The translations under genes and the position numbers were made by a program. Below, in pieces: positions 1 through 64,000 of a stretch of 64,000 bases of DNA. Origin of the DNA: Halobacterium sp. R2-5 (lineage in GTDB: Archaea > Halobacteriota > Halobacteria > Halobacteriales > Halobacteriaceae); the NCBI RefSeq assembly GCF_011734195.1, contig NZ_JAANTH010000002.1, forward strand, positions 558,001 through 622,000, read 5' to 3'. The notes below the pieces were generated by a model, which was not told the origin of the DNA, did not search any database, and saw only the letters and a program-made list of their open reading frames with translations. Numbering within the stretch: position 1 is the first letter of the stretch; the number at the start of each line of letters is the position of its first letter.

Positions 1-1
1 C

Positions 2-457
2 CGGGGCCTCGACATTACGAGACGAACTGCTGGAGATCCGGGCCTCTGGCACTGGCTAGCAGTCGTCCGGTATCCAGAGCTCATCCGGCACCGCTGGGAG
101 TACCGCTCTGAGGAAGCGATGAGGGAGAAGTTCCTCGGGGCAGGTTCCGATTTGTACTCGAACGCCATCCACCGTCTCTGGTGGATTGCGGAGCTAACTT
201 CCCGTGACGACGATTATTCGACGACTGACGCGGTCTTCGCCAATCAGACGATGGTCAACAAGGTGTTTGACCGCTGGTTCGCGCGCTACCGACCCGCTGT
301 CCGAGCTATGTGCGACGAACTCGCAGATGAACCATCCCGTGTCATTGACGAGACGACGCGACGATTCAACCATGCACTGACGAACGTACAGCTTGAAGGC
401 CTGTCCGAGAACGAGGCACGTGAGATGATTCGGCAGATCGTCGCTGAGTCTCGATAA
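2..457 (+). CDS. C-terminal part of a DUF6339-like protein (5' end outside the window)
   Basis: The reading frame is open from the first bases of the window and ends at 457, so this is the 3' part of a longer gene. An ATG at 119 exists, but the codons before it read as protein with the same character, including a stretch like GLWHWLAVVRYPELIRHRWEY, so the ATG is not the likely start. The Trp- and Arg-rich pattern resembles DUF6339, a family of unknown biochemical role; this match is from memory and is tentative. It converges on the wHTH gene on the other strand. No catalytic motif is visible in the part seen. Confidence 0.55.
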   Translation, partial: RGLDITRRTAGDPGLWHWLAVVRYPELIRHRWEYRSEEAMREKFLGAGSDLYSNAIHRLWWIAELTSRDDDYSTTDAVFANQTMVNKVFDRWFARYRPAVRAMCDELADEPSRVIDETTRRFNHALTNVQLEGLSENEAREMIRQIVAESR

Positions 458-470
458 ACTACGTCCACCC

Positions 471-704
471 TTAATTGCGATCTTCAACTGTCCATATCAG
501 TGTGTTTCCAACCCTCTGAGAAGCAACTAATCCGTCTTTTTCCATCCTCTGTAGTCGCTTGTAAGCGGTGTCATGAGCACAACCAACTTGATCTGCGATC
601 TCGCCCGTACCGGCCATCCCCCCCTCTAAATTAATCGCGTTAAGGAAATCCTCGGTGGAGTATTCGCCAGTGTATCTTCCTGTCTCTTCGTCCCGGTCGG
701 GCAT
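471..704 (-). CDS. Small winged-helix DNA-binding regulator
   Basis: This 77-residue protein has an acidic N terminus (MPDRDEETGRY) followed by a winged helix over residues 18-75: a helix-turn-helix with GTGEIADQVGC and DTAYKRLQRMEKDGLV, then a short wing ending in LIWTV. Haloarchaea use many such stand-alone regulators on mobile elements. I chose the ATG at 704 because the open frame upstream of it reads as an unrelated hydrophobic stretch. It is divergent from the HNH gene at 904, and the 200 bp between them hold a 22-bp palindrome that is a good candidate operator. The target genes are inferred from position only. Confidence 0.7.
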   Translation of the reverse strand: MPDRDEETGRYTGEYSTEDFLNAINLEGGMAGTGEIADQVGCAHDTAYKRLQRMEKDGLVASQRVGNTLIWTVEDRN

Positions 705-782
705 CGTTTTCTCTTTCCACGCCACTCTGATTAGTCCTAACGGTATACCGAAGGCCAATATGAGGCCTCCGAAAGGCATTTA

Positions 783-804
783 CCATTATGAGTATTCATA
801 ATGG
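783..804. promoter_or_regulatory. 22-bp palindrome, candidate operator between divergent genes
   Basis: Nine-base arms CCATTATGA and TCATAATGG are perfectly complementary and are separated by GTAT. The site lies between the wHTH gene (start 704, minus) and the HNH gene (start 904, plus). A dimeric binding site for the neighbouring wHTH protein is the simplest reading, but this is inferred from position. Confidence 0.5.
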
Positions 805-844
805 GTGTGGAGACTGGCCTTAGGGGTGTTGGGTATCAGAAATG

Positions 845-867
845 CCCGGGTGCTAGAGACACCCGGG
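845..867 (+). repeat. GC-rich hairpin before the HNH gene
   Basis: CCCGGGTG at 845-852 and CACCCGGG at 860-867 form a perfect 8-bp stem with a 7-base loop. It lies 37 bases before the chosen start of the HNH gene. It could be an RNA hairpin in the leader or a second protein-binding palindrome. Confidence 0.4.
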
Positions 868-903
868 GCGTCAAGCAAGAACCAAGCAATACGACAACGA
901 AGT

Positions 904-1983
904 ATGGCAGAAACTACAGCACGATCGAACGGCGAATCAAGCGGTGACCGAACAGGCAGTGGCGGGTCTGACCGCACCGGACTCTGTGAGTGTAACGAGA
1001 CCGTGGACCCAGACACGCGTCAGGAGGTATTGGAGGAGTACAAGCACCGATGCCAAGCGTGTGGGCGGCGCGGTCCGGAAGAAGGAGGGTTGGCGACGAT
1101 ACACGTCCACCATATTGACCGTCACATTGATGACATGGATGAGCACGCGATGGAGAACTTGACGTTGATGTGTCGTCCGTGTCACAGCTGGCTCCATCAA
1201 CAGGCGACGCCGGGTGAGTCGCCGGTGACGATTACGGACGCGGATCGGAACGTCCTGTTGCCGCAGGACGTTGAGGTGTTGCAATTCCTCGCATCGCACG
1301 GGCCAACGCGGACAGGGGACATCGCGTCTGGGATGACCGCTGACCTGTCTGTGTCTGCGGTCCGGGAGCGACTCTGGGTTCTCATGGGGCTGGACAATCG
1401 TGTTGAGTCGCGTGACCGGCAGATCGTCGATAAGGACGTCGAGACCGGTGAGTGGGGACTCACGGATCAGATCGAGAACTCTGCTCGCGGTCACATCCCG
1501 GATGACCAGCAGTTACTGTTGCAGCGGATGGAGGATGAGCAGGTGCGGCGCGCGCTTGACCGCGGCTGCGAACGGCGCGCGGTGATGGACGTCCTGGGAA
1601 TCTCGCGGCGCTCAACGTTCAACAAAATCAAGCGAGCTTACGCGTACGACTTCCCGCTCGACGCGTTCAGCCGCGGTGGCCGCCCGACAAGCGAGACCCG
1701 CAATCAGGGACGTGACGTGGAGCGTGATACACCAAAGGATGACGCAGGCGACGAGCAGCAGCGCCTCAACGATGTCGCTGGCGAGGATCTCGGTCGCGTG
1801 GAAACGTGGGGGAACAGCGATACGACGACTGGGCCATCAGGGTTGGCGGCGGGTAGTGGAGATGATGAGTCCGCCTCCGGTTGTCCAGAGACTGAAGCCG
1901 TGTCACCCAACCTAACTGAGGAGTTGCTTCGAGAACTTCAGTCAGCGATTGAAGCGTTGGAAGCGGCCGACGAAGCGCTGTAA
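904..1983 (+). CDS. HNH endonuclease with C-terminal helix-turn-helix segments
   Basis: This 359-residue protein has a disordered N terminus rich in Gly, Ser and Thr, then an HNH domain at about residues 45-100. The zinc ligands and catalytic residues are visible: C50/C53, H69-H70 in HVHHID, N85, C90/C93 with H94 and H98. A winged-helix segment (about 122-172) and a second helix-turn-helix (about 212-246, GCERRAVMDVLGISRRSTF) follow, then an acidic tail. The family cleaves DNA, and the HTH parts suggest site recognition, as in homing or mobile-element nucleases. I used the ATG at 904; the longer open frame upstream runs through the hairpin at 845-867. The natural target is unknown. Confidence 0.75.
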   Translation: MAETTARSNGESSGDRTGSGGSDRTGLCECNETVDPDTRQEVLEEYKHRCQACGRRGPEEGGLATIHVHHIDRHIDDMDEHAMENLTLMCRPCHSWLHQQATPGESPVTITDADRNVLLPQDVEVLQFLASHGPTRTGDIASGMTADLSVSAVRERLWVLMGLDNRVESRDRQIVDKDVETGEWGLTDQIENSARGHIPDDQQLLLQRMEDEQVRRALDRGCERRAVMDVLGISRRSTFNKIKRAYAYDFPLDAFSRGGRPTSETRNQGRDVERDTPKDDAGDEQQRLNDVAGEDLGRVETWGNSDTTTGPSGLAAGSGDDESASGCPETEAVSPNLTEELLRELQSAIEALEAADEAL

Positions 1984-2146
1984 CCAGAGGTAGGGCCGGA
2001 AATTGAGATCTTTTTGTACGAGTGTAGTGTTGTTCACTTGCCTCGGTCTGCTATCCCGGGTTCGCGTTCAGAGCACGGCAAGCCTGAAAGCGGTCCGGCC
2101 TCTCATTGCGGCTCTAACACTCTTACAGTAATAGTGGAGTTTGAGT

Positions 2147-3034
2147 TTATTCGAAGTCGTCTAGTGAGGTCTGTTCCAACTTGGTTTGGACATCGTCAAC
2201 GAATTCGTCAACTTTCCGCTGGAGTGCCTGAAGTGATTTTGAGACGACTTTCCACTCATCCGTGCTTCCGGCCTGTATCTTCTGGATGTGTTCGTCCAGT
2301 CCCTGTTGCTGGTACTCTGAGAGAATGGTTTTTGTGTGTGATCGAAGTTCGTTTTTCAGATTTGCGTCGAGATCAACCCAGAGTGGGTGAGCATCTTCAA
2401 GGAGATCGTCGACATCGAATGTGTCCTGAGCAAGTGCGACGTGGACGGTGGACTGAAGAATCGAGATTGTGAACTGGCGGTAGTCGTCCTCGTTGGTGCC
2501 GACATCGAATGGGTAGTACTCTGTAGGTAGACGGCGTGTCCCAGTGAAAATGGGGAATGTGGATTGGAGTTCGTCGAGGTTGAATTCGTAGTCTTCGATG
2601 GTTCGCACGATGTATTGGTTGGCGTCCTCGTCGAAGTGAACGACTGCGAAGTCGTTGTCCGGGAGGAACGGGTTTACGGAGAGGTCGGCGAACGACGAGT
2701 AGGCGAATTCAGCGTCGTAGTCTTCAGTTGACTCGGCGGACGAGACGACGCCCCGAGTTAACAGAAAGGTTGGGGAGTGATGAATGGCCTCGTACTTCTC
2801 GTTTTGCTCTTCATCCAACGTCTTTGACTTGCAGTCGATGACGATAGAGTGGTTGTGGGCTCGGCTGGTGAGAATCAGGTCGGGGTTGACCTTGGTTCCC
2901 TCGTGGACGAAGTCGGGATCAATGATGTCGACGGTGTAGCCAAGGTTTCGGAGGGAGTCGGGAAACGTCCGGTCCAGTTGGCACAGACCGATCCACGCGT
3001 TGATTTGGAGGGTGTGGTTAGAGACGTTCTCCAT
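2147..3034 (-). CDS. PD-(D/E)XK-like nuclease, second gene of a two-gene operon
   Basis: This 295-residue acidic protein has a restriction-endonuclease-like core near the N terminus: PDLILTS, then about a dozen residues later IVIDCKSK. This is the spacing of a PD...(D/E)XK active site. The C-terminal third is predicted largely helical and may form a coiled coil (LQALQRKVDEFVDDVQTKLEQ). The start at 3034 overlaps the stop of the upstream gene by one base (TGATG), so the two are translationally coupled. I do not recognise the family beyond the nuclease motif. Its pairing with an unknown protein inside an integrase-rich island suggests defence, which is inference. Confidence 0.6.
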   Translation of the reverse strand: MENVSNHTLQINAWIGLCQLDRTFPDSLRNLGYTVDIIDPDFVHEGTKVNPDLILTSRAHNHSIVIDCKSKTLDEEQNEKYEAIHHSPTFLLTRGVVSSAESTEDYDAEFAYSSFADLSVNPFLPDNDFAVVHFDEDANQYIVRTIEDYEFNLDELQSTFPIFTGTRRLPTEYYPFDVGTNEDDYRQFTISILQSTVHVALAQDTFDVDDLLEDAHPLWVDLDANLKNELRSHTKTILSEYQQQGLDEHIQKIQAGSTDEWKVVSKSLQALQRKVDEFVDDVQTKLEQTSLDDFE

Positions 3035-4128
3035 CACTCCTGCACCTCCATTGTCGCGTTTGAGTCGTAGTGTCGTTGGAGGTTTGAATAGATGCGGAGG
3101 GCGGTGTTCCCGCACGCTTCATTCCCAAGGTAGAGTCGGAGCCACTCAGGACAAATCTCGATGGTATACTTGTCGTTATTGTGGAGGTCGATGCCCTTCA
3201 CCTTCCAGTATTGATCGTCCAATTTTGTCTTCGCTCCCCAAAGTCGGAGCGGGTTCTTCGCCGTGATCGTGTTCTCGATGAACTCTCGGACGTTCTCAAT
3301 CTCGTTGTCCAGTTCGATGACGAGCGGCGTTCCGTCCATCCCGGTGCCGTGGTCTCGGGACTCGTAGGAGAGGCGGTGGTTCTCTTCGATACGTTGGAGG
3401 AGTGTCGAGTAGCGGTTCTTGATTTCAGCTACGGTGTCAAGGTGGAGTTGTATTGAGTCGCCGCCGCTGGTAGTGAAGCGGCCGTTGTGGGTAACTCTCT
3501 CCAAGACAAATGAACCGTTCACTTCCCGCTTGATACCTACACTAGAGAGTGAGAGGAAACTGGAGAGTTCTTCGTGGCTGTCGAGGATGTCGAATAGAGT
3601 GCCGGTACCGCGGCCACTACTCCGGACGGACAAATCACCGAAGGCTAGCCTGTCTTCAATGTAGTCCTCGGAGAATACGTCGTCGGCGTCGTAGCTGACC
3701 CCCACGTCGCGGAACTCGCCCATCTCCATGACGTCGCGCTGCTGTTCAACGGGCATCCATGTGTAGTCCAGACCATTCCGCACGCCGCTGACCATATCTG
3801 CGACGACTTTCTTTGCGTCCTCTGATTCTTCTAGTGTGTACAACGTCCAGAATCGAGAGTCCTCGTGATCAAGGAAGAACGTATAGTTAGTACCGTTGCG
3901 ACGGATTACGAGTTCTTCGAGATTGAAGTCCACCTCGCGTGTTTGGGTAATATCTACTCGTTCTCGGAGGTCTGCCGGTGAGACGTTGGACTCTATCAAG
4001 AACGTCTTTAGCATCGTTTGGCCGGGTTGAAGTTCTTGATCTTCCGACAGCTCGTCGTACGTGCCTTCCATGGTATGTTGGAAGACGTCAAAGAGATCTC
4101 GGCGGCTCTGGATGGAAGTAGTTGACAT
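3034..4128 (-). CDS. Protein of unknown function, partner of a PD-(D/E)XK-like nuclease
   Basis: This is a 364-residue protein without membrane segments or a motif I recognise. It is acidic, alternates strands and helices, and ends in a Trp- and Tyr-rich part (QYWKVKGIDLHNNDKYTIEICPEWLRLYLGN when read in pieces). It is the first gene of a coupled pair, its stop overlapping the next start by one base. A TATA-like ATAAGA lies on the minus strand about 35 bases before the ATG at 4128. It may be a sensor or a recognition subunit for the nuclease encoded by its partner; only the gene order supports this. Confidence 0.6.
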   Translation of the reverse strand: MSTTSIQSRRDLFDVFQHTMEGTYDELSEDQELQPGQTMLKTFLIESNVSPADLRERVDITQTREVDFNLEELVIRRNGTNYTFFLDHEDSRFWTLYTLEESEDAKKVVADMVSGVRNGLDYTWMPVEQQRDVMEMGEFRDVGVSYDADDVFSEDYIEDRLAFGDLSVRSSGRGTGTLFDILDSHEELSSFLSLSSVGIKREVNGSFVLERVTHNGRFTTSGGDSIQLHLDTVAEIKNRYSTLLQRIEENHRLSYESRDHGTGMDGTPLVIELDNEIENVREFIENTITAKNPLRLWGAKTKLDDQYWKVKGIDLHNNDKYTIEICPEWLRLYLGNEACGNTALRIYSNLQRHYDSNATMEVQE

Positions 4129-4474
4129 TTGCGTTTCCTTGGTCTCGTCTCTTGTTTGGCTCTTATCCCCTGGTCGTGTTAATGATTAGCAATCCATGGT
4201 GAAAGTGGAGTTGGTCTCGCTTGGCGGTTTCTTCTGTTGACCTCCGAAAGGAACGTATAAATCCGTGGTGGTGCCTGGCTACCGTTGAACCCCAACTAAG
4301 AACGGATGATCGCGGTGATCTCGCCCCTGGTACCTGAAATAACTGACAAGCGTGGGGTTGAATGCCATCTGGCTATGGACCGTCGTCTATTGCGGCCACA
4401 GGAGTTCTTGACGAGCACAAGTACAGTAGGTGTATCGGACCGAGTCGTACCTAAGTCACGAATAGTACCCGTGG
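4129..4474. other. Intergenic region with promoter-like elements
   Basis: The 346 bases hold the promoter of the minus-strand pair, and on the plus strand a good TATA box (CGTATAAATCC, about 4254-4262). A plus-strand open frame of 59 codons runs from 4306 to 4485 and ends inside the neighbouring gene on the other strand. It is composed of ordinary residues but matches nothing I know, so I do not call it a gene. Nothing else was seen. Confidence 0.4.
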
Positions 4475-5698
4475 TCAGAGGGTGACTTTGGAGATGCGTT
4501 GTCGGTGATAGCTTAATTTCTCGGGGTTGAGGTCGTGTTCCTCATCTACGGTCAGAGTGTTACCGTCAACCGTCTCGTCGTACTCGTGTCGGATTTCGTG
4601 AGTTGCAGGGTCGATTTCTATCACTCCGTAGTCGAAGTCTGCATGGTGGTTTGGACACAGAATGAGAATGTTCCCCGGTGTGTCTGGTCCGGTATGTGGA
4701 TCCCCTAGCGGCTGGATGTGATGACCTTCTGCGTAGGGTTGATTTGACCCCCGATACCGGACATCACCGCAAACCTGGCACTCGAACTCATATGCTTTCT
4801 TTAGGTCTTTGACGAGTGTCGTGTTACGGACTTTCCGACTCACCGTGGTTTCTACAGAATTCGGGGTGGCAGCGTCGGTGACGACCTCTTCCGGGTCTAG
4901 ATTCGAGGCATCAGCTGCGTCTAACACAGCCTGGGAATCGACAGCCCGTTCATCTCCATCCGCCAATATCGAGTCGAATATCGGCATCTCATCAATCAAC
5001 AAGTCGTCTGCGGGATGGGAACATGTCCGTTTGATGTGCCGTCCAATCGTCGCCTCAGAACGCTTCATCTTTGAAGCAACCTTTTCAAGAGTCATTTCTG
5101 GGTCCCGTGCCCAGATCTCCCGGGCTTTCTGGCAATCCTCTCTAGTTAGATCCCCACCTCGTTCATCAATCGTCCGAGCATTCGTCGTTATGTCGTGCGA
5201 ACAGTTCCCATTGAGGTGTCGAACGACGGCCGCGTAGCTCCACCGGACGTCCCGCGCAACATCTATCATAGTTCGCTGTTCGTCTTCGAAGAACCGCTCT
5301 CGGAGCACTGCACAGTCGGTTCTTGAAATCGGTTCCCGGTCACGGATTTCGCCCCGTTCCACGGTTGGAGCGTCGATGTCGTGTGAACACTCACCGGTTA
5401 GGTGACGAGCAATCGGCTGCCATCGGGTCTCGAACCGTTGCTCTAGTGTTTCAGTTTCGACGCCGTCGGCGAACAGGTTCCGGAGCTCTTGGCATTGCTC
5501 AGCGTCTAATTGATGGCTGACCGGTGGGTCGATTGGTTCGATAGCGACGTCGTGACCGCAGTCCCCGTAGAGGTGATGCCGGATCGCCTGTTTCTCAATA
5601 TCTAACTGCTGCGCCAGTGGATTGAACCCGGTTCGCTGGGAGTATTCACGCCGAATGGTCTCGCAACGCTCCGCTGTCACTACAGATTCTTCTGTCAT
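4475..5698 (-). CDS. HNH endonuclease with four tandem Cys/His helix-turn-helix modules
   Basis: This 407-residue protein begins with four repeats of about 60 residues. Each has a Cys near its start (C12, C69, C129, C189), a central helical part, and a closing H-x4-C-x-H signature: H42-C47-H49, H99-C104-H106, H161-C166-H168, H221-C226-H228. The closing motif reads RHLTGECSHDI or close variants. The spacing suggests DNA-binding helices, each tied by a Cys/His metal site. After a linker (about 235-295), an HNH domain follows with C307/C310, H326-H327, N343, C348 and H351-H352. It lies 6 bases downstream of the TFB-like gene, so the two are an operon. The modular array implies recognition of a long DNA site. 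The zinc binding is inferred from residue spacing. Confidence 0.75.
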   Translation of the reverse strand: MTEESVVTAERCETIRREYSQRTGFNPLAQQLDIEKQAIRHHLYGDCGHDVAIEPIDPPVSHQLDAEQCQELRNLFADGVETETLEQRFETRWQPIARHLTGECSHDIDAPTVERGEIRDREPISRTDCAVLRERFFEDEQRTMIDVARDVRWSYAAVVRHLNGNCSHDITTNARTIDERGGDLTREDCQKAREIWARDPEMTLEKVASKMKRSEATIGRHIKRTCSHPADDLLIDEMPIFDSILADGDERAVDSQAVLDAADASNLDPEEVVTDAATPNSVETTVSRKVRNTTLVKDLKKAYEFECQVCGDVRYRGSNQPYAEGHHIQPLGDPHTGPDTPGNILILCPNHHADFDYGVIEIDPATHEIRHEYDETVDGNTLTVDEEHDLNPEKLSYHRQRISKVTL

Positions 5699-5704
5699 AC
5701 TTGC

Positions 5705-6586
5705 TCACCTCAAAGTCCGCCGATATTCGTTGATTGTACGATTAGTCACGTGCACTACGTCTGTCAGATCGTCAACTGACAAGTCAGGACGACCATCATC
5801 CACTCGCTGGTTCGCTTCTAATACGGCAGCGCATACCCCGGCCTCCGTACTACCGTTTCCGGCGACTAATTCTGTATGAGCCTCCAGAACCGCTTCTGTC
5901 TCCGTCACGACTCCTGGAGGAAGGCTACACTCGGTTTTAAGGACGGAAATCCCGTGTTCAGTGTCTTCAAACCGGTGTTTTTCGATAGTGTATTCAGTCT
6001 CCTGATATACTTGTTTGAGAATCTTTGTGTACTCGTTCCGAATCGTCACCTCGGTCGGACCAACCACGTTTGATACTTCACTCTGTGTAACGTCGTAGGA
6101 GCACTCGCTGAGATATTGACCTGCGAAGATTGTACTTGCAGCAATCGTCGTCGGAGCGAGATTCTCTAACCGGCCGGTTAGAGAGTCCACAATATCAAGA
6201 AGAATATCAATCTCATCACTAACACCGAGTTCTTCAGCTGTCGTTTTGAGCGTCGTTTCAGGGCGTGGTGGTGGTAATGGAACGCCAGCTTCGCTCAGGA
6301 TCCGTGATGACACCGTTTGTAAGCGACTATCTTTGATTCGAGCTTCGGCCGCGACCTCTCTGAATGTTGCCCCACATTCTTCCTGGTGTAATCGCACCGT
6401 TGCGTACACACAGAGGGCACTAAGATCGTCGAGTCGAGCAAATTCAATGTCTTGCTCAAGGATTTGATGATAGATGCGGAGTCCTTGCTTGATAACGGAT
6501 TCAGAGAGATCAAGGCTATCACCCATACGTTCTATTTCGCTCGCAACGTAGCGAATTCCCCCTGCTCGGAAGTCGCGCTGACTCAT
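5705..6586 (-). CDS. TFB (TFIIB)-like protein lacking the N-terminal zinc ribbon
   Basis: This 293-residue protein has cyclin-fold repeats of the archaeal initiation factor TFB. The first is at about residues 5-100 (RYVASEIERMGDSLDLSES, ALCVYATVRLH). The second is at about 110-200 (PTTIAASTIFAGQYL, then SEVSNVVGPTEVTIRNEYTK). A further repeat-like segment closes the protein (CAAVLEANQRV, LTDVVHVTNRTINEY). Normal TFB is about 310-330 residues and starts with a CxxC zinc ribbon and B-finger that recruit RNA polymerase; neither is present. It may act as a competitor or dedicated regulator, or bind its own operon promoter. It is first in an operon with the HNH gene. The loss of the ribbon is visible; the function is inferred. 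Confidence 0.75.
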   Translation of the reverse strand: MSQRDFRAGGIRYVASEIERMGDSLDLSESVIKQGLRIYHQILEQDIEFARLDDLSALCVYATVRLHQEECGATFREVAAEARIKDSRLQTVSSRILSEAGVPLPPPRPETTLKTTAEELGVSDEIDILLDIVDSLTGRLENLAPTTIAASTIFAGQYLSECSYDVTQSEVSNVVGPTEVTIRNEYTKILKQVYQETEYTIEKHRFEDTEHGISVLKTECSLPPGVVTETEAVLEAHTELVAGNGSTEAGVCAAVLEANQRVDDGRPDLSVDDLTDVVHVTNRTINEYRRTLR

Positions 6587-6888
6587 TGACCCATCAGTTT
6601 GAACAGACGTAGTAAGTAACTTGTCGTGGAGTGAAGTTGTTCTGCTGTAACTGGGATCGATGAACGAAGAGCACAGGGAGAAATCATTGAGCGTCCGGGT
6701 TTCACCTGATGTTGTGTGGGATAGCTTCGGTAACTGTCTAGTCGATCCTTGCTCTTTAGCTAAATCTTATAGAGTGTCATAGAACGGTTGACACACCTGA
6801 TTCTAACGGTAAATACAGACAAGCTACCTACAGGGTTATTTAGAATATCTACTTCAACGATATTATTTCGGATTAGTACGGAAAGGAG
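6587..6888. other. AT-rich intergenic region
   Basis: About 300 AT-rich bases lie between the TFB-like gene and the next minus-strand gene. They should hold the promoter of the TFB-like gene near 6587-6625. I see no open frame, strong repeat or RNA gene. Confidence 0.4.
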
Positions 6889-7164
6889 TCACTCGTCTCT
6901 GAGTGTCTTGATGGGGACCCATTCCTCTCCCGTATACCATTCCCACTCTTGCCACGGATAGTCCCATGCATAACCATCGTCTCCCCTAATGAGTTTATCA
7001 AAATCACGTGTCGCGCCAGAAGGGCTCCTGGGCTCACCTTGGAACTGAATTCGGCCATTTTGTACCTCCGCAAAAATCGTTATCGCTGAGTATTTGCCTT
7101 GCTCAAGGTACTGCCATCGAAGCGTCGTCCCGTCTGGAAGCATCGGTAGTTCTGGTTCTGGCAT
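6889..7164 (-). CDS. Small RAMA/DUF4357-like domain protein
   Basis: This 91-residue protein has the layout of a RAMA or DUF4357 domain: GTTLRWQYLEQGKYSAITIF, a strand with QNGRIQFQGE, the SPSGATRDF signature, and a closing aromatic stretch with GYAWDYPWQEWEWY followed by EEWVPIKTLR. Such domains accompany DNA modification and restriction proteins and may read DNA modification; here it stands alone. I chose the ATG at 7164 because a TATA-like TTTAAC lies about 30 bases before it, giving a near-leaderless transcript. An upstream ATG at 7206 would put the start before the likely promoter. The domain match is from memory of the pattern. Confidence 0.55.
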   Translation of the reverse strand: MPEPELPMLPDGTTLRWQYLEQGKYSAITIFAEVQNGRIQFQGEPRSPSGATRDFDKLIRGDDGYAWDYPWQEWEWYTGEEWVPIKTLRDE

Positions 7165-7311
7165 TGCCCCTAAACCAACTGTTGAGGTTGTGTTAAACCT
7201 TGTCACGGTGAATGGGACTCGGCGCGGCGGTGACTATGCACATCTACTCACTCGCGTTTCGCCCAATTCCACGGTGAAACGAAACACCTTGGGAATAGGT
7301 CTATGACACCT

Positions 7312-7929
7312 TCAAACCTTCAGTAGATGGTCGTAGACCCGTTCAGTCGTCTGAATACTACGGTGACGAAGTCGGTTGCGGACATCGTACAGCGTGTTTC
7401 CGTCTTCTTCGTTCATCATTCGATAAGCAACACCGTGCCGTAGTGCGTGAGGTGTGACGTCGCTTGGGTCACCTCTACTCCCGTCAAGTTTGTAGGGTCG
7501 AATTGCTGCCTCCTCAGCGATCTTGTGAAGCATATTCCGCACGCCTTGTTCGCTAATTCGTTCGGAGGATCGAGACGGGAAGAGGGCTGGCGTGTCTTTC
7601 CATCGGTTGGTGAGGTACGCCGAGAGCAGACGTGTCGTGTCGCCAGTGAGTTCAAGGGTCACCGGTGGCGGAGAATTCTCATTGGGGTAGTCCTTCTGCA
7701 GGTCCGTGGGAAGGTAGAGTTCCGAGTTGTTGTTCCGCAGGAGTTCTATGTCGATCTGGACGAGCTCGCCTACCCGGAGCCCGGTATCGTACATCGTCGT
7801 GACGATTGCTTCGTTTCGCTGTTGGAGGTATTCTGCACCAGTCGCGTAACATGCCGACCGAAGTGATTCGACTTGATTGGGAGTCACCCACACTTTCGCC
7901 CGAACTTGGGAATTTGCGTACTCACCCAT
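7312..7929 (-). CDS. Tyrosine recombinase, catalytic domain only
   Basis: This 205-residue protein is the catalytic half of a XerC/D-type integrase. The Arg of box I is in TGLRVGEL, the HxLRH box in PHALRHGVAYRMM, and the tyrosine follows LRHRSIQTTERVYDHLL. The usual N-terminal core-binding domain is missing, so the protein is short: either a truncated integrase or one of the small archaeal recombinases. A TATA box (TTTATAAA, 7945-7952) lies just upstream on the minus strand, and a near-perfect 38-bp palindrome lies beyond it at 7972-8009. The start is uncertain; an ATG at 7938 is also possible. Confidence 0.7.
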   Translation of the reverse strand: MGEYANSQVRAKVWVTPNQVESLRSACYATGAEYLQQRNEAIVTTMYDTGLRVGELVQIDIELLRNNNSELYLPTDLQKDYPNENSPPPVTLELTGDTTRLLSAYLTNRWKDTPALFPSRSSERISEQGVRNMLHKIAEEAAIRPYKLDGSRGDPSDVTPHALRHGVAYRMMNEEDGNTLYDVRNRLRHRSIQTTERVYDHLLKV

Positions 7930-7971
7930 TTTGACCAATCCTCTTTATAAACAGTACTGTGCCACAATCAC

Positions 7972-8009
7972 TTGAACTTTGGAGTTTACAAGTAGACTCC
8001 AAAGTTCAA
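7972..8009. promoter_or_regulatory. 38-bp near-perfect palindrome upstream of the recombinase TATA box
   Basis: An 18-base arm (7972-7989) faces its complement (7992-8009) across two bases, with one T:G mismatch. It contains ACTTTGGAGT, which also occurs in tandem form at 20680-20706 and before mnhA at 34320-34329. It lies 20 bases upstream of the TATA box of the recombinase gene. It fits a regulator-binding site, or a crossover site for the recombinase. Confidence 0.5.
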
Positions 8010-8181
8010 TTATTAGGGTTGTTTTCTATCTACCTCGAAATACACGACGAGCAGACAAGACTAAATCAGGAACCCATCGTTAATGCCTGCACACCAAGCG
8101 ATCTCGTAAGGAACCCTGAATTGATTTCCCCGAGGGCACGCGGTACAGTCCGCGGCATGATATGTTGCGCTTGGAGAACCG

Positions 8182-8490
8182 GTGACGTACCGGAACTTCG
8201 AGATCCCGGTTGAACCCATCGATGAGTTGGTACCGAGGGAGATTCTGGGGTACCGACGGGATCCAGCGAGTATTGGCTTGAGGGGGCCGTATGTTGACCT
8301 TGGACTGTTCGATTTCGGTGGGACGCAACGGCGGTTGTTGGCGTTCGGGCCTGATGCGTCATACTTCCATTCGCTAGCGCCAGGCGACCCTGTTGAGAAC
8401 GCCACATGGGGATTCCCGTCAAAAGACGGCCTCCAACAACTCATCGACGACGGGCAACTGATGCGACACGGGCCAGTCGCCACACAATAA
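8182..8490 (+). CDS. Hypothetical protein, 102 residues
   Basis: The frame starts with GTG at 8182 and encodes a mixed, soluble protein with no motif I know. It contains VPREILGYRRDPASIG, FDFGGTQRRLLAFGPD and LQQLIDDGQLMR. The opposite strand is also open over this stretch, but its translation is rich in Ser, Pro and Arg and looks like a shadow. Confidence in the gene is moderate and its role is unknown. It stands alone between the recombinase and the next plus-strand gene. Confidence 0.4.
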   Translation: MTYRNFEIPVEPIDELVPREILGYRRDPASIGLRGPYVDLGLFDFGGTQRRLLAFGPDASYFHSLAPGDPVENATWGFPSKDGLQQLIDDGQLMRHGPVATQ

Positions 8491-8728
8491 CACCGGTCGA
8501 AGTGAACACACAGATACGCACCGGAATTATCCTTCTGGTGAAGAGAGTACATTCACAGTGGTTGGATCGCCTTTTTCCTCACTCTCCGTCGATTTTGCAA
8601 AAGACACCATAGACCTCCGTCAGTTGCATTCTGTCTGATCCTCGGTCATTACCCGGACCTACCGCGAGCGGGATATATCGGCTATCCAGTGACAGATTCT
8701 TGTACGATGAACGACCAATGTTGATTCA

Positions 8729-9364
8729 ATGGGCATCCTTGACCTGGAGAATGGGGTCCCGATACCAATGGGAACCCAACTGAATACGCTCAAGCGAACA
8801 GTGCACGCGGACCCGTTCATTCGTATGAAATCTGATTCCGCTGAGATCCGGTCTTCAACGGAAAGTGGCTGGCCGACTATCATAACGGGGGAGAGTAGTG
8901 ACTCTCGATTTGGGGTCGCAGTGGACTATCTCGGAAGTTGGCACGAAACGCCTGTGGACGAAATTGATATCCTCCTCTCAGACGACCCGGAGTGGACTAT
9001 CATCGTCACATACCCCCGGCTGGATTTGGCGAGAGAAGACCCGAATTATGATATCGGTGATTGCAAGGGGTATGAGACCCACGAGCACGAATCTGTAGAT
9101 GTTGGCAAAACCTTGGTAGAATCATTTGACCGGGGTGCTGCCCCGGTTTTCCATGGGTCAAGTGAATACAATTCGGCCTTTGCATGCCACAGGGCGAATT
9201 CTTACGAATCCCTTAAGGAGATGTTTAACCTCAGCCGGTACTCCCACATCGAAAAGCGGGAGGAACGAATATACAATCTAGTTGTTTCGAGGGAGGCTCG
9301 CTGGGAGGGCAAAGACACCTCTATGCAGGATTTGGCGAAGGATATCCTGGATTCTGATTCGTAG
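8729..9364 (+). CDS. Hypothetical protein, 211 residues
   Basis: This is an acidic soluble protein with good haloarchaeal composition. It contains DEIDILLSDDPEWTIIVTYP, a Cys at GDCKGYETHEHESVDVG, and a basic helical C-terminal part (LSRYSHIEKREERIYNL). I do not recognise the family, and no catalytic motif or membrane segment is evident. A TATA-like GATATAT at about 8671 lies 58 bases before the ATG. It neighbours the broken zinc-ribbon/HNH gene on the same strand. Confidence 0.5.
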   Translation: MGILDLENGVPIPMGTQLNTLKRTVHADPFIRMKSDSAEIRSSTESGWPTIITGESSDSRFGVAVDYLGSWHETPVDEIDILLSDDPEWTIIVTYPRLDLAREDPNYDIGDCKGYETHEHESVDVGKTLVESFDRGAAPVFHGSSEYNSAFACHRANSYESLKEMFNLSRYSHIEKREERIYNLVVSREARWEGKDTSMQDLAKDILDSDS

Positions 9365-9456
9365 CCCCACCACGTTTAGTTCAGGCACTGTCCAACACCG
9401 AGGCCGTCCAAGCAGCTGATCAGCGAATCCCCCGCTCTGGGAACGTCTAGATTCCG

Positions 9457-9790
9457 TGCCGAGGATGCGACGCGAGCCTTGACGTCGGCTGGTTCACCCA
9501 CGACACGAGTACGAGTGCGACGAGTGCGGGACGCACCACCACGTCACGGTCGTCTCCGGGGATATTGGCGGACCGGAGAGCAACCAGGAAAACTGTGCCT
9601 CCTATGCGACGAGACCCAGGACACCGATCTGATGGATACGCACCATATCTCCTACTCGCTAGAACGAGTCGTTCGGTTCTGTCGGGAGTGCCACCGACGT
9701 ATCCACCAGGATCCGGGGTACTACGACGGTTTCGAATCGGAGACCACACCGGAAGCGCCAGTCCCGGATTTCATGAGTCATCCGGGATAA
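9457..9790 (+). pseudogene. Broken zinc-ribbon plus HNH protein with two frameshifts
   Basis: Three frames in succession read as parts of one protein. From 9457 a CxxC knuckle (CRGCDASLDVGWFTHDT) appears. From about 9504 another frame gives the partner knuckle (YECDECGTHHHVTVVSGD). From about 9580 a third frame gives an HNH-like end: CLLCDE, DTHHISYSLE, FCRECHRRIHQDPGYYDG. Together this is a zinc ribbon followed by a CxxC...HH...CxxCH...H nuclease-like fold. Two frameshifts would be needed to join them, so the gene is probably decayed; sequencing error is the alternative. The last frame alone could be translated as a 103-residue protein. Confidence 0.55.
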
Positions 9791-9795
9791 ATCTC

Positions 9796-10527
9796 TTATT
9801 CCCGGCTTCGTGCTTCCTCAAAGGAGTATGACGAGAAAATCACATTTGAGTCGTCTATAGAATACTGGAAGAGGCGTTGGAAGTCCCGTGTATCGTCTTC
9901 TGATAACGTAGAGGTCAACTCCCCGTCGAAGCGCACCCAGTGGAAATCTTCTAGTCCATAGTCGTCTTCTCGGGCTGCCATTTCGTGCCCAAACATACCG
10001 ATAACGTACTTTTGCTTCTGACCAGGTTCGAGGAATTCTGTGGTGCCTCGCCAGTCCCCCGCGCCACCTTCGTAGACTTTTATCTCATCTGGCAACTCAT
10101 CGTATGAGCGGTTATCATCGAGAATCAGATCACTCACTTCCGTGTCTGAGGTAGGTGCAAGCGAGATTCGTATTGTGGCCTCTATGGGTACTTGTCCGGT
10201 ATTCTCGAAGACAAGCCATCCACCACCATCCTCTAACGATTCGTGGTGGATTGAGAGTTGAGGGCGCCTCATGAACTTGACCTCCTCCCGCATGTACTTC
10301 GTCTGTTGTTGGCTGGAGTAGGCCGTTATCGCAGTGATGAGTGCTAGGAAGAGTGTGCCGAATGCCACGGCTTCCTGTGCAGTGTACAGATTGGTATGGT
10401 GGTAAACTACGACCGACGTGAGAAAGAGTAGTACCGCTCCGATTACGAGCCACCCCTTGTACTCGAACGACCCGCCCAATCTTCTCACACTCAAGAGATA
10501 TTGTGCATCCGATATACTATTTCCCAC
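9796..10527 (-). CDS. Membrane-anchored protein with two transmembrane segments, partner of a nuclease-like protein
   Basis: This is a 243-residue protein. Two membrane helices lie at about residues 24-44 (GWLVIGAVLLFLTSVVVYHH) and 52-72 (EAVAFGTLFLALITAITAYS). A basic coiled segment (QQQTKYMREEVKFMRRPQL) and a soluble beta-rich domain with a GGWLVFENTGQVPIEATIRI strand pattern follow. The start codon sits directly after the stop of the nuclease-like gene, so the two are one operon. A membrane effector beside a nuclease-like protein in a defence-rich region is suggestive. The family itself is unknown to me. Confidence 0.6.
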   Translation of the reverse strand: MGNSISDAQYLLSVRRLGGSFEYKGWLVIGAVLLFLTSVVVYHHTNLYTAQEAVAFGTLFLALITAITAYSSQQQTKYMREEVKFMRRPQLSIHHESLEDGGGWLVFENTGQVPIEATIRISLAPTSDTEVSDLILDDNRSYDELPDEIKVYEGGAGDWRGTTEFLEPGQKQKYVIGMFGHEMAAREDDYGLEDFHWVRFDGELTSTLSEDDTRDFQRLFQYSIDDSNVIFSSYSFEEARSRE

Positions 10528-11034
10528 TCAGGTCCGATACCCGATTACAGCGATATCCTCGACGTGCAGAACACTCCGCATGAAATCCAGTGTAGTAACC
10601 GAGTGCTGAAACAGATTGCCGTACTCAGGGTGTTCAGTAGGAACAATCAAACAACCAAACTCGATTACATCCCGGCCACCGTTTCGGGTCTTCCCACCTC
10701 TAATGAACTTCAGGATATCATCGCTAATCCGCTTACGCTGAGCCTTCTCAACCTCGACCGCAATCCGTTTCTCTGGATGGTACAGGTCGACACTATGCTT
10801 GAACTCAGGATACCAGAGCATGGTCTTGGGGTTGCGGCCGGATTTAGCATCCCATTCGTACTCATACTCCGGTAATGACTCAGCAACCAGACCGTCAAAA
10901 TCCTCATTAAGAGTATCCTCTGGGACCTGTTCAAGACTGGAGACTATCTTCTGGTATTCATCATCCGGGAACCGTCGAGAAGTCTTCTGAGACCGAATCT
11001 CACTCAATAGCTTCTCTTTCACGACCTCGACCAT
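10528..11034 (-). CDS. PD-(D/E)XK-like nuclease domain protein, 168 residues
   Basis: The core HSVDLYHPEKRIAVEVEKAQ followed by a basic helix (RKRISDDILKFIRGGKTR) has the D...ExEK layout of restriction-endonuclease-like folds. The rest is helical at the N terminus and ends in a strand-rich part with FGCLIVPTEHP. On the minus strand a TATA box (TTTTTATCC, about 11060-11068) lies 26-34 bases before the ATG at 11034, so the transcript is nearly leaderless and this pair has its own promoter. The 5' end overlaps the 3' end of the preceding minus-strand frame. The nuclease call rests on the motif only. Confidence 0.6.
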   Translation of the reverse strand: MVEVVKEKLLSEIRSQKTSRRFPDDEYQKIVSSLEQVPEDTLNEDFDGLVAESLPEYEYEWDAKSGRNPKTMLWYPEFKHSVDLYHPEKRIAVEVEKAQRKRISDDILKFIRGGKTRNGGRDVIEFGCLIVPTEHPEYGNLFQHSVTTLDFMRSVLHVEDIAVIGYRT

Positions 11035-11539
11035 GGGTTATCGGACGAGCGAACGGCACAAGGATAAAAAGTAGGGTCAGTGTTGCCGCTGGTCGTTGCC
11101 TGACGTACCCATCCTCATCGGGACCGAGACGAAGATCTTCAGGAGTACGGCCACAATTCGGGCACGTAACCCGGTACGCTGGAACAGCATTTCCACAGTT
11201 TCCATACTGTCTTCCTTTTTCAAAATTCACTTGTGGTGGCGAGGGCTCAGGGACCAGGAATCTAGTGAATCTGGTCACGCGCCACGGGCAACTGGCCTCG
11301 TCACACCGTGGTTTCTTACCGCAGGCGACGCCACCGAGCTCCATAATCGCGTTGTTCCAGATTCGGGACTCTCCAGGCGGCATGAGGGCATTCGCAACAG
11401 TTTCGTAGTCTGGATCGTCCGCATTATGGATTTCTGCAAATGCGCGGTCTAAACACGGCCGGGCGATAGTGGAACCAGCAAATCCAATCGAAGACTGAGC
11501 ACACCAGAGGTGGATAAAATATAGGGGTCGGGGGCTCAC
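11000..11539 (-). pseudogene. MutY-like glycosylase C-terminal remnant joined to a zinc-ribbon segment
   Basis: The frame starts with GTG overlapping the stop of the upstream gene (GTGA). Residues about 30-90 read like the C-terminal half of a MutY-type glycosylase: RAFAEIHNADDP, ALMPPGES, WNNAIMELGGVAC. The iron-sulfur signature is incomplete, with three Cys (ACGKKPRCDEASCPW) but no fourth. The helix-hairpin-helix catalytic half is missing. A zinc-ribbon-like part with one knuckle damaged (YGNCGNAVP, then TCPNCG) and a hydrophobic end follow. I read this as decayed or chimeric, although the coupling to the upstream gene means a protein may still be made. Confidence 0.5.
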
Positions 11540-11850
11540 GAGTTGGTGTCGTAGAGCTCCTTCACGTAGGCTCCGTCGTGGAGCATGAGTTGGACTTCGC
11601 CTCGGGGGTCGTAGTAGTGGTCTTTGCCGTTCAGGACGTAGACCTTTCCGGGTTCCAGTCGAACGTCGGGGTCGTAGACAACGAAGGCTCGGATGTCTCC
11701 GTAGTTCATCGACTTGTCCCAGAGGAGCCCCTTCTGGTATGGTCGATGGCTGTCCAGGTCTTGCTCACAAGTGACCTGAGCTTTGACGAGGACATTGTCG
11801 CCTGACCCGGAAAGATCGGCGAGATCAGCGAGTCCCTGCTTTTGCGCCAT
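11536..11850 (-). CDS. Putative OB-fold nucleic-acid-binding protein, 104 residues
   Basis: After a short N terminus (MAQKQGLADLADL) the protein has a single beta-rich domain: DNVLVKAQVTCEQDL, DIRAFVVYDPDVRLEPGKVY, then VQLMLHDGAYVKELYD. The strand pattern and the 'VLNGKDHYYDPRG' turn fit a small OB-fold of the ssDNA-binding type; this is a fold guess, not a family match. It is the middle of three minus-strand genes with one-base spacing upstream and a GTGA overlap downstream. Confidence 0.55.
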   Translation of the reverse strand: MAQKQGLADLADLSGSGDNVLVKAQVTCEQDLDSHRPYQKGLLWDKSMNYGDIRAFVVYDPDVRLEPGKVYVLNGKDHYYDPRGEVQLMLHDGAYVKELYDTNS

Positions 11851-11851
11851 C

Positions 11852-12244
11852 TCAGTCACCCCCCTTCCGAGTGATACTGATTGCTCCGCTGCTCCGGCCA
11901 GCCTCGGCAGTCGAGCCACACCACGGGCAGGTCTCGTTTGTTCGAAGCGGTTCGTGGGGATGACCACACCCCTGACACCGGACTTTACCGGGTGCTCGAA
12001 CCCGTGTCTTACTGGCGTACATCACGGTCGTGATAACTCCGTTCTTGCAAGTCATCAGAAGGTCCATCAACGGGTGGAGCCGAGCCTCGTGGTAGTCTTT
12101 GTCCGGTGCTTCGACTCGTACACCGCGTTCCCACGCTGTTGCGAGGGGAATATCTCCGTTGTCGAATCGGTCGCCGTACTCGTCTGCTGCATGGGACGAC
12201 ACAACTGGACGCTGATGCTGGTCGCTGGTGGTTTTCGTGTTCAT
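11852..12244 (-). CDS. Zinc-ribbon protein of unknown function, 130 residues
   Basis: The N-terminal two thirds contain HAADEYGDRFDNGDIPL, WERGVRVEAPDKDYHEARLHP and LLMTCKNGVITTVMYASKTR, a pattern resembling small haloarchaeal mobile-element proteins that I cannot name. The C terminus is a zinc ribbon (CQGCGHPHEPLRTNETCPWC). It is the first gene of the minus-strand trio 12244-11000; one base separates its stop from the next start. The ribbon suggests nucleic-acid binding. Confidence 0.6.
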   Translation of the reverse strand: MNTKTTSDQHQRPVVSSHAADEYGDRFDNGDIPLATAWERGVRVEAPDKDYHEARLHPLMDLLMTCKNGVITTVMYASKTRVRAPGKVRCQGCGHPHEPLRTNETCPWCGSTAEAGRSSGAISITRKGGD

Positions 12245-12832
12245 GGGTAGAATCCTCTGGTCGGCAGGACGGATCTGGCCCTACCGAAGTGTGCTCAGTC
12301 GGACGAACGGTCTCCGAGAATCGCTATCGCGCCGTCGGGTGAGGGGGATCTCGAACCGGCAGGCTACACGCTACGCTCAGTGACGATGCTCTGGGCTCAA
12401 GTTCACTCCGGCAGGATATCGACCGAAGCAAAGATGCTGCTCAGAACGTTGAACACCCTTCGCAATTCAGGGAGTCATCATCTGACGCCGCTCGACATAG
12501 GGTCAAAGGGCCCGAAGCCACTTCGTGTAATCCTTCGCGGGCGAGCGCCAAAGGTAACCCCTTAGCTGACGAAGTCGAGCCAATCCTCGTGACCTGCCAT
12601 AAGGCAGGTAGAGGGTATCGAGAAGGGCCTCAAATAGAGGCCGGAAAATCGGCATACCCTCGCTGGCTCTCCGAGCCACCTCAGCCGGGAACCCCTCATT
12701 AACAGTATTGTCGCAGGACCATACTTAAACCAAACTTAAGCAAGCACCCCCTCACCTGTTCTGATATTCTGTCGTCCCTCGGTCTGTTCAGCAGCGCTGC
12801 ATTAAAGAGCGCATCCGGTGCAGGTTTAATGA
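12245..12832. other. 588-bp region with nested hairpins and a hidden small frame
   Basis: No long gene lies here. Between 12594 and 12680 there are three compact hairpins: CTGCC/GGCAG, GGCCTC/GAGGCC enclosed by an outer stem GAGGGTAT/ATACCCTC, and TGGCTC/GAGCCA. On the minus strand the same stretch encodes a coherent peptide (see 12503-12679). A TATA-like TTTAAGTA (about 12722-12729, minus strand) could serve it. ATTAAAGAG at about 12800 is the likely promoter of the plus-strand gene at 12833. Confidence 0.45.
12503..12679 (-). CDS. Hidden small basic protein, about 58 residues, or a gene remnant
   Basis: From a GTG at 12679, or an ATG at 12655, the minus strand reads VARRASEGMPIFRPLFEALL and onward through GLARLRQLRGYLWRSP to KDYTKWLRAL and a TGA. 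The composition is protein-like (amphipathic helices, Trp and Tyr, few odd residues), and the frame stays open upstream to about 12720. It may be a small DNA-binding or membrane-active protein, or the tail of a lost gene. It overlaps the hairpins described for this region. No family is recognised. Confidence 0.35.
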   Translation of the reverse strand: MARRASEGMPIFRPLFEALLDTLYLPYGRSRGLARLRQLRGYLWRSPAKDYTKWLRAL

Positions 12833-13570
12833 ATGAGTCAATCGGTGTGGGAGACTGCCACTATTGACGATACTATCCGGGAGATCACCACGGGTGCCCG
12901 GTTAGATTATCGGGCAGGACCCATACACGAGGGTGAAGGGGACGGAGATCTGCCGCCGGCATGGGGGGTCGATGTGGAATCCTATGCTGTTGGATACGAG
13001 CCAGTCGGAGAGACATCTATTGGGAATGCCTCAGAGCGGTACCGCCACTCGAAGTTCTCTCGGTTTCGAACTCCGGCTGATCGTCTCGCCGAACATAACG
13101 AGGGACGGCATCAATCAGATGGGGATCTGAGTGCGCGACTTGCTCGACTCGACAAGAAACGCATCACCCAAGCATACTGTTCTCGACTCGATGTGACTCA
13201 GTTCCAGCGAGATGAGGCAGTACGAGCGATGCTACTGTTGAACCTCGACGACTTCGGGCAGAACAAACGGATCGAGAAAGTGGCGTTAACGGTCATCCGA
13301 GTCGTCGTCAACTACAATCGCTTCGCACACCTGCAGGACGAGGATGGTACGCGAATTTCGGAGACAGAAGATTTCAAACGGCTCGCTGAATCCGTTGATT
13401 TGGATAAGCGAACGATGCGGCGGCTATCGAAAAGTATCAAGGAGAAGCTGAGTGCGGCTGAGTTCTTCAAAACGGATCTGGAGCGACAAGACCTTCGACA
13501 GGCGGAATTCCAGCACCGAAACAAACGTGACACGCCACAACCCGGCCACGCGTGGCCTGCCTCCGAGTAG
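12833..13570 (+). CDS. Hypothetical protein with a helical, HTH-like C-terminal half
   Basis: This 245-residue protein starts at 12833 behind a TATA-like ATTAAAGAG about 30 bases upstream. The N-terminal half is acidic and contains WGVDVESYAVGYEPVGETSI. From residue 100 it becomes helical: RLARLDKKRITQAYCSRLDV, DEAVRAMLLLNLDDFGQNKR, ALTVIRVVVNYNRF. It ends with FKRLAESVDLDKRTMRRLSK, which reads as a helix-turn-helix. A regulatory or plasmid-maintenance role is possible. I do not recognise the family. Confidence 0.55.
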   Translation: MSQSVWETATIDDTIREITTGARLDYRAGPIHEGEGDGDLPPAWGVDVESYAVGYEPVGETSIGNASERYRHSKFSRFRTPADRLAEHNEGRHQSDGDLSARLARLDKKRITQAYCSRLDVTQFQRDEAVRAMLLLNLDDFGQNKRIEKVALTVIRVVVNYNRFAHLQDEDGTRISETEDFKRLAESVDLDKRTMRRLSKSIKEKLSAAEFFKTDLERQDLRQAEFQHRNKRDTPQPGHAWPASE

Positions 13571-13640
13571 GACGTTTGAACCTGCCTGGCGACCCCCTCT
13601 ATCGGTTAATTGGTGTCACCACTCCTCGAATGAGGGTCGA

Positions 13641-13910
13641 ATGTCTGAGGACGGAACTGACGCGGAAGTTGTTCGGTCAGCACGAATTACGCGACATCGT
13701 GATGGCACTCCTCTTGGGTGCGGTATTCACCTTACTGGTCCCGATCTTCTCCGAGGTATCGATCCGGTCAAAACCGATGTTGTCGATGTCGTTATTCAGG
13801 ATGGGGAACTCCGGCTAGTGCCTGGAAAAGGAGAACCTGTAATCGTCGAACGTGGTGCGTCAGCCAACCAGAAAGAACAATTGCGAGAAGCAAAATCAAA
13901 GTCTGAGTGA
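13641..13910 (+). CDS. Small AbrB-like (swapped-hairpin) protein
   Basis: This 89-residue protein contains ARITRHRDGTPLGCGIHL, LLRGIDPVKTDVVDVVIQDG and ELRLVPGKGEPVIVERG, which fits the strand-turn-strand plan of AbrB/SpoVT DNA-binding domains. The tail is basic and helical (ANQKEQLREAKSKSE). Such proteins often serve as antitoxins or local regulators; no toxin is adjacent. I took the ATG at 13641 since the longer open frame upstream reads as noise. It follows the gene at 12833 by 70 bases. Confidence 0.5.
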   Translation: MSEDGTDAEVVRSARITRHRDGTPLGCGIHLTGPDLLRGIDPVKTDVVDVVIQDGELRLVPGKGEPVIVERGASANQKEQLREAKSKSE

Positions 13911-14037
13911 CTGGAGGCTTTATTGTGGTGGGTGGACGCCGAGTGCAGTCCTGAAGAGGGTCACCAGTTACTGCTGATCTCTACGGTGGGTTATTGTCCA
14001 CCAAAGATACTTTCTAGGTTGATTTGAATGATTGTCT

Positions 14038-14988
14038 ATGGTTTCCCAATCTGTTTCAGAGATAGAAGCGCGATGTGCTTGTCTGGCTTGTAGTGGCGGC
14101 TCTGAGCGCTTGGTTGATTTTTACGACAGGGGCTGGGTTGTTGGGCACTACGAGGAGCGAGCGAGTTTCGATAGTGATCGGTACGATGACGGAGGGGCCT
14201 GGCAGCTTGATCAGATGCGCAAAGCCGCCGAATCTTCTGATGCGTACCTTTGCTCATTACGTCTGGCATCGAAGATCTCGATTCCAGATGATGCGAGGAC
14301 TCAGGGACGAAAAATCACATCTGGGCAGCGAAAAATCGGAGTGATTGAGCCTGATACAACGCCGATGTACGCGTTCGCTTCTGGAGATGACAGCTATGAG
14401 ATGTACCCGATTGGGCAAGAAGACGCCGCTGAGCGTGCGTTCGGTGACTCGGCTGCTAATCACCTCTACAAAGTAGTCCCCTTAGGAGAGGAAACACGGA
14501 TCATTGAAGGAGATCGATATTGGTTGAACGAATACGAGACACCGAATACCTTCTCTCCTTGGGAAACGTTCTCCCCGCAGGTTCAATCGTTGTACCGTGG
14601 AGAGACGCTTCCTGAGATGGAACCTGGTTCGTATACTGGAGATCAGACTGAGTTGCTTTGCGAAGAGTATCTTCGAGTGATTCGGTCAGAATTCTTCCCG
14701 TTAATGCAGACGGGTGGCGCTACTGGGACGAACCAAGGTTTCGATATTCTGGGAGAGGCAGATGGGACGCCTATCGTAGGTGAGGTGAAGAACAAGTCCA
14801 GTATCGATTCGGATGTGGTCGATGATCTGCGGAACCACTCTTCCCGCGGTGCTGATGCATACTACTTTGTACGTGGTGGCGGCTCCAGAGGGGGGATTAA
14901 CGTCGTCGCAATAGAGGAAGTCTTAGAGACACTGTCTAGCGACTACCATCGGCGGATGTTGGATCGAATGACTTCCTACGACGGATAA
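14038..14988 (+). CDS. Restriction-endonuclease-like protein
   Basis: This is a 316-residue protein. The C-terminal 110 residues have the layout of a PD-(D/E)XK nuclease: a helix with QTELLCEEYLRVIRSEF, then NQGFDILGEADGTPIVGEVK with the EVK catalytic pair, followed by a helix and ADAYYFVRGGG. The N-terminal two thirds, with two close Cys pairs near residues 13-18 (CACLAC), have no family I know and may recognise the target. No methyltransferase is adjacent, so a modification-dependent or stand-alone nuclease is more likely than a classical type II system. The ATG at 14038 is preferred over the in-frame TTG at 14032. Confidence 0.65.
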   Translation: MVSQSVSEIEARCACLACSGGSERLVDFYDRGWVVGHYEERASFDSDRYDDGGAWQLDQMRKAAESSDAYLCSLRLASKISIPDDARTQGRKITSGQRKIGVIEPDTTPMYAFASGDDSYEMYPIGQEDAAERAFGDSAANHLYKVVPLGEETRIIEGDRYWLNEYETPNTFSPWETFSPQVQSLYRGETLPEMEPGSYTGDQTELLCEEYLRVIRSEFFPLMQTGGATGTNQGFDILGEADGTPIVGEVKNKSSIDSDVVDDLRNHSSRGADAYYFVRGGGSRGGINVVAIEEVLETLSSDYHRRMLDRMTSYDG

Positions 14989-15006
14989 GTTCGCTTTCGT
15001 GACTGT

Positions 15007-15801
15007 CTAACTTTTCTTGATACCGGATGCGATACGCCCCATATACTCTTCGTGGCTGATCTGTGCGCCACGGAACTGGGGACTCATATGCCCGCAGGGA
15101 AGGATTTCGACATCGTACTCTCTCGTTGCTCGGTGGAGTTTCCCGTGGACTTCGGTGATTGAGGATGGGTCGTCGATGTCGCTGACTGGCTCTGCTTGGA
15201 GGTGTGTACGGACGGCGTCCCAGGCTCGGCTGCCGAAGGTGAAGATCAAGTCGGGGTCGATGTATTCTAATTCGCGGATCAGACCAAGGCGGACTGAGGC
15301 ATCAAGAGCGGCTTTGGAAGGACTGTTTTCTCGGTACTTCACGACATCCGTCATGTAGAAATCATCGAAGAAGGATCCAGAGAGCAGATACTGCCACCAC
15401 GCCGTGTCGACATCAACTAACCCGCGTTCCTGGCACTGCTGGATGAATTCTGAAGTGAAGTCCGTGTAGCTTTTCTTTGCCAACCATCGAGCGCCGAATC
15501 GCTGGTCAACGTGTACCTTTTCTCGATAATCGTCGGTGTCGAGGTCAGCGTAAGCGTTCGCCTCAAAGACCACGTGTTCTCCTGGGACTCCAGGGTCAGC
15601 TAGTAAGAAGACGTAGGAGGGGTTGTTCTGCTCCCAGTCGTGGTAGTAGGCGTAGGTGAGTTTTTCGAGAACCTGTTCGGGAACGTCGTTCATGTGATGC
15701 TCATTCAAGCGCTTGCGGACGCGGTTATAGGCGCTTTGCTGAGCTTCTTGGAGATATCTGGACTCTGGGTGTTCGATGTGCTCCACAAACTCCGAGTTCA
15801 T
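15007..15801 (-). CDS. Uracil-DNA-glycosylase superfamily protein
   Basis: This is a 264-residue protein with the ordered motifs of the UDG fold: YVFLLADPGVPGEHVVFE at the water-activating loop, FFDDFYMTDVVKYR, then DPDLIFTFGSRAWDAVR and the leucine-loop-like ILPCGHMSPQFRG with its His. Classical family motifs are altered, so substrate is unclear: uracil, another deaminated base or a modified viral base are possible. Some divergent UDG-fold proteins act in phage defence. It is convergent with the nuclease gene at 14038. A decayed second copy of the region around ADPG lies at 19731-19812. Confidence 0.65.
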   Translation of the reverse strand: MNSEFVEHIEHPESRYLQEAQQSAYNRVRKRLNEHHMNDVPEQVLEKLTYAYYHDWEQNNPSYVFLLADPGVPGEHVVFEANAYADLDTDDYREKVHVDQRFGARWLAKKSYTDFTSEFIQQCQERGLVDVDTAWWQYLLSGSFFDDFYMTDVVKYRENSPSKAALDASVRLGLIRELEYIDPDLIFTFGSRAWDAVRTHLQAEPVSDIDDPSSITEVHGKLHRATREYDVEILPCGHMSPQFRGAQISHEEYMGRIASGIKKS

Positions 15802-16064
15802 TATGCTGGGCCCTTGAGCAACCCTGAACTTAGCTTTTCAAACGAAAATAGTGATGTGTAGAATTGGCCATGTGGAACCTCTCGAATGCTGATGATTTGT
15901 CGAGCCTATGCGGTAGACAGGGTGGATAGTCCGCAGTGTGGTCGCAGCGTTAGTCAGTACGTCTTCTTCGTGCGGTCTGATCTACCGAGACAGAAGCGAC
16001 TTTGGTGGCCTGAATAACATCGTCGCTCACGAGGGCGGAGTTCTGTTCCGAATGGCGGTTGAGA

Positions 16065-16907
16065 TTAGTCTGTATTCGGTGACCGTTCTTTCCATTCACC
16101 GGGGACATCGAACCAGTGGCCGGTGATGTCGCATCCACGGAACTCGGGTCCTTCTTCCGTAACCTCAATTACGCCGATGCTCCGTAGCAACCGGAACATG
16201 TTGGCATTCGGGTTATTGACGTTAAACCGTGCATCTGAACCAGCGACGTCATCCCGCCAGGCTTCGACGAATGCGGAGCCGATACCTTGCTCACGGAATG
16301 TCGGGAGGATGTATAGCTGCCCGAGCTCTGGTTGCTCGCTGTCGTAGTTCCACGTGATGTAGCCGATGCAGTACTCCTCGTTAAAACATAGATGTGCGTT
16401 CGTTTCCCCGGGGATGTAGGCGTTGAAGCTGGAATCGTTCGCCTTCGCTTCGATATTCAGGACTTCTGTTGCAAACTCCTCTCGGGCAGTCCGGGGTCGA
16501 GTCATCCACACCCCGTCGGTGACATTTATCCCCACGTCGTCCGGCGACCGACCAGTCAGTACCCAGTCTGCTTGTAATAATCGTTCCGGTGGTTGTGGCC
16601 CGTCGTCGGTTTCGATAGCGATGTTCTTGCTGCAGTGGTGGCAGTGGTACGCTTCCCACTCGCCGATGGTGCAGCGATGTTCTTGGATGAACGAGATCGC
16701 TTCCCCGCAATCTGCACACTCCACCGCTGAGCAAGGTTCTGAGCGATGGTCGCTAGCGTAGAACGTCTCGTCACAGGCATCGCACGTCACATCGCCTATC
16801 GTTTGCGCAAATACCGTTTCGCCACACTTAGGGCAGGTAACGGCGGCATCCTGAACGGTTGTCGGGTCGCCATCGCCCCAGCGCGTCGCACCTTCCAGAA
16901 TAGCCAT
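16065..16907 (-). CDS. GNAT-family acetyltransferase with two N-terminal zinc ribbons
   Basis: This is a 280-residue protein. Residues 24-45 form a CPKCG...CDACDE ribbon and residues 63-92 a second (CADCGE...CHHCSK). After a linker the GNAT domain follows at about 125-265, with QLYILPTFREQGIGSAFVEA as the acetyl-CoA-binding motif A (variant of RxxGxG) and NVNNPNANMFRLLRSIG as motif B. It would acetylate an unknown amine, possibly on a protein or nucleic acid bound by the ribbons. GNAT proteins can be toxins, but no antitoxin gene is adjacent. It stands alone. Confidence 0.7.
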   Translation of the reverse strand: MAILEGATRWGDGDPTTVQDAAVTCPKCGETVFAQTIGDVTCDACDETFYASDHRSEPCSAVECADCGEAISFIQEHRCTIGEWEAYHCHHCSKNIAIETDDGPQPPERLLQADWVLTGRSPDDVGINVTDGVWMTRPRTAREEFATEVLNIEAKANDSSFNAYIPGETNAHLCFNEEYCIGYITWNYDSEQPELGQLYILPTFREQGIGSAFVEAWRDDVAGSDARFNVNNPNANMFRLLRSIGVIEVTEEGPEFRGCDITGHWFDVPGEWKERSPNTD

Positions 16908-17131
16908 TATTCTGAAGACCTGTGGAATGGAGGTAAATCTGTTGCTCTCATGGTCTTCTGGCCATACTACGGCCTTGATGAGTTTTCCCTAATGCTAACA
17001 GATATTCATGTTGATCCTTGTGACCGATACAACTTCTGAATTCAGCATAACACTTCTATATGGTTCTAAGGGATTCAACGGAGTCAGAGAAGTGAGTTTC
17101 TTGGAGAATAGCGTGCTCCTCAGGTAACGGG

Positions 17132-17842
17132 TCAGGTGCCTGGATAGACGATGGAAGGGTCGCAGGTGGGGTCGGCATCATCTGGAAGGGTCGAGTAGTC
17201 GCCTGATGATTCACGTGCTGTTAGTGCGAGGATGGCGGCGTCGAGGACGTCGTCGACACGACCTGATTGGATTCGGTGGTGCCATTGGCTGTTTGCTTGC
17301 CGCTGGTTAACAAGGTCTATTACTGGTTGGAAGGATTCGCCTCCGTTCTTGATGAGACACTCTTTCCGGACTTCAAAGCCTGCGTCGCTTTTCTTCGAGG
17401 GGAGATCGTCGCCGTGGTATGCTTTGAAGCAGACTTCGGGATGGCTCTCGTAGACCGTCTCACGTGCAGTTTCGAATTCATTCAGCAGAGCGTTTGCTTC
17501 CTGGATACGTGGGATGAGTCCCCAGCTATGGCTTCCCAATCCGCGAGTGTTCTTCTTTACTGCCTCCTCGTAGTCCTCAGCTGTCACTGCGTCGGTGTTC
17601 GGTGTCCAGAAGACGGTACCTCCGCGAGAACCGAGGAAGTCCTTGGCGTCCTGGTCACACTCTCGGGTTCCATCACTTCGTAGGTGAACTGGGATGTCCA
17701 CCAGAATCTCGCTTGCCCGATCTCCATACTCGTGCCAGACGTTCAGCAGCGAGGGTTCGGTATCGATGTCGGTTGTCTTTGTGGTCGCTTCGACAACGAC
17801 CCATGTTCCGCTTGCCCAATCTACGCCGACGTGTGAATCCAT
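17132..17842 (-). CDS. DUF429 family protein (RNase H-like fold)
   Basis: This is a 236-residue protein with the family's series of acidic motifs: HVGVDWASG at the start, ILVDIPVHL, RECDQDAKDFLGSR, the ESHPEVCF stretch and a closing GRVDDVLDAAILALTA. These Asp residues fit an RNase H-type metal site, but the reaction is unknown. It is transcribed away from the AbiEi gene; the shared 160-bp gap holds two copies of a 28-base repeat. DUF429 genes are frequent in variable regions of haloarchaeal genomes. Confidence 0.75.
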   Translation of the reverse strand: MDSHVGVDWASGTWVVVEATTKTTDIDTEPSLLNVWHEYGDRASEILVDIPVHLRSDGTRECDQDAKDFLGSRGGTVFWTPNTDAVTAEDYEEAVKKNTRGLGSHSWGLIPRIQEANALLNEFETARETVYESHPEVCFKAYHGDDLPSKKSDAGFEVRKECLIKNGGESFQPVIDLVNQRQANSQWHHRIQSGRVDDVLDAAILALTARESSGDYSTLPDDADPTCDPSIVYPGT

Positions 17843-17895
17843 AGAGGGGGGAACTAACGGTCACACTTAGTTTCCAGTTACTCTATGGAGTCTTG

Positions 17896-17923
17896 TTTAG
17901 ATTCTGTGTACGCTGAGCGGTTA
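17896..17923 (+). repeat. 28-base direct repeat, copy 1, AbiE/DUF429 promoter region
   Basis: This copy shares GTACGCTGAGCGG and its flanks with copy 2, with three differences over 28 bases; the copies are 83 bases apart. It lies between the DUF429 gene and the AbiEi promoter, where an autoregulator could bind. Confidence 0.6.
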
Positions 17924-17978
17924 CAGGAACAACTTTCACGGAACTAGCTCTCAACGGCTACCTTTATCCATAACGGGG

Positions 17979-18006
17979 TTTAGAGTCTATGTACGCTGAG
18001 CGGCTA
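17979..18006 (+). repeat. 28-base direct repeat, copy 2, at the AbiEi start
   Basis: This second copy runs up to the A of the AbiEi start codon. A TATA-like CTTTATCC at about 17963 places the transcript start at or near this repeat, so a protein bound here would block transcription. AbiEi antitoxins are known to repress their own promoter. Confidence 0.6.
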
Positions 18007-18839
18007 TGGACTCAACAAACGACGAGGAGACTCAACGAAAGAGCCTGTCGACACGTGAGTCGCAAGCACTGTCACGACTTGCAAGCGAGAACCGACAGGT
18101 CATCACCATTAGTGACATCGCGGATGTCCTCAGCATCTCTCGGAAGTCGGCCAAGGACATGGCGTATGCCCTCAAGGAGAAAGGCTGGCTGGAGCGGATC
18201 GCGCACGGAAAATATCTCATCCTGCCGCTCGCTGCGGGCGAGAACGCTGTCTACACCGAACACGAGTTCGTCATCGCGTCAGCACTGGTAGAGCCGATGT
18301 ACATCGGGTACTGGAGCGCATTGAATCACCACGGGCTGACAGAGCAGGTGCCTCGGACGGTGTACATCGTGACGACAGAGCGCGCGCAGGAGCGTGAGAT
18401 TCACGGGGTCACGTATCGACCCGTGACCGTCACGGAGCAGAAGTTCTTCGGCTATCAACCGACGGCGGTCGGATCGAACCAGGTGAACATATCGAGCATC
18501 GAGAAAACCCTGGTCGATTGCGCCGACCATCCCGAGTTCTGTGGGGGTATCAGCGAGCTTGCGAAGGCACTGCAGAACGCGGTCGACACGCGGTGTTCGT
18601 GGGAGCGCGTCGTTGAGTACCTGCGGCGAGTCGGGAACGGTGCCGCAACGAAACGACTCGTCTACCTCGCCGACCAGTTGAACATCGACTTGCCAAAGTA
18701 CGAGAGCCTCGTCGAGAACTTCACGACTGGGTACCCGCTGCTCGATCCGACGAGAGAAGCGAAGGGCACCCGCGACAGTAAGTACCAGCTCCGCCTGAAC
18801 GTCACCCCCGAATCGTTCCTCCCGGAGGACTTCTCATGA
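18006..18839 (+). CDS. abiEi: Type IV toxin-antitoxin system antitoxin, AbiEi family
   Basis: This is a 277-residue protein. A winged helix lies at about residues 18-75 (VITISDIADVLSISRKSAKD, LKEKGWLERIAHGKYLILPL). The AbiEi effector domain follows, with YIGYWSALNHHGLTEQVPRT and the SSIEKTLVDCADHPEFCGG signature. The family binds and represses its own promoter and counters the AbiEii toxin without direct binding. Its stop overlaps the toxin start by four bases (ATGA). The two 28-base repeats upstream are candidate operator sites. Start choice: the ATG at 18006 follows a TATA box by about 40 bases. Confidence 0.85.
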   Translation: MDSTNDEETQRKSLSTRESQALSRLASENRQVITISDIADVLSISRKSAKDMAYALKEKGWLERIAHGKYLILPLAAGENAVYTEHEFVIASALVEPMYIGYWSALNHHGLTEQVPRTVYIVTTERAQEREIHGVTYRPVTVTEQKFFGYQPTAVGSNQVNISSIEKTLVDCADHPEFCGGISELAKALQNAVDTRCSWERVVEYLRRVGNGAATKRLVYLADQLNIDLPKYESLVENFTTGYPLLDPTREAKGTRDSKYQLRLNVTPESFLPEDFS

Positions 18840-19633
18840 TCTCCGAAGCGCAACTCCGACAGCAGGCCAGAGAATTAGATGTTCGCCTCAGCTACGCGGA
18901 GAAGAACTACGTCAACTCGTGGATTCTCTGGGCGATCTACACGAGCTCCTATGGTGACAACCTGCTGTTCAAGGGCGGCACTGCGCTCAGCAAGTTGTAC
19001 TTCCCGGAGACGTGGCGGTATTCGGAAGACCTCGATTTCGGTGTCGAGGGGGCGTACCACGGGACTGAAGCGGAGTTGCAGGACGCATTAGCAGACGCGA
19101 CGAGAGCCTCCGGGATTGACTTCGGGGTGACCAAGCACCGGGAACTGCAGAAAGAAGCGTATCCGACGCACTACGTCGATATCGACATCCAGTACACCGC
19201 TGTGCTCAGTCACAAGAACACAACGAGTCTCGACGTGATGATCGACGAATACGTGGCGTTTGACTCCGTGACTCATCACCACCGTTACGAGGACGTCCCA
19301 GAATTCGAGTTGACTGCGTACAGCTTAGAGGAGATCTTCGCCGAGAAGTTACGGGCGCTCTATCAGCGGTCACAGGCCCGGGATTACTACGACCTCTTTC
19401 GGATGATTACGGAGGCCAATGTTGATGACTCAGTCATTCTTCCGGCGTTTTCGCGGAAGTGTGAACACGATGGCTTAGACATTAATCTGGAAGCTGGCCT
19501 TCCCCGGGAGCAGCGGGACGAGATCCGCGACGGGTGGCGGAACACGCTGCCTGATCTGGTAGCTGACCTTCCCGAGTTCGACCGCGTCTACGACGTACTC
19601 GACGAATACGTTGAGTCGCTAACGAAGACGTGA
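18836..19633 (+). CDS. abiEii: Type IV toxin, AbiEii nucleotidyltransferase family
   Basis: This 265-residue protein carries the nucleotidyltransferase signature GGTALSKLYFPETWRYSEDLDFGV: the GG...S motif and the DxD-type pair. YSLEEIFAEKLRALYQRSQARDYYDLF follows, matching the conserved K and RDYYD motifs of AbiEii. The family transfers nucleotides to an RNA target and stops growth, giving abortive infection or element stabilisation. All expected motifs are intact, so it should be active. It overlaps its antitoxin gene by four bases. Confidence 0.85.
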   Translation: MISEAQLRQQARELDVRLSYAEKNYVNSWILWAIYTSSYGDNLLFKGGTALSKLYFPETWRYSEDLDFGVEGAYHGTEAELQDALADATRASGIDFGVTKHRELQKEAYPTHYVDIDIQYTAVLSHKNTTSLDVMIDEYVAFDSVTHHHRYEDVPEFELTAYSLEEIFAEKLRALYQRSQARDYYDLFRMITEANVDDSVILPAFSRKCEHDGLDINLEAGLPREQRDEIRDGWRNTLPDLVADLPEFDRVYDVLDEYVESLTKT

Positions 19634-19730
19634 CATCCGCCCCGCCGTACCGGCGAGATTCTCTCGCTGCTTGAATATAGCAACGCTAGCCCTAGAGATG
19701 GGCGACGGCATGGTCAAGTCCCCGTCGTGT

Positions 19731-19812
19731 GCGCCTCGAAAACGATGTGCTATTCGGGGAGACCAGGATCGGCGAGGTTGTCTTTCTCCCAGTTGTGGTA
19801 GTACGCGTACGT
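19731..19812 (-). pseudogene. Decayed copy of the UDG-like gene
   Basis: The minus strand reads TYAYYHNWEKDN, then LADPGLPE, a stop, and HIVFEAH. The intact gene at 15007-15801 reads TYAYYHDWEQNN, LLADPGVPG and HVVFEA at the matching place. Seven residues between the first two blocks are deleted and a TAG interrupts the frame. The upstream and downstream parts are not recognisable. Confidence 0.7.
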
Positions 19813-19884
19813 GGATACGGTCACGACCACGTCGGTAGACATCCTCCGGTGGCTCTTTGAGCGGAAGGGATTCAGGCTGCTTGA

Positions 19885-20223
19885 TCAGGGATCCGCAGGG
19901 TGATCGCCGTTGAGTTCGCGGAGATACGCCGTTGCGGCGACGCCGACGTTGATGCCGTGCACGTAGTCATCGCCGCCGAACGCTTCCCGACCGGCCATTC
20001 GGTGTGTCAACCCTTCGGTGAGGGACAGTCGGATCGCCTGCTTGACGGCGGCTTCGCCGGCGTGCTCGACGGCGTCCCGAACGTACTCGTCGAAGTGACT
20101 CTCTTGATGGGTAGGTGGTCGTGGATCGGCAGCTCGGTCAAGCGCGAGGGTTATGACGTCCTCTATGGAGGGGTGTGCTGGATTGCCAGTGTTCTCTTGG
20201 ACGCGATACGCCTCACCGGACAT
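19885..20223 (-). CDS. Hypothetical haloarchaeal protein, 112 residues
   Basis: From the ATG at 20223 the protein is acidic and helical: SIEDVITLALDRAAD, EYVRDAVEHAGEAAVKQAIR and a closing GINVGVAATAYLRELNGDHP. Composition is typical of haloarchaeal soluble proteins and the frame is well kept, but I do not recognise the family. It sits between the AbiE pair and a stretch of decayed genes, so it may itself be the survivor of a larger locus. Confidence 0.55.
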   Translation of the reverse strand: MSGEAYRVQENTGNPAHPSIEDVITLALDRAADPRPPTHQESHFDEYVRDAVEHAGEAAVKQAIRLSLTEGLTHRMAGREAFGGDDYVHGINVGVAATAYLRELNGDHPADP

Positions 20224-20329
20224 ATTGATGGGAACGGTAGGACACCGGATAAATCCGACTGGAGGATGTTGGACACGAACAAGGAGGACCGTGGGATTGG
20301 CTGCATGGGATCTGTTCATGGCTCTGATT

Positions 20330-20652
20330 AGGTTTCTGTATCGAGGGCTGTACGAAGTCGATGGTAGCGAAGGGGCTACTCACGTCATGGACCTGGTGTA
20401 GGCTGTTTTCCGCACTACAGGGACAGTGATAGTCGTCGGATTCCGAGAGAGCGGTGACGAGATCGGCGACAGTGAACCAGGAAGATCGCCTCGTTTACTG
20501 GCCGTTTCCTCGACTGATTGGCCGGAACCGATCCGGGGAGACGAGTGCGTACTTGACGGCCGCTCGTTGCCGTTCTGTAGCGTCTATCGTGATTCCTCAG
20601 CGCGCCGTTGCAGATTCGACAGCGCGTCGTAGCTGAGTGGCGATCGCTGGAA
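20330..20652 (-). pseudogene. Decayed gene with two in-frame stops
   Basis: One minus-strand frame reads as protein over about 320 bases, with a TGA and a TAA inside. Segments are ATQLRRAVESATAR, GITIDATERQRAAVKYALVS, then WFTVADLVTALSESDDYHCP. The content is helical and acidic as in haloarchaeal proteins. The parent family is not recognised. Confidence 0.5.
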
Positions 20653-20679
20653 TTTACACAGTGGTGATTCCGATAATTG

Positions 20680-20706
20680 TACTTCAAAGTATGATACTCC
20701 AAAGTA
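20680..20706. promoter_or_regulatory. Tandem 12-base repeats TACTYCAAAGTA, candidate operator
   Basis: TACTTCAAAGTA (20680-20691) and TACTCCAAAGTA (20695-20706) are tandem copies with a 15-base period. On the minus strand the second reads TACTTTGGAGTA. The same 10-base core appears in the palindrome at 7972 and before mnhA at 34320. A TATA-like ATTATC lies next to it on the minus strand, upstream of the decayed gene at 20330-20652. Confidence 0.45.
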
Positions 20707-20781
20707 TCATCTCTGGCCGGGGGGTGGCCCGAAAGATGAGTTTTCAGGAGTACCGAAGTAGCTACCCATCAAATATGCGTA

Positions 20782-20960
20782 CTAGCGCCACGAGAGGCCA
20801 GCGTTGAGTTCCTCTAGTTCTTTTGGGGACTTTGGACGCAGGGTGGTATCTTCAATGGAATTTCGAAGAATCGTAGAGGCCGTCGGGAACGGTGTCGCTT
20901 GTCAAGGGGAGGATTCCGTTCTGAACGGCGGGCGCGAATCCGGCAACATCCAGAAATCAG
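20782..20960 (-). pseudogene. Decayed C-terminal gene fragment with a frameshift
   Basis: The minus strand reads LDVAGFAPAVQNGILPLTSD and VPDGLYDS in one frame, then ILRNSIEDTTLRPKSPKELE and ELNAGLSWR with a stop in the next. The join needs one frameshift. It looks like the 3' end of a gene whose front was lost beside the recombinase-like gene at 20976. No family is recognised. Confidence 0.5.
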
Positions 20961-20975
20961 CGACAACAGCCTGAC

Positions 20976-22307
20976 CTACGGGGTGTTTGCGTAGGCTGCA
21001 ACCATGAGTGCGAAGAGGTCTGAAGAGGTGCTCCCGGTCGAAAGGATTCCGGAACTTACGCCTACTGCTGTAGCTGTGAAGGCGAGTACGGCTAGCGGAA
21101 GTGCGACAGCTCCGCGTTTCAACGTGGATTCACTGTCTGGTAGGAAGGACCGGTCGGTACCGGCAGTCCAGAGCTGAGTTAACCTCGTCTCGGTCGCTTC
21201 CACGAATGCGGTGTATTTGAGGGCGAATGTTACGAGCGGTGTCTCGGCTCGGAACGTATCTGTGTCGTCTTCTGTCGAATATTCCTCTAACAGCGACTGG
21301 CCAGGGAACTGACTGTCCGACATCTCCGTCTCGTAACTCTCTTTGAGTGGATCTGTCGGTGCTTCGCTGAGGTCGCCTTCTAACCGTGACTCGTATCGAG
21401 AAACGACCCCTCTGATTTCTTCCAGGGATGGCTCGTTCCTGTCAAGGGCTAGCACGTCGAAGTCGTCCTTCGTGAACTCAACGTCTGCGGGGACTTCGTC
21501 TGACCGCGGGTTGAACACCGGAGCCCGTTTTAGCGGGTCGAAATTCGCCAGTGGATCGACGTTCCGCGGATCCTCGAAGGGCTCTCGCGGATGCGGATTC
21601 GGCGGATCGGTTACTGGATCGTACGTCGAAATTTCTAGTGGAGCCAGCCCATGCGCTTCTCTAACTTGACTCGCCAACCCAAGGGGAGAGGCACCGCTGT
21701 AGGTTCCGAGCTCGGTTTCTCGATGGCCGCCGATTTCTGCTCGCGCTTTCGTGTTGAGGTTGCTAAAAGCCCAAAACGTATCACCTGTCGCACGCAGCCC
21801 CCGCCAGTCAACATCTCCCGGCTCTAGGAGTTCTGCATTCGGCAGGATGTGGTTCTGTAGTAACCGTGTGGCTGTTCTGCTCGTGCTCGGGTATACGCCG
21901 ATCTCTTCGACGTAGGCCTCAATTGCAGCGACGATTCGCGGACACCACGAAATGGGGACGAAGCGTTTCCGCTTGTTTTTCGTCCGATATCGCTCATGGA
22001 GGTGTCTCTCTTCAACAGAGTCGTAGGGGTCTTTGGGGGTATGGTTCTTGGTGGCTTGCTCATGGCAGTACTTACACAGGCAAGGTTCGAACGCCGGGAG
22101 CTCTATTAATCCGTATTTCCGGCGGAGCCACCCCTCGTGGAAGTGCATTGCCTCGCTGACCCGCATCTTCAGCCGACCAGTCAGTAACAGAAACGTCGTA
22201 CCGATCAGTCGGAGTTCGGGATCGTTGATTCGCAGTGCTGCATTGTAGATATCCGCGAATAACCACCGGTCAAGCGCGTCTTCTCGTGAGTATCTTCGCT
22301 TCCTCAT
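20976..22307 (-). CDS. Divergent tyrosine-recombinase-like protein with C-terminal membrane anchor
   Basis: This is a 443-residue protein. The first 200 residues resemble an integrase catalytic domain: LLLTGRLKMRVSEAMHF (box I Arg), a Cys-rich insert (CLCKYCHEQ), DWRGLRATGDTFWAFSN in place of the HxLR box, and GGHRETELGTYSG as a possible His/Tyr end. A long acidic linker follows, then one or two membrane segments (VALPLAVLAFTATAVGVSSG and a hydrophobic tail). The recombinase residues are only partly conserved, so activity is uncertain. A TATA-like TTACATAA lies about 25 bases upstream of the ATG. Confidence 0.6.
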   Translation of the reverse strand: MRKRRYSREDALDRWLFADIYNAALRINDPELRLIGTTFLLLTGRLKMRVSEAMHFHEGWLRRKYGLIELPAFEPCLCKYCHEQATKNHTPKDPYDSVEERHLHERYRTKNKRKRFVPISWCPRIVAAIEAYVEEIGVYPSTSRTATRLLQNHILPNAELLEPGDVDWRGLRATGDTFWAFSNLNTKARAEIGGHRETELGTYSGASPLGLASQVREAHGLAPLEISTYDPVTDPPNPHPREPFEDPRNVDPLANFDPLKRAPVFNPRSDEVPADVEFTKDDFDVLALDRNEPSLEEIRGVVSRYESRLEGDLSEAPTDPLKESYETEMSDSQFPGQSLLEEYSTEDDTDTFRAETPLVTFALKYTAFVEATETRLTQLWTAGTDRSFLPDSESTLKRGAVALPLAVLAFTATAVGVSSGILSTGSTSSDLFALMVAAYANTP

Positions 22308-22695
22308 GTCGAACGTGATGAGCCGGTTATGTAAGAATGTCTGCCCTCACAGTGTCGGATGGAATCAGTCACATGGGACATTTTCGCGTCGGATGAAGCA
22401 ACGGCTCAAGACATCCTACGCAATTCACTCTTGTATCGCGTTTCCATCAACGCATAGCTAGCCGCTCTGTACGTCTTCCCTCAGAGTGGTGAACACGACT
22501 GATAGCGAAGCCGCTTGGATGGTGTCGGTAGATACACTCATTCCCCGGATCCCTGTGGCGCTAATCAAGAATCCATCTCAGGTCTGCTAGGAACAATCAG
22601 CGCCATTCCGAGTTCTGCTCTCTGATGTATCACGAGTGGTGTGCATACGGCGAGGGTTTTTATTTGACTGGTTAATATGCCGGTTTGATTCAACC
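22308..22695. other. Intergenic region between two recombinase-like genes
   Basis: The region holds the divergent promoters of the genes at 22307 and 22696, including TTTTTATTT at 22657-22665. A short plus-strand frame at 22359-22457 encodes 32 residues (MESVTWDIFASDEATAQDIL and on). It is protein-like but too short to call confidently, and may be a remnant. Nothing else was seen. Confidence 0.4.
22657..22665 (+). promoter_or_regulatory. TATA box of the integrase gene at 22696
   Basis: TTTTTATTT lies 31-39 bases before the ATG at 22696, the spacing expected for a leaderless haloarchaeal transcript. This supports the ATG at 22696 over the longer upstream frame. Confidence 0.55.
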
Positions 22696-24159
22696 ATGCG
22701 ACAGCACAGGCTTGAACCAATCAGTCCGGCGGAAGCCAAAGCGATGTATCTGGACGAGCGTCGGGAAGATGCGAGATACGCGACTCGCCGCACGATCGAG
22801 ACCGGTGTCAGTATCTTCGTCGAGTGGACTGACGAGGCCGGCATCGACAACATGAATGACGTCCAGGGCCGCCAGTTACGCAAATTCCGGAGCTGGTGCA
22901 AGAACACCTCGGACAACAACACCGTCAGCCTCAACGGCGTCATGGGCGTTCTGCGGCGGTTTCTCGTGTTCTGCGTCGAAATCGAGGCGGTGTACCCCGA
23001 CGTCCCCGAGAAGACGCCGATGCCAAACGTCCCCGACGACGAAGCCGTGTCGGACGAGAAACCGACTGACGAGGAGGTAAATTCGATCCTCGAATTCCTC
23101 GAAGCGCACGAGCCATACTCGCGTCGGCACGTGGAGTTCCGCCTGATGAAGGAACTCGGAGACAGGGTCGGAGCGGTTCGCGCGATCGACGTCAGGGACG
23201 TCGATGTAGACGAGCGAGTCATCCGGCTCCGACACCGACCGGAGCCACAGCGACCGGACGTCCGCGGGACGCCACTCAAAAACGGCAGCGACGGGGAACG
23301 GACCCAGAACATCTCGCAGGGACTCGCAGACGTGATCCAGGGGTATCTCGACAGCCCGCAGCGCCATGACGTGACGGACAAGTTCTGCCGCAGGCCGCTG
23401 TTGACGACGAGGGACGGTCGGCCGGATATCACGACGATTCGGCGTGACATCTACAAACTCACGCGGCCGTGTACGTACACCGGCGAGTGTCCGCACGACC
23501 GCGACATCGGCGAGTGTGATGCGACGATCAGTCGGCAAGCCTCGGAGTGCCCGTCGAGCCAGAGCCCGCATCCGCTGCGCCGCTGGTCCATCGAACACCA
23601 GATCGAGAGCGGTGTCTCCAAGGAGCTGCTCGCCGACCGAGTCGATGTTTCCGTCCCGGTACTGAACGAGCACTACGACCGGCGGTCGGAGGAACGAAAG
23701 CGCCAACACCGGCTCGAAGTGCTTGAGAAGATCTTCGACGACTACGGCGACCCTGACGAGACCATTGACGCCAACGTCCTCGTGGACATGTTCGTAAGCG
23801 CGGACGGGTCCGTCGATACGAACGCGCTGATGGACTTCAACAGAGAGCACGAGTCCGAGGAGTCGTCAAGCGAGGACAGCGACACGCCGGACGGTCAGAT
23901 GACGCTCGACGACCTCACCGACGGGTCCACGGGCGTCTTACACCCTGGGATGCTGTTCGCCGTTGCCGGCTTTGCTGTCGGCCAGTTGCTCGTAGACCGT
24001 CTCCGCCGCGAGCTCGAAACGCTGACCGCCAAGCCCGGTACGTCGCTTCATCCGAACGGAGAGCGGATGGCGAAGGGTGCTGCCGCGTATTCGCTGTTCG
24101 TGGGCATGGTCGCGTTCAACCTACATGCGCTCGCCCTGATTCCCGGTGCAGTCATCTAA
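22696..24159 (+). CDS. Tyrosine recombinase (phage-type integrase) with C-terminal membrane segments
   Basis: This is a 487-residue protein. A SAM-like core-binding domain occupies about residues 15-120. The catalytic domain has the box I Arg in LGDRVGAVRAIDVRDVDV, a Cys-rich loop (CTYTGECPHDRDIGECD), the HxLRR box in SPHPLRRWSIEHQIESG, and the tyrosine in LNEHYDRRSEERK. After an acidic linker the C terminus has two hydrophobic segments (GMLFAVAGFAVGQLLV and AYSLFVGMVAFNLHALAL). GC content is closer to the core genome than to the rest of the island. Membrane tethering of an integrase is unusual and is shared with the protein at 20976. Confidence 0.75.
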   Translation: MRQHRLEPISPAEAKAMYLDERREDARYATRRTIETGVSIFVEWTDEAGIDNMNDVQGRQLRKFRSWCKNTSDNNTVSLNGVMGVLRRFLVFCVEIEAVYPDVPEKTPMPNVPDDEAVSDEKPTDEEVNSILEFLEAHEPYSRRHVEFRLMKELGDRVGAVRAIDVRDVDVDERVIRLRHRPEPQRPDVRGTPLKNGSDGERTQNISQGLADVIQGYLDSPQRHDVTDKFCRRPLLTTRDGRPDITTIRRDIYKLTRPCTYTGECPHDRDIGECDATISRQASECPSSQSPHPLRRWSIEHQIESGVSKELLADRVDVSVPVLNEHYDRRSEERKRQHRLEVLEKIFDDYGDPDETIDANVLVDMFVSADGSVDTNALMDFNREHESEESSSEDSDTPDGQMTLDDLTDGSTGVLHPGMLFAVAGFAVGQLLVDRLRRELETLTAKPGTSLHPNGERMAKGAAAYSLFVGMVAFNLHALALIPGAVI

Positions 24160-24205
24160 TCGCGTCCGACTGAAACAACCGGCTCTGGCTTAATACCCCG
24201 AATCG

Positions 24206-24862
24206 TCACGTTGAGTGCGCGGGCTCGTTCTGCGAAGCGGCGTGGCGGCAGTCGGATTCCAAACCACAGTCGTCGCAGTCGGGGGAGCGCGCCGTGCATA
24301 CCGCTGCCGCGAAGTCCAGCATCGCGTGGAGGAAATCGCTACTGCGCTCCGGGGGTACGATCGCATCGGCGAGGACGTCAATACCGACACTGTCCGGGTC
24401 GATGCCGAAGAAGCGAGACACCAGACGTCGGACGTTCGTATCTACTGCCGTCGTCTCCGCGTCGAATGCGTGGGCGAGCACCGAGCGGGCCGTGTACTCC
24501 CCGACGCCGTGGAGCGCAACAAGGTCGGTTCGACTCCTCGGGACGTCGCCCCCGTACCGCGCTAACAGTTCCGAGGAACAGCGCTCCAGATACTGCGCTC
24601 GTTTGCGGAGCCCAAGCGGCGCGATTCGCTCTGCGAGCTCGTGCGAGGGTGCGGCGACGACGCACTCCGGCGTCGGATACCGGGCGACGAAGGGAACGTA
24701 CGCGCCGGATACCGCCGACGCGGTCGTCCGCTGAAGCAGTATCTCCGCGACGAGAACCTCGAAGGATGTACGCTCGTCCGCTCGCCACGGAAGTGAGTGG
24801 CGTCCGTGCTCCTGATACCACTGGAGTAGCGGTTCCACGAACGTCCGATCGACGCGTCTCAT
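24206..24862 (-). CDS. HhH-GPD DNA glycosylase with 4Fe-4S cluster, MutY/T-G mismatch type
   Basis: This is a 218-residue protein of the endonuclease III superfamily. It has LLQRTTASAV near the N terminus and the helix-hairpin-helix LHGVGEYTARSVLAHAF. The catalytic Asp is in VDTNVRRLVSRFFGI, and the C-terminal cluster reads CTARSPDCDDCGLESDC, an intact C-x6-C-x2-C-x5-C. A Tyr stands where endonuclease III has its catalytic Lys, as in the archaeal T/G mismatch glycosylase Mig, so repair of deaminated 5-methylcytosine or adenine removal is likely. Such genes often travel with restriction-modification genes. Confidence 0.75.
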   Translation of the reverse strand: MRRVDRTFVEPLLQWYQEHGRHSLPWRADERTSFEVLVAEILLQRTTASAVSGAYVPFVARYPTPECVVAAPSHELAERIAPLGLRKRAQYLERCSSELLARYGGDVPRSRTDLVALHGVGEYTARSVLAHAFDAETTAVDTNVRRLVSRFFGIDPDSVGIDVLADAIVPPERSSDFLHAMLDFAAAVCTARSPDCDDCGLESDCRHAASQNEPAHST

Positions 24863-24998
24863 ATGGACCCTGGCCGCGCTATCAGTAAAGAATCTATACC
24901 AGCACCGGTCGTCCGCATCCCCTAATGCCGCCTACAGACGTTCGAAATACTTCGAGGCACACGGACACGCGTGGCCATGTGCGGATCCGTTGATAGCT

Positions 24999-25018
24999 AT
25001 ACGAGCAAGTGCTCGTAT
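24999..25018 (-). terminator. Perfect 9-bp palindrome downstream of a minus-strand gene
   Basis: ATACGAGCA and TGCTCGTAT face each other across two bases, 23 bases past the stop of the gene ending at 25041. It could end that transcript as a hairpin, or bind a dimeric protein. It lacks a strong T tract. Confidence 0.35.
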
Positions 25019-25040
25019 TCCGTCCGTCTTCTGGTCGCCT

Positions 25041-25394
25041 TCAGAGATCCTGCCGCCGTTGGACTTCGTCGACGTACGCTGCCCGAGATTGGTCGTCAAG
25101 GAACTCCCATGGATCCGGGAACGATGTCGCCTCCGCGGAAGCTCGGGCACTTAGATCCAGGACGCGTTCTGCTTCTTGGACGGCTTCGCGCATCGCGCGG
25201 ATGTCGTCACGGGTCAGTTCTTCCCCTTGTGCGAGACGCGCGGAGGCTTCGCGGAATGCATCGCGGATGTCCTCCTCGCTGACGCGTTCCAGTTCTGCTC
25301 GGAGGAGGTCTCGACCGACTTCGCTCAACGAATCGTCGTCGGTCGTAATCGTCGTTTCACCGTCACCGTTCGTATTCGGAGCAGTCGACGACAT
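25041..25394 (-). CDS. Small acidic helical protein, 117 residues
   Basis: A disordered, Thr- and Asp-rich N terminus is followed by long charged helices: SEVGRDLLRAELERVSEEDI, AFREASARLAQGEEL and AMREAVQEAERVLDLSARAS. It ends with FLDDQSRAAYVDEVQRRQ. A coiled-coil or small regulator, perhaps an antitoxin, would fit, but no family is recognised. It ends in a palindrome that may be a terminator. The next minus-strand gene upstream is 43 bases away, so the two may share a transcript. Confidence 0.55.
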   Translation of the reverse strand: MSSTAPNTNGDGETTITTDDDSLSEVGRDLLRAELERVSEEDIRDAFREASARLAQGEELTRDDIRAMREAVQEAERVLDLSARASAEATSFPDPWEFLDDQSRAAYVDEVQRRQDL

Positions 25395-25437
25395 GCAGTC
25401 TGTCCGAGACGCGGCAGTCGTGCGTACTTTCTGTTAG

Positions 25438-25782
25438 TCACTCCCGGGCGTTCCGAAGCCTCTGTGTAGCCCGGTGTTCGAGGGTGCGCTTCGCGTAGCC
25501 GGCGTCATCGCGGTCGCTCTCCGCGACTTCCTCGAAGGTCTTCCGTGAAATCTGCTTAGTTATCAGCTCGCCGTCTTCGATTCTCCAGGCGAACGGCTCC
25601 TCAGGGTTGATTCCTCGCTCGCGTAGGATTGAGCCGTCCACCCGTAGCGACATCACCATCTCGTCACCGTACTCAATTGCCTGTTCTCGGTCCAGCACTA
25701 AGTTTTCGAAGAAACCATCGCCATTCGGTTTCACGATCGCCCATTCTACGGACCATTCAGAGCTCAGACTAGTCGCTGCCAT
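25438..25782 (-). CDS. Hypothetical protein, 114 residues
   Basis: From the ATG at 25782 the protein has a beta-rich N-terminal half (EWSVEWAIVKPNGDGFFENL, YGDEMVMSLRVDGSIL) and ends in a basic helix (RTLEHRATQRLRNARE). The part FAWRIEDGELITKQISRKTF is typical of small mobile-element proteins of haloarchaea that I cannot name. I rejected the ATG at 25881 because the extra residues are unlike the rest. It may be cotranscribed with the gene at 25041. Confidence 0.5.
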   Translation of the reverse strand: MAATSLSSEWSVEWAIVKPNGDGFFENLVLDREQAIEYGDEMVMSLRVDGSILRERGINPEEPFAWRIEDGELITKQISRKTFEEVAESDRDDAGYAKRTLEHRATQRLRNARE

Positions 25783-25915
25783 ACGAGAGAACAGGTAGTG
25801 GAGATGAATAACCTCGTGCCCCGCTATGGTTTTCGTCGGCGTGAGATGTCTATTAGTCAGGTACGTCGAACCGACCGCCAAAGAATGAGCGGCGGATGGT
25901 GCTCGGATTATCTTC

Positions 25916-26914
25916 TCAGATCTCGTCGAGGTAGCCGCGTCGCTGCTCTAGTTTCACCTCCTTTGAGCGCTTGTCGTAGTGCTTGTCGAGCACTTTCCGA
26001 CTCACATTCATTCTGTCACTGACAATTTCGGTGGGTACGTCTTCGGTAAGGAAGTGCGTGATGCTGCCGCGACGAATCGCGTGTGGGCTGACAGCCTCGG
26101 GGCATTTCCTGTCAGTACCCTGTTCGCAGTCCGGGCACGGCTCGTTGAGGTAGCACGGTGCGGTGACCTGGTTGATTTTCCGTCGCATCCAACCGCGACT
26201 CATCCGGCCCTGTGACGTCGTAAGCAACGGGTCTCGTCCGTGGTCGTCGGTGACGTCGTGACGGAGCACGTCCACGTGGTCGTCCAGCATCTCCGACAAT
26301 TCGGATGAGATCGCAACGAACCGTTCACCGCTTTTCCCGTTCTTCAGCGTCGTACCGGCTTCGGGACGGTGGACGAGTTCGATGCGTTCCTCGTCGAAGT
26401 CCACGTCCGTCAGATCGATTGAGTAGGCGGCCCCCATCCGCATTCCAGTCTCCCAGAGAAGCGCGAGCAGAACGTGATGCATCGAGGCGTACTTGTACTG
26501 CGAGAGGTACGTGAGGAGCTCTTCCGCTCGCTCGGCTTCGAGGATGTCCTCGTTGCTCTGTTGACTCCGCCGAACGCGCGGAATCATCAGCTTCGTGTAG
26601 AGGTCTTCGGGAACGGCCTCCATCGACCCGGCCCACTTGAGAAAGACCCTGAACCCCGACGTCATGTTCTTCATCGTCACCGCATTCAGGTCCTCGTTGT
26701 CGGCGAGCCAGAGACGGTATCGCTGGAGATCTCTCCCCGACAGGTCGTTCAGGTTGTCGATGTCCTCTTCGTCACACCACTCCAGGAAGTGCTTCATCCG
26801 CGAGCGGTGATTCTGAACTGTGGCCTCTGTACAGTCGGTCGCCTTGTGTTCGAGGAACAGCTCGGCCGCCATCTCGGGGTCGAGCGGTTCCAGATCGGAT
26901 TTGTCCGTGTTCAT
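25916..26914 (-). CDS. Tyrosine recombinase/integrase at the island edge
   Basis: This 332-residue protein is a complete XerC/D-type integrase. The core-binding domain spans about residues 10-105 (AELFLEHKATDCTEATVQNH, WCDEEDIDNLNDLSGRDLQR). The catalytic domain has TGMRMGAAYSIDLTDV (Arg), a Cys-rich loop (CYLNEPCPDCEQGTDRKC), SPHAIRRGSITHFL (HxxRR), and the tyrosine in LDKHYDKRSKEVK. The longer open frame to 27364 is mostly non-coding and overlaps a tRNA-end-like stretch. It is the last accessory gene before the GC-rich core, so it is the best candidate for the enzyme that inserted the island or its right part. Confidence 0.8.
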   Translation of the reverse strand: MNTDKSDLEPLDPEMAAELFLEHKATDCTEATVQNHRSRMKHFLEWCDEEDIDNLNDLSGRDLQRYRLWLADNEDLNAVTMKNMTSGFRVFLKWAGSMEAVPEDLYTKLMIPRVRRSQQSNEDILEAERAEELLTYLSQYKYASMHHVLLALLWETGMRMGAAYSIDLTDVDFDEERIELVHRPEAGTTLKNGKSGERFVAISSELSEMLDDHVDVLRHDVTDDHGRDPLLTTSQGRMSRGWMRRKINQVTAPCYLNEPCPDCEQGTDRKCPEAVSPHAIRRGSITHFLTEDVPTEIVSDRMNVSRKVLDKHYDKRSKEVKLEQRRGYLDEI

Positions 26915-27377
26915 TGTTCTCACAGACCGCCAGGAGAGAGGCCCTACGGCGCTCGAACGGCGTCGAAGAGTCGGTGCGCCCCTCGCGGTTTTCCCGCCCC
27001 GACCCACTTCTACCGAAGCAACGACCGCGAGCGACGAGCGTGTCGATCGCGGTCGTTCTCGAGTGTGTTCGGTCGGAAGGCGTTGAATTCCAGAAGAGGA
27101 GCGTAGCGAGTCTTCCTCCGGTTCAACTCCGTCCCGCCCCACGAGTAGTTTCGCGGGCCGTTCGTAGAGCGAAAACGCGTGGGGTCGATTCGAGAGCCGA
27201 TAGCGAACCCTACTCGGCCGGATTGGGGCTGCATGTGGTACACAACATCGGCTAAGATGCACGGATACATAACGAAAGTTCATTATTGATAGGGGCGTAG
27301 GACGACTGATCCACAGCCGAATGGCCGTCCGGACGGGACCGCGCTGTTCGCAGTGGATCAGCACGGAGGGGGAAACA
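26915..27377. other. Island-to-core junction, 463 bp without a gene
   Basis: No convincing gene lies between the integrase and the OsmC gene. The stretch holds the integrase promoter region, the tRNA-end-like sequence at 27108-27141, and an AT-rich patch near 27265-27292 (ACATAACGAAAGTTCATTAT) that may carry an upstream element for the OsmC gene. Confidence 0.4.
27108..27141 (+). other. tRNA 3'-end-like sequence, possible attachment-site remnant
   Basis: The sequence includes CCGGTTCAACTCC, matching the T-loop consensus GGTTCRANYCC. GTCCCGCCCCA follows, like an acceptor strand with its discriminator. No matching 5' half exists upstream and the T stem pairs at only three positions, so this is not a whole tRNA. 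Integrases often recombine at tRNA 3' ends, and an integrase gene lies 194 bases away. The call is a hypothesis. Confidence 0.3.
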
Positions 27378-28001
27378 ATGTCGACGACAGAACCAACTGA
27401 AGCGGTGAAGCAGGGTATCGACCTCGAGAAGTTCCACGAGTTCGTCGAGTACGCGACGGCGAACCCCGAGGACGTTCAGATGAAACTCGGAGCCCGGGCT
27501 CCGTACGAGGGACGGCTCTTCCACAGTCTAGCGAAGGTCGACGAGTACACGCTCGGCGGGGAGGACATCCACCGCGAGACGCGCGAGTACACGCTGCCAC
27601 TCGGGGCGTGGCGAGAGGTGGAGGAGGCCGCCGGGTTCGTCGACCCGACCGACCGCATGGAGCCGATCGAAGTGGCGCTCGCAGCGCTCACTGGCTGTCT
27701 CAACGTAGTTGTCGGCGTCACGGCGCTGGCCAACGACATCGAACTGGACGAACTCGAGACGACCGTCCGACTGGACTTCGACCCGCGCGTCGTCCTCATG
27801 ATTCACGACGTCGACCGAGCCGAGGAGAGCTTCGGCGACATCGACGTCGAGATAGCGGTTAGCGGGGAGAATCTCTCGGAAGCGGACGCGGACGTTCTGG
27901 CCGCCGGTGCGAAGCGCTCCCCGGTCTGGTCGCTGATGAACTTCGCTCACGACATGGACCCGGCCGTCACCGTGGGTAGCACGTCCGGAACTGCGGACTG
28001 A
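27378..28001 (+). CDS. OsmC family protein
   Basis: This is a 207-residue protein with the OsmC/Ohr fold: RMEPIEVALAALTGCLNVVV with the first family Cys, LDELETTVRLDFDPRVV, and ADVLAAGAKRSPVWSLM. The second cysteine of the peroxide-reducing pair is normally in a CPV motif; here it reads SPV, so thiol-peroxidase activity may be lost or altered. The ATG at 27378 follows a GA-rich stretch (GGAGGGGGAAACA) that may serve as a ribosome binding site. It is the first core-type gene after the island. Confidence 0.8.
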   Translation: MSTTEPTEAVKQGIDLEKFHEFVEYATANPEDVQMKLGARAPYEGRLFHSLAKVDEYTLGGEDIHRETREYTLPLGAWREVEEAAGFVDPTDRMEPIEVALAALTGCLNVVVGVTALANDIELDELETTVRLDFDPRVVLMIHDVDRAEESFGDIDVEIAVSGENLSEADADVLAAGAKRSPVWSLMNFAHDMDPAVTVGSTSGTAD

Positions 28002-28065
28002 CCGAATCGTCCGGTGAACGACACCGGGAGGAGTCGCAGCTGTCGCGCGTACCGAACGCAGCTCG

Positions 28066-28407
28066 TCAGTCGTCGTCGGACTTGCCGGGCCACGTCACCG
28101 ACCCGAGGAAGGGGACGCCGGTGCGTTCGGCCGCTCGCGAGATCATGTGCGCGCCGGTGGGGACGGTGAGGAAGAGGAAGACGATGCCGATGAGCGACGG
28201 GAGGCCGGCGCCGCCGGGGCCGAAGTACGCGAAGCCGGCGAGGAAGATGGCGACGGCGCCGATGGTCGCGGGCTTGCTCGTGGCGTGCATGCGGTTGTAG
28301 ACGTTCGGCAGCCGCAGCAGGCCGATGGTCCCGACCGTGAGGAAGAACGACCCGACGACGACGAGGACGATGACCGCCCACGTCTGTATCGTTCCCAGTG
28401 CGGCCAT
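28066..28407 (-). CDS. mnhG: Mrp-type Na+/H+ antiporter subunit G
   Basis: This 113-residue protein has three membrane helices and the family's LRLPNVYNRMHATSKPAT loop between the first two. It is the last gene of the seven-gene Mrp operon. All subunits are needed for sodium-for-proton exchange at the membrane, which keeps the cytoplasm low in sodium in a halophile. The C terminus (VPFLGSVTWPGKSDDD) is short and charged. A 72-base gap separates it from mnhF. Confidence 0.9.
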   Translation of the reverse strand: MAALGTIQTWAVIVLVVVGSFFLTVGTIGLLRLPNVYNRMHATSKPATIGAVAIFLAGFAYFGPGGAGLPSLIGIVFLFLTVPTGAHMISRAAERTGVPFLGSVTWPGKSDDD

Positions 28408-28479
28408 CAGCGTTCACCTCCGGAAACTCGGTGCATCGGCGCGGTCCGTGTCGTTCTGTGTTCGTGGTGCATGGTGTGG

Positions 28480-28773
28480 TCACTCCTGCGTGACGATGAT
28501 GTCGCCTTCCGTGACGAACTTCGCGACCGCGACCGTCGAGAGGAACGCGATGATGGCGAGCACGAGGCTGACGGTCACGAACAGCGGCCGGTCGGTCTTG
28601 ATGGCGAACAGGACGGCGATGGCGACGACGTTCGTCGCGATGGCGTCGAGCGCGACGACGCGGTCGGGGACCGTCGGGCCGCGGACCGCGCGGTAGCCGC
28701 AGAGCAGGTTCAGCAGCGCGACGAGCACGATCGCGGCGTTCACGACCGGCTCGATCAGCCCGTCAGCGGCCAT
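28480..28773 (-). CDS. mnhF: Mrp-type Na+/H+ antiporter subunit F
   Basis: This 97-residue protein has three membrane helices and the signature GYRAVRGPTVPDRVVALDAI. The start at 28773 overlaps the 3' end of mnhE by 11 bases, so translation is probably coupled. The longer open frame upstream of this ATG is not coding. Confidence 0.9.
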   Translation of the reverse strand: MAADGLIEPVVNAAIVLVALLNLLCGYRAVRGPTVPDRVVALDAIATNVVAIAVLFAIKTDRPLFVTVSLVLAIIAFLSTVAVAKFVTEGDIIVTQE

Positions 28774-29449
28774 CGTCGTCACCTCCCGTCGGCTCCTCGG
28801 CCGGCTGTTCTGCCTCGTCGTCCTCCGCATCTGCTTCGTCTGCCTCCTCGTCCTCGACGTCGGGCGCAGCCTGTTCGAGAACCGGGTGGGTCCGGTCGGG
28901 CGGGTAGACGGCGAAGTCGGGCGCGGGGTCACCCGGGGAGAGCTCCTCGTCGAAGACGACGAGCGCGTAGTCCTCCCAGTCGCGGATGGGGTCGACGATG
29001 TCCTCGGGGTCGCTGCCGTCGATGACGTGGACGTACAGCGCGTTCTCCTCGGCGTCGTAGTCGAGCGTGAGCGAGCCGGGTGTCATGGTGATGCTGTTGG
29101 CGATGGTGGTGACGCCGAGGTCCGACCGCACCCGCAGCGGGATGAGGATGACCTCGGGTTCGATGGGTTCCGAGGGCGCGAGCACGCGGTACGTGACGTC
29201 GACGCTGGAGACGACGGCCTCCCGGACGAACGTCAGCAGGTACAGCGCGGCGTACGGGACGCCGCGGAACGACCGGCGGAGGACGAACGTGTCCTCGTAC
29301 AGGCGCCGGAAGACGTAGGCCATGGGGAAGCCGACCGCGAGCCCGAGCAGCAGCGACCCGGCGAGCGGGTCGGGCGCGAGTTGCGGCCCGCGGACGAACA
29401 CCCAGATGACGGCGAACAGGACGCCGGCGATCGGCCAGCTGCGGGTCAC
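28763..29449 (-). CDS. mnhE: Mrp-type Na+/H+ antiporter subunit E
   Basis: This 228-residue protein starts with GTG at 29449, which overlaps the mnhD stop (GTGA). Membrane helices fill the first 60 residues. The conserved VREAVVSSVDVTYRVLAP and SDLGVTTIANSITMTPGSLT stretches follow, then a soluble domain (ALYVHVIDG). The last 60 residues are a very acidic tail (EDEEADEADAEDDEAEQ), longer than in bacterial MnhE, an adaptation common in halophiles. Confidence 0.9.
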   Translation of the reverse strand: MTRSWPIAGVLFAVIWVFVRGPQLAPDPLAGSLLLGLAVGFPMAYVFRRLYEDTFVLRRSFRGVPYAALYLLTFVREAVVSSVDVTYRVLAPSEPIEPEVILIPLRVRSDLGVTTIANSITMTPGSLTLDYDAEENALYVHVIDGSDPEDIVDPIRDWEDYALVVFDEELSPGDPAPDFAVYPPDRTHPVLEQAAPDVEDEEADEADAEDDEAEQPAEEPTGGDDDGR

Positions 29450-31047
29450 GCGCTCCCACCTCCGTCGAGGCCCACGACGTCGACGTACGCCTCGCTGTCG
29501 ACGGCGGCGCTCGCGGCCGTCTCGGCGAACCGGTAGACGGGGTCGAAGCCGACGCCGACGAGCACGACCATCACGGCGAGCGCGGCGACGACTGCGACCT
29601 GCCCGGTGTCGACAGTCGCGACCTCGACCGCGGGCGTCTCCAGCCCCCAGAAGCCGCGGGCCCACACCCGGGTCGTGTACAGAATCGTGAGCACGGCGCC
29701 GAGCAGGAGCGCGGCGAGCGCGAGCGCCGACAGCGCCCGAGCGTCGGTCGCGAGCCCGCGGGCCGCGGCGTCGAACGTGAGGAGCTTCCCGAAGAACCCG
29801 GTCAGCGGCGGCAGCCCGACGAGCGAGAGCAGGCCGACGAAGACGGCGCTCGAGAGCACGGGCGAACGGCCGGCGACGCCGCCGAGGTCCGGCAGGCTGT
29901 CCGTCCCGGTGGCGTCCTTGACGGCGGCCGCCCCGAGGAAGAGCAGTCCCTTCGCGAGCGAGTGGTGGAGCGCGAACACCAGTGCGGCCGCGATGGCGAC
30001 GCCTCGGAGCGGTCCGGTGGCCGCCGCGGCGACGGCGACGGCGACCGCGATGAAGCCGACCTGGCCGACGCTGGAGTACGCGAACACGCGTTCGAGGCGG
30101 TCCTGGCCGACCGCGCCGAACCCGCCGACGAGGATGCTCGCGACGCCCATCGCCGCGAGCACCGGCGCGAGGAACGCGAGCGGCGAGCCGCCGGGAACGC
30201 CGGGCACGTCGATGCCGACGGGCGCGCCCGCGAACACCGTGAAGTAGAGCCGGACGATGGCGTACATCCCGACCTTCTTCGTGACGCCGGCGAACATCGC
30301 GGTGACGGGCGGCGGCGCGGCGGTGTAGGCGGCGGGCACCCAGAACTGGAAGGGGACGAGCCCGGCCTTCAGCGCGAACACCGCGAGCAGCAGCGCCGCC
30401 AGACCGACGGCGGGCGCGGGGTCGACGCCGTACGCGGCGGGCTCGGCCAGCCGCCGCGCCATGTCCGCCATGTTGAGCGTGCCCGTGGTGGCGTAGAGCC
30501 CTCCGATGGCGACGAGCATGAGCGCGCTCCCGAAGACGTTCAACACGAGGTAGCGGAACGACGCCGCGGTGGCGTAGTCGGTGCCGTAGAACGCGACGAA
30601 CACGTAGCTGACGATGAGCATCACCTCGAACCAGACGAAGAGGTTGAACAGGTCGCCGGTGAGGAACGCGCCGGTCACGCCCACCGTCAGTAAGTGGAAG
30701 AGCGGGTGGTAGTAGACGCGCTGATTCTCGGCGCTGACGTACCGCACCGAGAACAGCATCGAGGCGAGCCCGACGACGGCGGTGATGGTCAGCATGAACG
30801 CCGACAGCCCGTCGAGGACGAGCGTGATGCCGAACGGCGCGGGCCAGCCGCCGAGCTGGTAGGCCGCCGCGCCGGGGGCGTCCGGCCCGAGGACGACCGC
30901 CCAGACGACGGCGGAGACGACCGCGGCGTAGGCAGCGACTCCCGCGACGCTCGCCGCGCGCTGCACTCGCGGGCGGCGGCCGAGCGCGAGCGCGAGCACG
31001 GCCGTGACGAGCACGACCAGCAGCGGCGCGATGACCAGTCCGCTCAT
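29446..31047 (-). CDS. mnhD: Mrp-type Na+/H+ antiporter subunit D
   Basis: This is a 533-residue protein of the NuoL/M/N antiporter family with about 14 membrane helices. The conserved Glu is in LFNLFVWFEVMLIVSYVF and the Lys motifs in FALKAGLVPFQFWVPAAYTA and MFAGVTKKVGMYAIVRLYF. These form the proton path. The start at 31047 overlaps the mnhC stop (ATGA); an ATG nine bases further up is less likely. It is the fourth gene of the operon. Confidence 0.92.
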   Translation of the reverse strand: MSGLVIAPLLVVLVTAVLALALGRRPRVQRAASVAGVAAYAAVVSAVVWAVVLGPDAPGAAAYQLGGWPAPFGITLVLDGLSAFMLTITAVVGLASMLFSVRYVSAENQRVYYHPLFHLLTVGVTGAFLTGDLFNLFVWFEVMLIVSYVFVAFYGTDYATAASFRYLVLNVFGSALMLVAIGGLYATTGTLNMADMARRLAEPAAYGVDPAPAVGLAALLLAVFALKAGLVPFQFWVPAAYTAAPPPVTAMFAGVTKKVGMYAIVRLYFTVFAGAPVGIDVPGVPGGSPLAFLAPVLAAMGVASILVGGFGAVGQDRLERVFAYSSVGQVGFIAVAVAVAAAATGPLRGVAIAAALVFALHHSLAKGLLFLGAAAVKDATGTDSLPDLGGVAGRSPVLSSAVFVGLLSLVGLPPLTGFFGKLLTFDAAARGLATDARALSALALAALLLGAVLTILYTTRVWARGFWGLETPAVEVATVDTGQVAVVAALAVMVVLVGVGFDPVYRFAETAASAAVDSEAYVDVVGLDGGGSA

Positions 31048-31388
31048 CGTACCCACTCCGTGACGTCCATGGACTCGTTCTCCTCGTAGGCGCGGTACGA
31101 CAGCACGAGCGCGAGCGCGGTCGTCCCGAAGCTGATGACGATGGCGGTCAGGACGAGCGCCTGCACCACGGGGTCCGCGACCGTCGGGACGTCGCTGCCG
31201 TGCCCCGCGAGGACGGGCACGAGGTCGTGGGTGCCCTCGTCGACGCCGCCCATCGCGATGAGGTAGACGAACGTGGCCTGCGAGACGGCGGCGACGCCGA
31301 AGACGACCCGCATCAGGTCCCGCCGCAGCAGCAGGAAGGTGCCGACTGTGAACAGCGCGCCGACCGTTGCCGCGAGGACGACGCTCAT
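31044..31388 (-). CDS. mnhC: Mrp-type Na+/H+ antiporter subunit C
   Basis: This 114-residue protein with three membrane helices is of the NuoK family (LLLRRDLMRVVFGVAAVSQA, then DPVVQALVLTAIVISFGTTA). Both ends overlap the neighbouring genes by four bases. The longer open frame upstream belongs to another frame of mnhB and is not used. Confidence 0.92.
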   Translation of the reverse strand: MSVVLAATVGALFTVGTFLLLRRDLMRVVFGVAAVSQATFVYLIAMGGVDEGTHDLVPVLAGHGSDVPTVADPVVQALVLTAIVISFGTTALALVLSYRAYEENESMDVTEWVR

Positions 31389-31849
31389 TCGGAACTCACC
31401 ACCGAGACGATCGTCAGGAGGCTGCCGACGACGACGAGGAACACGCCGAGGTCGAACACGAGCGCGCTCGCGAGTTCGACCTCGTGGTAGATGGGGACGC
31501 CCTCCAGGTGGACGTAGTCCTGCGTCAGGAACGGCTCGCCGACGAGCGTACCGGCGATGCCGCTGCCGAGGACGATCACCAACCCGAGGAGCAGCGCGCG
31601 GCGGTACGCGACGACCGTGCGGTGCTCGAAGATGCTCGTGGTGGGCTCGACGTCCCTGTCGAGCACCCCCGACTCCAGGTAGTCGAGGTCGTAGGCGACG
31701 TAGATGAGCACGAACGCGGCGACGGCGAGCACGCCGCCGATGAACCCGCCGCCGGGGAGGTTGTGGCCCTGGAGGAACAGCGAGATCGAGAGCACGAGCA
31801 CGACGGGGACGACGACGCGCGCGGTCGTCCGCATGATGGTCGTCGTCAC
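31385..31849 (-). CDS. mnhB: Mrp-type Na+/H+ antiporter subunit B
   Basis: This 154-residue protein has four membrane helices with the family signature SLFLQGHNLPGGGFIGGVLA near the N terminus and VFDLGVFLVVVGSLLTIVS at the end. The start overlaps the mnhA stop and the stop overlaps the mnhC start, each by four bases. Confidence 0.92.
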   Translation of the reverse strand: MTTTIMRTTARVVVPVVLVLSISLFLQGHNLPGGGFIGGVLAVAAFVLIYVAYDLDYLESGVLDRDVEPTTSIFEHRTVVAYRRALLLGLVIVLGSGIAGTLVGEPFLTQDYVHLEGVPIYHEVELASALVFDLGVFLVVVGSLLTIVSVVSSE

Positions 31850-34242
31850 GGCGCGTCACCCCCGTCTGCGGGCCGCTCCTCGGTGCTCTCGGTGCCGGAC
31901 TCTTCGGCGCGGGTGCGCATCGTCACGAGCACGAGGATGGCGAGCGCGGCGACCGTGACGACCAGCAGCTCGCCGAGCGTGTCGAACGCCCGGAAGTCCA
32001 CGAGGATGACGTTGACGACGTTCGTACCGCCGCCGCCCGGGACCGCCTGCTCGGTGTAGTAGGAGGCGACCGCCGTCGGGTCGGCGCCGGGCCCGCGGGC
32101 CGTCAGGAGGACGGCGACGAACGCCATCGCACCCACGAGGACCGAGACGCCGGCGTCGCGGGCGAGTGCGAGCCGGCGGGCGTCCGAGTAGAACGACGGC
32201 AGCCGCTGGAGGACGAGCAGGAAGATGAGCAGCACGAGCGTCTCGACGACCAACTGGGTGAGCGCGAGGTCGGGCGCGCTCGCGAGGATGAAGAAGATGG
32301 CGAGCATGAACCCGAGGATCGACAGCGTGAGCACGCCGGCGACGTGCGAGGAGGCGGTGATCACCGCCACGGCTGCGACGACGGCGACCGCGAGCACGAC
32401 CACGACCGCCAGCGGCGCGCCGAGCCCGTCGATCGCGGGTAGTCCCGCTGCGACGGCGAAGCCGGCGAGCGCGAGTGCGCTCCCGGCCGCCGCCACCCAC
32501 GACACGTACGTCCGCAGGACGCCGTTGTGGACGAGCGGCCCGAACTGCGCGCTGGCCGACGTAGCCGTCGTGACGGTCCAGTCGTACCACCCGCTCGGCC
32601 GCACCGGGAGCGGAGTGTCGAGGCCGCGGCCGACGAGCGCCGCGAGTCGCCCCGTGAACGGGTACGCGGCGAACCCGCCGAGAACAGCGACCGCGGACAT
32701 CGCGACCGGCGGCGAGAGGTGCGTCGGCAGCCCGACTTCGAGGTGCGCGTCGCCAGTGGCGGTGGCTTCCACCGCGCTCTGCACGATGGCGTCGACCGCT
32801 AGCTGCGGCGAAATGCTGACGACGGCCGCGGCAGCGGCGAGCACCGCGGGCGGCGCGACGAGCGCGACGGGCGGCCGGTGAACGTCGTCGACCGGCGCGC
32901 GGCGCTCGCCGACGAACATCGCGAGGAACTTCAGCGAGTAGACGACGGTGAACACGCTCGCAATCGTCGCCACCGCGGGGTACAGCCACGCCAGCCCGCC
33001 GGCCTCGTGGGCGACCTCGTAGGCCGCCTCGAACAGCAGCTCCTTCGAGTAGAAGCCGTTGAACGGCGGGATGCCGGCCATGCTCAGCCCGGCGACGCCG
33101 GCGACGGCGGCCGTCAGCGGGAGGTCGCGCCAGAGCCCGCCGAGCGCTTCGAGGCTGCGGCTCCCCGCCTCGTGGGCGACGATGCCCGCGACGAGGAACA
33201 GCGGCGCCTTGAACAGCGCGTGGTTGAGCAGGTGGAACGCGCCCGCCTCGCCGCCGTAGACGACGTCGAAGCCGAAGCCCGCCACCATCAGCCCGAGGTG
33301 GCTCGCCGTCGAGTACGCGAGCAGCTCCTTGGTGTCGGTCGCGGCGACCGCCAGCAGCGCCCCGACGAGCATCGTCAGCAGTCCGAGCGTCGCGACGAGC
33401 AGCGTCCACTCGTCGCTCGCCAGGAGGGGACGCAGGCGGCCGAGGAAGTAGACGCCGACTTTCACCATCGTCGCGGAGTGCAGGAACGCCGAGACGGGCG
33501 TCGGCGCGACCATCGCGTTCGGCAGCCAGAAGTGAAGCGGCACCTGCGCGGACTTGGCGGCCGCGGCGACGACGACGAGCACGAGCGCGGGCACGAACAG
33601 CCCGGTCTCGCGGAGCGCGGCGCGCATCGCCTCGCCGTTCGCCAGCATCGCCGTCAGGTCGAAGGTGACGCCGCCGAGCGCGCCCCGCGCCGCGACTGCG
33701 AGCAGGAGCAGGGCGGCGAGCAGACAGAGTCCGCCGCCGACGGTGACGACCATCGCCATCCGCGCGGAGTAGCGCGACTCGTCGTCGTCCGTGTAGTGGC
33801 CGATGAGCACGAACGAGCAGAGGCTGGTCAGCTCCCAGAACAGGAAGACGAGCACGAGGTCCGAGGCGAGCGCGACCCCGAGAATCGACCCCATGAACGC
33901 CAAAAGCGCCGCGTAGTAGCGCGCGAGCCCGTCCTCGCCGTGCATGTACGCCGCGGAGTAGACGAATACGAGGACGCCGATACCGCTCGCGAGCAGCGCG
34001 AACAGTAGTCCCCAGCCGTCGACCGTGAACTGGACGCCCACGTCGAGCGACGGCACCCACGGCGTCCCGACGGTGCCGTGGCTGTCGACCTGCGTCGTCA
34101 GCAGCCCGAAACACGCCGCGGCGACGAGCGCGCCCGCGTAGCCCGTGCGTTCGCCGAGGGCGCGATAGAGCAGCGGCGAGAGCGCCGCGGCGACGAACGG
34201 CAGGGCGACGATCGTCGAGACGACGGTGAGGTCTGGTGGCAT
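31846..34242 (-). CDS. mnhA: Mrp-type Na+/H+ antiporter subunit A
   Basis: This 798-residue protein is the large subunit. The NuoL-like antiporter part has FWELTSLCSFVLIGHYTDDD, KSAQVPLHFWLPNAMVAPTP and SATMVKVGVYFLGRL. The C-terminal part carries the DUF4040 and MbhE-like helices (SAPDLALTQLVVETLVLLIF, NVVNVILVDFRAFDTLGELL). It is the first gene of the operon. I chose the ATG at 34242; the open frame further upstream crosses the promoter region. The sequence ACTTTGGAGT lies about 80 bases upstream on the coding strand. A four-base overlap joins it to mnhB. Confidence 0.92.
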   Translation of the reverse strand: MPPDLTVVSTIVALPFVAAALSPLLYRALGERTGYAGALVAAACFGLLTTQVDSHGTVGTPWVPSLDVGVQFTVDGWGLLFALLASGIGVLVFVYSAAYMHGEDGLARYYAALLAFMGSILGVALASDLVLVFLFWELTSLCSFVLIGHYTDDDESRYSARMAMVVTVGGGLCLLAALLLLAVAARGALGGVTFDLTAMLANGEAMRAALRETGLFVPALVLVVVAAAAKSAQVPLHFWLPNAMVAPTPVSAFLHSATMVKVGVYFLGRLRPLLASDEWTLLVATLGLLTMLVGALLAVAATDTKELLAYSTASHLGLMVAGFGFDVVYGGEAGAFHLLNHALFKAPLFLVAGIVAHEAGSRSLEALGGLWRDLPLTAAVAGVAGLSMAGIPPFNGFYSKELLFEAAYEVAHEAGGLAWLYPAVATIASVFTVVYSLKFLAMFVGERRAPVDDVHRPPVALVAPPAVLAAAAAVVSISPQLAVDAIVQSAVEATATGDAHLEVGLPTHLSPPVAMSAVAVLGGFAAYPFTGRLAALVGRGLDTPLPVRPSGWYDWTVTTATSASAQFGPLVHNGVLRTYVSWVAAAGSALALAGFAVAAGLPAIDGLGAPLAVVVVLAVAVVAAVAVITASSHVAGVLTLSILGFMLAIFFILASAPDLALTQLVVETLVLLIFLLVLQRLPSFYSDARRLALARDAGVSVLVGAMAFVAVLLTARGPGADPTAVASYYTEQAVPGGGGTNVVNVILVDFRAFDTLGELLVVTVAALAILVLVTMRTRAEESGTESTEERPADGGDAP

Positions 34243-34319
34243 CAGTTGTCGTCGGTGTCCGCCGGTACTCCGGTGCCGGTACCCATCGTAGTCGGTCTCC
34301 GGCCGACTTTTCGACGCCG

Positions 34320-34329
34320 ACTCCAAAGT
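34320..34329 (-). promoter_or_regulatory. ACTTTGGAGT element upstream of the mrp operon
   Basis: On the minus strand this reads TACTTTGGAGTC, about 80 bases before the mnhA start and upstream of an AAAAGT that may be the TATA box. The same 10 bases occur at two other minus-strand promoters in the window (7972-8009, 20680-20706). Shared regulation is a guess. Confidence 0.35.
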
Positions 34330-34478
34330 ACCTGTTGACCAGCTTTCGGGACGGGAACGCGCCGACGTGAGCGGCGTCCCACTCGCCGGCGGGGCGACTC
34401 GGTGTGCGCCGTCGCGACGAGAACGAGGGATTTTTCGCGCTCGCGTCTGGAGCGTTTCCCAATGCACGGTGGTTCGTG

Positions 34479-36014
34479 ATGGCAGTCCGGGTCAACTGGC
34501 GGCAGAGCGTCGCGTTCACCGGGACGGTCATCAAGTACCTCGCGGTCGCCATGCTCGTCCCGCTGGCGGTCAGCCTCCTCTACGGGGAGGACACCGTCAC
34601 CTTCCTGGTGGCCATCGGAATCACGGTCGCCGTCGGCGTCGCGCTCGAACAGCTGAACGACGACCCCGACTTGGGCGCCCGGGAAGCGCTGTTGCTCGTC
34701 GCGCTGGCGTGGGGGGCGGTCGCCGTCGTCGGGGCGATCCCGTACGTGATCGCGGGCTACGGCACCGACTCCGCGCTCCGGCTCCCCGTGAACGCGCTGT
34801 TCGAGTCGATGAGCGGGTTCACGACGACCGGAGCGACAGCCACCGAGGAGATCTCCTTCGAGCAGCACTCGCACGCGCTGTTGATGTGGCGCCAGCTCAG
34901 CCAGTGGCTCGGCGGCATGGGTATCATCGTCCTGATGGTCGCCATCCTCCCGGAGGCCGCGGTCAACGGCGCGCAGCTCATCGAGTCGGAGGCGCCCGGC
35001 CCCGAACTCCAGAAGCTCACGCCGAAGATCGCGGAGACCGCGCGGCTGCTGTGGCTGTTCTACATCGGCTTCACGGTGCTGTACGTCGCCATCCTGCTCG
35101 CGCTCCACTACGCGGGGATGGCGCCGGACATGAACGCGTACAACGCCATCGCCCACGGCTTCACGACGCTGCCGACCGGCGGGTTCTCCCCGCAAGCGGA
35201 CAGCATCGCAGCGTTCTCACCCGCGGTCCAGTGGGTCGTCATCCCGTTCATGCTCGTCGCGGGGATGAACTTCGCGCTGTTCTACCTCCTGCTGCAGGAC
35301 GACTACGCGGAGTTCCTGCAGGACCGCGAGTTACAGGCGTACCTCGGCGCGAACGCGGGCGTCGCCGTCATCCTCTGGGGGTTCCTGTTCACGGGGTCGG
35401 CGCCGCCGCTGGAGCTCGGCGGCGTCACCGAGGGCGTCCTCGAGAACTCGCTGCGGCAGGCCACCTTCCAGGTGGCGTCGCTTTTGAACTCCACGGGGTA
35501 CGCGACGAGCAACTTCGCCGAGTGGGGGACGACCGCGCAGGGCGTCCTGTTGTTCGCGATGTTCATCGGCGGGTCCGCGGGGTCGACCGGCGGCGGCGTG
35601 AAGATCGTCCGCTGGCTGGTCGTCTTCAAGGGTATCCGCCGACAGCTGTTCACGACCGTCCACCCCGAGTCCGTGAAGCCAGTGCGCCTCGGCGGCCACG
35701 TCATCGACGAGGACGTCGTCAGTGCAGTCTACGGGTTCACGCTCCTCTACTTGCTGACGTTCGGCGTGGCGACGGTGCTCATCATGCTCGACGCGGGCCG
35801 CGTCGGCCTCGAAATGACCGTCCTGGAGGCCACCAGTGCGAGCCTCGCGACTCTCGGGAACATCGGGCCCGGGTTCGGGTTCCTCGGGCCGTTCGGGAGC
35901 TACGTGGAGTTCCCGGCGACGAGCAAACTGCTGATGGTGTTCCTGATGTGGATCGGTCGCCTCGAAATCATCCCCGTGTTCGTGATGTTCACCGGCGCGT
36001 TCTGGAAGGACTGA
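34479..36014 (+). CDS. trkH: TrkH family potassium uptake protein
   Basis: This 511-residue membrane protein carries the four pore-loop segments of the family: SMSGFTTTGATA, GFTTLPTGGFSPQ, LLNSTGYATSNF and ATLGNIGPGFGF. The glycines form the K+ selectivity filter. The protein imports K+ with a TrkA-type regulator, which is not encoded here. I chose the ATG at 34479 (MAVRVNWRQ) over an upstream ATG at 34404. It is divergent from the mrp operon, so sodium export and potassium import genes lie back to back. Confidence 0.9.
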   Translation: MAVRVNWRQSVAFTGTVIKYLAVAMLVPLAVSLLYGEDTVTFLVAIGITVAVGVALEQLNDDPDLGAREALLLVALAWGAVAVVGAIPYVIAGYGTDSALRLPVNALFESMSGFTTTGATATEEISFEQHSHALLMWRQLSQWLGGMGIIVLMVAILPEAAVNGAQLIESEAPGPELQKLTPKIAETARLLWLFYIGFTVLYVAILLALHYAGMAPDMNAYNAIAHGFTTLPTGGFSPQADSIAAFSPAVQWVVIPFMLVAGMNFALFYLLLQDDYAEFLQDRELQAYLGANAGVAVILWGFLFTGSAPPLELGGVTEGVLENSLRQATFQVASLLNSTGYATSNFAEWGTTAQGVLLFAMFIGGSAGSTGGGVKIVRWLVVFKGIRRQLFTTVHPESVKPVRLGGHVIDEDVVSAVYGFTLLYLLTFGVATVLIMLDAGRVGLEMTVLEATSASLATLGNIGPGFGFLGPFGSYVEFPATSKLLMVFLMWIGRLEIIPVFVMFTGAFWKD

Positions 36015-36026
36015 CGGCGGCCGGCG

Positions 36027-36275
36027 TCAGTCGCCGTCGTCGGTCGGTGCGGCGTAGTCGCGGCCGACCACCAGACAGAGGACGTGGAGGGCGGCGAGCC
36101 GCAGCAGCGTCCGCGGGACGGAGAGGCCGTGCGAGCCGTCGAACAGGAGCCAGAGGAAGCCGAACGGCAACAGGACGGCCGCCCAGAAGGCGGCGGCCTT
36201 GACGACGGCCGCGGACTCGCTGGCGGCGTGGAGGAGCGTTACGGCGAGCCGGGGGACGGGGGAAGTGCTGTGCAT
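36027..36275 (-). CDS. Small haloarchaeal membrane protein, 82 residues
   Basis: Two hydrophobic segments (VVKAAAFWAAVLLPFGFLWLL and LLRLAALHVLCLVVG) flank a short loop, with an acidic C terminus (PTDDGD). The gene converges on trkH, with 12 bases between the stops. A small membrane protein of unknown role, not assigned to a family. Confidence 0.55.
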   Translation of the reverse strand: MHSTSPVPRLAVTLLHAASESAAVVKAAAFWAAVLLPFGFLWLLFDGSHGLSVPRTLLRLAALHVLCLVVGRDYAAPTDDGD

Positions 36276-36415
36276 GTAGCGGGGGACGTTGGGTAAGGGA
36301 CGCCTACCCGATTAACTGTTTTTTCGCGTTGCAGTCGCTTACGGCCGTGTCGGTTCGACGTGGTGCTCACGTCACGACGGTTAGTTACCAGGTGGTGACA
36401 CCCGGGCCGCACCGG

Positions 36416-36562
36416 CTACGTCTGGCGGACGAGCAGGAGCGCGAGGCCCACGAGCAGCAGGCCGATGCCCCAGTACATCGAGTCGTAGGGAAGCGACTCC
36501 AGCAGCAGCGTGACGACGCCCGACGTGAGCAGCGACCAGCCCGCAGTGGTGCGATATGCCAT
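36416..36562 (-). CDS. Very small membrane protein, 48 residues
   Basis: From the ATG at 36562 the frame reads MAYRTTAGWSLLTSGVVTLL, then LESLPYDSMYWGIG and a closing helix LLLVGLALLLVRQT before the stop. Two membrane helices with a short polar turn and a basic end are typical of real small haloarchaeal membrane proteins. Its role is unknown. Confidence 0.6.
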   Translation of the reverse strand: MAYRTTAGWSLLTSGVVTLLLESLPYDSMYWGIGLLLVGLALLLVRQT

Positions 36563-36639
36563 ACAGGGAACAGGACGCGCGGGCGGTTATTCGCCCCGAC
36601 GAATTGCCGACCAGTTCGATACACGTTAGTTGCCAGTAG

Positions 36640-37665
36640 TCACTCCCCGTGGGGCTCGTGGGTCGCCCGCCAGCCGTCCCGCGTCGGCTCGACGTCCGCG
36701 ACCTCGTAGAACCGGATTCTCTCCTCCTGGGCGGTCCGCACGGGGACGTCGTAGTGCTCGGCGCGGTAGTCGAAGTCGTCCACGGCGCCGTCGACGAACT
36801 CGCGGTGAGCGTCGAGGCGGTCGGCGACGACGCGTCGGGAGAGGTCGGGCGCCTCGCGGATGCGGTCGTCGAAGGCGTCCGCGAGCGCGGCGTCGCGCTC
36901 GACGCCGACGGAGTGCCGACCCGCGACGGCGGCCGCCAGGCTCGTCGTGCCGGTCCCCCAGAACGGGTCGAGGACCGTGTCCCCGTACACCGAGTACATG
37001 TTCACGAGGCGGTACGGGAGCTCGAAGGGGAACGCCGCCGAGCGCTCCCGTAGCCCGGGGTCGGCGAGTGCCTGCTGCTCGCCGTTGAGGTCGTCCCACA
37101 CGTCCGAGAACCAGCGGTTTCGCTCCTCCCAGAAGTACGCGGCCTCGTAGCGGCGGTCGGCGCCCGGGTCGAACGCGCGGCGTTCGCCGTTCCGGAACAC
37201 GAGCACGTGCTCGCGTTCGAGCGTCACGTACGCGTTCGGCGGCACCATCCCGCTACCCATGAATTTCGCCGCGGAGTTCGCGGGCTTCCGCCAGAGCACG
37301 CCCGGTAGCGGGTCGAAGCCCAGCGACTCGAAGGCCTCGGTGACGCGCGCGTGGTTGTCGTAGACGCGGAACCGATCGAGGTTGCGGGTGGCGTCGCCGA
37401 CGTTCACGACGGCGATGCCGCCCGGCGCGAGCACGCGCGCGACCTCGGACCACGCGTCGTCGAGCACGGAGAGCATCAGGTCGTGCGCGCGCTCGCCGTC
37501 ACCGTCGCCGAGAGCCTCCCCGACGGCGGGGTCGAGAGCGGCGAACACCTCGTCCCACATCTCGATCATCGGGTACGGCGGCGACGTGACCACGAGGTCC
37601 ACGGCGTCGTCGGCCAGCGGGAGGTCGCGGGCGTCGCCGACGTGGACGCGGTGGGTGGTCTCCAT
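36640..37665 (-). CDS. DNA methyltransferase, cytosine-N4 type (beta-class layout)
   Basis: This 341-residue protein has the catalytic motif TSPPYP near residue 28 and the AdoMet motif DPFWGTGTTSLAA near residue 225, so the order is catalytic first (beta class). The (S/T)SPPY form is typical of N4-cytosine enzymes. In other haloarchaea an orphan enzyme of this kind (Zim) modifies CTAG; this may be its counterpart, but I cannot confirm it from sequence alone. No restriction enzyme is adjacent, which fits an orphan core methylase. The stop is preceded by GWRATHEPHGE. Confidence 0.8.
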   Translation of the reverse strand: METTHRVHVGDARDLPLADDAVDLVVTSPPYPMIEMWDEVFAALDPAVGEALGDGDGERAHDLMLSVLDDAWSEVARVLAPGGIAVVNVGDATRNLDRFRVYDNHARVTEAFESLGFDPLPGVLWRKPANSAAKFMGSGMVPPNAYVTLEREHVLVFRNGERRAFDPGADRRYEAAYFWEERNRWFSDVWDDLNGEQQALADPGLRERSAAFPFELPYRLVNMYSVYGDTVLDPFWGTGTTSLAAAVAGRHSVGVERDAALADAFDDRIREAPDLSRRVVADRLDAHREFVDGAVDDFDYRAEHYDVPVRTAQEERIRFYEVADVEPTRDGWRATHEPHGE

Positions 37666-37713
37666 CCACCTGACCGTCTGAGGCCCGACACGTAGGCGTT
37701 TCGCTGCCCGTCG

Positions 37714-37911
37714 TCAGGCGTCGTTCATGCGGCGGGTGACCGTCGAGTCACAGACCAGACACTTGCTCACGCGGTAGGGCTCCCGGGAGCACTTCGGCTT
37801 GTCCGCCTCGGCGTTCTCCACGCGGAGCTGTATCGCGACCGCGTGCCGGGTCTCCTCCTCGCAGCGCTCGCAGAACTCCCGCAGGTTGGCGTCGGGTGCA
37901 GCGGCGGTCAT
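37714..37911 (-). CDS. Small zinc-knuckle protein, 65 residues
   Basis: The protein has REFCERCEEETRHAV and later VSKCLVCDSTVTRR, two CxxC pairs that can bind one zinc ion. The fold resembles small haloarchaeal zinc fingers that bind nucleic acid or protein. I chose the ATG at 37911; the longer frame upstream lies in non-coding sequence. It is followed by the methyltransferase gene 48 bases downstream on the same strand. Confidence 0.7.
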   Translation of the reverse strand: MTAAAPDANLREFCERCEEETRHAVAIQLRVENAEADKPKCSREPYRVSKCLVCDSTVTRRMNDA

Positions 37912-38203
37912 TACACTCGATACGTCGCCCCCCAGGAGGATAAAGCGGGAACTCCGTGTCAGTCGTTTTACGCCGGTTAATCCGAGTTTACCGGCGGTGA
38001 ACCGGCCGAAACGGTCGGAACCGGAGCTGCCGCCCGCGTCCGGTGGACCTAACTTCCCGCGTGCCAACGGTTAACGCGCTGGTCGACCGCGCCGGCCCTG
38101 GGGTGGCCGAACGCGGCGCGACCCGTGCTCCGTCCTCACGTTTCGACGTTTTACGGTCGACTACACGGCCGTTCTTGGCGCGATAAAAGGAAGTAGCGCT
38201 GCC
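37912..38203. other. Intergenic region with GC-rich inverted repeats
   Basis: About 290 bases between sucD and the zinc-protein gene. It contains GCCGGTTAA and TGAACCGGC in inverted order (about 37972-38003), further GGTT/AACC-type repeats, and a TATA-like ATAAAAGG near 38181. No gene was recognised. Confidence 0.35.
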
Positions 38204-39073
38204 TTACAGCAGGTCTTCGATGTTGTCGGCGACTTCCTCGGGGGTGTCGCCGACCGGGACGCCCGCGTCGTTCAGAGCGTCGATCTTCGACTCCGCGGTG
38301 CCGGTGCCGCTGCCGGAGACGATGGCGCCCGCGTGGCCCATGCGCTTGCCCGGCGGCGCGGTGCGGCCCGCGATGAAGCCGGCGACCGGCGTGTCCATGT
38401 TGTGGGCGATGTACTCGGCGGCTTCCTCCTCGTCCTCGCCGCCGATTTCGCCGCACATCACGACGGCCTCGGTGTCCTCGTCGGCCTCGAACAGCTCGAG
38501 GGCGTCGATGAAGTCCGTGCCGATGATGGGGTCGCCGCCGATGCCGATGGCCGTGGTCTGGCCGATGCCGCGCTGCGTGAGCGAGTCCACGACCTGGTAG
38601 GTCAGCGTGCCCGACCGGGAGACGAGCCCGACCTTCCCCTCCGAGAAGATGTTGCCGGGGAGGATGCCGAGTTTCGCCTCGCCGGGCGTGATGATGCCCG
38701 GACAGTTCGGCCCCTGCAGGCGGGTGTCGGTCTCCTGCAGGCGCTTGTTCACCTTCGCCATGTCCTGGGTCGGGATGCCCTCGGTGATGGCGACCGCGAG
38801 GTCGAGGTCCGTGTCGAGGGCCTCGAAGATGGCGTCCGCGGCGAACGCCGGCGGCACGAAGATGACCGAGGCGTCGGCGTCCTCCTCGTCGACGGCGTCG
38901 TGGACGGTGTCGTAGACCGGGACGCCGGCGACCTCCTGGCCGCCCTTGCCCGGGACCGCGCCCGCGACGACGTTCGTCCCGTAGTCGATCATCTGTTCGG
39001 CGTGGAACTTCCCTTCTCCGCCCGTGATGCCCTGCACCACGACGCGGGTGTCGTCGTCGACTAGAATGCTCAT
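38204..39073 (-). CDS. sucD: Succinyl-CoA synthetase alpha subunit
   Basis: This 289-residue protein makes succinate and ATP or GTP from succinyl-CoA in the citric acid cycle, with the beta subunit. It has the CoA-binding Rossmann domain ([20 protein letters not shown]), the [20 protein letters not shown] segment, and the active-site His in [16 protein letters not shown], which becomes phosphorylated. The start overlaps the sucC stop by four bases (ATGA). The length is normal for the family. Confidence 0.96.
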
Positions 39074-40227
39074 TGGTCCACCTCCGTGGCCTCCTCGTCA
39101 GCGTACTCGACGGCGCGCTGGACGGCGCCCTCGAGCGTCTCCTCGACTGTCACCAGCTCGTCGTTGAGAATCTCGCGGCCCTCCTCGGCGTTCGTGCCGG
39201 CGAGCCGAACCACGACGGGCTTGGGGATCTCGTCGAACTGTTCGAGCGCGGTGTTGATGCCCTTCGCGACCTCGTCGCCCCGGGTGATGCCGCCGAAGAT
39301 GTTGAACACCACGCTGTCGACGTTCTCGTCGCTGAACACCATGTCGAGGGCGTTCGCGACGCGCTCGGCCTTCGCGCCGCCGCCGATGTCGAGGAAGTTC
39401 GCGGGCTCCCCGCCGTAGTAGTCCACGAGGTCCAGCGTCGTCATCACGAGCCCGGCGCCGTTGCCGATGATGCCGACGTTGCCGTCGAGGCGCACGTAGT
39501 CGAAGCCGTACTCGTTGGCCTTGGCTTCGAGGTCGTCCTCGGCGGCTTCCTCCTCCATCTCGGCGAGCTCGGGCTGGCGGAACAGCGCGTCCTCGTCGAT
39601 GTTCATCACGGCGTCCGCGGCGATGACCTCGTCGTCGGACGTGACCATCAGGGGGTTGATTTCCACGTCGCTGCCGTCGCGGTCCTCGTAGAGGTCGTAC
39701 AGCGTCGTGAGGATGGACGCGACGTCGCCCGCGACCTCGCGGGGGATGCCCGCGTCGTAGACGACCTTCCGCGCCTGGTAGGGGTGCAGGCCGAACGCGG
39801 GGTCGACGTGCTCGCGCGCGATGGCGTCGGGGTCCTCCTCGGCGACCTCCTCGATGTTGACGCCGCCCTTCTCGGAGACCATCACGACGGGCTGGCCCTC
39901 GCCGCGGTCCATCGTGACGCCGACGTAGAGCTCGTTCGTGAAGTCGACGGCCTCCTCGACGAGGACCTTGTCGACCGTGTACCCCTTGAGGTCCATGCCG
40001 AGGATGTCCTCGGCGGCCTCGCGGGCTTCGTCTTCGTTCTCGGCGAGCTTGATGCCGCCGGCCTTCCCGCGGCCGCCGACGTGCACCTGCGCCTTCACCG
40101 CGACGGGGTAGCCGAGGTCGCTGGCGGCCTCGACTACCTCGTCGACCGTCGTGGCGAGCGTCGACCCGGGGGTCGGGATGCCCACCTCGGCGAAGACCTG
40201 CTTCGCCTGGTACTCGTGGAGCTTCAT
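39070..40227 (-). CDS. sucC: Succinyl-CoA synthetase beta subunit (ADP-forming type)
   Basis: This 385-residue protein starts [20 protein letters not shown], the family's N terminus, and has an ATP-grasp domain ([20 protein letters not shown]), EINPLMV for metal binding, and [13 protein letters not shown] plus [15 protein letters not shown] for CoA and subunit contact. It is the first gene of the sucC-sucD operon. The ATG at 40227 is 30-35 bases downstream of a TATA-like TTTATG on the minus strand (40257-40262), so the mRNA is probably leaderless. The longer upstream frame is rejected. Confidence 0.96.
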
Positions 40228-40347
40228 TTTGCGTACGAAAGGCTCTCGCGGGTTCGCATAAAGCCAACCCTTCTCACTCACCCCGTCGCCGTCACCTGAT
40301 TCTCTCCGCAAAGTGCCGACGGCCACCACGCAGTCGGGCGGTCTCCG

Positions 40348-40986
40348 TCAGTTCGCGCGGTGGTAGAGCCGGTACGAGTAGCCGAACGACGCGACCGCGA
40401 TCGCGACCACTGGACCGAGCACGAGCGCGAGCGCGTACTCGGGGACGAAGACGCCGAGCGCGGCGACCACGCCAGCGACCTTGAACAGTCGGCCGGCGGC
40501 GTGGTTCGTCCGGTTCCACACGTCCTCGTCTTCGAGCGTCCACGGCGTGCGCACGCCCACGAACCAGTTCTGTTCGGCGCGCTCGGTGACGTAGCCAGCG
40601 ACCGCGTAGACGGCGCCGATTGCGGGTGCCAGCGCCTGTAGCAGTTCGAACTCGTAGCTCGCGTTCGCGAGCACGACGACGGCGTTCACGTACGCGAGCA
40701 GCGCCAGCGTGACGAGTGCAGCGGCGTCGTAGGCCGCGCGGAACTGCTCGTAGTCGGTGCGCGGGTCGAGACGGGGCAGCGCGAGGAACAGCGCGAACAG
40801 TCCGGCGTTCAGCACGGGGAACAACGCGAACGCGAGCGCCCGCGGCATCGTGCCGTCGACGTCGCCGGCGGCGTTCCAGTGAGTCGCCATCTCGGCGGGC
40901 ATCTCCGGGTACGCGAGGACGCTGACTGCGGCGGTGAGCGCGACCAGCCCCGCGCCGCCCGCGAGCAGTCGCCTGTCGGAGGGCAT
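40348..40986 (-). CDS. SdpI/DUF1648 family membrane protein
   Basis: This is a 212-residue protein with six membrane helices. The N-terminal DUF1648 signature is in AYPEMPAEMATHWNAAGDVD; the C-terminal SdpI part has NWFVGVRTPWTLEDEDVWNR and [20 protein letters not shown]. SdpI of Bacillus is an immunity protein against a killing peptide; in archaea the role is unknown. A TATA-like TTAAG lies about 25 bases before the ATG. It is divergent from the class III aminotransferase gene. Confidence 0.85.
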   Translation of the reverse strand: MPSDRRLLAGGAGLVALTAAVSVLAYPEMPAEMATHWNAAGDVDGTMPRALAFALFPVLNAGLFALFLALPRLDPRTDYEQFRAAYDAAALVTLALLAYVNAVVVLANASYEFELLQALAPAIGAVYAVAGYVTERAEQNWFVGVRTPWTLEDEDVWNRTNHAAGRLFKVAGVVAALGVFVPEYALALVLGPVVAIAVASFGYSYRLYHRAN

Positions 40987-41063
40987 AGGCGGGTGTTGTC
41001 AGCTCGTTCACTTAAGTGCCGGGCGCGAACCGCCCACAGATTTATCTCTCTCCGCGCTAGAAG

Positions 41064-41079
41064 CGGAAGTGGTATTCCG
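41064..41079. promoter_or_regulatory. CGGAA-N6-TTCCG inverted repeat, candidate NrpR operator
   Basis: Five-base arms separated by GTGGTA lie two bases before the start codon of the class III aminotransferase gene, 23 bases after the start of a TATA box (TTTATC, 41041-41046), so across the expected transcript start. The inner core GGAA-N6-TTCC is the operator published for NrpR in methanogens. An NrpR-type gene is second in this operon. Confidence 0.6.
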
Positions 41080-41081
41080 GT

Positions 41082-42482
41082 ATGAAACAGCAACCGCCCG
41101 GCGAGCTGACCCCCGAGGAACTGCTGGCGCGCGAACGCGAGCGCTACCGCGAGCGCACGCCGAACTCCGCGGCGATGGCCGACGACCTCCGAGAGGTCGT
41201 CCCCGCCGGCGTCTGCAGCACGTTTCGGGCGTACGACCCCCACCCCGTTCACGCCGAGCGCGCGGAGGGCGCGTCGCTGTACGACGTCGACGGCAACGAG
41301 TACCTCGACTTCGCGCTGAACAACGGCACGCAGCTCGTCGGGCACGCTCACCCCGACCTGAGCGACGCCGCAATCGACCAGATCGGCGACGGCACGCTGT
41401 ACACGCGGCCGAGCGGGCTCATCGAGTACGCCGCGCAGCCGCTCATCGACCGCTGGGAGGCCATCGAGCGGGTGCGGTTCACGAACAGCGGGACCGAGGC
41501 CGTGATGCACGCCACGCGGCTCGCGCGGGCGTACACGGGCCGCGAGAAGCTAATTCGGATGGAGGGCGCGTACCACGGCGCCCACGACCCCGCGCTCGTG
41601 AGCAAGATGCCGCCCGTCGAGCAGGCGGGCCCGGCGGCCGACCCGAACCCGGTGAAAGAATCCCAGGGCATCCCCGAAGCGGTCCCCGAGGACGTGCTGC
41701 TCGCGCAGTACAACGACGCGGACAGCGTCGAGGCCCTGCTCCGCGAGCACGGCTCGGACGTCGCCGCGATTCTCGTCGAGCCGGCGTGCCTGAACCTCGG
41801 GCTCGTGGAACCGGAAGACAACTTCCTGGTCCGGCTGCGCGAGCTGGCCGACGAGTACAACGTCGTCCTGATCTTCGACGAGGTGAAGACCGGCGTGAAG
41901 CTCGCGCCCGGCGGCGGCGCCGAGTACTACGGCGTCCAGCCGGACCTCGTCGCGCTCGCGAAGGCTATCGGCGGCGGCTACCCGGTCGGCGCGTTCGGCG
42001 GCCGCGAGGACATCATGGAGCTCATCGCGGCGGACCTCCAGAAGGGCGTCGCGACGGGCGCGGCCCACTACGGGACGTACAACGGGAACCCGCTGGCGCT
42101 GCGCGCGGTCGGCGTGACGCTCCGCGAGGTTCTCGACGACGACGCCTACGCCCACGTCGAGGCGCTCAACGAGCGGCTCGCGGAAGGCTACCGCGAGGTC
42201 GCCGCGGACGCGGGCCTCGACGCGCAGGTGAAGACCGCGGGCTCGCAGGGGATGGTCCACTTCACCGACGAGCCGATTCGGACGTTCCGCGACTGGGAGC
42301 ACGTCGACGAGACGCTCCACGAGGCGTACTGGGTGGGGATGGTCAACGAGGGCGTGTTCCCGCACCCCCACGACGCGTCCCAGCAGTGGACGCTGAGCGT
42401 CCAGCACGACGAGGGAGACGTGGACGCGCACGTCGAGGCGTTCGCGGAACTCGCGGACGACCTCGCCGCTGCGCAGGAGTGA
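41082..42482 (+). CDS. Class III aminotransferase (glutamate-1-semialdehyde aminomutase-like)
   Basis: This is a 466-residue PLP enzyme. It has SLYDVDGNEYLDFALNNGTQ and FTNSGTEAVMHATRLARAYT near the N terminus, YHGAHDP, the ILVEPACLNLGL and LIFDEVKTG motifs, and the PLP lysine in LVALAKAIGGGYPVGAFGG. Members include heme-pathway HemL and aminotransferases of amines and omega-amino acids. Its place before an NrpR regulator and a polyamine uptake operon favours an amine or guanidino-acid aminotransferase over heme synthesis. Two bases separate its stop from the regulator gene. Confidence 0.8.
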   Translation: MKQQPPGELTPEELLARERERYRERTPNSAAMADDLREVVPAGVCSTFRAYDPHPVHAERAEGASLYDVDGNEYLDFALNNGTQLVGHAHPDLSDAAIDQIGDGTLYTRPSGLIEYAAQPLIDRWEAIERVRFTNSGTEAVMHATRLARAYTGREKLIRMEGAYHGAHDPALVSKMPPVEQAGPAADPNPVKESQGIPEAVPEDVLLAQYNDADSVEALLREHGSDVAAILVEPACLNLGLVEPEDNFLVRLRELADEYNVVLIFDEVKTGVKLAPGGGAEYYGVQPDLVALAKAIGGGYPVGAFGGREDIMELIAADLQKGVATGAAHYGTYNGNPLALRAVGVTLREVLDDDAYAHVEALNERLAEGYREVAADAGLDAQVKTAGSQGMVHFTDEPIRTFRDWEHVDETLHEAYWVGMVNEGVFPHPHDASQQWTLSVQHDEGDVDAHVEAFAELADDLAAAQE

Positions 42483-42483
42483 A

Positions 42484-43488
42484 ATGGTCGAGACCGACCA
42501 GCGGACGTACGACGTCCTCCGGCTGCTCGCCGAACACGAGCCCGTCGGGAGCGTCCACCTCACGGATCACCTCCGCGAGCGCGGGTACTCGCTGACCGAG
42601 CGGACCGTCCGGCTGACGCTCGCGGACCTCGACGACGCCGGCCTCACGGAGAAAGCCGGCGGGAAAGGACGCGTGCTGACGGACGCGGGACGCGCGGAGC
42701 TCGAACGCGGGGGGGTACGCGGCCGGGTCGAACACGTCCGCGAGCGACTCGCGGACCTCACGAGCCGGGTGACCTACGACCCCCGAGAGGACGCGGGCGA
42801 CGTCGTCGTCGGCACCGTGCGCGTCCCCGAATCGGAGCGGGAGACCCTCGACGCGGTGCTGGCCGCGATCGACGAGTCGCCGATTTCGCCCGTCGTCGCG
42901 TCGGTCGAGTCGGTCGACGGCGGCGACGCGGTCGAGGCCGCGGTGCCGTCGAGCGTCACCGTCGACGGCGTGTTGCTGTCGGCGGGCATCGACAGCCACC
43001 CGGACACGCTCGGTCTGGTGGAGTACCACGCCGACCCGGCCCCCGAGTCGCTCCCGTACGACGACCCCGAGCCGGCTGAGCACGGCGGCGCGATCCGACG
43101 GTTCACGGACGTCATCGGGGACGAGCGCGCGACTCTCGACCTCGTGTCGCTGCTCATCGACGCCGGGCGGACGGACGTCGCGGGCGCGGTCGCGGGCGAG
43201 ACGGGGCTGCTCGTCGCGGACAACCGCGAGGTGCCGCTCGCGCGCTACGACGCCACCCGCGACCTCGCGGCGGGGACGCGGGCGAACCTCGGCGGCGTCC
43301 TCGACCTGCGGCGGCCGCGGGAGTCCGGGCCGTTCCCGTGGGGGCAGCCGGGCTGGACGTTCGCGTCGCTGACGTACGCCGGCGCGGCGGAGTGTGTCAT
43401 CGCGCGCTGCGTCGAAGCCGGCGTCGCCGCCGACTGGGAGACCCTCGCCGACGTCCGGCCGCGTTCGGAACTGTCCAGTCTCGGCTGA
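42484..43488 (+). CDS. NrpR-type transcriptional regulator (HTH plus DUF128), copy 1
   Basis: This 334-residue protein starts with a winged helix at about residues 5-75 (DVLRLLAEHEPVGSVHLTDH, LTERTVRLTLADLDDAGLTE). One NrpR regulatory domain (DUF128) follows, with GTVRVPESERETLDAVLAAI, TVDGVLLSAGIDS and GAIRRFTDVIGDERATLDLV. Methanogen NrpR represses nitrogen genes and is released by 2-oxoglutarate; it usually has two such domains, here one. It is co-transcribed with the aminotransferase, and a second copy lies at 48515-49552. The regulated genes are proposed to be those with the 5-6-5 repeats. Confidence 0.85.
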   Translation: MVETDQRTYDVLRLLAEHEPVGSVHLTDHLRERGYSLTERTVRLTLADLDDAGLTEKAGGKGRVLTDAGRAELERGGVRGRVEHVRERLADLTSRVTYDPREDAGDVVVGTVRVPESERETLDAVLAAIDESPISPVVASVESVDGGDAVEAAVPSSVTVDGVLLSAGIDSHPDTLGLVEYHADPAPESLPYDDPEPAEHGGAIRRFTDVIGDERATLDLVSLLIDAGRTDVAGAVAGETGLLVADNREVPLARYDATRDLAAGTRANLGGVLDLRRPRESGPFPWGQPGWTFASLTYAGAAECVIARCVEAGVAADWETLADVRPRSELSSLG

Positions 43489-43596
43489 CGCGCTGGACGT
43501 TTGTTCGCTTCGAGAGGGAATCGTCGCCGACTGTTCTTTACACGGTGCGATATGTGAACACAAACTGAGGATATGGGATGCGCCGGGTAGGAACAC

Positions 43597-43602
43597 TTAT
43601 GG
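43597..43602 (+). promoter_or_regulatory. TATA-like element of the polyamine ABC transporter operon
   Basis: TTATGG lies 33 bases before the TGGCA-N6-TGCCA repeat and about 40 before the start codon. TTTATGG stands at the agmatinase promoter in a similar position (27 bases before its repeat), which supports a common promoter layout. Confidence 0.45.
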
Positions 43603-43629
43603 TGCGTAATCTGTGATTGGGTGACACGG

Positions 43630-43645
43630 TGGCAAGTACATGCCA
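43630..43645. promoter_or_regulatory. TGGCA-N6-TGCCA inverted repeat, candidate NrpR operator at the start codon
   Basis: The arms TGGCA and TGCCA are separated by AGTACA, and the start codon of the substrate-binding protein gene (43640) lies inside the site. An identical pair of arms with the same spacing occurs at 49653-49668. Binding here would block transcription start or elongation. Confidence 0.6.
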
Positions 43646-44758
43646 GGTACAAACTCTCACGGACGGCGGGACTTCCTTCGGACGACTACCGCGGCGGGTA
43701 CCGTCGCGCTCAGCGGCCTCGCGGGCTGCGCAAGCATTCTCGGTGGCGGCGGCGGTGGCTCCAGCGGGCCACTGAACGTCGCCGTCTACGGCGGGGTCTT
43801 CCAGGAAGTCATGGAAGAACAGCTGTTCGAGCCGTTCCGCGAACAGGTCGACTACGAGGTGGAGTCCGAGGCGCAGCCGACCTCGGAGGAGGCGCTCACG
43901 CAGTACGAGAACGCCGTCTCCGCGGGCGAAGCACCCGTCGACGTCGCCATCATGGCGAACACCGGCGTCCTCCAGGGGATGAACTCCGACCTCTGGCACG
44001 TCTGGGACTCCGGGGACTTCGAGAACACCCAGTACATCCAGGACTCGCTGCTCCGCGAGTCCGACGACGGCCTCGTCAGCATCGGCGCGCTGTCGTGGTA
44101 CATCAACCTCGTGCAGAACACCGACGTCATCGAGGACCCGGTCGACAGCTGGGAGGCCCTCTGGGACTCCCAGTACGAGGACCAGCTCGGACTGCTGACG
44201 TACGCGTCCAACTCCTTCCTGCTGGAGGTCACCGCGAACGTGCACTTCGACGGGAAGGACGTCCTGAACACCCGCGACGGCATCCTCGACGTCCTCGAGA
44301 AGCTCGAGGAGGTCAAGCCGCAGGCGAACTTCTGGTACGCCAACGAGGCGGAGTTCCAGCAGCGCCTCCGCGACGGCCAGGTGCCGGCGGGCATGCTGTA
44401 CAACGACGTCACCCTCGTCATGCAGGACGAGGGCGCGCCCGTACAGACGAACTTCGTCGAGGAAGGCTCGATTCTGGACTCCGGGCACTGGGTGACGCTG
44501 GCTTCGACGGACCTCGCCGACGAGGCCCGCGAGTTCATCGACTTCGCCAGCCGACCGGAAATCCAGGACCGGGTCGCCGAGAACCTCTACACGAGCCCGA
44601 CCATCGAACGCCAGCACTCCGGAATCGACGACGAGACCTACGAGACCATCGCGGGCCCCGGCCCGTCGGAGGCTATCGTGCCGAAGTACGAGCTCTACGT
44701 CGGCGACGACTCGGACTGGGTCAGCGAGCAGTGGAACGAGTTCATCATCAATAACTGA
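43640..44758 (+). CDS. potD: Polyamine-type ABC transporter substrate-binding lipoprotein (PotD family)
   Basis: This 372-residue protein has a Tat signal with twin arginines at 9-10 (RRDFLR) and a lipobox ending in LAGC at Cys30, so it is exported folded and anchored to the membrane. The mature part resembles spermidine/putrescine-binding PotD: LNVAVYGGVFQEV, VDVAIMANTGVLQGM, LSWYINLVQNTDVIEDPVDS. The stop overlaps the ATPase start by one base (TGATG). The ligand is inferred from the family and the neighbours (agmatinase, amidase, deacetylase-like); guanidino compounds are an alternative. Confidence 0.85.
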   Translation: MPGTNSHGRRDFLRTTTAAGTVALSGLAGCASILGGGGGGSSGPLNVAVYGGVFQEVMEEQLFEPFREQVDYEVESEAQPTSEEALTQYENAVSAGEAPVDVAIMANTGVLQGMNSDLWHVWDSGDFENTQYIQDSLLRESDDGLVSIGALSWYINLVQNTDVIEDPVDSWEALWDSQYEDQLGLLTYASNSFLLEVTANVHFDGKDVLNTRDGILDVLEKLEEVKPQANFWYANEAEFQQRLRDGQVPAGMLYNDVTLVMQDEGAPVQTNFVEEGSILDSGHWVTLASTDLADEAREFIDFASRPEIQDRVAENLYTSPTIERQHSGIDDETYETIAGPGPSEAIVPKYELYVGDDSDWVSEQWNEFIINN

Positions 44759-45837
44759 TGAGCGGAATCTCACTCGTCGACATCACGAAGCGGTACGGCG
44801 ACGAAGTCCTCGCCGTCGACGGCGTCAGCCTCGACATCGAGAGCGGCGAGTTCGTCACCCTCGTCGGTCCCTCCGGCTGCGGGAAGACGACGACCCTCCG
44901 CACCATCGCGGGCTTCGAGATGCCCACCAGTGGCACCGTCCGCATCGACGACAAGGACGTCACGGACGCGCCGCCGTACGAGCGCAACACCGGGATGGTG
45001 TTCCAGGACTTCGCGCTGTTCCCGCACATGACCGTCCACGAGAACGTCGCGTACGGCATGGAGGCCGACGGCGGCTACACGCAGGAGGAGATCGACGACC
45101 GGGTCGCGGAGATGCTGGAACTCGTCGAACTCCCGGACACCGGTGACCGCTACCCCGACCAGCTCTCGGGCGGCCAGCAGCAGCGCATCGCGCTCGCTCG
45201 CGCGCTCGCCCCGAAGCCGGACGCGCTCCTGCTCGACGAGCCGCTCGCGAGCCTCGACAAGAAGCTCCGCGAGCAGATGCAGGTGGAGCTCCGCCGCATC
45301 CAGCAGGAGATCGGCATCACGACCGTCTTCGTCACGCACAACCAGGAGGAGGCGCTGACGATGTCCGACCGGCTGGCCGTGATGAACGAGGGCCACTTCG
45401 AGCAAGTCGGGCCGCCGGGCGAGGTGTACGACGAGCCCGACACGCGGTTCGTCGCGGACTTCCTCGGCACCGCGAACATCTTCGACGGCGACGTCGTCGA
45501 CGTGGACGGCGACTACGTCTCCGTGGACGTCGGCGACGCGACGATGCGGACGGTGTCGGGAGTCGACGTCGACGTCGGCGACAGCGTCTCCGTCGTCGTC
45601 CGGCCGGAGCGCTTCAAGTTCGGGGACGCGACGGCGGACGGCGGCGACGCCGAGAACACGTTCGAGGGTGAGATCACGTTCAAGCGCCACCTCGGCAGCA
45701 GCGTGGAGTTCCGCCTCGACACGGCGGCGGGCCGCGAACTCGTGGTCGTGCGCCGCAGCGGCAGCGAGGACCGCGAACCAGACGACAGCGTGGTGGTGTC
45801 GGTTGACGCCGACGACTGCCGGCTCGTGAACAGATAG
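44758..45837 (+). CDS. potA: Polyamine-type ABC transporter ATP-binding protein (PotA family)
   Basis: This 359-residue protein has a Walker A (GPSGCGKTTTLRTIAG), a Q loop (GMVFQDFALFPHMTVHENVA), the ABC signature LSGGQQQRIALARAL, Walker B (ALLLDEPLASLD) and the H loop (VTHNQEEALTM). The C-terminal TOBE domain (VVVRPERFKFGDAT onward) is typical of PotA and MalK types. The ATG follows the potD stop by a one-base overlap and its stop touches the permease start. Confidence 0.93.
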   Translation: MSGISLVDITKRYGDEVLAVDGVSLDIESGEFVTLVGPSGCGKTTTLRTIAGFEMPTSGTVRIDDKDVTDAPPYERNTGMVFQDFALFPHMTVHENVAYGMEADGGYTQEEIDDRVAEMLELVELPDTGDRYPDQLSGGQQQRIALARALAPKPDALLLDEPLASLDKKLREQMQVELRRIQQEIGITTVFVTHNQEEALTMSDRLAVMNEGHFEQVGPPGEVYDEPDTRFVADFLGTANIFDGDVVDVDGDYVSVDVGDATMRTVSGVDVDVGDSVSVVVRPERFKFGDATADGGDAENTFEGEITFKRHLGSSVEFRLDTAAGRELVVVRRSGSEDREPDDSVVVSVDADDCRLVNR

Positions 45838-47697
45838 ATGGCGACTGAAACAACCGAGGACGCCACCGAGTCCGGGCGCGCCGGCCTGAAGGACCACGCG
45901 AAGTGGTACGTGCTGTCGTACCCGCTGACGTGGCTGGTGTTCGTGTTCCTCATCCCGCTGGGGCTGCTCGTCGTGTTCAGCTTCTGGGTGAACATCCCGG
46001 GCGGCACCTACGAGGTGGGGTTCACGCTGGAGAACTACCGGCGCTTCCTCACGACGTCGCTGTACCTCGAACAGCTCTGGCTGACCATCGAACTCGCGTT
46101 GATCACGGCGGTCGTGTCGCTGTTCCTGGGGTACCCGCTCGCGTACTTCCTCGCGAAGCTCGAGACGCCGTGGCTGCGCAGCGTCCTGCTCGTCACCATC
46201 GTCTCGTCGCTGTGGATCACGTACGTCATCAGGGCGTACGCGTGGCAGGTCATCCTCGCGTCCCGCGGCATCGTCAGTTCCATCGGCGTCGCCACCGGTC
46301 TGCTCGCCGAACACCAGTCGTTCTACCCCGGCTACTGGGGGCTGGTCGTCGGCATGGTGTACGTGTTCCTGCCGTTCATGGTGCTGACGCTGTACTCCAG
46401 TCTGCGGAACATCGACGGCGAGCTGCTGGAGGCGTCGAAGAACCTCGGCGCCGGCCCGGCGCGGACGTTCCGCCGCGTGACGCTGCCGCTGTCCCAGAAC
46501 GGCATCGCCAGCGGCACCGCGCTCGTGTTCATCCTCGCGCTCGGGGCGTACGTGCTCCCGCGGCTGCTCGGCAGCACGGCCCAGCGCACGCTGCCCGTGC
46601 TCATCGAGCAGCAGATCATGGGCGAGAGCAACTACCCGTTCGGCGCGGCGATGAGCATCGGCCTGGTGTTCGTCGTGCTGGCGTTCCTGTGGGTGTTGCT
46701 GCGCGTGACCGACGTTTCGGCGGGCGGCCTCGGCGGCACCGACGACGTCATCGACGATGACGACGACGCCGGGTACGGCCCCGGCTCGGAGACACTCGCG
46801 TCGCAGGCGCTCGGCGTGCTCCGGAGCGCGGCGGCGGCCGTCGGCGTCACGGCCGCGGCGAGCGCCGTCGCGGGCGCCGTCAGCGACGCCGTGACGGCCG
46901 TCGACTCGAACACGCGGGAGGCGATCACGCGGGCGACGTTCCGCGCGTACGTCTTCCTCGTAATGTTGTTCGTCGCGGCGCCGCTGGGTATCATCGTCGC
47001 CGTGTCGTTCACGCCGTCGGAGTTCCTGACGTTCCCGCCGAGCGGCTTCAGCATGCGGTGGTACGTCGAGTTCTTCACTAACTCGTCGTGGACGCTCGCG
47101 CTCGTCAACAGCCTCTCCATCGCGGGGGCGGCGGCGCTGCTGGCGACGTCCATCGGCGGCATCCTCGCGTTCGCGCTCGACCGCTTCGACTACGGCGTCG
47201 ACCGCGTGCTCGCGACGTTCGGCGTGCTCCCCATCCTGATCCCGCCGGTCATCATCGCGGTGGCGTTCCTCGTGTTCTTCCTGCAGCTCGGGCTCGCGGG
47301 GAACAGCGTGGCCATCATGGTCGCGCACGGCATCTTCTACGCGCCGTTCCCGTTCATCCTCATCTCCCAGGGGCTCGGCGAAATCGACCGCACCTACGAG
47401 GAGGCCGCGATGAACCTCGGCGCGTCCCCGGTGCGCACCATCCGCACCGTCACGTACCCGCTGCTGCGGACGAACGTGATCTCGGGCGCGCTGTTCGCGT
47501 TCATCCTCTCGCTGAACGAGTACATCATCGCGTGGCTGCTGTCGCTGTTCCTCGTGGACACCATCCCCATCGTGATCTTCAACCAGCTGCGGTACTCGTA
47601 CCCGCCGACCATCGCGGCCGCGAGCACGGTGTTCATCCTGCTCACGGTCGTCGTGATGACCGCCATCGACCGGCTCTCCGGAGGGATCTGGGAGTGA
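45838..47697 (+). CDS. Fused polyamine ABC transporter permeases (PotB-PotC fusion)
   Basis: This 619-residue protein contains two permease domains in one chain. The first (about 20-290) has the EAA loop LEASKNLGAGPARTFRRVTL. The second (about 365-615) has YEEAAMNLGASPVRTIRTVT. Each has six membrane helices. An acidic linker (DDVIDDDDDAGYG) and an alanine-rich stretch join them. Most bacteria and archaea encode PotB and PotC as two genes; the fusion makes the transporter one permease chain per ATPase pair. The start directly follows the potA stop. Confidence 0.88.
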   Translation: MATETTEDATESGRAGLKDHAKWYVLSYPLTWLVFVFLIPLGLLVVFSFWVNIPGGTYEVGFTLENYRRFLTTSLYLEQLWLTIELALITAVVSLFLGYPLAYFLAKLETPWLRSVLLVTIVSSLWITYVIRAYAWQVILASRGIVSSIGVATGLLAEHQSFYPGYWGLVVGMVYVFLPFMVLTLYSSLRNIDGELLEASKNLGAGPARTFRRVTLPLSQNGIASGTALVFILALGAYVLPRLLGSTAQRTLPVLIEQQIMGESNYPFGAAMSIGLVFVVLAFLWVLLRVTDVSAGGLGGTDDVIDDDDDAGYGPGSETLASQALGVLRSAAAAVGVTAAASAVAGAVSDAVTAVDSNTREAITRATFRAYVFLVMLFVAAPLGIIVAVSFTPSEFLTFPPSGFSMRWYVEFFTNSSWTLALVNSLSIAGAAALLATSIGGILAFALDRFDYGVDRVLATFGVLPILIPPVIIAVAFLVFFLQLGLAGNSVAIMVAHGIFYAPFPFILISQGLGEIDRTYEEAAMNLGASPVRTIRTVTYPLLRTNVISGALFAFILSLNEYIIAWLLSLFLVDTIPIVIFNQLRYSYPPTIAAASTVFILLTVVVMTAIDRLSGGIWE

Positions 47698-48518
47698 GGT
47701 CGCCCGCCGGAGACGCCCGCGTCACGGTCGTCCAGACGGTCCCGGAGTTCGGCGCGGTCGAGGCGAACCGCGAGACGACCGTCGCGGCGGTCCGCGAGCA
47801 CGCGGACTCGGACCTCGTCGTCCTCCCCGAACTCGCGACCAGCGGCTACGTCTTCGAGTCCCACGAGGAGGTCGCCGCGGCCGCCGAACCCGCGGACGGC
47901 CCGACCGCCCAGGCGTGGGCGGACGTCGCCGCGGAGACGGACACGTGGGTCGTCGGCGGCTTCCCCGAGGAAGACGGCGAGACGCGGTACAACAGCTCGC
48001 TGATCGTCTCTCCCGAGGGGGTCGAGGGCACGTACCGGAAGACCCACCTCTGGAACGAGGAGAAGCGGTGGTTCGAGCCCGGCGACGACGTGCCGGCGTT
48101 CGAGACGCCGTTCGGCCGGCTCGGCGTCCAGATCTGCAACGACATCTGGTTCCCGGAGCTGACGGTGACCCAGGCCCGAGACGGCGTGGACATCGTCGCG
48201 CTCCCGACCAACTGGGTGCCGGAGGTCTCGGACCGCCCGGCCGGCTGGACGATGGGCGTCCACCAGTCGGTCGCGGCCGCGAACGCGAACCGCGTGTTCG
48301 TCGCGGCCGCCGACCGCGCGGGCACCGAGCGCGGCGTCACGTTCGAAGGCCAGAGCGTGATTCTCGGGCCGGACGGCGTGCCGCTCGCCGGCCCGCTGCC
48401 GGATTCCGGGAGTCACGCCGCGACCGCGGACTGCGACCTCTCGCGGGCTCGCGAGAAGGCGCTGACCGAGCGCGACGACGCGCTCGGCGACCGGCGGCCG
48501 GACGTCTACGACACCTAG
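47694..48518 (+). CDS. Carbon-nitrogen hydrolase (nitrilase family), N-carbamoylputrescine-amidase-like
   Basis: This 274-residue enzyme has the Glu-Lys-Cys triad of the family: Glu in VVLPELATSGY, Lys in TYRKTHLW and Cys in LGVQICNDIWFPE. The fold hydrolyses amide or carbamoyl groups. In a polyamine cluster the natural guess is N-carbamoylputrescine or a related amide, but beta-ureidopropionase and omega-amidase specificities cannot be excluded. The GTG start overlaps the permease stop (GTGA), so it belongs to the transporter operon. Its stop overlaps the stop of the convergent regulator gene. Confidence 0.82.
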   Translation: MRSPAGDARVTVVQTVPEFGAVEANRETTVAAVREHADSDLVVLPELATSGYVFESHEEVAAAAEPADGPTAQAWADVAAETDTWVVGGFPEEDGETRYNSSLIVSPEGVEGTYRKTHLWNEEKRWFEPGDDVPAFETPFGRLGVQICNDIWFPELTVTQARDGVDIVALPTNWVPEVSDRPAGWTMGVHQSVAAANANRVFVAAADRAGTERGVTFEGQSVILGPDGVPLAGPLPDSGSHAATADCDLSRAREKALTERDDALGDRRPDVYDT

Positions 48519-49552
48519 TCGTCGAGGGCGGCCGGTACGGACGCCTCGACGACCCCGAGCCTGTTTCTCGGCACCGTCCCGTACAGCGTCACCCAGTCGT
48601 CCGCGAGGCCGTACTCGTGGAGCGCGGTGAGCAGCAGCTCGCCGCTGCCGACGTACGTGATCGAGCCGAACGCCCACGTCAGGGTCGCGTTCGAGGCGTT
48701 CGCCTGCTCGCGCGGGCGGCGCAGGTCGACGGCGCCGCCGAGCTTCGCGCGCGTGGACAGCGTCAGGTCGCGCGCTTCCTCGTAGCGGTTGATGGGGAAC
48801 TCGCGGTCGTCGCCGATGAGGAAGCCCGACTCGCCGTCCTCGAGGATGCTTCTGACGTCGCCGCGGCCGGCCTGGATGAGCAGTGAGATGACGTCGATGG
48901 ACGAGCCCTCGCCGTTGATGACGTCGACGTAGCGCGTGATCTCGCCGCCGAGGTCGGCGGCGCTGGTCTCGCCGTCGGGGTCGTCCTCGCGGGACGGCTC
49001 GTACTCCAGGACGCCCGCCGTCGAGAGGTTCGCGTTGACGCCGTGCGCGAGCAGGACGCCGTCGAGGGTGATGCTCGACGGGGCGAGCAGCCGGTAGTCG
49101 CCGGGCTCGCTGTCGGCAGCCTCCTCGAGGGAGACGGGAATCGGGCCGAGCGGGAGCGATTCGAGGCGTTCGACGAGCGAGCGCGCGTCGTCGACGTGCT
49201 CCTCGTCGACGAACGCGCAGGACGCCACGAGCACGCCCGTGTCCTCGATGGGGTCGTAGCTCACGCGACTGGTGAGCGTCGCGATCTGGGCGCGGATCTG
49301 CTCCAGACGGCCGCTCACGTCGCCCTGTTCTAACTCCGTCCGGCCGCTGTCCGTGAGTCGGCGCCCCTTCCCGGGGACCTTCTCGGTGAGCCCCATGCTG
49401 TCGAGCTCGGAGAGCGTGAGCCGTATGGTGCGGTCTTTGATGTCGTAGCCGCGGAGCTGCATCAGCTCGACGAGCTGGATGCTGCCGATGGGACCGTGGC
49501 GGTCGACGAGGCGAAGCAGGTCGTAGGTCCGTCTGTCCAGGTCCGCGTCCAT
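48515..49552 (-). CDS. NrpR-type transcriptional regulator (HTH plus DUF128), copy 2
   Basis: This 345-residue protein is a paralogue of the regulator at 42484: the winged helix spans about residues 5-75 (DLLRLVDRHGPIGSIQLVEL, DIKDRTIRLTLSELDSMGLT), then a single DUF128 domain with ASCAFVDEEHVDDARSLV, ITLDGVLLAHGVNANL and GEITRYVDVINGEGSSIDVI. The ATG at 49552 is preferred; the longer upstream frame covers the shared promoter. It is divergent from the agmatinase operon, so the TGGCA-N6-TGCCA site between them could serve both directions. Confidence 0.85.
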   Translation of the reverse strand: MDADLDRRTYDLLRLVDRHGPIGSIQLVELMQLRGYDIKDRTIRLTLSELDSMGLTEKVPGKGRRLTDSGRTELEQGDVSGRLEQIRAQIATLTSRVSYDPIEDTGVLVASCAFVDEEHVDDARSLVERLESLPLGPIPVSLEEAADSEPGDYRLLAPSSITLDGVLLAHGVNANLSTAGVLEYEPSREDDPDGETSAADLGGEITRYVDVINGEGSSIDVISLLIQAGRGDVRSILEDGESGFLIGDDREFPINRYEEARDLTLSTRAKLGGAVDLRRPREQANASNATLTWAFGSITYVGSGELLLTALHEYGLADDWVTLYGTVPRNRLGVVEASVPAALDD

Positions 49553-49652
49553 CCTTGGGACGGGGTACGCGGACGGCACACACCAAGGTTTGGTTTCTGT
49601 TGACACGGTCGCCCGCAGGCAATGTTTATGGTCCGCGCCGACCGACCTCCGA

Positions 49653-49668
49653 TGGCACCTGATTGCCA
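49653..49668. promoter_or_regulatory. TGGCA-N6-TGCCA inverted repeat, candidate NrpR operator
   Basis: The arms are identical to those at 43630-43645, here around CCTGAT. A further half site TGGCA stands at 49682-49686. The site is 27 bases after a TATA-like TTATGG (49626-49631), over the expected transcript start of the agmatinase operon. It also lies in the promoter gap of the divergent NrpR-type gene. Confidence 0.6.
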
Positions 49669-49680
49669 CATTGTGAAACA

Positions 49681-49770
49681 ATGGCACTCGACACATCCTA
49701 CCCGACAGTGGCTGTATCTCCCGGCGTCGACCGCGCTGCGCTCCGTCTCGACGAGGAGGCGAAGCGATGA
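49681..49770 (+). CDS. 29-residue leader peptide overlapping the agmatinase start
   Basis: ATG at 49681 opens a frame of 29 codons (MALDTSYPTVAVSPG, then DRAALRLDEEAKR). Its TGA lies within the ATGA that holds the agmatinase start codon. Four-base overlaps usually couple translation. The frame starts just downstream of the candidate operator and expected transcript start. It could be a regulatory leader or simply a small gene; there is no known family. Confidence 0.45.
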   Translation: MALDTSYPTVAVSPGVDRAALRLDEEAKR

Positions 49771-50774
49771 CGGCGCCCCAGGACCGCGCGTCGGCGTTCC
49801 GGGAGTCGACGCCCGGCGCCGGCGTCGAACTCGCGTACGCCGGCATCGACACGTTCCTCGACGGCGACCTCCGCGACGTCGACGACGTCGGTGACGTCGA
49901 GGCGGCCGTCTTCGGCGTCCCGTACGACGGCGCGGTGTCGAACCGCCCGGGCACGCGGTACGGCCCCGGCGCGATCCGCGAGGCGAGCAACTGGTGGGCG
50001 TACCTCTCGGCGTACAAGGGCGCGCTCACGAACATGCGGACCGGCGACCAGATCGACTTCGACGACTTCTCCGTGGCGGACGTCGGCGACGTGCCGCTGT
50101 TCCCGATGGACGCCGAGAAGACCGCCGAGAGCATCACCGCCCACGCTGCCACGGTGGCGTCCCAGACGTTCCCCGTCATGCTCGGCGGCGACCACTACTG
50201 CACGTTCCCGTCGTTCCGCGGGTTCGTCGAAGGCAGCGGCCACGACAGCGTCGGCTTCGTGCAGATCGACGCGCACACGGACACCGTCTCGGAGAGCCCG
50301 CTGTTCGGCACCGACTTCCACGGCTCCAGCACCGCGCGAATCGCGGACCTCCCCGCTGTCGACTACGACTCGGTCAGTCAGGTCGGCATCCGCGGCTACG
50401 AGTCCCCGGACTTCTTCGAGTTCGCCGACGAGAGCGGGCTGAACCTCTACACGATGGCGGACGTCGAGGACCGCGGCATCGCGCCCGTCGTGGAGGACGC
50501 AGTCGAGGCGGCCGCAGAGGACACCGACGCGGTGTACGTCACGTTCGACATCGACGCCGTCGACCCCGGGTTCGCGCCCGGCACCGGCACGCCGACGCCC
50601 GGCGGCCTGACGCCACACCAGGCGCTGGACACGATGGCGATTCTCGGCAGCCACGACGCCGTCGGCGCCGTCGACATGATGGAGGTGGCGCCCCGGTACG
50701 ACTCCACGGAAGGCACCGAGCGCCTCGCCGCGTACCTGCTCGTGCGACTCCTCGAACAGAAGTTCGCCGTCTAA
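49767..50774 (+). CDS. speB: Agmatinase-family ureohydrolase
   Basis: This 335-residue enzyme has the dimanganese motifs of the family: LGGDHYCTF, VGFVQIDAHTDT and VYVTFDIDAVDPGFAPGTGT, ending with GAVDMMEVAPRYD. Members hydrolyse agmatine to putrescine and urea, or guanidinobutyrate, guanidinopropionate or guanidine. The specificity loop cannot be read with certainty, so agmatine is a proposal. It is followed by one base and then an aminotransferase gene, and sits with amidase and deacetylase-like genes. Confidence 0.85.
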   Translation: MTAPQDRASAFRESTPGAGVELAYAGIDTFLDGDLRDVDDVGDVEAAVFGVPYDGAVSNRPGTRYGPGAIREASNWWAYLSAYKGALTNMRTGDQIDFDDFSVADVGDVPLFPMDAEKTAESITAHAATVASQTFPVMLGGDHYCTFPSFRGFVEGSGHDSVGFVQIDAHTDTVSESPLFGTDFHGSSTARIADLPAVDYDSVSQVGIRGYESPDFFEFADESGLNLYTMADVEDRGIAPVVEDAVEAAAEDTDAVYVTFDIDAVDPGFAPGTGTPTPGGLTPHQALDTMAILGSHDAVGAVDMMEVAPRYDSTEGTERLAAYLLVRLLEQKFAV

Positions 50775-50775
50775 C

Positions 50776-51948
50776 ATGGTCGACGACTCACTGCGGCCGG
50801 CCCGCGACGTGGGCACCGACCGGCTGGACGTGGTCTCGGAGTCGGTCATCCGCGAGATGACCCGCGAGGCCCACCGCCACGGCGCCATCAACCTCTCGCA
50901 GGGCATCCCGGACGTCGACGAGGCGCCCGCCGAAATCAAGCAGGCGGCGAAGGACGCCATCGACGCGGAGAGCCAGTACACCATCACCTGGGGGCTCCCG
51001 GACCTCCGGGAGTCCATCTCGGAGCGGTACGCCGACTGGAAGGGCGTCGACTACGACCCGGAGACGGAGGTGACCGTCACCACGGGCACCAGCGAGGCGC
51101 TCGTCTCGACGATGCTCGCGCTCGCCGAGCCCGGCGACGAAGTCGTCTACTTCGAGCCGGTGTACGAGAGCTACATCCCCGCGGTGCGGTTCGCGGGCGC
51201 CGAGCCCGTCCCCATCGACATCACGGACACGCTCGAACTCCCCGAGGAGCGGCTCGAAGCCGCCGCCGAGGACGCCAGCATCCTCGTGTTGAACACGCCG
51301 ATGAACCCCACGGGGAAGGTGTTCACCCGGGAGGAGCTCGAACGCATCGAGGAGATCGTCTTCGAGCACGACCTGCTCGTGGTGACGGACGAGATCTACG
51401 AGCACATCGTCTACGACGACGACTACCTCAGCCCCGTGGAGGTCGGCGACCTCGCGGCGCGCACGGTCGTCTGCACGGGGATGTCGAAGACGTTCAGCGT
51501 CACCGGCTGGCGCGTCGGCTTCTGTCTCGCGCCCGAGTACCTCTCCCGGGAGCTCCGGAAGGTCCACGACTACACCACCATCTGTGCGCCGACGCCGTTC
51601 CAGCGCGCGGGCGTGAAGGCGCTCTCGCTACCCGAGTCCTACTACACCGACCTCTCGGACTCCTACGAGGAGCGCCGGGACGTCCTCTGCGAGGGGCTCG
51701 AAGAAGCGGGCCTCGACCCGGTCGTCCCGGACGGCGCGTACTACGTGATGGCGCGGTACCCGACTGACGAGTCGGACGCGGAGTTCAGCCGCCGGCTCGT
51801 CCGCGAAGCCGGCGTCGCCGTCGTCCCCGGCAGCAGTTTCTACACGGACGAGGACGCCGAATCCGGCTGGGTGCGGTTCACGTTCTCCCGGGACGAGGAG
51901 ACGATTCGGGAGGCCGTGAATCGGCTGCAGGAGAACCGCTGGTGGTGA
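50776..51948 (+). CDS. Class I/II PLP-dependent aminotransferase
   Basis: This 390-residue enzyme of the aspartate-aminotransferase fold contains INLSQGIPDVDEAPAEI, the substrate-loop NTPMNPTGKVFTREEL, VVTDEIYEHIVYDDDY and the PLP lysine in CTGMSKTFSVTGWRVGFCL. The final Arg (WVRFTFS) binds the carboxylate. It would transaminate an amino acid or amine derivative formed in the pathway; the true substrate is not known. It follows the ureohydrolase gene by one base and precedes the deacetylase-like gene by two. Confidence 0.85.
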   Translation: MVDDSLRPARDVGTDRLDVVSESVIREMTREAHRHGAINLSQGIPDVDEAPAEIKQAAKDAIDAESQYTITWGLPDLRESISERYADWKGVDYDPETEVTVTTGTSEALVSTMLALAEPGDEVVYFEPVYESYIPAVRFAGAEPVPIDITDTLELPEERLEAAAEDASILVLNTPMNPTGKVFTREELERIEEIVFEHDLLVVTDEIYEHIVYDDDYLSPVEVGDLAARTVVCTGMSKTFSVTGWRVGFCLAPEYLSRELRKVHDYTTICAPTPFQRAGVKALSLPESYYTDLSDSYEERRDVLCEGLEEAGLDPVVPDGAYYVMARYPTDESDAEFSRRLVREAGVAVVPGSSFYTDEDAESGWVRFTFSRDEETIREAVNRLQENRWW

Positions 51949-51950
51949 CG

Positions 51951-53063
51951 ATGTCGGAGCTCCGCGTCTACTACGACGACGCCGCGCTCGCACACGTCGC
52001 GCCCGACGGCGAGTTCGACGCGCCGTGGACGGGCCGGCTCGCGGTGCGCGAGCCCCACCCCGACCGCCCGGAGCGCATCCGAAACGTCGTCTCCATCGTC
52101 CGAGCGGAACTCGACGACCACGCGACGTGGGCGGACGTCGACCCGGCGACGCGCGCGCAGATCGAGCGCGTCCACGACCCCGCGTACGTCGACGAGGTCC
52201 GCGACTGGGCGGCGGCCGGCGGCGGTCGGCTCACCCCGGAAACGGGCGGGAACGCGGAGTCGTACCGAGCCGCGAAAGTCTCCGCTGGCGGCGCCGTCGC
52301 GGCCGCGGAGCGCGCCGTCGACGCGGGCCTCCCGGAGGTCCCGTACGCGCTCGTCCGGCCGAGCGGCCACCACGCCCAGCGCGCGCAGAGCGACGGCTTC
52401 TGCTTCTTCAACAACGTCGCCGTCGCCGCCGCGCACCTGCTCGACACGGGCCGCGCCGAGCGCGTCGCCGTCCTCGACTGGGACGTCCACCACGCGAACG
52501 GCACGCAGGACATCTTCTACGAGCGCGAGGACGTGCTCGTCGTGAGCCTCCACGAGGACCACGACACGTGGAGCGAGGACACCCACCCCCAGACCTGCGA
52601 CCTCACGGAACGCGGCGCGGGCGACGGCGACGGCTACACGGTGAACGTGCCGCTGCCGCCGGGAACTGGCGACGACGGGTACCGCTACGCGATGGACGCG
52701 CTCGTCGAACCCATCCTCGCGGCCTACGGCCCGGACGCGCTGCTCGTGAGCGCGGGCCAGGACGCGGGGACGATGGACCCGCTCGGCCGAAATACGGTGA
52801 CGAAGGGCGGCTTCGAGGACCTCGGCGCGCAGGCGCGGGAGTTCGCCGCGGCGCACGCGGACGGCTCGCTCGCCGTCGTGCAGGAGGGCGGCTACCACCT
52901 CAGCCACCTCGCGTACGCGACGCTCGGCGTGCTCGAAGGCGTGCTCGGTCGCGAGACGGGCGTCGAGGACCCGTTCGCGTACATCGACGGCAACACGGCG
53001 GCCGCGGAGCGCGCGGTCGACGAGGCAATCGACGCCCACCGCGAGCACTGGCCGCTCGACTGA
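51951..53063 (+). CDS. Histone-deacetylase-superfamily protein, acetylpolyamine-deacetylase-like
   Basis: This 370-residue zinc hydrolase carries the family motifs: RPSGHHAQRAQSDGFCFFNN, the zinc site in AVLDWDVHHANGTQDIFYE, VVSLHEDHDTWSED, and LLVSAGQDAGTMDPLG. In the first, GHH supplies the catalytic His pair. Archaea have no histone tails like eukaryotes, and the neighbours favour removal of acetyl groups from polyamines. The ATG at 51951 is two bases after the aminotransferase stop; a GTG at 51945 that overlaps that stop is also possible. Confidence 0.85.
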   Translation: MSELRVYYDDAALAHVAPDGEFDAPWTGRLAVREPHPDRPERIRNVVSIVRAELDDHATWADVDPATRAQIERVHDPAYVDEVRDWAAAGGGRLTPETGGNAESYRAAKVSAGGAVAAAERAVDAGLPEVPYALVRPSGHHAQRAQSDGFCFFNNVAVAAAHLLDTGRAERVAVLDWDVHHANGTQDIFYEREDVLVVSLHEDHDTWSEDTHPQTCDLTERGAGDGDGYTVNVPLPPGTGDDGYRYAMDALVEPILAAYGPDALLVSAGQDAGTMDPLGRNTVTKGGFEDLGAQAREFAAAHADGSLAVVQEGGYHLSHLAYATLGVLEGVLGRETGVEDPFAYIDGNTAAAERAVDEAIDAHREHWPLD

Positions 53064-53067
53064 GGCG

Positions 53068-53709
53068 CTACGTCTCGCGGTCGACGCCGACCGCCCGCAC
53101 GGGGGCGCCGTCGCTGGCGAGCGCGAGCGGGTACGCGCGGAGTTCGAACCGCTCGCCGACGCGACCGAGGTTCGTGAGGTTCTCCAGAATCAGCAGGTCG
53201 TCGCCGAGCAGCGCGTGGTGGGCCTGGAAGCCCGTCGGCTCGTCGTCGCGGGCGTTCGGCGACGGCGTCGGGTCGGGGTTGAGCGCGTCGACGGCGACGT
53301 CGAACCCGCGTCGACGGCAGGCCGCTGCCGCCTCTGGCGAGAGGTAGGGGTGGTCGAGGTAGCGGTCCGTGTTCCAGTGAGCGTCCCAGCCCGTCCAGAA
53401 CGCCGCGAGGCCCGCGTCGGCGTCGGGGACGCGGGATTCGGGGATGGGGTCGCGCGCGCCGAGGTCGCGGCAGTCGACGCGCACGGCGTCGAAGGCGAAC
53501 CGCTCCACGGGGAACGCGTCGAGGTCGCTGCCGCCCGGAATCACGTGCGACGGCGCGTCCACGTGAGTGCCGGTGTGGCTGCCGCACGCGACGGCGTCGA
53601 CGTGGAAGCCGTCTTCCTCGTGGGTGGCGTGCTCGTCGACGGCGACCGCGGGGTCGCCCGGGAACGTCTGCATCCCGGTCTCGATTCGGTGACTCAGGTC
53701 GACCTGCAC
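53068..53709 (-). CDS. Cyclase-family metal-dependent hydrolase (kynurenine-formamidase-like)
   Basis: This 213-residue protein has the HTGTHVDAPSH signature at residues 45-55, the metal site of the cyclase/KynB fold, and DLSHRIETGMQTFPGDP at the N terminus. Family members hydrolyse amides such as N-formylkynurenine, or isatin. The stop is four bases from the convergent deacetylase-like gene. An amide-cleaving role in the nearby pathway is possible; the tryptophan route cannot be excluded. Confidence 0.85.
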   Translation of the reverse strand: MQVDLSHRIETGMQTFPGDPAVAVDEHATHEEDGFHVDAVACGSHTGTHVDAPSHVIPGGSDLDAFPVERFAFDAVRVDCRDLGARDPIPESRVPDADAGLAAFWTGWDAHWNTDRYLDHPYLSPEAAAACRRRGFDVAVDALNPDPTPSPNARDDEPTGFQAHHALLGDDLLILENLTNLGRVGERFELRAYPLALASDGAPVRAVGVDRET

Positions 53710-53835
53710 GTGGTAGTCGCGCGGGCGCCGCGCTGATAAGTCGTACGTTAGCAGGCATCACTACCACGTAGATGTATGTTGTACTACTGATGCATTATAC
53801 CCTCAGCGCCGGAAACCGACGCGGAGACCGTACGG

Positions 53836-53844
53836 TTTTTAATT
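53836..53844 (+). promoter_or_regulatory. TATA box of the first NSS-family transporter
   Basis: TTTTTAATT ends 27 bases before the ATG at 53872, the spacing of a leaderless haloarchaeal gene. A palindrome ACCGTACGGT (53828-53837) overlaps its upstream edge and could be an operator. Confidence 0.55.
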
Positions 53845-53871
53845 AGCGGCGTGGGTACGGCGTGGTAGACC

Positions 53872-55215
53872 ATGGCAGAACGAGAGACCTGGACCACGAG
53901 AATCGGCTTCATCTTCGCCGCCGTCGGATCGGCGGTGGGGCTCGGGAACATCTGGTCGTTCCCGTTCCAGACGGGGTCGAACGGCGGGGCCGCGTTCCTC
54001 GTCGTCTACCTCGCGATCGTCTTCCTGTTCGGCTTCCCGGCGATGCTGATGGAGTTCGTCATCGGCCGCGGCAGCAACCAGAACCCCATCTCGGCGTTCC
54101 GCGAACTCGGCTTCGGTAGCTGGTCGTTCGCCGGCACGCTGGGCGTCCTCTCCTCGATGGTGACGCTCGCGTTCTACAGCGTCATCGGCGGCTGGGTGCT
54201 CAGCTACATCGCCGGTAGCGCCACCGGCGCGTACTTCGGCAACGCCGGTGGCTTCTTCGGCTCCGTGTCCGCCAGCCCGCTGGCCGTCGGCACGCACGCC
54301 ATCTTCATGGGCATCACCATCGGCATCGTCGCGTTCGGCGTCGAGAACGGCATCGAGCGCGCGACCAAGTTCATGATTCCCGCCATCGTCGTGTTGCTCC
54401 TCGGCCTCGGCGTCTGGGGGACGACGCTCGACGGCGCCAGCGCGGCGTACACCTACTACCTGTCGCCCGACTTCGGCTACATCGCCGACAACCTCGCGTC
54501 CATCATCCCGTCCGCCGTCGGGCAGGCGTTCTTCACGCTGTCGCTCGGGTTCAGCGTGATGATAGCGTACGCTTCCTACCTCGGGCGCGACGACAGCCTC
54601 CCCGCGGACGGCGGCGCCATCGTCGTCATCAACACGCTCGTCGCGCTGCTCGCCGGGTTCGTCGTCTTCCCCGTGCTGTTCGCCAACGGCATCGACCCGG
54701 GCTCCGGCGGCATCCCGACCACGTTCGTCAGCCTCGCAACCGCGTTCGGCGAACTCCCCGGCGGTAAGCTTCTCGGCGTCGTGTTCTTCGTCGTGCTGCT
54801 GCTCGCCGCGCTGTCCAGCGCGATCAGCCTGCTGGAGACGCCGACGTCGTACATCGTCGACAAGTACGACTACGGCCGCAAGACCGTCGCGGGCGCGCTC
54901 GGCGGGTTCATCTTCCTGCTCGGCGTGCCGACCGCGCTGTCGACGAGCACCCTCAGCTGGTACAACGCCATCGTGTTCAGCCTGCTGCTGCCGTTGGTCG
55001 TGCTGCTGTTCTCGCTGTTCGTCGGCTGGATCGCGTACGGCCCCGCGACCGAGGAGCTCGGTCTCGGGAGCTCGTTCGGCGACGGCTTCACCACGCTGTG
55101 GCTGTGGTGGGTGCGCCTCGTTATCCCGGCCGGCATCGGCCTCACGCTCGTCCTGGGCGTCCAGGACCTCCTCGTGAAGGCGGGCGTCCTCGACGCCGCG
55201 ATCATCCTCGCCTAG
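53872..55215 (+). CDS. Sodium:neurotransmitter-symporter (NSS) family transporter, copy 1
   Basis: This 447-residue protein has 11-12 membrane helices. The family's first helix is [20 protein letters not shown], with the unwound GxxxGLGN region that binds sodium and substrate; [11 protein letters not shown] and ALSSAISLLETPTSY are other family motifs. Archaeal NSS proteins import amino acids or related amines with Na+. The substrate is unknown; the closeness to the polyamine cluster may be incidental. A TATA box lies about 30 bases upstream. Confidence 0.9.
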   Translation: MAERETWTTRIGFIFAAVGSAVGLGNIWSFPFQTGSNGGAAFLVVYLAIVFLFGFPAMLMEFVIGRGSNQNPISAFRELGFGSWSFAGTLGVLSSMVTLAFYSVIGGWVLSYIAGSATGAYFGNAGGFFGSVSASPLAVGTHAIFMGITIGIVAFGVENGIERATKFMIPAIVVLLLGLGVWGTTLDGASAAYTYYLSPDFGYIADNLASIIPSAVGQAFFTLSLGFSVMIAYASYLGRDDSLPADGGAIVVINTLVALLAGFVVFPVLFANGIDPGSGGIPTTFVSLATAFGELPGGKLLGVVFFVVLLLAALSSAISLLETPTSYIVDKYDYGRKTVAGALGGFIFLLGVPTALSTSTLSWYNAIVFSLLLPLVVLLFSLFVGWIAYGPATEELGLGSSFGDGFTTLWLWWVRLVIPAGIGLTLVLGVQDLLVKAGVLDAAIILA

Positions 55216-55354
55216 GAATCCTCACTCGGGGCCGGAGTTCGCCCCGAAATCGAAGTTCTATAACGGTCTATCAGGCTATTTTCGCGGCGAATATCGCGAG
55301 TTGACGGTTCCTCAGACGGAACTCTCAAATGCGGGGGGTTGCTACGCCCTCACA

Positions 55355-56788
55355 ATGACACGTGAGTCCTGGCAGACCCGGCTCGGGTTCATCCTCGCGG
55401 CCGTCGGTTCGGCGGTCGGCCTCGGGAACCTCTGGCGGTTCCCGTGGATGACGAGCGAGAACGGCGGCGCGGCGTTCCTCGTCGTCTACCTCGGCATCAT
55501 CCTGCTGGTCGGCGTCCCCGGCCTGCTGGCAGAGTTCGTCATCGGGCGGCGCTCCCGACGCAACCCCGTGGGCGCGCTCTCCGAGCTCTCGGAGTCGAAG
55601 TACTGGTCGGCGTTCGGGCACGTCTTCGTCGTCACCGCCGTCGTGTTGCTGTCGTTCTACAGCGTCGTCGGCGGGTGGATCGTCCGGTACTTCGCGGAGA
55701 GCTTCACGGGCGCGTACTTCGCCAACCCCGGCGCGCACTTCGAGGCCGTCAACTACGGACTCGAGGCGGTGGCGTTTCACCTCGTCTTCCTCGCCATCAC
55801 CGCGTTCATCGTCCACCGGGGCGTCCGCAACGGCATCGAGACCGCGACGAAACTGATGATGCCCGCCATCGTCGTGCTGCTGGCCGGCCTCGCCGTCTGG
55901 GGCGTCACGCTCGACGGCGCCGCCGAGGGCGTCTCGTTCTTCCTCTCGCCGGACGTCGCGTACCTGCAAGCGAACTTCCTGGACATCCTCCCCGCGGCCG
56001 CGGGCCAGGCGCTGTTCACGCTGTCGCTGGGCGCCGGGACGATGCTCACGTACGCGTCCTACCTCGGCGAGGACCGCTCGCTGGCCGCCGACGGCGCCGC
56101 CATCGCGGTGCTCAACACGCTCGTCGGCGTGCTCGCGGGCGTCGCCGTCTTCCCCATCCTGTTCGCGCTCGGCGCGGGCGCGGGCGGCGGCGGCCCCGGC
56201 GCGCTGTTCGTCAGCCTCGCGGGCGCTCTCGAAGCGCTCCCGTACGGCCGGGTCGTCGGCGTCGTCTTCTTCGGCGTCGTGCTGCTCGCCGCGCTGTCAT
56301 CGTCGATCTCGATGCTGGAGATTCCGGTCTCCTTCCTCGTCGACGAGTACGGCGTCTCGCGGCGCGCGGCGGTCGGCGGCCTCGTCGGCCTGTTCGCCGT
56401 CACCGGCAGCGTCTGCGCGCTCGACGCCGACATCTTCGGCGTCGTCGCCGGGCCGGTCGTCGACCTCCTGCTGACCGGCGGGCTGGTCGGCTTCCTGCTG
56501 TTCGCCGGCTGGGTGCTCGGCACGACCGCGACCGAGGAGCTCGGCCGCGGCGCCGGGTCGCTGACGCGCTCGCTGTCGACGCCGTGGCTGTACGCCGTCG
56601 GCGTCGCCATCCCCGTGTTCCTCATCTTCACGTTCGTCTCCGGGCTCGCCGACGCGCTCGGTGTCGCCGTCGCGCCGCTGTCGCTGCTCGGCGTCACCGT
56701 CGACCAGACGCAGGTGTTCCTCCTCGTCACCGCCGCGCTCGCCGTCGCCTCCTTCCTCGGGCTGCGCCGGTCCCAGTCCGTGCTGTAG
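55355..56788 (+). CDS. Sodium:neurotransmitter-symporter (NSS) family transporter, copy 2
   Basis: This is a 477-residue paralogue of the upstream gene with the same first helix ([20 protein letters not shown]) and [15 protein letters not shown] in the later half. I chose the ATG at 55355 ([12 protein letters not shown]) because it aligns with the N terminus of copy 1; an upstream ATG-type start at 55301 adds unrelated residues. The two genes are 139 bases apart, with a TATA-like TTCTATAAC near 55255. The pair probably arose by tandem duplication and may differ in substrate. Confidence 0.9.
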
Positions 56789-56863
56789 GGACAGCGCGGC
56801 TCGCTGGTGGCTCGTCGTCTCGGAATCCTTTTGCCGCAGGTCGCGGAAACCACGCACAATCAG

Positions 56864-58414
56864 ATGACGATGGAAGAGCGCATCGAGGAACTGCGCGAGA
56901 AGACCGAGCGTGCACTCCTCGGCGGCGGCGAGGACCGCATCGAGTCCCAGCACGAGAAGGGGAAGATGACCGCCCGGGAGCGCATCGACTACTTCCTCGA
57001 CGACGGCACCTTCAACGAGTTCGACCAGCTGCGCACCCACCGCAGCCACAACTTCGGGATGGAGGAGAAACAGCTCCCCGGCGACGGCGTCGTGACGGGC
57101 TACGGCGAGGTCAACGGCCGCACCGTCTTCGTGTTCGCCCACGACTTCACCGTCTTCGGCGGCAGCCTCGGCGAGGTGTTCGCCGAGAAAGTCTGCAAGG
57201 TCATGGACAAGGCCATGGAGGTGGGCGCGCCCGTCGTCGGCCTGAACGACTCCGCGGGCGCCCGCATCCAGGAGGGCGTCGACTCGCTGGGCGGGTTCGC
57301 GGAGATCTTCACGCGCAACGAGAAGGCCAGCGGCGTCGTCCCCCAGATTTCGGCCATCATGGGGCCGTGCGCGGGCGGCGCGGTGTACTCGCCCGCCATC
57401 ACGGACTTCATCTTCATGGTGAAAGACACCAGCCACATGTTCATCACGGGGCCGGACGTCATCGAGACGGTCACCGGCGAGGAGGTCGGCTTCGAGGAGC
57501 TCGGCGGCGCGACCACCCACTCTTCCGAATCCGGGGTCGCGCACTTCGCCTGCGACAGCGAGGAGGAGGCCCTCGACAACATCAAGCGCCTGCTCTCCTA
57601 CCTCCCGCAGAACAACGTCGAGGACCCGCCCCGCGTGGAGCCCTACGACGACCCCGAGCGCCGCGACGACGCCCTCGAGAGCATCGTCCCCGACGAGCCC
57701 CGCAAGCCCTACGACATGACCGACGTCGTGGACAGCGTCGTCGACGAGAACTCCTTCTTCGAGGTCCAGGAGAACTACGCGAAGAACATGGTCGTCGGGT
57801 TCGCGCGCCTCGACGGCCGCTCGGTGGGCGTGGTCGCCAACCAGCCCCGCGTGAGCGCGGGCACCCTCGACATCGAGGCCTCCGAGAAGGCCAGCCGGTT
57901 CGTGCGCTTCTGCGACTCCTTCAACGTCCCCATCGTCACGTTCGTCGACGTCCCCGGGTTCATGCCGGGGACCGACCAGGAGCACAACGGCATCATCCGC
58001 CACGGAGCGAAGCTGCTGTACGCGTACTCCGAGGCGAGCGTGCCGCTGCTGACGGTCATCACGCGGAAGGCGTACGGCGGCGCCTACGACGTGATGGCCT
58101 CCAAGCACCTCGGCGCGGACGTCAACTACGCGTGGCCGACCGCCGAAATCGCCGTGATGGGGCCGAAGGGCGCCGTCAACGTCCTCTACCGCGAGGAGCT
58201 CGCGGACGCCGAAAATCCGGACGAGCTCCGCGAGCAGCTCATCGACGAGTACCGCGAGGAGTTCGCGAACCCGTACACGGCCGCCGACCGCGGCTACCTC
58301 GACGCCGTCATCGAGCCGACAGAGACCCGGCCGCGCCTGATTCAGGACCTGGAGATGCTCGCGAGCAAGCGCGAGGACACCCCCGAGAAGAAACACGGGA
58401 ACATCCCGCTGTGA
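56864..58414 (+). CDS. pccB: Propionyl/acetyl-CoA carboxylase, carboxyltransferase (beta) subunit
   Basis: This 516-residue protein transfers carboxyl from biotin to propionyl-CoA or acetyl-CoA. It shows the tandem crotonase-like halves: [20 protein letters not shown] and [17 protein letters not shown] in the first, and [20 protein letters not shown] and [18 protein letters not shown] in the second. In haloarchaea it works with a biotin carboxylase/carrier chain in propionate use and, in PHBV-making strains, supplies propionyl/methylmalonyl-CoA flux. The ATG at 56864 is chosen. The stop overlaps pccX by one base. Confidence 0.92.
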
Positions 58415-58671
58415 TGGCCGTGACCGACCCCGACATCTCGATTCCCGACGACGCGACCGACGAGGAAGCCGCCGCCATCGCGGCCGCGGTGAGCGCGCAC
58501 CTCGCGCGCCTCGAAGCCGAGGCCCCCGACGGCGACGACGAGGAGACGTGGGACGGGAAGAAGTGGGCGTTCGCCGGCCGCATCGCCGGCCTCGACGGCC
58601 ACGGGCGCCGCGTCCCGGACGGCGCGCCGACGGACGCGTGGGCCGCCGCGGGCCGCCGCGACCGGTTCTGA
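58414..58671 (+). CDS. pccX: PccX, small third subunit of haloarchaeal propionyl-CoA carboxylase
   Basis: This 85-residue acidic protein has a helical N-terminal half ([20 protein letters not shown]) and the closing [20 protein letters not shown], with [19 protein letters not shown] at the end. This is the pattern of PccX, described in Haloferax mediterranei as needed for carboxylase activity and located between the B and A genes as here. It resembles the epsilon subunit of actinobacterial carboxylases in position and Trp-rich C terminus. It overlaps pccB by one base. Confidence 0.85.
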
Positions 58672-58733
58672 GCGACGCGCTCGATGCTCCGAGTCTGACC
58701 GTTTGTCGACCGAGTGGGGCACACGGTAACGGA

Positions 58734-58778
58734 TTCGAACCCGCTCGTTTCGTCTCCGAACGAACGAGCGGGTTCGAA
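58734..58778. repeat. Perfect 16-bp inverted repeat between pccX and pccA
   Basis: The arm TTCGAACCCGCTCGTT (58734-58749) is exactly complementary to AACGAGCGGGTTCGAA (58763-58778) across 13 bases; a bulged A allows two further outer G-C pairs. Transcribed, it forms a very stable hairpin 62 bases after the pccX stop and 42 before the pccA start. It may end or attenuate the pccB-pccX transcript, protect its 3' end, or bind a regulator. Confidence 0.65.
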
Positions 58779-58820
58779 CCGAAGCTATGAGTAGGGCGTC
58801 CATAGAACGGATTGTCAGAG

Positions 58821-60653
58821 ATGTTCGAGAAGGTCCTCGTCGCGAACCGCGGCGAAATCGCCGTCCGCGTGATGCGGGCGTGCGAGGAGCTCGGTATCGA
58901 GACAGTCGCGGTCTACAGCGACGCCGACAAGCACTCGGGTCACGTCCGGTACGCCGACGAGGCGTACAACGTCGGGCCCGCACGCGCCGCCGACTCGTAC
59001 CTCGATCACGAGGCCATCATCGACGCCGCCCAGCAGGCGGACGCCGACGCCATCCATCCGGGCTACGGTTTCCTCGCGGAGAACGCCGAGTTCGCCGGGA
59101 AGGTCGAGGACACCGACGGCGTCATGTGGGTGGGGCCGTCGGCGGCCGCGATGGAGCAGCTCGGCGAGAAGACGAAGGCCCGCCAGACGATGCGGGACGC
59201 CGACGTCCCCATCGTCCCCGGGACCACCGAGCCCGCGGAGTCCGTCGACGAGGTCACGGCGTTCGGCGACGAGCACGGCTACCCCGTCGCCATCAAGGCG
59301 GAGGGCGGCGGCGGCGGCCGCGGGATGAAAATCGTGCGCAGCGCCGAGGAGGCCGAGGAGCAGTTCGAGTCCGCCCAGCGCGAGGGCGAGGCGTACTTCG
59401 ACAACGCCAACGTCTACCTGGAGCGCTACCTGGAGAACCCCCGCCACATCGAAGTCCAGATCGTCGGCGACGAGCACGGGAACGTCCGGCACCTCGGCGA
59501 ACGTGACTGCTCGCTGCAGCGCCGCCACCAGAAGGTCGTCGAGGAGGGTCCGAGCCCCGCGCTCACCGACGACCTCCGGGAGCGAATCGGGGAGGCCGCA
59601 CGCCGCGGCGCCGACGCCGCCGGCTACACGAACGCTGGCACGTTCGAGTTCCTCGTGGAGGACGACCCCGACCGGGAGGCCGGCGAGCTGCTCGGCGAGG
59701 ACGCGGACTTCTACTTCCTCGAAGTGAACACCCGGATTCAGGTCGAGCACACCGTCACGGAGGAGCTGACGGGCATCGATATCGTGAAGTACCAGCTCCG
59801 GGTCGCCGCCGGCGAGGAACTGGACTTCGCGCAGGACGACGTCGAACTCGACGGGCACGCCATCGAGTACCGCATCAACGCGGAGAACGCAGCAGACGAG
59901 TTCGCGCCCGCGACGGGCGGCCAGCTCGAGACGTACGACCCGCCGGGCGGTATCGGCGTGCGCGTCGACGACGCGCTCCGGCAGGGCGACGACCTCGTCA
60001 CCGACTACGACTCGATGGTCGCGAAGCTCGTCGTCCACGGCAGCGACCGCGAGGAGACCATCGCGCGCTCGCAGCGCGCGCTCGCCGAGTACGACATCGA
60101 GGGCATCCCGACCATCGTGCCGTTCCACCGGCTGATGCTCACCGACGACGCGTTCGTCGGCGGCACGCACACGACGAAGTACCTCGACGAGCACCTCGAC
60201 CCCGAGCGCATCGACGAGGCCCAGGAGCGGTGGGGCACGGAGCCCGCGGGCGGCGACGGCGACGAGGACGTCGTCGAGCGGGACTTCACCGTCGAGGTCA
60301 ACGGCAAGCGCTTCGAGGTCAACCTCGAGGAGCGCGGCGCCGCGAAGCTCGCGACCGGCGGCGACGCCGGGAGCGGCGGCCAGCCCCCGCAGCCGGCGGG
60401 CGGGCGGGACGACGACGCCGGGACGGCCGTCGAGGGCAGCGGGGAGACCGTCGAGTCCGAGATGCAGGGGACGATTCTCTCCGTCGACGTCGACGAGGGC
60501 GACGAGGTCGAGCCCGGCGACGTGCTCGTGGTGCTGGAGGCGATGAAGATGGAGAACGACGTGGTCGCCTCCCGCGGCGGCACCGTCACTCAGGTCGCCG
60601 TCGAGGAAGGCGACAGCGTCGACATGGGCGACGTGCTCGTGGTGCTCGACTAG
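58821..60653 (+). CDS. pccA: Propionyl/acetyl-CoA carboxylase, biotin carboxylase plus carrier (alpha) subunit
   Basis: This 610-residue protein has a biotin carboxylase domain at residues 1-450: [20 protein letters not shown], the ATP-grasp loop [14 protein letters not shown], and [14 protein letters not shown]. After an acidic linker, the C-terminal carrier domain has EAMKMENDV, with the biotinylated Lys near residue 576. The ATG at 58821 is preferred; a TTG nine bases upstream is in frame. The enzyme needs BirA, whose gene begins at 63405. The large hairpin upstream separates it from pccX. Confidence 0.93.
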
Positions 60654-60991
60654 GCGCCCGAATTTTTATTGCCGGTGGTAACCCTGTGTGACACGATGAC
60701 TGACGTGGCGGCGTCGTCGTGCGACGAGCCGCGAGCGCTCGTTGACGTATCACGGGACTATCGGGAGCGGCGCCGGGCGCTCGCGCCGCCGGCGTCCGCC
60801 TCGGAACGCGCCACCGGTCCGGTTAACCGTCCTGGCTGCGACTGTCGACTACCGCGACGCCCCACTACTGTCATGGCAAACACTACTCCCGCCAGCGACA
60901 CGACTCGTCCGCGAGCACACGGCGTCCGCTCGCTGCGAGTGTTCGCAGCGAGGCTGCCGCGGGGCTCGCCGCGTCGGAGACGGATGCAGCG
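60654..60991. other. Region upstream of the CHAT-like gene
   Basis: The 338 bases begin with a strong TATA-like ATTTTTATT (60661-60669). A plus-strand frame from ATG 60696 to 60995 follows it at the right distance, and another short ATG lies at 60873 in the same frame. Coding character is weak. Nothing else was seen. Confidence 0.4.
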
Positions 60992-60995
60992 ATGA
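60696..60995 (+). CDS. Uncertain small protein upstream of the CHAT-like gene
   Basis: The frame of 99 codons starts 27 bases after a good TATA box, and its TGA overlaps the ATG of the CHAT-like gene (ATGA), which argues for a real, coupled frame. Against it, the translation is rich in Arg and Pro toward the end (RLPRGSPRRRRMQR) as in out-of-frame reading of GC-rich DNA. The N-terminal part (MTDVAASSCDEPRALVDVSR) looks more natural. A frameshift in an older gene is possible. Confidence 0.3.
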   Translation: MTDVAASSCDEPRALVDVSRDYRERRRALAPPASASERATGPVNRPGCDCRLPRRPTTVMANTTPASDTTRPRAHGVRSLRVFAARLPRGSPRRRRMQR

Positions 60996-63073
60996 GACCG
61001 GAGTTCACGCCGCTGGTCGACCCGGACGGCCTCCTCGTGCGCGACCCCATCGAGAACGCGCAGTTCGAACTGTACACCGACCGCGTCGTCGACCCCGTCG
61101 AGGCGGACACGGAGCAGTTCGTCCTGCCGGTCGACAGCGCCGTCACTGTCACCGCCGGCGAACTCGAAATCCCCCGACTGGTGAACGTCTTCCTGTGGGA
61201 CGACACCGGGACGATGGTCGGGGAGTCGGTGAACCAGCAGCACACCGAACATCCGTCGAAGTGGTACTCGCTGGACTTGCCGCTCGGACCGATGAAACTC
61301 CAGCTCGTGGTCGAGAGCGGGTTCTCGGTTCGCCGCTCGGAGAACACGACGCACGTCGACTTCGGCGGAGTGGCCACGTTCCAGTTGGGTGTGCGGTCAC
61401 ACCACGAGTCGCCTGCCGGCTCGATAACCATCGGCGACAGCATCGAGGACGCGATGCACGCCGTCGCGCTCAGCAGCTCGGCGCTCAAAACCACGTCGCC
61501 CGAGCGGTCGTTCCCGACACTCCGCGGTCACCCGCCGCTCGTCGAGCGCGGCGACACCTTCGACGCGCCCGACGCGTTCGAACGTCCCGACACCGACGTC
61601 ACTATCGAGATTCCGCGCGACTACGGTGACCTCTTCCGGGTGAGTTCGCTGGCGTACTACCTCGGCGCGGACATCAGGCCGGGCGAGGAGCGCGTCCTCG
61701 ACGTGGACGGACACCGGTACGGCCTCGACACCGAACGGGGCTTCGAGGCGGAGGTGTCGAAACTCCTCAAGCACGTGTTCTTCCTCGACTGCGTGACGCG
61801 GACCGAGGGGTTCTACCAGGTCGACCTCCACGAGCGTGAGGCGGTCGAAGACGCGCTCTCGTTCGACCCCGCGGTGGTCTACGACGCGTCGTCCGCGGAG
61901 CGGCTCCGCGCGTACCTCGACGTCCCCTACGAGGTCACGATGCCCCACGTCCCGCAGTGGAAGCTCACCGCGGACATCGAGGCCGACCCCGACCACGTCG
62001 AGGCGGTGCCGTTCGTCGCGAACGAGCTCGCGACCGTCCGCATCCCGCAGGACGACGAGGAGCCGACCGTCCACGAGGAACCGGAGGAGTTGACGGAGTT
62101 CTACCGGGCGGACGGCCAGACGGTCCGGAGCTCCCCGGAGGCGGCGTCGCCGACGGACTGGTCGAACGTCGTCAAGCCCGAGGAGACCGACGCCATCGAG
62201 CACACGTGGGTCGCAGAGGGGTTCCCGCTCGGCGCGACCAAGACCCGCGTGGAGTCGTACCGCCGGCGGCTAGAGCGGCCGGCCCGCGAACAGGGTTCCA
62301 TCAGCATCGACATCGTCTGCAACGAAGACGAGATGAACGAGGAGGACATCGTCGAGCAGTTCTACGGGACCCGAGACATCTTCGAGTTCGACATCACCGT
62401 CCACTACGACCTAACCGGCGAGGAGTTCGCGGACGTCCTCCGGAGTGACACGGACTTCCTGCACTACATCGGCCACGTCGACAGAGGCGGGTTCCAGTGT
62501 TCGGACGGCATGTTCGACGCGCGGACGCTGGAGGAAGTCAACGTCGACGCGTTCCTGCTGAACGCCTGCAAGTCCTACGAGCAGGGCGACGCGCTCGTCG
62601 AGCGCGGGAGCTACGGCGGCATCGTCACGCTCGCGAACATCAGCAACGACCCCGCGGTCCGCATCGGACGCGCGCTCGCTCGCCTACTGAACAGCGGTTT
62701 CACGCTGCAGGCGGGGCTGTCCGTCGCGCGGAACGTGACGCTGTTCGGCAGCAAGTACATCACCATCGGCGACGGCACGCTCCAGCTAGTGCAGAGCAAG
62801 GACGGGACGCCGGTCGCGACCGAACTCACGGAGACCGCGGACGGCTACGAGTTCACGATACGGGGCTACCCGACGCCCCGGTCGTCCATCGGGTCGCTGT
62901 ACTTCCCCCACATCAAGGAGAACACCAAGCAGTACCTGAACTCCGGCGTCATCGACACGTTCGACGTCACGGCGAGCGACCTGCGCGAGTTCTTCAACCG
63001 TGGCGTGGTCCCCGTGCTGTTCGACGGCGAACTCACGTGGAGCGACGAACTACTGCAGAACGAACTCGACTAG
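60992..63073 (+). CDS. CHAT-domain-like (caspase-fold) protein, 693 residues
   Basis: The C-terminal 250 residues have the layout of a CHAT peptidase: FLHYIGHVDRGGFQCSDG with the catalytic His (about residue 495), then VDAFLLNACKSYEQGDALVE with the Cys (about 526). GSYGGIVTLANISNDPAVRI and a closing helix-strand part follow. The N-terminal 400 residues are a beta-rich region of unknown fold (VNVFLWDDTGTMVGESVNQQ, FPTLRGHPPLVERGDTFDAP). CHAT proteases act in bacterial defence and signalling; the haloarchaeal form has no known substrate. The stop overlaps the stop of a small convergent gene. Confidence 0.75.
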   Translation: MRPEFTPLVDPDGLLVRDPIENAQFELYTDRVVDPVEADTEQFVLPVDSAVTVTAGELEIPRLVNVFLWDDTGTMVGESVNQQHTEHPSKWYSLDLPLGPMKLQLVVESGFSVRRSENTTHVDFGGVATFQLGVRSHHESPAGSITIGDSIEDAMHAVALSSSALKTTSPERSFPTLRGHPPLVERGDTFDAPDAFERPDTDVTIEIPRDYGDLFRVSSLAYYLGADIRPGEERVLDVDGHRYGLDTERGFEAEVSKLLKHVFFLDCVTRTEGFYQVDLHEREAVEDALSFDPAVVYDASSAERLRAYLDVPYEVTMPHVPQWKLTADIEADPDHVEAVPFVANELATVRIPQDDEEPTVHEEPEELTEFYRADGQTVRSSPEAASPTDWSNVVKPEETDAIEHTWVAEGFPLGATKTRVESYRRRLERPAREQGSISIDIVCNEDEMNEEDIVEQFYGTRDIFEFDITVHYDLTGEEFADVLRSDTDFLHYIGHVDRGGFQCSDGMFDARTLEEVNVDAFLLNACKSYEQGDALVERGSYGGIVTLANISNDPAVRIGRALARLLNSGFTLQAGLSVARNVTLFGSKYITIGDGTLQLVQSKDGTPVATELTETADGYEFTIRGYPTPRSSIGSLYFPHIKENTKQYLNSGVIDTFDVTASDLREFFNRGVVPVLFDGELTWSDELLQNELD

Positions 63074-63204
63074 GGGCCGCTCGTCGTGGTTCCGTGTGCT
63101 GCCGCCGCGGCGCCCGTCGTCGACAGGAACACCATCAGGCTGAACAGCACGCCGATCATCCGCGGGTTCTCCTCGAGGAACTGCGTGAACTTGCTGTCTG
63201 TCAT
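63070..63204 (-). CDS. 44-residue haloarchaeal membrane protein (DUF7503-like)
   Basis: From the ATG at 63204 the frame reads MTDSKFTQFLEENPRMIGVL, then FSLMVFLSTTGAAAAAHGTT and TSGP with a stop. The ENPRMIGVLF motif followed by one membrane helix is typical of a family of tiny haloarchaeal proteins (DUF7503 as I recall it). A TATA-like GAATATG lies about 30 bases upstream on the minus strand. Its end overlaps the CHAT gene by four bases. The role is unknown. Confidence 0.75.
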   Translation of the reverse strand: MTDSKFTQFLEENPRMIGVLFSLMVFLSTTGAAAAAHGTTTSGP

Positions 63205-63404
63205 CGTCTATCGATACCATTTCACGGTGACATATTCAATCTATTTGAAAATAACAGAGATAAAATATTAGTAATTAGGTCAGTGTAAATTCCCGCGGTG
63301 GTGGCGCGAGACCGAAGCGGCCGTTTCCAGCGACGTAAGCCCGGGTTTTCAGTGTTTCCCGAGAATGGCGAGGCTTTTGACGCCGCGGCGGGTAGTCGGC
63401 GGCG

Positions 63405-64000
63405 ATGAACGAGACGCGCCGCGCGGTCCTGGACGCGCTCGCGGACGGCCCCGTGGCGGGGCCAGTGCTCGCCGAGACCCTCGGCATCTCGCGGACCGCG
63501 GTCTGGAAGCACGTCGAGGCGCTCCGCGACGCCGGCTTCGACGTCGACAGCGAACCAGACGGGTACGCGCTCGCGGGCGTCCCCGACTACGGCGCGGAAG
63601 CCGTCGAATTCGGGCTGGACGCGCCGTTCGACGTGGAGTACCACGACGCGCTCCCGAGCACGAACGACCGCGCGCGTGAACTCGCGGCCGACGGCGCCAG
63701 CGACGTCGTGGTGCTCGCTGACCGCCAGACGGGCGGACGCGGGCGGCGCGGCCGCGAGTGGTCGTCGCCGTCCGGCGGCGTCTGGATGAGCCTCGTGCTC
63801 CGGCCGGAGCTGCCACCCGCGCGCGTGCCGCTGGTGACGCTCGCCGCCGCCGTCGCCGTGACAGACGCCGCCCGCGAGGCGGGCGTGGACGCCGCCATCA
63901 AGTGGCCGAACGACTGCGTCGTCCCCCGCGAGGGCACCGAGCGCGGCGGCGACAAGCTCGCGGGCGTGCTCACGGAGATGGAGGGCGAGGCCAGCCGCGT
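63405..64000 (+). CDS. birA: Biotin--[acetyl-CoA-carboxylase] ligase with HTH domain (3' end outside the window)
   Basis: The visible 198 residues start with a winged helix (AVLDALADGPVAGPVLAETL, ISRTAVWKHVEALRDAGFDV) as in bifunctional BirA, then the ligase domain with the biotinyl-AMP loop DRQTGGRGRRGREWSSPSGG, SLVLRPELPP and the KWPNDCVV motif. The enzyme attaches biotin to the carrier Lys of PccA, encoded 3 kb upstream, and the HTH suggests biotin-dependent repression. A TTTTGAC-type element about 30 bases before the ATG may be its promoter. The frame runs off the end of the window. Confidence 0.93.
   Translation, partial: MNETRRAVLDALADGPVAGPVLAETLGISRTAVWKHVEALRDAGFDVDSEPDGYALAGVPDYGAEAVEFGLDAPFDVEYHDALPSTNDRARELAADGASDVVVLADRQTGGRGRRGREWSSPSGGVWMSLVLRPELPPARVPLVTLAAAVAVTDAAREAGVDAAIKWPNDCVVPREGTERGGDKLAGVLTEMEGEASR

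Follow-up and report, generated by a model that had tools for sequence, protein, structure and literature searches.

A ribbonless TFB relative paired with a modular HNH nuclease: a putative mobile restriction-type unit of haloarchaea

What would a relative of the general transcription factor TFB do immediately upstream of a nuclease gene? This question is raised by a gene pair in the window analysed here, a stretch of 64,000 nucleotides (G000:C2:558001-622000) from a 3-Mb haloarchaeal genome, to which all coordinates refer unless a locus is named. To us it has the appearance of a two-gene restriction (anti-invader) unit, hitherto undescribed, that travels on mobile islands. As the original prediction, made from this DNA alone, had claimed, the HNH gene begins six bases (5699-5704) after the TFB-like gene, and both reading frames were found to be open:

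5705-6586, minus strand: gene 1, TFB-like protein of 293 aa without zinc ribbon (ORF; TFIIB matches in Pfam and NCBIfam)
4475-5698, minus strand: gene 2, modular HNH nuclease of 407 aa (ORF; HNH_2 and TagI matches, see below)
6613-6626, minus strand: weak candidate BRE/TATA-like promoter, CGACAAGTTACTTA, 26 nt before the gene 1 start codon
6017-6055, minus strand: BRE-recognition helix of repeat 2 in gene 1 (residues 178-190, TEVTIRNEYTKIL), as in working TFBs
Approximately residues 3-100, 109-196 and 209-292 of gene 1: three five-helix cyclin-type repeats, from the AlphaFold2 helix pattern

The TFB-like protein

The product of gene 1 contains TFIIB repeats (Pfam, E 1e-10; NCBIfam TFB, E 4e-17) and is related to Pyrococcus TFB in a profile comparison (E 2e-30). 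An AlphaFold2 model built from a seven-sequence alignment (mean pLDDT 80, pTM 0.46) comprised 15 helices in three sets of five, and its residues 2-204 superposed on the TFB core 1d3u_B with Z 15.7 and rmsd 6.2 (194 aligned residues, 24% identical). Because the helix pattern is repeated and the last 90 residues match the second repeat (hhalign, E 1e-5), the modelled protein most likely has a third repeat of the cyclin/HTH kind. That no match over this part was listed by the structural aligner does not argue for a new fold. The prediction that cyclin folds are kept was thus borne out, and only their number has to be revised, from the usual two to three.

The repeats have not been conserved to the same degree. 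Repeat 1 retains 14 of the 47 residues that are invariant in canonical TFBs and repeat 2 retains 18 of 33, including the BRE-reading V-T-I-R-N-x-Y helix, which contacts the BRE in TFIIB/TFB structures. Within this helix V180, I182, R183 and Y186 are invariant in the seven TFB-like proteins of the pair. Since repeat 1 has lost most of the TFB-invariant residues, TBP binding is uncertain. The zinc ribbon, through which TFB docks RNA polymerase (PMC7865254), is absent from all seven members and present in canonical haloarchaeal TFBs. A ribbon missed upstream was ruled out, as no C-x2-C...C-x2-C pattern precedes the start codon, the frame runs into stops and the orthologous frames begin at the same place; the protein is indeed a ribbonless TFB relative, as had been proposed. 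In summary, like archaeal TFB and TFIIB, gene 1 encodes the BRE helix and a TFB core fold made of two cyclin repeats; unlike them, it lacks the ribbon, has a third repeat and a strongly diverged repeat 1, and is paired with a nuclease gene.

A randomly decayed TFB was also ruled out: dN/dS values were 0.07-0.20 for the TFB-like and HNH genes alike, so that both are under purifying selection, and the TFB-like proteins form one clade with a support of 100/100. A separate ribbonless TFB-like N-terminus (TFIIB, E 1.9e-7) was observed elsewhere in the same genome, in a 755-aa protein (L148, G000:C3:66000-75000, 2512-4779, minus strand) whose other domains are those of a class III nucleotide cyclase (E 9e-9) and a methyltransferase (E 1e-14). 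Here the TFB cyclin fold would have been reused once more, perhaps in a more unusual way than in the TFB/HNH pair.

The modular nuclease

Gene 2 was found to encode four small N-terminal modules followed by a nuclease domain:

5549-5674, minus strand: zinc-HTH module 1 (residues 9-50; C12, H42, C47, H49; three helices in the model)
5378-5503, minus strand: zinc-HTH module 2 (residues 66-107; C69, H99, C104, H106; recognition helix 64% identical across clades)
5192-5323, minus strand: zinc-HTH module 3 (residues 126-169; C129, H161, C166, H168; recognition helix 47%)
5012-5143, minus strand: zinc-HTH module 4 (residues 186-229; C189, H221, C226, H228; recognition helix 45%)
4490-4861, minus strand: TagI-type HNH domain (residues 280-403; H327, N343, H352, D356; zinc cysteines C307, C310, C348)

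The nuclease domain matched HNH_2 (E 2.5e-9), and its best solved relative was the SRA-HNH enzyme TagI (6ghs, E 1.9e-25), followed by EcoKMcrA (E 1e-5) and, weakly, by ScoMcrA. The activity of TagI requires the first His, the Asn, the second His and the Asp (PMC6212794), and these align with H327, N343, H352 and D356, which are kept in all six proteins having the domain. By homology, the nuclease domain is placed with the TagI-type modification-dependent restriction enzymes. The structural model of the nuclease had low confidence in its C-terminal half, which was too poor to use, and nothing significant was matched when this model was submitted to a fold search (best E 0.2). Haloarchaeal cousins of the HNH domain (45-54% identical) bear other N-terminal regions, one of them SRA-like by Pfam and by similarity to ScoMcrA, others EVE/PUA-like by eye only.

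The four C-x29..31-H-x4-C-x-H modules of the original prediction were recovered exactly, with the pattern C-x29-H-x4-C-x-H twice and C-x31-H-x4-C-x-H twice at a spacing of 57-60 aa. All 16 Cys/His ligands are invariant in the seven nuclease proteins, the most distant pairs of which are 33-41% identical, and therefore the pattern is not due to chance. Every module was modelled as three helices and matched HTH families, and the module profile matched the tandem-HTH protein 2lvs (E 6e-6). The modules, judged by their conserved ligands, probably bind zinc, and the tandem zinc-HTH array probably acts as a DNA reader that brings the nuclease to DNA. No SRA, EVE/PUA, SBD or NEco reader was detected in residues 1-270 with Pfam, NCBIfam, PHROGs, PADLOC and a PDB profile. 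Between clades, identity reaches 45-64% in the predicted recognition helices of modules 2-4, compared with 18-27% in helix 2 and 21-31% in the inter-module linkers. This conservation suggests that the modules read a fixed target and not a diversifying one, with the qualification that helix 3 also houses core and ligand positions.

The nuclease thus resembles known enzymes in its layout. As in TagI, ScoA3IV, VcaM4I and EcoKMcrA (type IV enzymes of the SRA-HNH/EVE-HNH kind), the HNH catalytic domain keeps the H/N/H/D residues, and as in TagI-type enzymes an N-terminal reader and a C-terminal nuclease are joined in a single chain with no NTPase. Unlike these enzymes, its reader consists of four zinc-HTH modules instead of an SRA, EVE or SBD domain, and it has an obligate TFB-like partner gene. 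A fusion of an HTH-class reader to HNH is also found in HhiV4I and its relatives, winged-helix-HNH enzymes of haloarchaea and haloviruses that read 6mA (PMC11037411). According to that description, a single winged helix does the reading in those enzymes, in place of four zinc-clamped modules, and the account, in the parts that deal with them, describes no TFB-like partner; by description, then, they are set apart. Tandem HTH repeats are shared as well, by the profile comparison, with proteins of the Cbp1 type, the CRISPR repeat binding proteins to which 2lvs belongs; those lack a nuclease domain.

Single modules of this type were also observed in other proteins. A 209-aa protein (L113, G021:C16, 2546-3175, minus strand) combines one C/H-framed HTH module with a different HNH domain and may represent a minimal form related to the four-module nuclease. 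In addition, stand-alone 57-aa zinc-HTH-like proteins with one module are encoded in haloarchaeal genomes (L104, 3627-3800; L106, 4054-4227; L112, 3235-3408), and tailed haloviruses have weak matches to the module (E ~0.7-0.9), for example gene 86 of HSTV-2 (L116, 2983-3162).

Linkage and genomic neighbourhoods

The linkage of the two genes was strict. Of 376 Halobacteria genomes, 8 were matched by the TFB-like profile at E < 1e-38 (all at E <= 1e-123), with no other protein in this range, and the profile of the four-module region found the same eight among 391 genomes, its weaker matches elsewhere being single modules or fragments. These genomes represent eight genera, and in every one the order TFB-like to HNH and the adjacency are maintained, so that the co-occurrence for which the original prediction had proposed a search held throughout. 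The probability of this coincidence by random draw from 376 genomes is ~1e-16, for genomes that are partly related. The two frames overlap in five intact loci and are separated by a 6 bp gap in two, and the nuclease tree contains the same groups as the TFB-like tree, in which the proteins of the two clades are 24-25% identical. No third constant gene was found among the window neighbours compared across loci, only the TFB-like and HNH genes being common to all, and the pair has no constant neighbour that encodes a methyltransferase or another means of self-protection. Pair members were absent from a 345-genome sample of the phylum outside Halobacteria. Pattern scans, which reach close relatives only, found no relatives in IMG/VR or phage records, and on plasmids found only canonical TFBs or HNH domains; a virus origin is disfavoured by the former result, within the same reach.

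These data bear on whether the TFB-like protein is simply an ordinary divergent regulator of many host genes, linked to the nuclease by common transfer only. Haloarchaea have many TFB paralogues (17 repeat hits in the genome of the window), as this explanation would expect; however, in 376 genomes the TFB-like protein was never found without its nuclease partner, and it forms a single clade that is ribbonless throughout, which makes such a role very improbable.

The neighbours differ at every pair locus, and several are of defence type. Those with defined positions are:

Window 805-1983, plus strand: HNH2, a second HNH protein (392 aa)
Window 7312-7938, minus strand: short integrase
Window 18006-19633, plus strand: AbiEi/AbiEii type IV toxin-antitoxin pair, in the same low-GC region as the pair
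L072 7436-9082, minus strand: CARF and CARF-PIN-like, neighbouring genes directly upstream of the G046 pair

In the window, the pair lies in a low-GC region (~53%, first 28,000 bases; the rest is ~70% GC) that also contains integrase-like genes and the AbiEi/AbiEii pair. The G046 copy is directly preceded by the CARF and CARF-PIN genes and has a KAP NTPase on its downstream side, the G373 copy is near an AspBHI-like modification-dependent HNH restriction gene, and the G033 copy is beside a CRISPR array of more than 70 repeats. The G345 copy is beside a cysteine-synthase-like gene, in a setting that is not obviously a defence island. These neighbourhoods suit a mobile accessory defence gene pair, but do not prove defence. 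HNH2 was ruled out as a third component because it is not constant: relatives accompany the pair in G052 and G033, G030 has a fragment, and the G050, G046, G373 and G345 loci have none. Separately, an ADP-ribosylglycohydrolase-like gene was seen near the pair in G052 (L074 15531-16439; PF03747, E 2e-76) and, by eye, in G373 (L102 11631-12539).

Another reading is that the nuclease is a homing or mobile-element enzyme through which the cassette spreads, the TFB-like protein being a passenger or a regulator. Homing enzymes often contain HNH domains and tandem HTH modules, a long four-module recognition would suit rare cutting, and integrase genes lie near two copies (window and G033), the short integrase of the window being 92% identical to that of G033 (L073 11026-11649) with a different flanking order. 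However, the copies stand among different genes with no intron, intein, common insertion site or other shared gene to be seen, and the HNH domain is nearest to restriction enzymes; because the sites are unrelated and nothing else is shared, homing is disfavoured and we regard it as highly unlikely. Of the proposal that the pair is a defence or mobile-element system, the restriction/defence part is the one that we retain; this role is supported, not proven, on the basis of the TagI-type nuclease domain and several defence-type neighbours.

The state of the copies is informative for another alternative. Six are complete, the G345 copy has lost the HNH domain and kept the modules and an intact TFB-like gene, and the G030 copy is a remnant decayed in both genes, its TFB-like gene being interrupted by stops and its HNH gene broken. 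In a toxin-antitoxin-like pair, the nuclease would be a self-damaging toxin and the TFB-like protein an antitoxin or operon repressor that stabilises the island. The overlap of the first gene with the second, the mobile island with integrases and the joint decay in G030 are compatible with this. Nevertheless, antitoxins are usually small and labile, we know of none from the TFB family, and in G345 the TFB-like gene is intact after loss of the nuclease domain, when an antitoxin would be unneeded. We consider this explanation improbable.

A control protein or a targeting subunit

The reading that we prefer, to which we give a probability of about 0.45, is that the pair is a mobile two-gene restriction-type unit of haloarchaea with a TFB-derived control protein. 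The TagI-type HNH domain would cut DNA, probably as a dimer like TagI, and the four tandem zinc-clamped HTH modules would bring it to DNA in place of an SRA, EVE or sulfur-binding reader. The TFB derivative, which has kept the cyclin/HTH core and the BRE helix, lost the polymerase-docking ribbon and gained a third repeat, would occupy its own BRE/TATA promoter without recruiting the polymerase and so keep nuclease levels down until the enzyme is required, much as C proteins do for many restriction genes. What we infer is the cutting of foreign DNA, the target of that cutting (a sequence or a modified base), and that the TFB-like protein binds promoter DNA and represses.

Several lines of evidence favour this unit: the same eight genomes, the fixed order with gap or overlap, the joint decay in G030, the matching trees and the lack of a third gene; purifying selection on both genes; the TagI and EcoKMcrA relatives of the nuclease and its cousins with SRA-like or other N-domains; the TFB core fold with BRE helix kept, repeat 1 diverged and ribbon absent; and the defence-type neighbours, namely CARF/CARF-PIN/KAP (G046), AspBHI-like (G373), CRISPR array (G033) and AbiE (window). 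In addition, the gene order is like that of C-protein systems such as C.PvuII, where a transcription-factor gene lies upstream of and overlaps the endonuclease gene (PMC2997769), and seven loci of the pair have this arrangement, with the TFB-like gene 6 bp from or overlapping the endonuclease gene. C proteins differ in being small HTH activators of another family that come with a methyltransferase; the pair has a TFB derivative and no constant methyltransferase.

This last point also argues against a control-protein unit, because without a constant methyltransferase or other self-protection gene the host would be cut by a plain sequence-specific enzyme, except where the target is modified DNA or does not occur in the host. 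If the modules were to read a modified base, as they may and as the winged-helix-HNH enzymes do with 6mA, the absence of the methyltransferase would be explained. Furthermore, by eye, no conserved operator (C-box) was found upstream of the pair beyond an ordinary BRE/TATA promoter-like element, with CGAAAGGTAAATA-type elements (also read by eye) 20-30 nt ahead of the TFB-like start in G033, G052, G373 and G345. The low confidence of the nuclease model in its C-terminal half and the G345 neighbourhood, which is not defence-like, also count against it. Finally, the regulator has never been swapped despite the low identity between clades, which points to a partnership closer than that of a mere regulator.

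Such a partnership is the core of a more speculative explanation, in which the TFB-like protein and the HNH nuclease form one effector that cuts actively transcribed foreign DNA. Within it, the TFB-like protein might read TBP-bound BRE/TATA or displace TFB, the third repeat might hold the nuclease and the four modules might read flanking DNA. A general transcription factor would then have been turned into a target-finding or licensing subunit, with invader promoters recognised by TBP/BRE occupancy and cut, that is, a transcription-linked restriction. The 1:1 linkage across deep divergence, the extra cyclin repeat, which is dispensable for promoter binding, the retained BRE helix and the conserved recognition helices of modules 2-4, which would be expected if their target is constant, for instance an element of the core promoter, all fit this mechanism. 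On the other hand, host promoters have the same elements, so that self-cutting must be prevented by a safeguard not seen here, and repeat 1, stripped of most TFB-invariant residues, makes TBP binding doubtful. We hold promoter targeting to be possible but unlikely; the simpler control-protein role fits equally well or better than TFB-directed cleavage.

We file the pair as one that would work like a controlled restriction system and that belongs neither with TFBs, as it has no ribbon, nor with known modification-dependent enzymes, as it has no known reader. Targeted paper searches returned no described TFB/HNH or TFIIB/defence-island combination, as the original prediction had supposed, and PADLOC-DB contained no match to the TFB-like protein, and only parts of the HNH protein were weakly matched. 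The partnership of a TFB with a nuclease has no precedent in the papers and defence libraries searched. The pair would represent the capture of a general transcription initiation factor as the obligate partner of a restriction-type nuclease, together with a new reader type, tandem zinc-HTH modules, on a TagI-type HNH chassis. A partner that controls expression would be a TFB-based counterpart of the C proteins; one that targets the nuclease would represent a new principle of self/non-self recognition in archaea.
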